NCBI GenBank assembly: GCA_963402885.1
Contig: OY727099.1
Span: forward strand, 5,196,001-5,260,000
Reading direction: 5' to 3'
Origin: Antedon bifida
Taxonomy: Eukaryota > Echinodermata > Crinoidea > Comatulida > Antedonidae
Length of the DNA stretch: 64,000 nt
Positions 1-64,000 of this stretch are shown one piece after another. The translations under genes and the position numbers were made by a program. The first letter of the stretch is position 1. Each line of letters begins with the position of its first letter. The notes below the pieces were generated by a model. That model was not told the origin of the DNA and did no database searches. It saw only the letters and a list, made by a program, of their open reading frames with translations.

Positions 1-866
1 CGTGTTGCGTTTCGTACTAGTGGGAAACAAGCTTAAGCGCAAATCATCACATCGTGTTGCGTTTCGTACTAGTGGGAAACAAGCTTAAGCGCAAATCATC
101 ACATCGTGTTGCGTTTCGTTCTAGTGGGAAACAAGCTTAAGCGCAAATCATCACATCGTGTTGCGTTTCGTTCTAGTGGGAAACAGGCTTAAGCGCAAAT
201 CATCACATCGTGTTGCGTTTCGTTCTAGTGGGAAACAAGCTTAAGCGCAAATCATCACATCGTGTTGCGTTTCGTTCTAGTGGGAAACAAGCTTAAGCGC
301 AAATCATCACATTGTGTTGCGTTTCGTTCTAGTGGGAAACAAGCTTAAGCGCAAATCATCACATTGTGTTGCGTTTCGTTCTAGTGGGAAACAAGCTTAA
401 GCGCAAATCATCACATCGTGTTGCGTTTCGTTCTAGTGGGAAACAAGCTTAAGCGCAAATCATCACATTGTGTTGCGTTTCGTTCTAGTGGGAAACAAGC
501 TTAAGCGCAAATCATCACATCGTGTTGCGTTTCGTTCTAGTGGGAAACAAGCTTAAGCGCAAATCATCACATCGTGTTGCGTTTCGTTCTAGTGGGAACC
601 AAGCTTAAGCGCAAATCATCACATCGTGTTGCGTTTCGTTCTAGTGGGAAACAAGCTTAAGCGCAAATCATCACATCGTGTTGCGTTTCGTTCTAGTGGG
701 AAACAGGCTTAAGCGCAAATCATCACATCGTGTTGCGTTTCGTTCTAGTGGGAAACAAGCTTAAGCGCAAATCATCACATCGTGTTGCGTTTCGTACTAG
801 TGGGAAACAAGCTTAAGCGCAAATCATCACATCGTGTTGCGTTTCGTTCTAGTGGGAAACAAGCTT
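1..866. repeat. 52-bp tandem satellite, about 16.6 copies
   Basis: The window opens inside a tandem array with a constant 52-bp period: the CGTGTTGCGTTTCGT core recurs at 1, 53, 105 and onward. Each unit carries TTCTAGTGGGAAACAAGCTT and a GCGCAAATCATCACAT tail. Units differ by single bases, such as TACTAG versus TTCTAG or CATCG versus CATTG. The array breaks off at AAGCTTTTAACTT near 866, and its left end lies outside the window. Similar GTTGCG...CTAGTGGGAA...AAGCTT segments occur singly at about 40220 and as the ends of an element at 45010-45260, so the satellite probably grew from a transposon terminus. Confidence 0.97.
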
Positions 867-3800
867 TTAACTTTCTTTCGGGTTTTTCTTACAATAAACT
901 GACTGCCCGTCAACTGGTTCAATACAAAATGATTGAAACAATAATCACGTAGAGTTCTGTATTTCTGATTCAACATTTTCTTATGAATTGGACTCTGTCA
1001 GAATTGATATTGTGTGTTCATGCCTCGAGGCATGAATGTTCTATATTCCGAACATATATAATTATCGTCCCACAGACAGTACATTTTGATGACTTTCCAT
1101 GACGTTGAAAGCAACATGTAATACATTAATGCAGATGAGAGCACGCACGAGCGGTCACGCGTAAATGATTGCGCATTTTCGGCAAAATATGTATTAGTCG
1201 TCACATGACCAAACTTAATTATGCATTGCTACGATCTACGGCAGCTATTCAAGGAGACACATTCGGGACTCCGCAAACGTGTCCCTTTAATTGAAGTGTC
1301 CTCTGAATAAGGGTTGGCCGTATTATGGTATATCCTGAGTGTTGTCCAAAAGAGGAAGGCGGGGTTATACTGTAGCACGACGTCATCGCGTACCGACAAA
1401 TAATCATCCATGCGTATTACCCAAAATGTTAGATTTTTATGCATACAAGCGTGTTAAACTTACAGCTACGATAAAACCCCGACGATCCCTCATCGTGACT
1501 TACACGAACATCGATTCCACTATATATAATAAGCCATATATATTAATAAATGCTGCTATGCAATCAATAAAGGTAATATTACCAGCTACAAATAATTCGA
1601 TATAAAATATTTCAAATATCGAATTATTTGGCTTACACGGATTTTTTTAAACTATTTCAGCATGCACAAATACATGTGACATTTAAAAATCGATACATTC
1701 CTAATTGTGAAGTAACGGTAAATATTTTACCATATTTAATAATTCATTTTTCTGACCTTATTGCCTTATTGTGTATTCATAAACGAGTTTGTTTATACGA
1801 ACGCAATGATATTTAGGTTATCTTGTTGAAATTTGAATACAAGGATGTAATTACTATAATTCAGTGTCACGGTCCATATGGAAAATACCATAAAGTACAC
1901 AATTCAAATACTGAAAACCATATGGTTCTGTTATATTTCTAGGTTTAATGCCATTGGTCATGCCCAATAGATTGTTCCGTATTAAATTGTACCACGGTAC
2001 AAAAGCGTAACGAATAATTATACACATTAAATTGCGCTGTGACACCTTCTGCGACTACCCCAAATTCGGAGATTAGCATCAATAATGCTACATGTATGAA
2101 TTGTATTATATCATATTATTTTATCGTTCACGATTCCAGCAAAATTCGCGTTGTAATTGTAAATGTAAAAAAACATTTTCTATACATTCTGCACTTTATG
2201 TTAGTGTACACAGGTTATATTTTAAACGTTTCAACCCGCCTTTTCCTACTTTATTTTGTAGTGCACGTTTTAGATTGTAATGAAATGTATACATTTCACA
2301 TAAAGTCGTATCGTGTAAATACATTCGCCATCATGCCGTCGTCCTTTTCTAAGACCTTTATTCACGTCCCGCGCACGCACACCGTCATTATTACCCACCG
2401 ATTCGCATTCTATTCATCCTGACACGTGCTTGAAACACAACCCCTACCCCTCCCTCGTTTGTAAATGAGCCTATACAAAATAAAAGTTCCACTATTTTCT
2501 TTCCAATGTTCAACACAATACAAATGTTAAGATTGTGTATATCGCAGTTACGGTATATACAATTCATATTTATTATCACAATATTCTAATATACTTGGCA
2601 CTTGGCAGATTTTATCGAGTTGGATATGATTTGGCAAAGGTCTTTACTAGTTTATTAATGCCACGAAGTCTTAAAGATTTTCTTTGTGGACCTACACGTA
2701 ACTAATGTTAACCATTGCCAATTCTAGATCACTCGCCATACCCTCTTATAGGATCACTGTCAATCTCAACTGTTATAACACATCTTTCAAAGTTTTCGAT
2801 CCAACACATCAAATCGTATAAAAAGACTCCGTATTTCTAAACATTCATTTCGTCTTATTTTTATAGGTGAAATTTTGGCTAGAAATCACGTGATGACACC
2901 ATTTGGAAGTTTTTCCGAACATGTAACATCTGTGTAATCAGACGATAACTCATGGTCATTGCTACATCAGAAAATGCCGCCAAAAAAGAGAAAAGGATCT
3001 TTCTTGAAAAGTCACCAGTAAGGACGCGCTGGTGTGAAACTATGGGTTCATTTCTGTTAAGAAAACCAACGGACGAAAACAGTTATGATTCCAGATGACA
3101 GTCGGTCTGTCCGGCCGTCTAGTTCTAAGTTGTACAGATTTTTGAATGAATTTGAGATTTTGTGGATTGCCGAAACGTGTATGTATTTAATTTGTAGCCA
3201 CGAGTAAAGTATGACGGTGAAACCGATAAATCAGCTACCTAAACCAGCTAGACATGACATGATATATTTATCATTATCAAAGATTTATTCATCAACATTT
3301 TGATTTATATTTTTTGCCATTTTTTAAAGCAAAAACCACATTTTAAACTTTTATTTAGAATTTGTGTGACATTGGTATCGATTAGATTAAAGTTTATATA
3401 TTTTTATTTTCAATTTATTTATAAACTCAATTATTTCTCTATATATTAAGCAAACGAGGTTCACAAATAAAGCATTCCATTTTCTTGAGTTCGTTTGGTA
3501 AAAGTTCAGTTACAAATAGTTACTTGAGAATAATACCGGTAAAAGTTAACTATTTTGTGAATGAATGAATAATTCAAAAAGACATGTCGGCGTTTTACCT
3601 CTCTTAAACTTCCCTAGCTACATTGTTTTTAAAACCCCAACTCTTGTCTAGGCCGAATCGACACACCCGGAAATCGTCATCGTAAAAATAAATTATTCAT
3701 TCATGTTTAAGAATTTCCAAATAATATATAATAAAAATGGTTGTTTTTTTTATGATAATAAACAATCCTTACATTGGACAAGAAATACATGGTGTAACTC

Positions 3801-4259
3801 CACTTCAAATTATGTTATAGCCCCCTAAGCTACTGTAATTTGGGCGTATACTATAATACAGTAATTTCAATATAAGGAACGCACTCCTCCTATGCAATAT
3901 TTTCTTGTATATCTATAGTGTAAAATTCGATCAAACTATAATATTCAAATTCATGTTAAAGGGATACGGATGCAATGTACAATTTTAAAAGTTATATCCT
4001 AACATATTTAGCATGAATATCATAATATAAACTTACACTTATGATTATTAATTAAATTATATAAAGCAATAACAATATGGAAACTGTATATTTACTAAAT
4101 ATTTAAGACATTTATTCTCCTATAACTGTCACTCTGGGTTTATTTATATTTTTTGTTGCTTTTTAAAAATATTTAAAGATCTATTTGCGATGCAGTGATT
4201 GTTGTGATAACTGTCTTGTTACGTCATACGTAAAATGTATTATTCTCTATACATAAATG
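867..4259. other. Intergenic, no gene seen
   Basis: Short open frames occur here but none shows a recognisable domain, splice continuity or conserved motif. The stretch is AT-rich. Around 1229-1335 there is a fragment of the family described at 23222-23755 (CAAGGAGACACATTCGGGACT ... TGTCCTCTGAATAAGGGTTGG). Confidence 0.6.
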
Positions 4260-4261
4260 CA

Positions 4262-4675
4262 GTATAAGAACCACTATTAGGGGACATCTTTGGGACCCAA
4301 AAAAGTGTCACCTTAAAAAGGGGTGTTCCCTGAAGTCTTAGTGTTAAAACACATATTATCATTTCCTTTAAGGGGAAAATGTCCACCTAATAAGGGTGTT
4401 CCCTGAATAGGGGTTGGCTGTAGTGTTAAAACATATATTGCCCCTCATTCGATTCACAAGAAAGTGTCACATTAAAAAGGGTGTTCCCTGAATAAGTTGG
4501 GTTTAGTGTTAAAACATATATTGTCCCTCATTTGCTTAAGGAAAAAGTGTCCCCCTAATAGGGGTTTCTGCTGAATAGGGGTTGGGTTTAGTGTTAAAAC
4601 ATATATTGTCCCTCATTTGCTTAAGAGGAAAGTGTCCCCCTAATAGGGGGTTCCGCTGAATAGGGGTGTACCTGT
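4262..4675. repeat. Tandem block of the GTGTTAAAACATATATTG / GTGTCCCCCTAATAGGGG repeat
   Basis: A segment of about 80-86 bp beginning GTGTTAAAACAYATATT recurs at about 4340, 4421, 4505 and 4591, each followed by a TGTCC...CTAATAGGGG...TGAATAGGGGTTGG stretch. The same GGGGACA/TGTCCCC vocabulary occurs at 1229, 23222, 25898, 46670, 49420 and 55778, so this is a local expansion of an interspersed family. No coding content is visible. Confidence 0.8.
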
Positions 4676-5342
4676 TCTATTGTACAATAGTTATACCATT
4701 AATATTATGTAACATTTTACACATTCGTACCATTAATATTGTTTCAGCATTTCAAATGAACAACTTTTATTTTCTAATTCTGTTAATTATTCTGTATTCT
4801 TTTCGTGTCGTGTTTTCATCATAAATACACTCACAACTTTTGATTTTATTTTAGTGGATAGAGTGAACTGACATTATAAGTGTGCATTATATTTTGTCAT
4901 TATAAATGATTTTTAACAAAAATAAAAACTGTATCTCTTGACCAATCCGTGTAAATTCCTATTTAAAAAATCTTCAAAGCCTAACTAATAGGATACGCTG
5001 ATAACGGTATTAAAATACGAGGTATTTAAATACAATACTATAATAGTGTACAATCAGCCATGGGTAACGTAACTACTTACGTAATATTTAATGTAAATTA
5101 ACGGTTATTTATAATTCTAGATCATAAAGTCATTATTACTACATTTTTTATAAGCAACGTAATACATATTTACTACTATAACAAATATGCTGTTTTTATC
5201 ATTAATGTTAATAAATTCAATACAGGAACTGGTTTGTAATCGATTTTATCTTTCATTACTTTTGAGTTGTCCATTTTTCAAAATAAATATTAAGTAGCGT
5301 GGGCTTAGAAAAGTATTTTAGATGTAGAGGAAATTAAATATA

Positions 5343-5488
5343 TAAAGCTCTCTTTACACTATCAAACTATCAAAAAAAGTGTGATGTTCCCAAATATGGT
5401 AGTGATATGACATCAGCGTGTCCATTCAAATATGGGCACATCACATTTGTTTGTCACATAAAGATTGATAGTGTAGATGGAGCCTTTT
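5343..5488. mobile_element. Palindromic MITE (family A), copy 1
   Basis: The left end TAAAGCTCTCTTTACACTATC and the right end GATAGTGTAGATGGAGCCTTT are inverted copies. The interior carries the family's GTGTGATGTKCCCAAATATGGTAGTGATATGACATCA and its inverse. This is one of ten copies in the window, with TA at the outer edges of the better preserved ones. It has no coding capacity. Confidence 0.85.
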
Positions 5489-5584
5489 TTTAAATTTCAT
5501 ACGCATCCAACAGCGAAGTAACTCGCCAATTACAAGATGGATAAACTATTTTATAATTTATCATGCTTATAAACTAAGTCTTAT

Positions 5585-5705
5585 TTGAGGCTTAGGGAAT
5601 GGAGTTGGAAGAGTAGGGAGTTACAACCCTGGCACTAGGTCAGAATTGAACCCCGTACCTTGGGATTGGAAGGCAAGCATGTTGACAGCTCCACTACAAG
5701 TTGTA
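5585..5705 (-). repeat. tRNA-derived SINE head
   Basis: Read on the minus strand this segment has a box-A-like TAGTGGAGCTGTCAAC and, at tRNA-like spacing, a box-B-like GGGGTTCAATTCTGA. No full cloverleaf can be drawn, so it is called a SINE or tRNA-pseudogene remnant rather than a tRNA gene. Confidence 0.55.
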
Positions 5706-6298
5706 TATCATCATCATTATCTACTTGAGTATCATAAAACGGTGCCAAATTTTTTTTTAACAGAAAACAAAGATTTCTTTTCAACGTTACCTTTAATTTA
5801 AAAGCAATTCATCAAGTGACCTTTTTAAAATGTATAATTAATGTTATTGCTTGACGGGTATTTAAGTAGACCTTTAAAAAGTGATATAAGGCTAAAATGA
5901 AAGACTGTGATTATACCAATGCTTATTGGAAAGTATATATAGCGTATACATATACAGAATTCAATTATGGATTTTCTACATTTAATTTATGAAGAATTAA
6001 ATATGAAGTCTAATTTATTTATATGAGTAGATTATCCAGCCTTTCCCTCTATATTTTACAAATATATTTCAACTTTTCCAAGAATTTCATAAAATAAAAA
6101 TAATTAACTTCATTCTATCCAATTTATGAATAATACTGTCATTTTTAATGAGTAGTACTGCTCAAAATTAAAATTTATCAAACTATAAAAATCAAATTTT
6201 CAAATGTTTATCATAATTACATTTAACATTTCATGTCCATTCTGTCTACTGTATTTTCATAGATATAGATTAAACGTGACAACTGTCAGCGAAACAAT

Positions 6299-10022
<3,724 letters not shown>

Positions 10023-10390
10023 ATTTCTTCAGTGACTACTTTTTAGGCCCCGACTTAGGCCCTGTGTATTATAAATATAGGAGTTGAGATTAGCTTTTTT
10101 TGTTCCATGTGACGAGACGGAGAGAAACTGGGTCGAATAACTACGCATGCGTCGCACATACAACAATCATTATGATGATAATTTATTATTGGAGATTTTA
10201 AGCTTGCCGGTTTCCTACTAGGCCACAACACTGGACATTTGACCAATCACAAGGAACGACCGGATTATCGGATGAAATGTCGCGCAATTAAATATAATAG
10301 TCAAACCACTTGCGTTATTTTGCGTTTCGCCACTACAGTCGTGGATCCTTTAATAGGCCTATAAATAAACTTCATACTAATGTTTAGCCT
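10023..10390. other. Spacer between BDH2 start and the next gene's 3' end
   Basis: This is the only room for the BDH2 promoter and the 3' end of the 10604-13181 gene. A minus-strand AATAAA (plus-strand TTTATT at about 10400) is a plausible poly(A) signal for that gene. No TATA box was recognised. Confidence 0.45.
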
Positions 10391-10603
10391 GGTGATACGT
10401 TTATTAATGTTTATACAATATAGTGTAATAATAATAATAATATAAATATGCCGTAAGCACTGCTACATTAATGCGGAAGAGAGAATGGCGAAAATACAAT
10501 AAGTTAAGTTTAATTTCTGTGGTTAATTTCGAAATAGATGACAATACGGACTTTTTACTATATACTCCATCTTCATAATTATACATAGTGTCTTATATAA
10601 TTT

Positions 10604-13181
10604 TTACTTATGCTTATAAAAGATAAATGATTTTGAACTAAGATTATCAGCTTCACAATATTCATAAGAGTGTTTTAATTCTAGATCATCAACTTTGTCA
10701 TAAAATGTTTGTAATCTATCACTTAATCGATCATCTCTCATTCGCTGTATTTCCCGTTTTTCTTTATCCCTCTTGTCTTTCTTTTCTACCTCAGTTACTG
10801 CGAGAATGTTATCAAAGTGTGTAAGAGAGATCAACTCCTTTTTTGAGCGCACCCTTCCGATCTTAGGACGTTTACGAAGATGTCGGAAGCTTGACGATCT
10901 CGTCGTAGGATTTATAAAGTCAGCAGCAGCACACTGCTCATCCTGATCCGAGACTGAATCGCTATCAACTTTAACTGAAGCTTTAAGCCAAGATATTCGT
11001 TCCTTTTGATTTATGGGTGCTTTAAATCGATTGAGGTTTCGGTAGTCGATGAGTTTATTCTCGCTGTTATGTTTCTCTGCAGGTAAATTATACTGTGGCA
11101 ATTTATTATACACATGATTGTCTGATTCTCGCATCTGCATTTCCTTTGATGTATCCAGTTTGTTTGGTAAAGAAGAATGTCTACGGAAAAACACATTACC
11201 GATATTTTCTACACGATCGACTTTGGAGATTTTATCAACTTGAGAGTAAAAAGGAATGACACTTCGCGATCTTGAAGTGGAAGAAGTCTTTTCACTTAGC
11301 AAAGATGTTTTTGAACCAATATGGTTAGAGTACATTTTTCGTCTAGGTGGAACCGTATTCGCCCTTTCTTGTTTATCATCTTCCTGTATTAAAAAAACAA
11401 TACAAAACACAAATAAAATCTGTTCTTGTCGGAGAGTCTGGTAAATATGTCAGATGTTGCACTATTAGTATCTTATATTTATAATTGGCTGAAGTATCTC
11501 AAATTTCTGTAATTATCATTGGCGATAGATATGTATAAAGAACTCGTGAACCGTAACCACAACTCCTCCCCCCCCCCCCCCACCCCATATGTTCATTGTC
11601 TATAGGGACGGTGGCGGTTCCTCAATGTCTGCACTGGTTTGTGCTAATTCCTAAAATCGTGTATCCCCCTGGAATAAACATGACGTCATTGAAGGACATT
11701 AAAATCTCCTTTATTAAAATATGAATTAATAGAGAAGTAAATACCTCGGTACAGATCGGAACACCTGCCGGTAAGTCCACCGTTGTATTTGTATCCTGTA
11801 ATTAATCATTTCCCAAAGTAACAAGATAAGAATAATACGAAGAAGATAATAACTAAAATCGGAAACCGATATCGTTGTTAAAAAATCTATAAGTATCATA
11901 CGACAGGGATTCTTGTATCGAAGGCAAATGTTTAGTGTTTTGTAGTAGTCACAAATGTCGAAAAGCGTCATTTACATCGATATCCTTTGACATTTATAGC
12001 AATGTTTTTTTTTCTAGTCTTACGATTCTTATTGTATGAGTAGGATTTAAGAGACATTGATGTTACTTAAGCATAAGTATATTTCAAAGTCTACAACGTT
12101 ATTGCATCGGAACTATGATTACAAAAAGGAAATGTTTTGTAGGATGTAGAGATTTGTTGTTGTGATTTATGTAAAAATAGTGAATTCTGGTTTACAATTT
12201 TACAATAAAAAAGTACAGTGTACACATGGTTAACAAAACGTGCATTTTGTGTTTGTTTATTTTAAATTATTACATCCAACTAATTTTACTCTTTTCTGGT
12301 AATACACAGAAGTGATATAAGCCTAATGTTATTGGTCGTGCCAGAAATAAATCGAGACAATTCCAGGATTTAAACCCATGACCTAATTATGTTAATTAAG
12401 AATGTTGACGAAGCACCAGTATCAGTACTGGACGAAAATGTTAAAATTCAATATACTCAACACAGAAAAAATGAGGACCTATTGATTGAGACAGAGGAGG
12501 AGATCGAGAGGCAAATAATTAAAATAATAGCGGAGCAGCAATATAATGGATTGAACATAGAGATAGAGAAGGAGATTGTGATGAAGTAAGATAATATGAA
12601 GATAAAACAAGAAGAGGAAGGAAAATGATAGCTACGGTATGCTTGATAGTTTAAAAAAGAAAAATACATATTCTGAACCAAAAGAAGAAAACTAAATAGA
12701 GAAGCATGGGAAAAGACCTGCCAAATGGCAGATGACAAGGGAATCAATCAATCTTTATTGGAGGACGTGCAAAAGTCTGAATTGTTTAGTATATGTGTTG
12801 TTTAGTACATCATATCTCAGTTTTAGGAAAGGAGCAGAATAATATGCTTACCGAATCTGTTCCTTTATAATCAGGTCTCGGACCTCTTTCTCTCTTTCTG
12901 AGAGCAACCACAACCTGAGGAATGTCAACACTGGTTAGAGACCTCGACAAAGCTTTTTGACGTTCAAAACACTTTAGTTGCTGAAAAGCATCAAGTTCTT
13001 TCTCTTTTATCTCCCAAACACGTTTGCATCTTTGTAGATCAAGACGTTCAAGTGAAAAAGCTAGCTCATTGTCCGCATGCCGGTTACTTATTCGTGCTTC
13101 ACTCTGGTCAATCGGTACAAAGCCGGTAAATCGTAAAAGACGGCGATTTGGTAAGTCCTCGTGCATCTGGGATGGCTCCAT
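10604..13181 (-). CDS. Unrecognised two-exon gene, 369 aa
   Basis: Exon 12852-13181 (110 codons from the ATG) ends at a CG|GTAAGC donor. Exon 10604-11383 (259 codons and stop) begins after a TTTTTTTAATACAG acceptor in the same phase, so the join is clean. I do not recognise the product. The first part starts MEPSQMHEDLPNRRLLRF and contains a basic RKRERGPRPDYKG segment near residues 93-105. The middle is rich in Ser, Asn and charged residues and looks disordered. Near the end a Lys/Glu/Arg-rich stretch (KKDKRDKEKREIQRMRDDR) is likely helical or coiled-coil. There is no signal peptide or membrane segment. An out-of-frame ATG lies 10 nt upstream of the start. Further 5' exons or a skipped internal exon cannot be excluded. 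The clean frame over 1.1 kb of coding sequence argues for a real gene; orthologues would confirm it. Confidence 0.72.
11567..11585. repeat. Poly-C tract in intron
   Basis: A run of C with one A interruption, followed by CCCCATATG, lies in the single intron of the unrecognised minus-strand gene. It is a simple repeat and a likely sequencing or assembly soft spot. Confidence 0.9.
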
Positions 13182-14645
13182 GCTGGTCCATCAGTCGTAA
13201 ATCTGTACTATTATCATCATCGTATGCCTGGTATTAATAACGTATGTCGTTTGGAAATAGATAATAATATCAAGCATTAATATAGAAAATTAGTCAACAA
13301 AATAGGTCCTCAACTATAGCTAGCAAAGTTCCATTATTACTCGACAAGATGCAATTAATTTGAAGCTTGAGGAAATCGGCAAATAATACAAAAGTTTTAC
13401 TACCTCTAATAATTATAATTGGAAATTGTGCTTGAGAGAGTGAGTAGCCGCTACCAATGTGATATTGCCAAAAACGGTTGATCAAAACACTTTTAGGTTT
13501 TGAGAATAACATCCACTGACCAACTTGACCGTTGTTTGTCTTCCTGAGATGAGTTGCGAAATAAATTAACGTTTATTAATACTAAGATGCAAAACAACAT
13601 GCTATTGACGTATTATTATTGTGTGTTCTTTAAAAGTTAATCTTACCGTGTATTTCTTCTCGTATAATGAGAAACAGAACTATATTATAGAAAAAATCGA
13701 GAAATCTGCAGTGCATCTCGAGCGGTAAAACACATTTATCTGTTCGACAGTTGTCATCGTTTGAACTATAATTCTTCACTCGCGTTCACACACAAATCGT
13801 TTAATAGTTGTAGCAAAACAAACTGATGATGATAATATATATTCTGCAACCTCTTTCAAAAAAGGCCAAGACAATGGTTTATGTCCATTGACATTGGCAC
13901 GGTTGAGTGATTCTTGATTGTTGTTTCGTCAATGATGATACTATCAATAATAACTAATAATGAAATGAAAATATTTTTGATTTATCTACATTGCTTTTAT
14001 TAAATCTTCCATTCTGTTTTTAATTCTGTAACGGTTTTTAATTTTATTATTATTAATAATACATTTTTATTAATAATAAATTCTAACACTACCAAATTTG
14101 TCGCATGCTATAATTATAATAAGTGATCAAATATTTTTATTTCAAATGTTAAAAATGCACCACAAACATGGTCTATGGCTTTAATGATTTTAATTTAAAT
14201 GTTTAAAAAAATAGTAACGAATTTTAATTTTGGGTGCCGTTTATTCCTTTAGATGTTGTTGGCTGTCTAAATAAATATGACACAGGAACATTTAAAGACG
14301 TTACAGGTAAAGGATAGAACAACAAGGAGGCTGGTGGTGATGGTAATAGTGGTTCTGGTGTGGTGGGTCAGTGGTGGTCAGACGGATGTCGTGCGAACAG
14401 ACACGTTGTCGAGTTCAATTCTATTTGCGGGCTAAAACCACAAACACATTTGTAATGAAGCTGTGAACTCATTTGTACATAATGAATACATCTTTAGATA
14501 TTGTCTTGGTTAATAATTAATCTTAAATCTAATTAAAGTACAAGGTAAATGTGTAGTGGGCTATATAATACTCTTAAATCTACAATGTGATATTGAAATC
14601 TCTTTCAAGTATATTTGTTCAGAGTTAATTTATATAAATTAGATT
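13182..14645. other. Intergenic, upstream of the minus-strand gene
   Basis: No gene was recognised. The region just above 13181 must hold the promoter or 5'UTR of the minus-strand gene. A GGTGGTGATGGTAATAGTGG purine/T-rich patch lies near 14330-14380. The remainder is AT-rich without structure I can name. Confidence 0.5.
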
Positions 14646-14780
14646 GAGCTCTGTCTAAACAATATCAAACTTTATGTGATAAAAAAAAAGTGATGTGCCC
14701 ATATATGGACATGATGATTTCATACCACTACCATCACATTTTTTGTTGTAAAACTAGTTTGATAGTGTAGACAGAGCTTT
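14646..14780. mobile_element. Palindromic MITE (family A), copy 3
   Basis: The ends GAGCTCTGTCTAAACAATAT and TTTGATAGTGTAGACAGAGC are inverted copies. The interior has AGTGATGTGCCCATATATGG and the inverse ACCACTACCATCACATTTTT. Confidence 0.9.
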
Positions 14781-15001
14781 ATTTAATTATACTGAAAAAC
14801 AACGGTAGGCCTATCTATATAATTAGGAACAAAAGTTACGATAAAAGTCTTACTTGACTCGTCGCCCATGGTGACTTAATGTGACAATGACATATGCCAA
14901 CATGTATTTCGAGTGCATTGACCATTCTGAAGTACCCTTCGTTTCTTTTTGTTTTTATGAGTAGGGCCTATGTCTTTTGAAGTGATACATTCCTTTGTAC
15001 T

Positions 15002-15131
15002 TAAAGCTCTGTCTACACTATAAATTTATGTGACAAAAAATAAATGTACATGATGACGTCATATCACTACCATATTTGGGCACGCACATAACACTTGTTT
15101 TGTCAAAGTATGATAGTGTAGACAGAGCTTC
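15002..15131. mobile_element. Palindromic MITE (family A), copy 4
   Basis: The left end TAAAGCTCTGTCTACACTAT and right end ATGATAGTGTAGACAGAGCT are nearly perfect inverse copies. The core contains GATGACGTCATATCACTACC. It lies only about 220 bp from copy 3. Confidence 0.92.
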
Positions 15132-16434
15132 AGTCTCAAATGGTTGATTACCGTATTGAATAATTCTGTATATTTTTTAAAATACGTTCGTATCGATATA
15201 GGCCTAAGGTACTGTATGCAGCCAGATTGATTTTGTGCGATGAAGGCGAGGAAACAGACGTTTCTTCGTCCATTGCTATCTTTGTTTTCCTTTTGTGAGA
15301 CATTGTAAACTAATATAATAAAATGTTCTTTTAACTTTCCGTATCGATGTAGGCCTAGGCCTAAAGATTATTCTATTCCCCTGCTGCCCAGTGGCATTAT
15401 TGCCTGATAGGCCTACTTGTGAGGTAAGGTCGAGGAAACGAGGAAACCTCCTCTGGTTTAGTTTATATGCAACTCAGTCCTTTTAACATTTTTCATCATA
15501 AGCGCCGATGATGTTTGTTGAGGAAATCGATTGTCTGTTTTTGTCTTCTGACAGTGATTCTCACCCACATATTCCGATCCTATCCGGTTAAAAAAACAGC
15601 AGTAATTATTGTTGTCATTTTAAATACTTTTCGCATCATAACACGATAATGGTTAAGCTAAAAATCGATTGTTTTAATTTTACTTGGCCCCCAACAAAGA
15701 TAATTAACTTAAACTGGTTGTCAGAAACCAGTATGTTTAGTACTCTCCGTTGGGATTAATAGAGATGACCATGGAATAATACTTCTAATTATTATTATTA
15801 CTGTCATGAGATGACTAATAATAATATCTCATCGGGGTCAATGTTGTACAACATTAATTAGTAGCCTACTGTAGTAACATCGATGGACCGTGTTTCTGTT
15901 AGCCTCAACATGGAATTAAATTAAATTTAAACATCGTCTACGTACTGCATTCTAACTTTATTGGATAGTGATTTTAAAGTATCCGAAGTATGTACTAACT
16001 CAAAAAATGGTTAAATTAATCTTAATTAATTAAATGTAAATATGGATCTGAGCCATTTTGTACACAATGGGGCAGCAGGAGTAAATTATACTGATACTGA
16101 TTTTATTGTCCATATAATAGTAACTAATATAAATGGAAATACATTTGAAACTGGCATGAAATATAAAAAAAAAGATATACTATACAAATTCAGAAGATTA
16201 CAACAAAATACACAAATATACATTAAAAGCTAGGTTATGTATAATACATACAGATTAAAAGTTTTTATCATAAAATTATTAAATAATTATCGTTGTCAGA
16301 AGCCTTTTAAAACGGACTGTCATAGATAATTCCATCAATTAGAAATTGTGAAAGGGAAATTAAAAAGAATAATAATACTTAATTTACAACAACAAAAAAA
16401 TTAAACGTAAAAAATTGCAAAGTAAAATTACCCT
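15132..16434. other. Intergenic, no gene seen
   Basis: AT-rich sequence with scattered AGGCCTA motifs of the kind found throughout the window's non-coding DNA. The open frame at 16042-16233 is low in complexity at its end and has no splice or domain support. Confidence 0.5.
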
Positions 16435-16440
16435 AAAAAA
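16435..16440 (-). terminator. Pol III terminator of tRNA-Trp
   Basis: On the minus strand a run of six T begins six bases after the discriminator base of the tRNA, the usual RNA polymerase III stop. Confidence 0.85.
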
Positions 16441-16446
16441 TTTACA

Positions 16447-16518
16447 TGACCCCGACGTGATTTGAACACGCAACCTTCTGATCTGGAGTCAGACGCGCTA
16501 CCGTTGCGCCACGGAGTC
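16447..16518 (-). tRNA. tRNA-Trp (CCA)
   Basis: A complete 72-nt cloverleaf reads on the minus strand. The acceptor GACTCCG pairs with CGGGGTC with one G-U, and the discriminator is A. The D arm begins TGGCGCAACGGTAGCGC (box A). The anticodon loop is CTCCAGA with anticodon CCA, and the T arm GTGTTCAAATCAC supplies box B. It matches the vertebrate nuclear tRNA-Trp almost base for base and has no intron. A T6 terminator follows. It lies head-to-head with RPL13A, about 230 bp from that gene's start, and is very probably functional. Confidence 0.97.
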
Positions 16519-16742
16519 ATTGTTAGGAAAGTCGTTGTAAATATACTACTTATTCTACTTAGATAAGATTCATGTGTTTTGAATTCGGTATTTTGTATTA
16601 TTGAATAGATATTTAATTATAAAGATTGATTGGAATAATTGAAACTGTTGATTTTCTGTGTTTTTATACATTTTTTTATAGAATAAATAAAAACAAAATA
16701 AAATCTACCCACAATACACTTCGTCATTGAAGAATCACGGTC

Positions 16743-16761
16743 ACGTGGTCTTTTCCGTGCC
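16743..16761 (+). promoter_or_regulatory. Probable TOP-type transcription start of RPL13A
   Basis: GGTCTTTTCCGTGCC directly precedes the start codon. C16750 followed by TTTTCC is a 5' terminal oligopyrimidine motif, the growth-regulated translation signal of metazoan ribosomal protein mRNAs. Starting there, the 5'UTR would be only 12 nt. A CACGTG lies just upstream at 16743. The start site is inferred, not observed. Confidence 0.6.
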
Positions 16762-19700
16762 ATGTCGAGCTTTGAGAAGGTATGGTTAAAAACTGTGATT
16801 GTTTTACTGGCTTATTCATCATAAGTTATGTTCTTTAACAATAAAATATGAAGTCACTGCATGCTAAATATATTTTTACGTTAGGTAGTGTTGTAAATAT
16901 TTACCAAACTTGTACAGATGACTAAAAATATTACAGAAAATGCACAGGCTTATTCACTCGAGTTGTCGGGAGTGTGACTCGAGACAAACCGGCCAGAGAA
17001 AAGCATGTGTGGCTGCTTTGCTCAGAGTGTGTGGCATGGCCGAAACTAAACCTGCCTTTGACCTAACTCTAAGCCTAGCTAACGAAAGTCCATTGAAATG
17101 TGATTGATTGTATGTTGTGCTTTTGGATTTATTTATTTTTTTATTAAATTCTGCTAAAATTTTGCTTTTTTATATAAAGAAAGTTATAAATTAAAAAAGT
17201 AAATCTAGGCCTAGAAAATAGAAAGCCCCTTTTTAAAATTTTTAATTTTAGTTTCACAGATAAGCCGGATTAAACTAGGCCCTAGTAGTATTTTTTTTTA
17301 CTAGCCTTGAATGAAGTACTCTGTCTCTGTAGGCCTAGGAACCATTGGTGTATACTGTATGTTGTGCACAATTTGAATGATTTGCCAATTTGAAATTGCT
17401 CCTTCGGATCGAGGTGTATTATTATCCTATCCTAGAGTAGCCTATATTTTTTCTTATTTCAGTAGGCCGATTGTAATTTGTGGTATGTCAATGATGCTTT
17501 ACCTACATTGTATGATATTTAATGATCACAAAATACATTTTCCTGAGACATCACCACGTTACCACACAGTAACATTTTTGTCCTTACTCTGTGTAGGCCT
17601 AATTTCAACGTTTATCATTTAACACTTTTTTTCTTGCAGGTGATCATTATTGATGGTAGAGGGCACCTTCTGGGTCGCCTGGCTACCATCGTTGCCAAAA
17701 ACATTCTTCAAGGTATGATAAAATGATTTCCTTCAAGAAATTTGTTTCTAAACAAATAATTTTTCGGTGATGATGGATAACTGCTGAATCAGTTTTGAAG
17801 AAAAACCCTTTACATGCACTACCATCTGAGAAAAAAAAAATTGTCAAACATTTTTGCCAGTGTAGCACCGAACCCCCATGATTAACCACACCGAACCCCC
17901 CTACGCTCGCGCTAACCGCTCGCCAATTCGCCAATGGCGACTGGAGTCTCCATTTGGCGAAAATAATTATTGCCTCGTTCGCCAAATAGGCGAAAATACA
18001 TTTCCAAGCCTAGGCCTAGCCTGGTCGGCGTGACTTCTTATGGGAGCGAGAATTCGCCACACTTCGGTACTTTTTGACTCGGGTACACTTTTTACCACCA
18101 CAGCATTTTATGTGACGATGTCACGATCGCCGTGTTCATTTTTTTAGTTCTGTTTAAACATGCGCAGAGCGTGCCTCGATGACGTTTTAATGACACACAG
18201 TTAATGTGATTGGTTCGTGGCCGGCCGTCGTCGACGTGATGATGAGCGAATAAAAGGGGAAGTCCCTATTCTTCGACGTAGAAAATGAACTTCGAGAAGA
18301 AAATATAAACAGAAACATGTGGACGAATACTTCCGTAAACGAGGCTGTTCTGTTATTTAAAATAGGGAATTTTAAATTTAACAAAGTAATTACCTCAATA
18401 GTATAATGTTAACATGTTTAATTTTATTTCCCTTTCGATTATTCTAACCGAAAGTTGCGCTTTAAATTGAATAGCTAAGAAACAGCGTATACTACAACGG
18501 CAACCCTGGCCAAACCGCGTTTCGGCCGCCTACATAGAATGGGTTACGGCCGCTGCATAGCAAATTCAAAGCTTCTTAAATTTCTGCGGTACATTTGTTC
18601 CTAACGTACTTGTTTTATATAATAGATTGATAAATATTCCACTTATTAAATATTTAATAAATCGGTAAATAAAATTGACGTTTCGAAGCAAATATTCCAT
18701 GATGAGAGGCGACATTTTTCGACATGCCTCGTGTGCGGCGAAGACTAGTTCAGAAAATGGAACAGTCCACTGCGGGGGTTATCCAATCATTAATTAACGC
18801 GCTAATACATGCATACCATGCACATTGCCTGGGCGACAGTAATTTAGTAATAAGCGGAGAACTAAATCCCCCGTAAGGAAAATGGTAAACACTGATATTT
18901 ATGGTAGGGATTATTTTTTTCAGTGGTTGGTCTTGTTGGCTTCTTCGCACGAGGTCCACGCAAAGTCAAATAAAACGATGTGGTTTATCAAACAGAAATA
19001 TAAATTAGCTTTAATTCAATACTAAATTAGCCAGATTTTGATAATGAGAAAGACTCAAAAATTCAATTTTTATCGTTAAAATTGACATATGAGGCGGATG
19101 TACATAATAATAATAACCGATTTACGTATCAAAATAAAGAGTATTTAAAGCCTGATAACATGCAACAAAAATTACTCCACCACCTATTATGGACCTCGTG
19201 CGATCGGGTGCGAAAATGGGTAGGTGTTTTCCAAAGTTATTTTTAGCGCGCGGATTTCGGCTCGCCGGCTTTTGTACCTCATTTTTAACTCGCGTTTTCT
19301 ATTAAAATATTTAATAAACATAGATTAAAAATATATAAAAATAATCCCTTAAACAAGATCTTTCCAGGCATATAATTTTTATTCTCATAGGTACATAAGA
19401 AATAGTATATTTTTAACTTCAAAGACACGTCACTTTTTGAAATTTCACGAACGTGTTAAAATCGCGGTAACGAAAATCAGCTTCATTGGGATACCTAATA
19501 ATAATAATATATAAATGTAAAAGAAGTAAAATAACAAACAAATACATGCATTATTTATTTAATTAACATTTTTGCGAATTTTTATGTTTTTTTAAATTTG
19601 GCTAAAGGATTTTCAATTTGGCTAATGTTTTTCAAAACCTTTCGCCATTTTGGCGAACGAAAATTTGACCTTAGCGCGAGCGTAGCCCCCATGATTTAAA

Positions 19701-22224
19701 CCACACCGAACCCCCATGATTTAAACCACACCGAACCCCAATGATGAACCACACCGAACCCCAATGATGAACCACACCGAACCCAATGATGAACCACACC
19801 GAACCCAATTTAACTAAGTCCGACAAATTACCATAATTAGCCACATCATGCAGTTTACGATGGGCCAGTTACAAGATCAGTTCCTCTAAAAATGTCTTCA
19901 TGGACTAATTATCGCTAAGTTTGCTGGGTAGATCACCAACTTACCCGGATAAATAAATAACATTCCCATCAAGTAGTAAATCTATATCATGTTCTTATTT
20001 CACTATTTTTCATAGGTCAAAGGATCGTCGTGGTAAGATGTGAAGGTATTAACATTTCTGGAAGTTTCTACAGAAACAAATGTAAGTAATTACAAACTGC
20101 TTTAAATTCTCTCTTTTCTGACAAAAAGAAACATAAACGTTTAGTAATATGTCTATGATGTTTTACCTACATTGTTTGATTTAATGAAAAAAACATTCAA
20201 TTTCTGAGACATTTACATATCATAAAAATGATTTTGATTGAAATTTATAGTTAATAGTTATCAGTTCTTGACTAATGTTCTTAAAAGCCGAAAGTTAGTA
20301 ATGTGTATGTATTATTAATTTTCGATAGTGAAGTATCTTGATTTTCTGCGTAAACGATGTAACACGAAGCCTTCCCGTGGCCCGTACCATCTTAGAGCAC
20401 CAAGCAAGATGTTCTGGAGAGTAGTCCGAGGTAAAGTTAATACTTTTAACGATTTTTACCAATGACATTTATAGAAAACCACATCAATGATGAATTCTTT
20501 TTTTCTGGATATTCTATGACAGTTTTTGACATTTGAAATCTGAGATGTGTGTGTATTGCCATGGACATAAGAGTTAAATCCTGGTGTAGCAAGTGCCCTT
20601 TGCGCCTTCAATGTTCCGCAGTTCTATGTGATAGCATTGACGCTGCTAGACAAACACATTTTATTTTGGGAAAAAAAACATGATGTGGTCTAGTACTACC
20701 CTGTAATTAACAAATATAAAATATGTGACTGTCCATGAGATTTCTTTTCACATGTTTAGTGTATGGACCATGTGCAATAGTACTTGCCTGTTCCAATTAA
20801 AAACTGTAGGGATGTATATCGGTTAATTCTCCCATACAGCATTGTTTAATCATTCACTATTTTGTGATTGTTCATTAATTGAATGCTTATTTCATATCAG
20901 GTATGCTCCCACACAAGCTAGCCCGTGGAAAGGAAGCTTTAGAGAAACTGAAGGTGTTTGAAGGCATTCCACCTCCATACGACAAGAAAAAGAGAATGGT
21001 TATACCTGCCGCTCTTAAAGTACTCAAACTTAAGCCCAACAGAAAGGTTAGTATGACAGTTGTACTTCCAAGCCTAGAGTACTAAGTATTACAGTATATA
21101 TTAAGGTTTATGAACGTAGTTTGAGCAAGGTGATCATGAATAATTTCAAGGGATCTACTTTCAACATATCAACATTAATAGAGTTTTTGTACAGTATCAA
21201 CATGTCGATGATGGCTTATTCAGCGGAATGAAACATATGTGATTCTAAAATTAAACTACTGAGACATGTTTTCCCATTCAACATAATTATTAGCTTTTTA
21301 GGGATCCACTCATCAATACATTTTTATTTAAAAATTAAATTCCCTAGAATGTGAATTTCTATGTACCTTGTTCAAATGTGCAAATATGGTATTGTTATCT
21401 TAATGCAGTTTCGTAAAGATTTTGTATTTGATGGCTTTTAGTTTTGTGATCTCGGACGTCTCGGCCACGAAGTTGGATGGAAGTACAAGGATGTTGTAGA
21501 AACGTTGGAGACAAAACGTAAAGCGAGGTCGCAAATCCGGTATGAGAGGAAAAAGAAGTTGCAGGTGTGTTGACATTGAAATTTGATATTCAGATTTAGT
21601 ATTGGGTATACTCTATACTATACCACTGATGTTTATATCATTGAAGAATAGGTGTTTTTTTTCAAGCAACTTTTTGAGCCTTTGACAATGCAATCCAGTC
21701 TATATTTTAGTAGTAATGATCATATTTTAGTAGTGAATTTATTTAACTATGTCTTTTTCAATATTTACGGGCTGAACTATTTTTTTAGCTCTTCACATGA
21801 TATATGTTTTATTCCTGTTTATAACCTATTTTTGGGTAAATAGAAAGAAAGAAACTGGGTGCCCAAAACCGCAACATTTCAGTAGATCTTTTAATAACTT
21901 TTTGTTTGCGTCTGTGATGATATGTAACTCTCTGATCATCAATAAATGAGAGAAAACAATTTACATGCACTACCATCTGAGACAAAATGCAAATGAGCAA
22001 AATGTTATATGACCCATTATACTATTATTCAATACACTGAACGTGTGCATATTATATGTACAAAGGTTAAGACCTTACATAATGAGTGTTGGAAATAATA
22101 TCTCAATATATCATACAATTCTTGTATTTTAATCTTTCAGAGCATCCGAAAACAAGCTGCTGAAAATGTGATGCCCCAGATCTCAGAACAACAGAAATTC
22201 ATTGAATCTTGCGGCTACCGTTAA
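16762..22224 (+). CDS. RPL13A: RPL13A, 60S ribosomal protein L13a (uL13)
   Basis: Seven coding exons join in frame: 16762-16779, 17640-17712, 20016-20081, 20329-20430, 20901-21046, 21442-21564 and 22141-22224. They total 612 nt or 203 aa, identical in length to human RPL13A. Diagnostic segments are [20 protein letters not shown] (residues 7-26), [37 protein letters not shown], and [19 protein letters not shown]. Family role: large-subunit ribosomal protein uL13; vertebrate L13a also has an extraribosomal GAIT translation-silencing role that cannot be judged here. Exon 1 encodes only MSSFEK. As in vertebrates the introns host box C/D snoRNAs, here in introns 1 to 6 and also in a 3'UTR intron. 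Intron 2 is swollen to 2.3 kb by a transposon and a minisatellite. A TOP-like start and short 5'UTR suggest growth-linked translation control. Confidence 0.98.
17482..17555 (+). ncRNA. SNORD34: Box C/D snoRNA, U34 (SNORD34)-like, RPL13A intron 1
   Basis: ATGTC (17485-17489) pairs with GACAT (17547-17551) as the terminal stem. Box C is a weak AATGATGC, box D is CTGA at 17543-17546. Upstream of a D'-like TATGA is the guide TTTACCTACATTG, the same as in human U34, which directs 2'-O-methylation of 28S rRNA (human U2824) in CAATGTAGGTAA. The imperfect box C may mean a weaker or decaying copy; the intron 3 copy looks better. Confidence 0.8.
17760..17835 (+). ncRNA. SNORD33: Box C/D snoRNA, U33 (SNORD33)-like, RPL13A intron 2
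   Basis: Box C GTGATGA is at 17767-17773, a D'-like CTGA at 17784-17787 and box D CTGA at 17826-17829, framed by a TTTTTC/GAAAAA stem. The guide TTTACATGCACTACCAT lies directly before box D and matches human U33, which targets 18S rRNA (human U1326). The fifth base upstream of box D is A, which would pair with the methylated U. Confidence 0.85.
17901..19685. mobile_element. 1.8-kb non-autonomous DNA transposon in RPL13A intron 2
   Basis: The element starts CTACGCTCGCGCTAA and ends TTAGCGCGAGCGTAG, perfect 15-bp inverted termini, with further CGCCAA/TTGGCG pairs just inside. It is flanked by CCCCC on both sides and interrupts a CCGAACCCCCATGATT minisatellite whose pieces continue on either side, so insertion into that array is clear. 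Inside, GCCTCGTGTGCGGCGAAGAC (18725) and GGCTTCTTCGCACGAGG (18940) form a further inverted pair. Open frames inside are short and unrelated to known transposases. The superfamily is undetermined because the target duplication (up to 5 C) is ambiguous. Confidence 0.85.
19686..19808. repeat. 22-23 bp minisatellite interrupted by the transposon
   Basis: Units of the form ACCACACCGAACCCCAATGATGA repeat about six times. One to two further units, CACCGAACCCCC, lie at 17866-17900 on the other side of the inserted element. Unit spelling drifts from CCCCCATGATTTAA to CCCAATGATGA along the array. Confidence 0.88.
20149..20212 (+). ncRNA. SNORD34: Box C/D snoRNA, U34 (SNORD34)-like, RPL13A intron 3
   Basis: The terminal stem ATGTC/GACAT encloses box C ATGATGT (20155-20161) and box D CTGA (20204-20207). 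TTTTACCTACATTGTTTGA reproduces the human U34 guide and its D'-like end. It is a paralogue of the intron 1 copy and the better preserved of the two. Confidence 0.9.
20480..20549 (+). ncRNA. Box C/D snoRNA candidate, RPL13A intron 4, target unknown
   Basis: A perfect CACATC/GATGTG terminal stem brackets box C AATGATGA and box D CTGA (20540-20543), about 70 nt in all. The bases before box D, TTTGACATTTGAAAT, do not match any rRNA site I can recall, and the sequence does not resemble U32 or U35. It occupies an intron of a known snoRNA host gene at the right size, which supports a real snoRNA, possibly with a different guide. Confidence 0.75.
21200..21269 (+). ncRNA. Box C/D snoRNA candidate, RPL13A intron 5, target unknown
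   Basis: A perfect 7-bp stem ACATGTC/GACATGT encloses box C GATGATG and box D CTGA (21259-21262). Possible guides are TTATTCAGCGG near the middle and AAAATTAAACTA before box D. Neither gave a match to rRNA that I can assert from memory. Size, stem and boxes are textbook C/D. Confidence 0.78.
21905..21985 (+). ncRNA. SNORD33: Box C/D snoRNA, U33 (SNORD33)-like, RPL13A intron 6
   Basis: A GTCT/AGAC stem (21910-21913 with 21980-21983) encloses box C GTGATGA (21914-21920), D' CTGA (21932-21935) and box D CTGA (21977-21980). The guide TTTACATGCACTACCAT equals the human U33 guide and those at 17760 and 22334. Its D'-side text TCTCTGATCATCAATAAATG is shared with the 3'UTR copy, so these two are the closest pair. 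Confidence 0.92.
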
Positions 22225-22333
22225 TATTTAAAAAGAAACTTTATAAAATCTGCAGGTACTTGTTAAATTTCCTAATTTAATTTCAAACATTCTATAAATG
22301 ACACTTGTTTTCATTGGTATTTGCTATTTAAAT

Positions 22334-22411
22334 TTGTCTGTGATGATGACCGTATTCTCTGATCATTCATAGATGAGAGAAAACCTTTACATGCACTACC
22401 ATCTGAGACTA
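22334..22411 (+). ncRNA. SNORD33: Box C/D snoRNA, U33 (SNORD33)-like, in the RPL13A 3'UTR intron
   Basis: The GTCT/AGAC stem (22336-22339 with 22406-22409) holds box C GTGATGA (22340-22346), D' CTGA near 22359 and box D CTGA (22403-22406). The guide TTTACATGCACTACCAT is the same as in introns 2 and 6. This third U33-like copy lies after the stop codon, which would need the 3'UTR intron for release. Confidence 0.9.
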
Positions 22412-22619
22412 AATGCCAATGTTCATCTTATACAATTTGTGAATATCGCAGATTTCATTATTAAATTTAGTATTTTAGCCTAAATGCCTTGAAAACACTT
22501 TTGTCAAGTTCCATTTCATGTTCATTTTTTTTTTCTTTCAAAACCATTACAGTAGTTGACCTTAGGTTTATGAGATATTATAACCCATCATGTTCCAAAT
22601 GTTACATGAGTTATATATA

Positions 22620-22790
22620 GAAAGACCTTACTCCACCCAGGTGTACAAATGGGTACCTGGTAAGGTCAAGACACAACTTCACGTTATGGGCCCAGAGTAT
22701 GTTTCCATACTTGTTTGATAAAAAAAAATGAATAGAGTAATAATATGTACAGCGTTTCACAACATTAGGAGCTTTATAAATATTATTATT
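22620..22790 (+). repeat. SINE 3' body fragment in the RPL13A 3'UTR intron
   Basis: CCACCCAGGTGTACAAATGG followed by GTACCTGGTAAGGTC and, further on, GAGCTTTATAAATATTATTA is a SINE body and tail seen often in marine deuterostome genomes. The same CAGGTGTACAAATGGGTACC unit, inverted, is expanded into the minisatellite at 50440-50765. Confidence 0.75.
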
Positions 22791-23221
22791 AACTAATTAA
22801 ATATGTACAATGTAGCTACCACTGGAACTGGAATAATGCTGTAAATTATGAATGTATTCTAATTTCTATTAATGTACATGACCTTTAAAAGTTAATAAAC
22901 GCTAATTCAGTTGAATATTTCTTGCAGAGAATTGTCAACAAGCTGTATGGTTACAGATGCAAAGTTTTAATATTAATGAAGAATAGACAATATATTTCTG
23001 GATTGTGGATCATCTTGTCTAGAATAACATGCTCAAAGGACACAAAAAACAAAGCAATTAAAATGTCAACATCTTTGTATAATAAACCTTACTGCAGGTT
23101 AAAATATGTGTTATGGTTTTATTTTTCGTATAATGTGTTGAATTTGAAAAAAATACTTTTATATACCGTATATAGTAACTTTTTCAAAACTGAAAAAGCT
23201 TGGCAAAATATGCATATCTGC

Positions 23222-23755
23222 AGTAGAACCCCTCCTATGGTACACCACTATATTGAGGGAACATGTTCCCATGGGGCAAAGATATATTTTAACATTAAAG
23301 ATGTATTGTCCCCCTGAAAAAATAATTCTTAAAATTTTTGTTGAATATGCCATTTTAATGTAACATAATAGTTATCCACTTTCACCAAAAATTGGATCGG
23401 AAAAAAAAATGTATTTACCAGAAAAAACTGTAATTTAAAGCAAAAAATGATCAAATTGGCTGCCAGCCAATGAGTTTTTGGTTGAATTTAACCATTTATT
23501 TTGTCATTTTATAAGCATTTTTTTCAGGTTTTTTTCTACAGAAGTGATTCATAATCTGATTTAATAAATCTTCATTTTTTATGTTTTTGTTTATCTTTAA
23601 GGTCAACACTTATTACGGGTTATTAATATCTCCTTTGAATATAGGGTACATTTCTATTTTATTGAGGGGACACCTTCCTAGGCCTTATCCGAGGCCTTTT
23701 GATGGGTTCTAAAGGTGTCCAATTAATAGGTGTTCTACTCGGTAACTAGTTTTGT
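23222..23755. mobile_element. Interspersed element with GTAGAAC ends, fullest copy
   Basis: It begins AGTAGAACCCCTCC and ends AATAGGTGTTCTACTC, an inverted pair, with GAGGGGACACC/GGTGTCC inverted blocks just inside. The body contains GGCTGCCAGCCAATGAG and TAACATAATAGTTATCCACT, which recur inverted at 34150-34470 and 7395-7565, and in part at 49500-49660. It is a non-coding element of about 530 bp. Confidence 0.78.
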
Positions 23756-24390
23756 TGATTTTAGTTTGGAAGTTTTATTTATTAGATTAAAAGTACAATA
23801 CTGTACATCTGATGTAGAATATTTCCTATAAAGGAGATTGTGAAAATCGATTTCACAATGCAGTATAACGTGCTAATTGGCTGAATACAGCAACACCTGA
23901 ATATTCGATACATCTTTGCACTTTAACATCCGTTATGACGAGATTCTTTTCTATACATATCAATTTTGTTGATTATCATTTCCCTAATTTTTGTCTCACA
24001 AAAATTGTTCGTGTGTAGAATTCATTGTCACAATGATAGAATGCTTATCCTCAAACTTCCTACCTTGAAACAAAAAGGAAGTGAAAATTGATTTCTAAAA
24101 TACACAACAGATGTTTATGATTTTTAGAAAATTAACCTGTCTTTTTCAACGTTCGAGATCACAGAGTTTAGAGACAGAGCATTAAGTGTATGTAGCGTTT
24201 ACATAACTGGAGGATATGAAAGCTGATGGTTTATTGATTTTGGTGAAGTGATAAATGTGTTTTCGGTTGTTTCAAAGCCTTTGTGTTCAGTTCATTATTG
24301 ATTTAACATTTTTATTTACGTAATGAAAGATACAGTTCAACTACTATGATTACAGATATCTTAAACGAATAGAAGAATAGAAACCCATTA
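23756..24390. other. Intergenic, no gene seen
   Basis: AT-rich sequence with no recognisable gene or element between the GTAGAAC element and the 5S-derived SINE. Confidence 0.5.
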
Positions 24391-24740
24391 AGGTCTTACT
24401 GCATTAGAAGATCGGTTCTCGTTAGATCACCAAAGTTAAGCAACGTTGGGCCTGGTTGCGTTTTGGATGGGAGACCATCTGAAACTTGCGTCGGGTGGTG
24501 TATATACCGGAGAATGATATTTTTGGACTAGCATGGGTCTGAGTATCTGTACCATGCTGATTAGTCATACTGTACACACTATACTCTCATTACCTCGTCC
24601 TTCAGATGGGATGTAAAAAGAAGTTTGTACACGATTCGAAAAGAGTAGAGATCGTCTCCTGGTGTGCTGGTCTTTTAGGCTGGCTGCAGAATTTTCTCCG
24701 TTGTTAAGCTTGAAGATCAAAATAAATACCTTGCCTCATT
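24391..24740 (+). repeat. 5S-rRNA-derived SINE
   Basis: From about 24397 the sequence follows 5S rRNA: GGTTCTCGTTAGATCACC, AAAGTTAAGCAACGTTGGGC, CTGGTTGCGTTTTGGATGGG and AGACCATCTG, which includes the internal Pol III control region. It departs from 5S at the 3' end and continues into a non-rRNA body (TGTACCATGCTGATTAGTC, CCTTCAGATGGGATGTAAA) typical of SINE tails. It is therefore a retrotransposed 5S-headed SINE, not a 5S gene. Confidence 0.8.
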
Positions 24741-25672
24741 AGATACTATTTGCCCGAACAAACTTTTGTAGGTACTTGAGAATTAGTCGCAATCAAAAAG
24801 TAAGTGTTTATACAATAAACCAATTTAATATCTCTTCAACAACTTTTATTTCTTTGGCAAAATAAATTTTCAAAAAACAATTCAAACAATTCAGAGCCAG
24901 ACACAATACTTATAATTACATTCTGGTGAAGCATGAGAAATCGTATAATGTCCTTTTATAATTATTGTCTTTTCTAATTCCTTTTCTAGCTAATGAAATT
25001 CAACAGATAAGTATTCTTTTCTAGGCCCCTATAATAATGTATATGATTATATAATTTATTATACTTAGCTACCACATCAGTTAAAGCATGAGGTGCAAAA
25101 TATAAACACAGCTCAATCAGTATACCCTGCAATGTAGCTGCAATACATAGTACTACCAATAACAATTGCCATACAATACATTTATATATGTATTCTGCAA
25201 CATTGATAACGGTAATGATTAGTATACACCATGCATTAATAATACATTAGGACACATGTTTATATTTACAATTAGGACACTCCCAATGCCACACCCTAAG
25301 TCTGATAGCAATACACTCCGTGTACATTAGGGATATATTATTTTACGTCATAAATAGCAGTATACCCCTCATTTCACCCGCCACACCTCAGAAGAAGTTA
25401 ACAATACACTTAGTCTAAACAATCAATTTCATACTCAACAGAAATTTTTAATTTACAAAACGAAAATAAGAAATTTGTGCAAGATAGAATTCTTGTGTTA
25501 GTGAAACTGGAACACAGAAGTTAACATACAGTAGATATAGTTTGCATACTGTATTTTATAAAGCTATTATACAATAGAGAGTTCATAAATATAGCTTTGA
25601 TCATGGACCAATAAATTAGATTTAAATTAGATTTAATTTATAGGTCCATGCTTTGATATAAAGGTGTTAGGA
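24741..25672. other. Intergenic and ISCU 3' region
   Basis: No gene was recognised. The ISCU transcript (minus strand) must end somewhere below 25673; minus-strand AATAAA-like signals occur in the AT-rich sequence but none can be singled out. Confidence 0.4.
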
Positions 25673-27872
25673 TTAGGTGGCTGAACTCGCTGATTGCTCA
25701 ATAGACTGCTTTGACGTCTGCTTGACTTTGTAGTCGTTGAGGGCAGCCTTGATAGCATCTTCAGCCAACACTAAAAAAATTAGGATAAAAATATAAATGC
25801 TGTATTGTATTAAAAATACTATAGTCAACACAAGTCAAATGTTTTTTCGAATATAATTTTTTCGAATATAATTTTTTTCCAAATATTTGTTCAATATAGT
25901 ACAGTAGAACCCCTGTGTGGAGCACCTCTATTCAGGGGACATATTAAAGGGTCCATTTTCTGTGAATTTCCGGGCATCGTTTGGTGGCAGCACTCGACAC
26001 AAAGGGACCCTTTAGGGGAGAAGAAAGTTGTGGTATGTGTCGTCCACACCTGTGTGCAATTCAGCCCCGTAGGATGAAAGTCGCAGGTTATCTCTCACTT
26101 ACATTTACAACAACTATTCAGGAGGCAACCTTATTAAGGAGACATTTTGTTGGGTATAGAAGGTGTCCCCTTAATAATGGTCTTAATATATATAAGAATC
26201 TAATTGACTATAAGTAAACATACTTGAACAATGAAGCTTGACCGGTGGAAGACACAATTCTTTTGCAATATCTTTGTTCTTGATTTCAGTGGCCTCATCC
26301 AGCTACAAAGTGTAAAAAAAAAAAAAAAGAAATGCACTCAATGAATGAAGAAATAAAAGTTAAAATTGATTGAACTTTAATAATATTAATAATACTAAGC
26401 ATTTATAAAGCACTCTTAAACTGCTGTCTCACAGAGTGAAAAAGAGTAGAAATCTATTAGAACAAGTGAATTTTAAGAAGAGGCTTAAATTGCTTATTGT
26501 GACGGATGTAAAATGGAAGCCGATTCCAGATCAATGGTGCTTGAGCAAAAAAACCTTTTGGGAGTGAAAACTTTGTTTTAACTCTCTTGTCTGTTGTTTG
26601 TTCAGACTTGGAAAGGTGCAGATAATTTCAACATGTAATATTTTTATTTATTTCTCGCCCCAAACAGCTACATGTTGTAGCTTATAGTTTACCACGGCTG
26701 AAAAAATGGGTATTTGGAAACTGGGACTGGGCATGCGCACACCCAAAAGCACGTATGGGAAAAGAGAGTCATTTGCTGCGTTTTTTGTAAGAAATATTTT
26801 TTGTTTATTATTAACAGAGTATATCCCAGATGGTTTGGGTACGAAATTTGGCAAAAATAAATTTGACTAGGATTTCATTAACAAAGGAAAATGGCCAATG
26901 ACATAATGTCTATATTTAGCCTACTCACAGTCTTTCCTTTCACCCATTCAGTGGCTAAAGAACTTGAAGCAATCGCTGAGCCACAACCAAATGTCTTGAA
27001 TTTAGCATCAACAATTTTACCATCATCATCAACTTTGATCTGAAAGCAAGAACGTCAAAAAATCAGATACCTGTACCTGTAAATACAACGACTAAAATTG
27101 TTTTAGCCAAAAACTTTATTTTTATCCAATAATACATCTTTTAGGGTTGAAGAATCCTTTTATTGGGAGTGTGGAAGATTAAAAATAAAGAATTTTTAAA
27201 TCATATTTTCATTTTTAAGTTCATAATCATAGAATTCGACTAAATGATGTGCACGTCACTACCTGAAGTTTCATAACATCACCACATGCTGGCGCTCCAA
27301 CTAATCCAGTTCCAACATTCGCATCTTCTTTATCCAATGCGCCCACATTACGTGGGTTCTCATAATGATCGATCACCTATTAAAAAACAATCATCATATT
27401 TCATTAAAGATTCAATGCAATCGATCAATAATGTACATGTTGTAAACAAATCTTTATTTATTCAAACTCTAGAAGAAACTAGCCTACTACTAGATAGAGG
27501 TCTAGCTAAATACATCATTTATTCATTCAATTACATGAAGTGAAGAAAAAAACAAAGCAACCTACAATAACATAACTTTATTTATATTGTGACGACAATG
27601 AGATAAAAATGGGCTTTATTAAACTACAAAACAAAAGTGTGATTGAAGGGCGAAACGACCAGGCATGAAAACGCCACAAGGCAAAAGACGAATTGCGCAT
27701 GCTATTTATTACATAACATGTGAAGTAAACAAGCAATGTTATTAATTTAATTACACGTAAATTTCATGTTTTCACTCACATTCTTATGATAACTTGACGA
27801 TAAACTAACGATAGCATTTCTCTTTTGGAGAACCAAACGCAGCGATTTTCCAAATTCACGGGCAAGTGCCAT
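25673..27872 (-). CDS. ISCU: ISCU, mitochondrial iron-sulfur cluster assembly scaffold
   Basis: Five exons on the minus strand join in frame: 27780-27872, 27263-27376, 26929-27039, 26224-26302 and 25673-25770, giving 164 aa. Residues 1-30 are basic and Ser-rich, a mitochondrial presequence. The mature part starts HKNVIDHYENPRNVG. Fe-S ligands are in place: Cys62 and Asp64 in APACGDV, Cys88 in TFGCGSA, His130 and Cys131 in LHCS; LPPVK at 125-129 is the HSC70-chaperone binding motif. Family role: the scaffold on which NFS1-ISD11-ACP, frataxin and ferredoxin build [2Fe-2S] clusters in the matrix. The next gene, on the plus strand, is a mitochondrial ferredoxin, a possible electron donor to this scaffold; the two diverge from one point. 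Intron 3 contains an interspersed repeat and intron 4 parts of two repeat families. Confidence 0.97.
25898..26182. repeat. GTAGAAC-family and family E repeat fragments in ISCU intron 4
   Basis: ACAGTAGAACCCCTGTGTGG ... TTCAGGGGACA opens and GGTGTCCCCTTAATAATGG closes the stretch, as in the GTAGAAC family. Between them GTCGTCCACACCTGTGTGCA ATTCAGCCC matches 56345-56380 in inverse, so a family E fragment lies inside. The open frame across it is not a gene. Confidence 0.7.
26380..26610. repeat. Interspersed repeat in ISCU intron 3
   Basis: It reads TAATAATACTAAGCATTTAT, AAAGCACTCTTAAACTGCTG, TCTCACAGAGTG, then GGATGTAAAATGGAAGCCGA and TTCCAGATCAATGGTGC. I recognise this order as a widespread repeat of marine deuterostome genomes but cannot name the family. 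Confidence 0.5.
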
Positions 27873-28013
27873 TATTTTAGAGTCTTCTTTTGATGCGTTT
27901 TATTATTTTTTTAAGAATATGGATGGATGGGTCATGAGTTTATTTTGTGGTTGTTTTGCGCCCTCTCAACTCAGGCCTGACTTAGAGGGCGCAATACACA
28001 ATTTAAAAAACAG
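27873..28013. promoter_or_regulatory. Remnant of a compact ISCU-FDX divergent promoter
   Basis: These 141 bp lie between the ISCU start codon and the left end of the 4.2-kb insertion. If the insertion and one copy of its AAAACAG target duplication are removed, the ISCU and ferredoxin start codons were about 140 bp apart, so one short promoter probably served both. It contains a palindrome at about 27954-27992: TTGCGCCCTCT and AGAGGGCGCAA are perfect inverse arms around a CAGGCCTG centre. No TATA box was recognised. The promoter role is inferred from layout only. Confidence 0.5.
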
Positions 28014-28358
28014 GAGGTATATTCAGAGCGTCATTCTGACGATGGAGCATTCTCCTCTTTTAGTTTGCAAAAGTAATCTCGAAAAGAACTTCATGTGGAA
28101 AAGAAGCCCACCCAAGAGTACTAAAAAATGAAGGAGCACATGGGCTTCTTTTCGAGGTTTTATGGTAGTCTATTTAATGGAAAATAATGCCATGCAACTT
28201 TGTTTCTGATTTTAAAAAAGGTCCACTTGTTTTAGGCCTGACATTTACAACCCTCAAAATATCTCTCTTTTAAAATAAAGAAAAACAATATTCATTATTT
28301 TATTTATTTATTTATTTTTAATTTTTTTTTTTTTTTTATTTAAAAAAAAAAAATATCC

Positions 28359-28430
28359 GTAGAGGTTCGAACTCAATCTACTAGAGCTGAGAGTACCCAA
28401 ACCTGAGCATTACCCGTTAGGCCACAAAGT
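28359..28430 (-). repeat. tRNA-like SINE head, minus strand
   Basis: On the minus strand GTGGCCTAACGGGTAATGC is box-A-like and GAGTTCGAACCTC box-B-like, at tRNA spacing. It is followed by a long T/A-rich tract. The acceptor stem is poor, so this is a tRNA-derived remnant. It diverges from the plus-strand head at 28530. Confidence 0.65.
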
Positions 28431-28529
28431 AGTACATGACTGAACAGCTGATAATAGTCTATTTATACGTGTATTACGTAATTCATCAGTACGTCATAAC
28501 TATCATATTAACTTTGTTAAAACCAAAAT

Positions 28530-28780
28530 GATCAGTTAGCTCAGTCGCCTGAGCGTCGTGTTGACAACACGTATGTCGTGGGTTCGATTCCCACGCTGGT
28601 CGGTGGAATAGAGTTAAAGGCATGCGGCCACTGTGTTTGGGGTTCACAGAATTATACGTCCCCCTTTCCACCACACACCATGAGGCGACAACATCAATGC
28701 ATCTGGTGATGTGCTGGAAACGACCCCAAAAGGCTGTGGCAGGGCCTTAGTGCTGAGGCAGGGAGAGCACATTTAACATC
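28530..28780 (+). repeat. tRNA-derived SINE, first copy
   Basis: Bases 28530-28602 fold into a full 73-nt cloverleaf: acceptor GATCAGT/GCTGGTC, D arm GCTC/GAGC, anticodon arm TCGTG-TTGACAA-CACGT with anticodon GAC, and T arm GTGGG-TTCGATT-CCCAC. GAC (Val) is not normally used by animal nuclear tRNAs, base 27-43 is a T-T mismatch, and a SINE-like body follows (GTTAAAGGCATGCGGCCACT ... GGCAGGGAGAGCACATTTA) ending in T/A-rich sequence. It is therefore a SINE head with intact Pol III boxes, not a tRNA gene. Confidence 0.82.
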
Positions 28781-30207
28781 TTTTTTTATTTAATTTTTTT
28801 TTTCAACCCGTATTTGATCTCGTAAATTTTATGTTTGCCGCCCTCAATTTTAAAAGAAATTGAATTTATATTTTCATCGCAGGTGTACGAAACGGTTTGG
28901 TATGCCGTGCGTTGTTATGCAATGGTTATGCAGGTGTAGTGGGAAAGATGGTATTGTTTAGTCATTCGCGGTCAACACGCCACACCGTTAAATTTTGATT
29001 TTGTTAATCAATGTTGCTACATTGGTAGCGAAAATGTCCGGTTCATACAAGATATTCTATTGTAAAATGTTATGAATAAACTTTGATAGTAGTTGCTGTG
29101 TATGGCCGCACCGTCCCCAGAATAAACATGTTTTAAACAGATAGTTTGTCTTCGATGGTTTTTGTATGGGGATAATGGAGAGTAAAATAAGATCAAATAT
29201 AGAACATTTGCAAAGATGCCGATTTTTAGACCATTTCGAAGCTTAGACTAATTCCGCCGCCGGGCTAGGCCTTAGGCATATACGAAGTCGAGTTTTAAAG
29301 TAGAAAACCCCACCTAAAATGTTGAAGTCACATCTGGATTGTTGAAATTTTAACATTATCATAATTATCATAGGTGATTATGTATAGTTATAAGTATATG
29401 TGCAAATCTTGACTCTATTTTCATTATTAGCTCTGCCCCAACCATGGTGGGCTAGTACTGGAGACTTAACATTTAATTTCATATGTTAATGAATTATAGG
29501 TGCACTTTCCGATGACAAGCTCTATTGTCGTCCCTGGTGAGTCTTATATAGTTTGTTTCATATAATTTAAAATCATGTAAAGTGCCATTTTTTTGGGCGG
29601 GAACCTATGCAGCTCGATTTTTCAAAATTATCTTTGCTCAGCCCCAAGAATGGTGGGGTACTGAAGATTCCTATACATGTTTGAAAAAATAATAGATGTC
29701 ATTTCCGGAGACCTTGCAGCTTTATTTTAAACAGTTTGGTATGCCGTGCGTTGTTATGCAAATGAGTTTGTGCAGGTGTATTATGAGGAAGATGGTCAAC
29801 ACGTCACACTGTTAAATTTTGATGTTGTTAATCTTTACATTAGAAGATTGTTCAAATCATGTAAATAAAACATTTTCCGGCCGGGAACCTATCAGCTCCC
29901 CTCTTTTAGTTTGCAAAAGTAATCTCGAAAAGAACTTCATGTGGAAAAGAAGCCCACCCAAGAGTACTAAAAAATGAAGGAGCACATGGGCTTCTTTTCG
30001 AGTTTTTATGGTAGTCTATTTAATGGAAAATAATGCCATGCAACTTTGTTTCTGATTTTAAAAAAGGTTCACTTGTTTTAGGCCTGACATTTACAACCCT
30101 CAAAATATCTCTCTTTTAAAATAAAGAAAAACAATATTCATTATTTTATTTATTTATTTATTTATTTTTTATTTATTTATTTTTTTTATTTAAAAAAAAA
30201 AATATCC

Positions 30208-30279
30208 GTAGAGGTTCGAACTCAATCTACTAGAGCTGAGAGCACCCAAACCTGAGCATTACCCGTTAGGCCACAAAGT
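30208..30279 (-). repeat. tRNA-like SINE head, minus strand, second copy
   Basis: This is the duplicate of 28359-28430 with one visible substitution in the central loop. The A-like and B-like boxes are kept. Confidence 0.63.
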
Positions 30280-30378
30280 AGTACATGACTGAACATCTGA
30301 TAATAGTCTATTTATACGTGTATTACGTAATTCATCAGTACGTCATAACTATCATATTAACTTCGTTAAAACCAAAAT

Positions 30379-30630
30379 GATCAGTTAGCTCAGTCGCCTG
30401 AGCGTCGTGTTGACAACACGTATGTCGTGGGTTCGATTCCCACGCTGGTCGGTGGAATAGAGTTAAAGGCATGCGGCCACTGTGTTTGGGGTTCACAGAA
30501 TTATACGTCCCCCTTTCCACCACACATCATGAGGCGACAACATCAATGCATCTGGTGATGTGCTGGAAACGACCCCAAAAGGCTGTGGCAGGGCCTTAGT
30601 GCTGAGGCAGGGAGAGCACATTTAACATCT
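30379..30630 (+). repeat. tRNA-derived SINE, second copy
   Basis: It is the duplicate of 28530-28780. The 73-nt cloverleaf with anticodon GAC is identical to the first copy, while flanking bases differ (for example CACACATCATG for CACACACCATG). Confidence 0.82.
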
Positions 30631-31734
30631 TTTTTTTTTATTTAATTTTTTTTTTCAACCCGTATTTGATCTCGTAAATTTTATGTTTGCCGCCCTCATT
30701 TTTAAAATAAATTGAATTTATATTTTCATCGCAGGTGTACGAACCGGTTTGGTATGCCGTGCGTTGTTATGCAATGGTTGTGCAGGTGTAGTGGGAAAGA
30801 TGGCATTGTTAGTCATTCGCGGTCAACGCGCCACACTGTTAAATTTTGATTTTGTTAATGTTGCTACATTGGTAGCGAAAATGTCCGATTCATGCAAGAT
30901 ATTGTATTGTAAAATGTTATGAATAAACTTTTATGGTAGTTGGTGTGTATGGCCGCACCGTCCCCAGAATAAACATGTTTTAAACAGATAGTTTGTCTCC
31001 GATGGTTTTTGTATGGGGTTAATGGAGAGTGAAATAAGATCAAATATATTCCAAAGTAGACTAATTCCGCCGTCGGACTACTATACGAAGTCAAGTTTTA
31101 AAGTAGAAACACACCTACAACTTTGAAGTCGCATCTGGATAGTTGAAATGTTAACATTACCATATTATTATCATAGGTGATTATGTATAGTAATAAGTAT
31201 AAGTGCAATTCTGGGCTCTATTTTCATTATTATTAGCTCTGCCACAACCATGGTGGGCTAGTACTGGAGACTTAATATTTAATTTCATATTTCCATGAAT
31301 AGGTGCACTCTCCGGGGACACTAAATAAGTATTTATCTTAGACAAACGCAGGTTATTAAAATCACTGATATGGCTTGAAACTAATTTTTATAGAGTACCG
31401 ATATTTAACATATATACCTGGAAGTTATATTTTTGAAGTATTTTCAGAAGTAATTTTAAAAATTCAAACATGATGTGGGTCCCGTAATTTCACCTATGTT
31501 ACACTGTATATAGATATACAGTACACTGTAGAGTATAGAGCATATATTCTATGACACATAATAGTCACCAATCGGCACCATAAGCATCATATCATGTCAC
31601 AGGATTGCATAAATCAATATTTTGCAGTAATATTTAACATACGTGCATACGTGCAAAATTAAATATCAGTAAAATTATAAAAATGATCACCTAAAATTCG
31701 TCAAAGTGACGAATTAAATTCTAGTTCTCGATGT

Positions 31735-32125
31735 TTTTGTATGTGCTTCGCTGTGCTCCACCACTGGTGCCAAATTGGATCCACTGAAGCACAGTGTATT
31801 AACATACGAAAATATATTGAAACTTAATTGAGTCCACTTATTAACATACGAAAAAATATTAACATTCAGTGACTTACTTCTAGTTTACATCACTGTGCTC
31901 CACTGGTACCAAATTGTGTCCACTTGAGCACAGTGTATTAACATACGAAAAGATATTGAAACTTAAATGACTTTATTTCTATTTTATATCACTGTGCTCC
32001 GCTTGCGCCATATTGGGTTCACTTGAGCACAGTGTATTAACATACGAAAAGATTAAAATTTAGTGACTTTATTTCTATTTTATATCACTGTGCTACCCTG
32101 GTGCTAAATTGGGTCCACTTGAGCA
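31735..32125. repeat. About 104-bp tandem repeats upstream of FDX
   Basis: About four imperfect units each carry CACTGTGCTCC, then CTGGTRCCAAATTG, then CACTTGAGCACAGTGTATTA and ACATACGAAAA. CACTGTGCTC and GAGCACAGTG are inverse, so each unit can form a hairpin. Units start near 31748, 31890, 31988 and 32083. They lie inside the right end of the 4.2-kb insertion, 105-500 bp before the FDX start codon. Confidence 0.85.
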
Positions 32126-32230
32126 GAATTTCTATTATTGAAGTTAATAAAGGCATAAATGGCGCTCCGTAGAGAAGTAGAGGATGCTCCAGTCGCCAGA
32201 ATGACGCTCTGAATATACCTCAAAACAGAG

Positions 32231-35202
32231 ATGGCAGCCTTTCGAAGTATAACGCGAAATCTGATTTGCAACTCAAAGCAGTATTTTCAACAAGTGTTAA
32301 CACATCAAACTACCGCAAACTACATTCGACTAAAACCAATAACATCATGTAATATACTTGTTGGTCGATTTTCCTCTGTACATCCAAATCAAGCCAAAGA
32401 AACGTAAGTGAAAGTTAGGCCCAGACGCTACTGCTGTTGCTTCTTCTTGTGAAAACGCAACCTTGACTTGATTTCCTTCCTTGTGTGAGACATAGGCCGG
32501 TTATTCAGACTGTAGGCCTAGCCTAGCTAGGTATTATAATTTAATACCATACTGTTTATTACACTTTTGTTTATTTAATGCATTCAGGATTTAGGAGGGA
32601 ATATCTCACACCCACAGCATTATTAATTTAATGGAACAGAATTTAAAAATCATTTAATTATAGGCCTCTACCTAGGCTAGCTAGGCCTAGACCCAGGCCT
32701 ATCTAGAGAGGCCTAAGTTACTAAAAAAAAAGGCTAGGCCTAGTACTGTAAATTTAAAATTATATATTAATTACTAAGTACTAATAGTATACTGGAATAG
32801 TCTATAGCCTAATTGAACTTAATTAATTTTTTCTGTTCTAGGAAGGCTCAACATGCCTCTAGAAATTGAAAACTAGGCCTATTAATAAAAAATTGTATGA
32901 ATAATATATTATTACTTATCAACAGGATAAATGTGACATACATAAACAGAGATGGTGAAAAGGAAACCGTAAAAACTGCACTTGGTGAAAACCTTCTAGA
33001 TATTGTACTTGATAATGACCTAGATATCGATGGATTTGGTAAGAATAACACTGTCATACTAATCTACCCGTGGTAATGGTTAATAAATATATGACAAAAA
33101 ATGATATACAGTAGAAATTTTTTTCATACAACTAAAAATATGGATGAGCTATGCTTGACGTGATCTAAGATCATGTTCCGAATATGAGCACTGTTTCTAT
33201 AATTTGACAGTATGATTTATATATAATTATAGGTATATATTTTTCTTTAAAGAAACAATTTAAAATCAAATATTAATATATTGTTAAACTTTTCATTCTA
33301 ACTAAAGCATGTTAATCGTCAGCTTCTTCGCCATAAAACATTGCTTATGACAGTGGGTGGTCTTCGGTTTCCTAATAAACCTAATCAGTATTTTTTAAAT
33401 TAAAAAAGTATAAAATGTACACAGTTTAAAAAAAAAAAGAAAGGGTACACTTCTTCAAGTGGAGTATATACTAACTTAACTAAAAGCATACATGTCCCAC
33501 GCATCTGATGTGAGGCTAATGCTTTTTAATGCAAGCTCTTCCGCCACGCATCTAAAAACTTTTTACAAATCTCAATCTCTTTTCTTAAATTACTTGAAAA
33601 TGTCAAAATTCTATGATTTAATCACCAAGGTATTTGAAATCACCTTTTTATGAAAATTCTAATGTATCTGAATTAACACTTCACAGGCAAATGTATAAAG
33701 CTCTGCCTACACTATCATAGTTTATGTGACAAAATGTGATGTGCTCATACAGTATATGGACATTATGATGTCATATCACTACCATATTTGGGCATATAAT
33801 GACCATACTTGAGCATGTCACACTTTTTGGTCAAACTAGTTTGAATGATAGTGAAGACAGAGCTTTAGGTTACTGTTATACTGTACATGTACCTGCATTA
33901 CCATATATGGTATAACTACTCCACATACTGTTTACTCATACTTTCATAGAATGTAGTGTGTAAATGTCGTCTGATAGTGTCACAGTCATTTTGTTTGTCA
34001 TAGGTCAGATAGTGTCTTGGCTGCTTAACCTTTGTTTGTCTACATCTGATTGATGTCATGTGTACTTTGAGCCACTATTTATACTCGCCTACTTTTCTAA
34101 CTGACTGGCCCCTATTATTCAAATAAATACACCTAGGAATAAGTGTGTCACACACAATAAAAAAAATCCAGAAAGATGTATTTTCCGACAAAAACATGAA
34201 AAATGAAGATTAATAAAATTTGAACAAAATTAACCAAAACAATATTATTGTTACTTATAAAATGACAAAATAAACACTTAAGTTCAACCAAAAACCCATT
34301 GGCTGACAGCCAATTTACTATTTTTTTTGGCTTTAAATTACAGTTTTTTCAGGTAAATAAAATGTTTTCGATCTACTGTAATTTTTTTGTCAAAGTGGAT
34401 AACTATTATGTGACATTAAGATGGCATAAACAAAAAATTGAAGAATTTTTTTTCAGGAGACAACATCTTTAAATTATTTGAAAATGATTTGTTTTTTTAG
34501 GTGCCTGTGAAGGGACATTAGCCTGCTCAACATGCCATTTGATATTCAAGAAAGAAATCTTTGATCAACTTCCCGGTGCCACAGATGAAGAAATGGATAT
34601 GTTAGATCTTGCGTATGGACTTGAAGAAACGTAAATCTATTATTATATAAAATTTATTATTTTTCAACATTTATATATAAAATATACATAATCATCTATA
34701 CCCTTTCACAATTGCAAAAAAAGTAACAACTTGTAACCAGGTTTGCATAGTGTGAAGAAAATTTTGTGGAAAAGATAAAACACCGATGAGAGGCCTGTTT
34801 TTGTTTTTGATATGTCTCGAGTTGTTACTGCACATGTGTGTATTGCCTGGTATTCAACTGACCAATCATAGTAATCATATAATGCACTATGTGATACAGT
34901 GCACTAAGTCCTTCCATAGGGAATTAATAGTAGTATTCATCATGATACGATACACAGACATAAGCCATATCTCCTCTCCGAGTTAGTGGTGTTTTTAAAT
35001 ACAAAACATACAAAACAATATATAAAATGTGCCAAAGCAAAGTAAATTATTCACACATAATGGCAGAATTCCAATTTATAACTATTGTATTCATTTCCGT
35101 ATTTCTAGATCTCGTTTAGGTTGTCAAGTGTGTGTAACTAAAGATATGGATGGAATGGTGGTCAGAGTTCCTGAAGGGGTCAGCGATGCTAGAGATGTCT
35201 GA
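32231..35202 (+). CDS. FDX1: Mitochondrial [2Fe-2S] ferredoxin, adrenodoxin (FDX1) type
   Basis: Four exons, 32231-32403, 32926-33038, 34501-34630 and 35109-35202, join in frame to 169 aa. Residues 1-55 are basic, rich in Ser, Thr and Gln, without acidic residues, and fit a matrix presequence. The adrenodoxin core follows: [11 protein letters not shown], the cluster ligands Cys98, Cys104 and Cys107 in [23 protein letters not shown], and Cys144 in SRLGCQVC. The MLDLAYGL and VRVPE...SDARDV segments side with FDX1 rather than FDX2. Family role: takes electrons from ferredoxin reductase and passes them to mitochondrial P450s, lipoyl synthesis and, mainly for FDX2, the ISCU assembly complex. The start is AGAG-ATGG, only 9 bp after the end of an inserted element, so the promoter or 5'UTR must lie in or beyond that element. 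A single ferredoxin serving both roles here is possible but unproven. Confidence 0.95.
33696..33867. mobile_element. Palindromic MITE (family A), copy 5, in FDX intron 2
   Basis: The outer edges TAAAGCTCTGCCTACACTAT and ATAGTGAAGACAGAGCTTTA are inverted and both end in TA, the best case for a TA target site. The interior carries GTGATGTGCTCATACAGTAT and TATCACTACCATATTTGGGC. Confidence 0.92.
34150..34470. repeat. GTAGAAC-family body, inverted, in FDX intron 2
   Basis: AATGACAAAATAAACACTTA, AACCCATTGGCTGACAGCCA, TTTAAATTACAGTTTTTTCA and GTGGATAACTATTATGTGAC are the reverse of the 23290-23520 order. The copy ends about 30 bp before exon 3. Confidence 0.78.
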
Positions 35203-35753
35203 AGGTCAACCCATCAATGGGAGAGATTATATAATTCATATCAATATATAAAACTTGACCTTGCTAGTTTTTATGATGATGATAATAATTTTAAGAGAAA
35301 TCAAATTAAAAATATCATGCTCCACTATGATTGTCTTAGGCCCATATGCTGAGCTTTCCACTTGAACTTGTCTGGGCAGATATTTTGGACCTATTTGAAC
35401 TTCTAAATGCTGTGCCTAGTGGCTGATGTTGTACAATGGTCTCATGCATTCCGTAGGGTGGTAATAGTTACTACAGTTGCATCCTTAAACAAATATGTTA
35501 TCACTGTTGTACACGCCTGCTAAAAAGGTAACACTAAAAAATACTGGCCCTTAAAATGTGTAATGAATATTAATTATGTCCTACTTCTTCGTCCTCTTTG
35601 ATTGGCCAGAAATGGAAGATTAGTTTAGCATCTGAATAAAATATTTTTATATAAGTAAATGTTAATAAATATAGATTAATGATGAAAATAACTTGATTGT
35701 ATTGTATGGTAAATTTAAAATAATTCTGTTGTTTTCAAAATTTGTGAAAATTA
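35203..35753 (+). other. FDX 3' region, no further gene seen
   Basis: This stretch follows the FDX stop codon. ATAAATATAGATTAATG and TGAATAAAATATT (about 35635) offer possible poly(A) signals. No coding exon was recognised. Confidence 0.45.
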
Positions 35754-35933
35754 ATTAGATGTTTTGCCCTACTCTGACGTAATTTGTACTTGATACTAAG
35801 TACATTTGAGAATACTTGCGAAAAAATTTGCAAGTAGTTCTCGGGTGGGACTCGAACCCACGACCTCCAGATCACTAGCCCTTAGTATAAAGTACAAATT
35901 ACGTCAGAGTAGGGCAAAACATCTAATTTATTA
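35754..35933. mobile_element. Foldback element with a tRNA-like core
   Basis: Arms of about 48 bp are inverse with very few mismatches: AGATGTTTTGCCCTACTCTG then ACGTAATTTGTACTT on the left, and AAGTACAAATTACGTCAGAG then TAGGGCAAAACATCT on the right. Between them, on the minus strand, GGGCTAGTGATCTGGAGGTC GTGGGTTCGAGTCCCAC is a tRNA-like anticodon and T arm with a box B. A small hairpin ACTTGC/GCAAGT lies beside it. Confidence 0.88.
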
Positions 35934-36219
35934 CTCAACTCCCTGACGCAAAACTACAATTACAATTTAGAAAATTAGTTATAAATAAAAGTTATCATGA
36001 AATATGTTAATGTACTGAAAGATTATAACCATAGAGATAATTTTATGAAATAACAAAGGCTGTGGATTAAATTCCATGTAAAAAAAAAGAAAACATTTTA
36101 TTTAGCGAATCATCAAATTGAGACTGAGAGGAATGAAAAAGAGGAAAAGTTGATTGTGTCGGAATTGTATTTATAATAACTACGCCCTCTATTTTATCTA
36201 TAAAATCTGCATCGCGATG

Positions 36220-36560
36220 ATCGATAATCACGACTCCTCGACCTCTCGCGAGTGAAAACCGCGAAGAGAGGTGGTTTCAACGGAAGTTACCGGTGTGTGA
36301 GTGGAGTCCATTTACGGTTTGATTTTCCTATTATTTCTTACACTTAATATATGCTTAGGGTAACATTTTTCATAGCATTCATTATTTTAAAAATGCCTTA
36401 TTCTGATTGTTAGCTTGGTTTTACTTAATATATTTTTTAATTCATAAAAATAGTTATTCGATGGGGCGACACTTTACCATCATGTAAATGGTACGCCAAC
36501 GGTAGCCCGACGAGCTGCGCTGCTGTGTTCGTGTGGGGGCGTTGGCAAAGAAAGGGCGGT
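36220..36560 (+). promoter_or_regulatory. Candidate promoter or first non-coding exon of the ERM gene
   Basis: This segment is GC-richer and has more CpG than its surroundings: CGCGATGATCGATAATCACG, CCTCTCGCGAGTGAAAACCG, GGTACGCCAACGGTAGCCCG. It precedes an acceptor (TTATTTTACAG at 38441-38451) of what looks like a 5'UTR exon just before the ERM start codon. A donor could not be fixed, so this is a guess from composition and position. Confidence 0.35.
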
Positions 36561-38451
36561 TGTGGTGTAGGATTTATCTTTGGGATTACTCATTTTTGGT
36601 CATTTCGGGACTCCGCCTTTCAGTGTTTTTTTCCTTCTCATGGTGGTCGCTGTGTATGTTAATAATTGGACAAGAAGGTTAATTGGAAAGATAAGTCTAA
36701 ATGTTAGTATCATCTTTACTTTTTTTTATGTGCTTGCTTGTATTTTATATAGGGTAAACAGTAGTATGTCTCTTTTCTACAGTCTATTACTAATACTATA
36801 TACTTAGTAGAGTAGTACTAGGCTACTTCTACTAAATATGACTGGCGAGACTAGATTTATTATATATCCATTAAAAAGAGGAATGAGCCTAGATTTAGAT
36901 CAGGCTAGGATGAGAGGGAGTAAGTCTTCTGCTGCTTCTGTTTGAATTGGTAGGTAAGGCCCTAGGTAGGTATAATTAGTTAGGTCAACAGGTTACCATA
37001 CATTCAACAGGTCTCGATGAGGTTGTTTTTTTTTTTAGCAATAAAATAACTTTTAGTTTATTAGTTAATGTTTATTTTTTGAATAATTCATCAATTTAGT
37101 GTTTCATCAATGAGTATTTCTATAATCAAGAGATTTTTTTTATCAAACTGAAATCAATGACAATTTACTTTGTATTGTAATTGAGGAAATTGATTTGATT
37201 TAATTGTTAATCACCGTGCTTCATCAAATCAAATAAATTTGGTTTTCATGATAAAAAATAATAGTTTTGTTGTTGATATAAGTATTTTATATAGGATTAA
37301 GTAGGAATATTTCTATAGGCCTACAATTTTGTATTGAATACTTTCAAAATGAGTCACATACATGAGTAGTCCCTTGGCTTCATGATACATGCATAGAAAC
37401 TAAATAACATTGGGTGGTACTACTATTACTAATTTATACTACTAATACTATTCACAACTATCTGACCTGTTGTGAAATCAGGTCATAGGTCAAGGCCTAG
37501 TAAATGTTAGTTTTGTTTCTGTAGCCAGGCTTTAATTATACTTTTTTATGTGTTTGACCAGGCCACTATGAAACTTTTTGTGTTTAAACAGGGAGGCGAT
37601 CTGATTGTGTTAGTTTCAAGTACTAAGCAAATTAGCTTTTCTGACCCAATATAATTATACAAATAGTGAAATCGGCAATAATGATAATTAGTGACCGGAG
37701 TACTGTACAGTACTGTATGCATACTGTACATGGAACAAGCATGACCATTTCGTGATAAAGTACAGTAGGCCTCTACTGTACACAATTGGTGTAAAATTAA
37801 ACGGTCAGCTTATGTTTAGTCTTAGTGATATGTAAAGCAAGTAGTTATTAATTAGGCCTAATTACCTTATCTGATGCTTACTACAATCACATCAATACGC
37901 TTCATTGACGATAGACATAGCACATTCTACTATTTTGTGCCATGTATTCCTGTCATGGGCTGGGTGTGTCTGAAGTTAGTCTCAATACCAAAGGTCAATG
38001 TAGTTAAAAATGCAAAATGTTCATCCACACAGTAAAATAGCAATAAATGTATAGTTTCTGAATATAATATAACATGACAGTCATTCATTGTACCAAATTA
38101 TTTAACGGTAACCTTACTGGCACAGTACACAATAAAACATATTCAGTTAAAAACAAAGTATATAAAATAGTTTTGTATAAAGAGGAAATCTTTTTTGCAA
38201 ACATTGATTTCATTAGCGGATCCAGGATTTTGAAATGAAGGGCCTAAAAATTGTAAATTTTAGGTGCCAAACTAAAATTAGGGTCCCATCTTTTGCATTA
38301 CAAAATTCAAAATTTAGGGCCGGCTGGACTCCCCTTGATGCTGATGGATTTCAAGTGAAGTCTACCATTAGATCAAAGGCAAATTGACAGTATGTGAAAT
38401 GTTTGAACGATAGATAAGATATAAGTTTAATATCATTAATTTATTTTACAG

Positions 38452-38533
38452 AGGTGATCTACTCTTGGCAAATAAGACGGAATATATTCCAATTATTTTT
38501 GGTAATCATTAGGACATAAATTAACAAATCAAG
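38452..38533 (+). other. 5'UTR part of the ERM start exon
   Basis: TTATTTTACAG|AGGTGATC marks an acceptor at 38451/38452, so the start exon probably carries 82 nt of 5'UTR and 12 nt of coding sequence and an upstream non-coding exon exists. Confidence 0.6.
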
Positions 38534-63692
<25,159 letters not shown>

Positions 63693-64000
63693 GTAAAAAA
63701 AAAAAGTTTGCCGTACACCATGTATTTCCAAATTTGTCTTGATGTTTTGGTTATTATGCATCTTCTTTGTATTAAGTCATGCAAAAGTTGGGTTTAGAAC
63801 TACATCCAGTTGCAGAATGAGACATAAAAACATTTATTCTAAACCAGTGTGGCCAGCGATAGAAATAAAATTATGTTAGGTAGCAATTATGGTCAAAATT
63901 GCACAAAAACAATGTATCAGAGGGTGTATGTATATATTTTATGTACCACAAAAGTGAGAAGCCCAAAAAAAGAAAAAAAAAAGGTTGCCAGGGTTTCGGC

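Follow-up and report, generated by a model that had tools for sequence, protein, structure and literature searches.

A tRNA-carrying DNA transposon between ISCU and FDX1 at a putative former two-way promoter of the crinoid Antedon bifida

Gene content of the ISCU-FDX1 locus

The window analysed here, a stretch of 64,000 nucleotides of the Antedon bifida assembly (C12:5196001-5260000 of a 315.6-Mb genome in 27 contigs), contains two genes whose start codons face away from each other. The reverse-strand gene (25673-27872) comprises five coding exons (27872-27780, 27376-27263, 27039-26929, 26302-26224 and 25770-25673; ATG at 27872-27870), and its predicted product, which matches the NifU_N scaffold domain (Pfam, 1.3e-55) and has ISCU chains as top PDB matches (1.3e-70), identifies it as ISCU. 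The forward-strand gene (32231-35202) comprises four coding exons (32231-32403, 32926-33038, 34501-34630 and 35109-35202; ATG at 32231-32233) predicted to encode a ferredoxin, for which the top PDB matches are adrenodoxin (4.2e-48) versus 4.2e-22 and 5.1e-22 for the best FDX2 chains. With 64% identity to human FDX1 and 38% to human FDX2 (aligned parts), it is classified by homology as FDX1 (adrenodoxin) and not FDX2. All seven introns of the exon model have GT-AG borders and both genes are intact in frame. The two ATGs directly bound the interval 27873-32230 (4358 bp as assembled), and the head-to-head arrangement of the original prediction is thereby borne out.

The FDX2 gene of A. bifida is located on contig C11, where four exons are 47-73% identical to human FDX2 and end in NFYVDGHVPEPH. 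In human cells, assembly on ISCU receives its electron from FDX2, and the role of FDX1 is in lipoylation (PMC10470009). The neighbour of ISCU is therefore not the assembly ferredoxin, which agrees with the earlier caution that FDX1-type proteins are less central to Fe-S assembly than FDX2 in mammals, and the earlier rationale of Fe-S co-regulation for the pair is weakened because FDX2 lies on another contig. Human ISCU is located on a different chromosome from FDX1. The next recognised gene past FDX1 in the window is an ERM gene (46510 onward; query: human RDX). RDX is the neighbour of FDX1 in sheep and human (PMC8355708, PMC6764480), and the linkage of FDX1 to an ERM gene therefore looks older than any linkage to ISCU. 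Literature searches retrieved no report joining ISCU, FDX1 and a bidirectional promoter, and none on FDX1-RDX synteny as such.

The transposon between the two genes

Most of the interval is occupied by a non-autonomous element of 4208 bp (28014-32221), bounded by 29-nt inverted ends (28014-28042 and 32193-32221; 97% identical over 29 nt) and by a perfect 7-bp target-site duplication, AAAACAG (28007-28013 and 32222-32228). The first 19 nt of the element end occur twice in the window, with 0.01 occurrences expected. Two units of the element each carry a forward-strand tRNA-Val-like gene (GAC; 28529-28603 in unit 1 and 30378-30452 in unit 2), and subterminal tandem repeats of about 99 bp x 2.9 copies are located at 31839-32125. 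The inverted ends together with the fixed-length duplication, also found at other copies of the family, mark the element as a DNA transposon with terminal inverted repeats (TIRs), in accordance with the 4.2-kb insertion proposed originally.

The insertion point is lopsided. It leaves 141 nt of old intergenic DNA on the ISCU side (27873-28013, including one AAAACAG copy) and 9 nt on the FDX1 side (32222-32230), which consist of the second AAAACAG copy and the dinucleotide AG, so that 2 nt and a duplication copy separate the element from the FDX1 ATG. The start context of this ATG (G at -3, G at +4) has survived, since the duplication reproduces the original bases. Excision of the element and one copy of the duplication leaves 4358 - 4208 - 7 = 143 bp between the start codons, close to the spacing of about 140 bp given beforehand.

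The old gap and its mirrored motif

On its ISCU side, the old gap contains a mirrored pair of motifs, TTGCGCCCTCT and AGAGGGCGCAA (27956-27994). The underlying pattern, GCGCCCTCT N4-24 AGAGGGCGC, is found at two places genome-wide (315 Mb, this gap included) and nowhere with the control pattern, and a reading of the pair as a repeated mini-element was discarded on this count. The 9-mer GCGCCCTCT alone occurs 4353 times in the genome compared to 158 times for its reversed control, a 28-fold excess; some of its matches sit in arrays, for example twelve within C1:178620-179854. The single-stranded fold of 27940-28013 is unusually stable (z -3.74; none of 200 shuffles equally stable), which we take as a sign of symmetry only. 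The gap has no match to any of the TATA, CCAAT, ETS, SP1 and NRF1 patterns used, and its CpG observed/expected ratio is 0.69 versus 0.71 for the window. The sequence TAGAGGGCGC putatively resembles the core of the CTCF motif.

A mirrored pair of an over-represented motif fits what a two-way promoter might show. Together with the divergent start codons and the short gap, which are features of the bidirectional gene pairs of animals, it renders an ancestral compact two-way promoter plausible, and the two mirrored GCGCCCTCT motifs probably belonged to a single compact promoter region in the old gap. ISCU and FDX1 differ from such pairs in that a 4.2-kb transposon now stands in their gap, nearly all of the cost falling on FDX1, and in that two-way activity is putative.

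Alternatively, ISCU and FDX1 might be chance neighbours, with two back-to-back promoters packed into 143 bp, no shared regulation and no Fe-S logic. Close divergent gene pairs are common in animals, which together with the location of FDX2 on another contig and the apparently older linkage of FDX1 to an ERM gene lends this account a substantial minority share of our belief. It is opposed by the near-uniqueness of the mirrored motif pair and by the spacing of the other neighbouring recognised genes in the window, which are kilobases apart between coding exons.

A family of non-autonomous elements with tRNA-like genes

The element belongs to a non-autonomous family newly found here. A search with its 25-nt end, allowing up to 3 mismatches, gave 394 matches in the genome and none for the reversed control, which would make about 200 copies with two ends apiece. 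Nineteen further paired copies of 2.5-8.6 kb were cut out, of which 14 are flanked by an exact 7-bp duplication and five are not, and a copy of approximately 14 kb carries GCCTAGT at both sides. Each of the 20 copies, including that in the window, contains at least one tRNA-like gene. These genes sit in units of about 1.75-1.85 kb, with up to four units per copy, and of the 40 found in total 37 are tRNA-Val-like and one is tRNA-Ile-like, the remaining two having no clear identity. Open reading frames of at least 120 aa are present in three of the 20 copies and none appears transposase-like by eye; those of one copy (L048) resemble nested retroelement code. The 14-kb copy was considered as an autonomous member and rejected, as all of its frames are shorter than 150 aa.

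The coding frames of ISCU and FDX1 are both intact, the duplication is perfect, and the assembly, in which the FDX1 exons occur at one place, shows a single haplotype at the locus. The insertion might accordingly be polymorphic, with other chromosomes keeping the 143-bp gap and normal shared regulation. The nearest other copy of the right-hand 892 bp of the element is, however, 92% identical over its full length and at most 94% in pieces (40 of 1646 candidates scored), so no fresh sister copy was seen, and we regard polymorphism as rather unlikely. The 92% identity gives no insertion date, as copies may differ before they move. A polymorphic insertion is compatible with the explanation preferred below.

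The family shares features with several known systems. Like the P-element superfamily, it has TIRs and seems to favour the 5' ends of genes; for the Drosophila P element, PMC3878927 reports 73% of insertions within 500 bp of a transcription start. In contrast to the 8-bp duplication of that superfamily, the duplication here is 7 bp; by eye, no transposase was seen inside the copies, and no autonomous copy turned up. The P-type transposase domain PF21787 has 58 matches in the genome, none of which lies within 10 kb of a family end on C1 and C7-C11 (by eye, against 100 of the 394 ends), and a 4001-base stretch around one match shows no clear inverted ends. The family was not assigned to the P superfamily. 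Dada elements also combine a short duplication with a link to tRNA genes. They are described in PMC3706591 as using a fixed site inside small-RNA genes, whereas in the family here the tRNA-like genes are part of the element and the insertion sites vary. No two of the 14 exact duplications share a sequence, and none has that of the window, which rules out Dada.

Insertion sites of the family

Insertion preference was examined in 83 flanks of 63 insertion sites, about one third of the family, drawn as sets of 29, 22, 20 and 10 flanks plus the two of the window; one site (L021) was left out of the flank counts because it repeats its neighbour L020 (tandem ends). In the first 29 flanks, the CpG observed/expected ratio reaches 1.12 over the first 100 bp from the insertion, falls to 0.70 over the second and lies at 0.41-0.78 farther out, and the excess in the nearest 200 bp is reached in 1 of 5000 permutations. 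In the separate set of 20 flanks, the excess is not significant (0.84 versus 0.49-0.88; 495 of 5000 permutations). ATG-led frames pointing away from insertions are not longer than in controls (medians 24 versus 22.5 codons), and those of at least 45 codons make up 10% compared to 29% in controls.

Several short motifs are concentrated beside the insertions. Of 51 flanks (window included), 7 have GCCCYCTA within 100 bp of the insertion, in each case at 23-50 bp, compared to eight occurrences in the remaining 71.4 kb; if the window is left out, six such flanks remain (permutation 0.0002). In a comparison of 8-mers, GAGGGCGC ranks first, being present in 6 of 83 near flanks (window included) versus none of 1255 control segments. 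The pattern GRGGGCGCWA lies within 50 bp of L064, L066, L073, L085, L051 and L054 and of the window insertion, with two further matches in the remaining 77.6 kb of flank. Furthermore, GCGCCCTCT is found within 100 bp at three sites besides the window, where its frequency in the genome predicts 0.11 (Poisson P 2e-4). These patterns were picked from the same flanks in which they were tested, and in the later set of 10 flanks the motif is present in one (L085).

Apparent gene starts near the insertions were identified by eye together with homology. At L034, the start of a gene with an FAA_hydrolase domain lies at a distance of 35 nt (8.2e-18 for a peptide assembled from two exons); by eye, this gene is FAHD2-like. 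An iPGM-like first exon lies 70 nt from L072 (three matching PDB chains, all iPGM, 0.006), and at L051 the distance to a PDZ-like first exon is 30 nt (0.028, under the Pfam cut-off). Plausible first exons at L065 (23 nt), L016 (48 nt) and L033 (55 nt) have no family match above the cut-off. The insertion is placed between the motif and a start codon at L051, L064/L065, L072/L073 and in the window. Most of the 63 sites have neither the motif nor a recognisable gene start. Taken together, the motif-bearing flanks and adjacent first exons suggest that the family favours gene 5' ends or promoters.

Transcription of FDX1 after the insertion

The element cuts FDX1 off from almost all of the old gap, and FDX1 must therefore start inside the element or be read across it. 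The last 330 bp of the element contain four upstream ATGs and no TATA box was found in them. Reading across the element could take the form of splicing, with the element removed as a new 5'UTR intron, FDX1 still starting in the old gap and shared regulation surviving. The left inverted end contains a fair splice donor in rightward direction (GAG/GTATAT, break after 28016), which scores 6.9 bits in a splice model built from 20 real introns (22 intron models minus two BDH2 junctions). It is the best GT of 27873-28130, and 8 of the 20 real donors score no higher. Splicing from this donor to the AG of the duplication would yield nearly the old leader plus GAG, and transposons turned introns are known (PMC9860276). 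However, donor-like sites are common: among the 280 GTs of 27873-32230, 82 score at least as high as the weakest real donor. The AG of the duplication is a poor acceptor (-3.7), with every one of the 20 real acceptors scoring higher. Within the final 330 bp of the element, the best acceptor reaches 3.4 (4 of 20 real acceptors no higher) and would leave upstream ATGs in place. Duplications ending in AG number 3 of 16 (the 14 paired copies, the 14-kb copy and the window), with about one expected. Splicing that preserves shared regulation thus appears highly improbable. The family resembles introners in combining TIRs and a target-site duplication with a splice-donor-like end, but its copies of 2.5-14 kb contrast with the introner family medians of 30-654 nt given in PMC9860276, and the poor acceptor further weakens an introner reading.

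We infer instead that the FDX1 transcription start is located in the right part of the element, with a long leader across the element as the less likely route. According to this preferred reading, which we hold with little better than even confidence, ISCU and FDX1 were arranged head to head, their start codons 143 bp apart around an old two-way promoter, which was hit by a non-autonomous transposon from a family favouring gene 5' ends, inserting 9 nt upstream of the FDX1 ATG. FDX1 would thereby have been uncoupled, ISCU would keep the gap and its old promoter, and on the assembled chromosome the compact promoter would no longer be common to both genes. The original prediction of one compact divergent promoter thus stands for the layout, the short gap (143 bp) and its later division; promoter sharing at present is unsupported, as the FDX1 ATG now has 9 nt of original DNA in front of it, followed upstream by the 4.2-kb transposon.

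Implications for divergent promoters

A broader, speculative proposal, which we consider unlikely in its entirety, extends this reading to the family as a whole. The tRNA-carrying elements would home to promoters marked by GCGCCCYCTA, a motif that we take to be similar to the CTCF core, insert 20-50 bp off between motif and ATG, and take the 5' end of one gene while leaving the promoter of its divergent neighbour whole. Old two-way promoters such as that of ISCU and FDX1 would thus be uncoupled, and the internal tRNA-like genes may act as a boundary.

As FDX2 is encoded elsewhere in the genome, FDX1 should not be made the basis of an account of Fe-S co-regulation. The ISCU-FDX1 locus is a clean case in which to follow the fate of a compact divergent promoter cut by a transposon at one gene's doorstep, and the family, which possibly targets promoters, offers about 200 comparable sites in a single animal genome.

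Gene neighbourhood and tandem repeats

The window encodes an RPL13A-like gene on the forward strand, which together with its snoRNAs spans 17634-22412 and carries an intronic SNORD33-type snoRNA (17760-17835) and an intronic SNORD34 (20147-20214). A third snoRNA, also SNORD33-type, lies past the last detected exon of this gene (22333-22412). Human RPL13A hosts the same snoRNAs. Exons of a BDH2-like short-chain dehydrogenase were identified on the reverse strand (6302-10022) by comparison with a human sequence. Furthermore, an ezrin/radixin/moesin (ERM) gene (46510-64000) shares the forward orientation of FDX1, and FDX1 and an ERM gene are likewise neighbours in sheep and human (PMC8355708, PMC6764480). 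Two tandem repeats were also identified, a 52-bp array of 16.7 copies that are 98% alike at the left edge of the window (1-866) and a 27-bp repeat of 11.5 copies (50431-50745).

Repeated motifs and mobile elements

The 9-mer GCGCCCTCT, which forms the mirrored pair in the old ISCU-FDX1 gap, is ~28 times commoner genome-wide than its reversed control (4353 vs 158 matches), with part of its matches located in arrays (e.g. C1:178620-179854). A further copy of the transposon separating ISCU and FDX1 (L047, C9:32876900-32884900) contains four tRNA-Val-like genes spaced ~1748 bp apart. Among the matches listed, all 14 exact transposon ends on contig C1 (33.2 Mb) fall within ~2 Mb of one contig end, which suggests a subterminal bias of this family.

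The P-type transposase domain PF21787 yielded 58 genome matches. Fifteen of these share an identical score of 89.9 bits and have open frames of 642 aa (14 matches) or 638 aa (one match), a uniformity pointing to a P-like family that has spread recently in the A. bifida genome.
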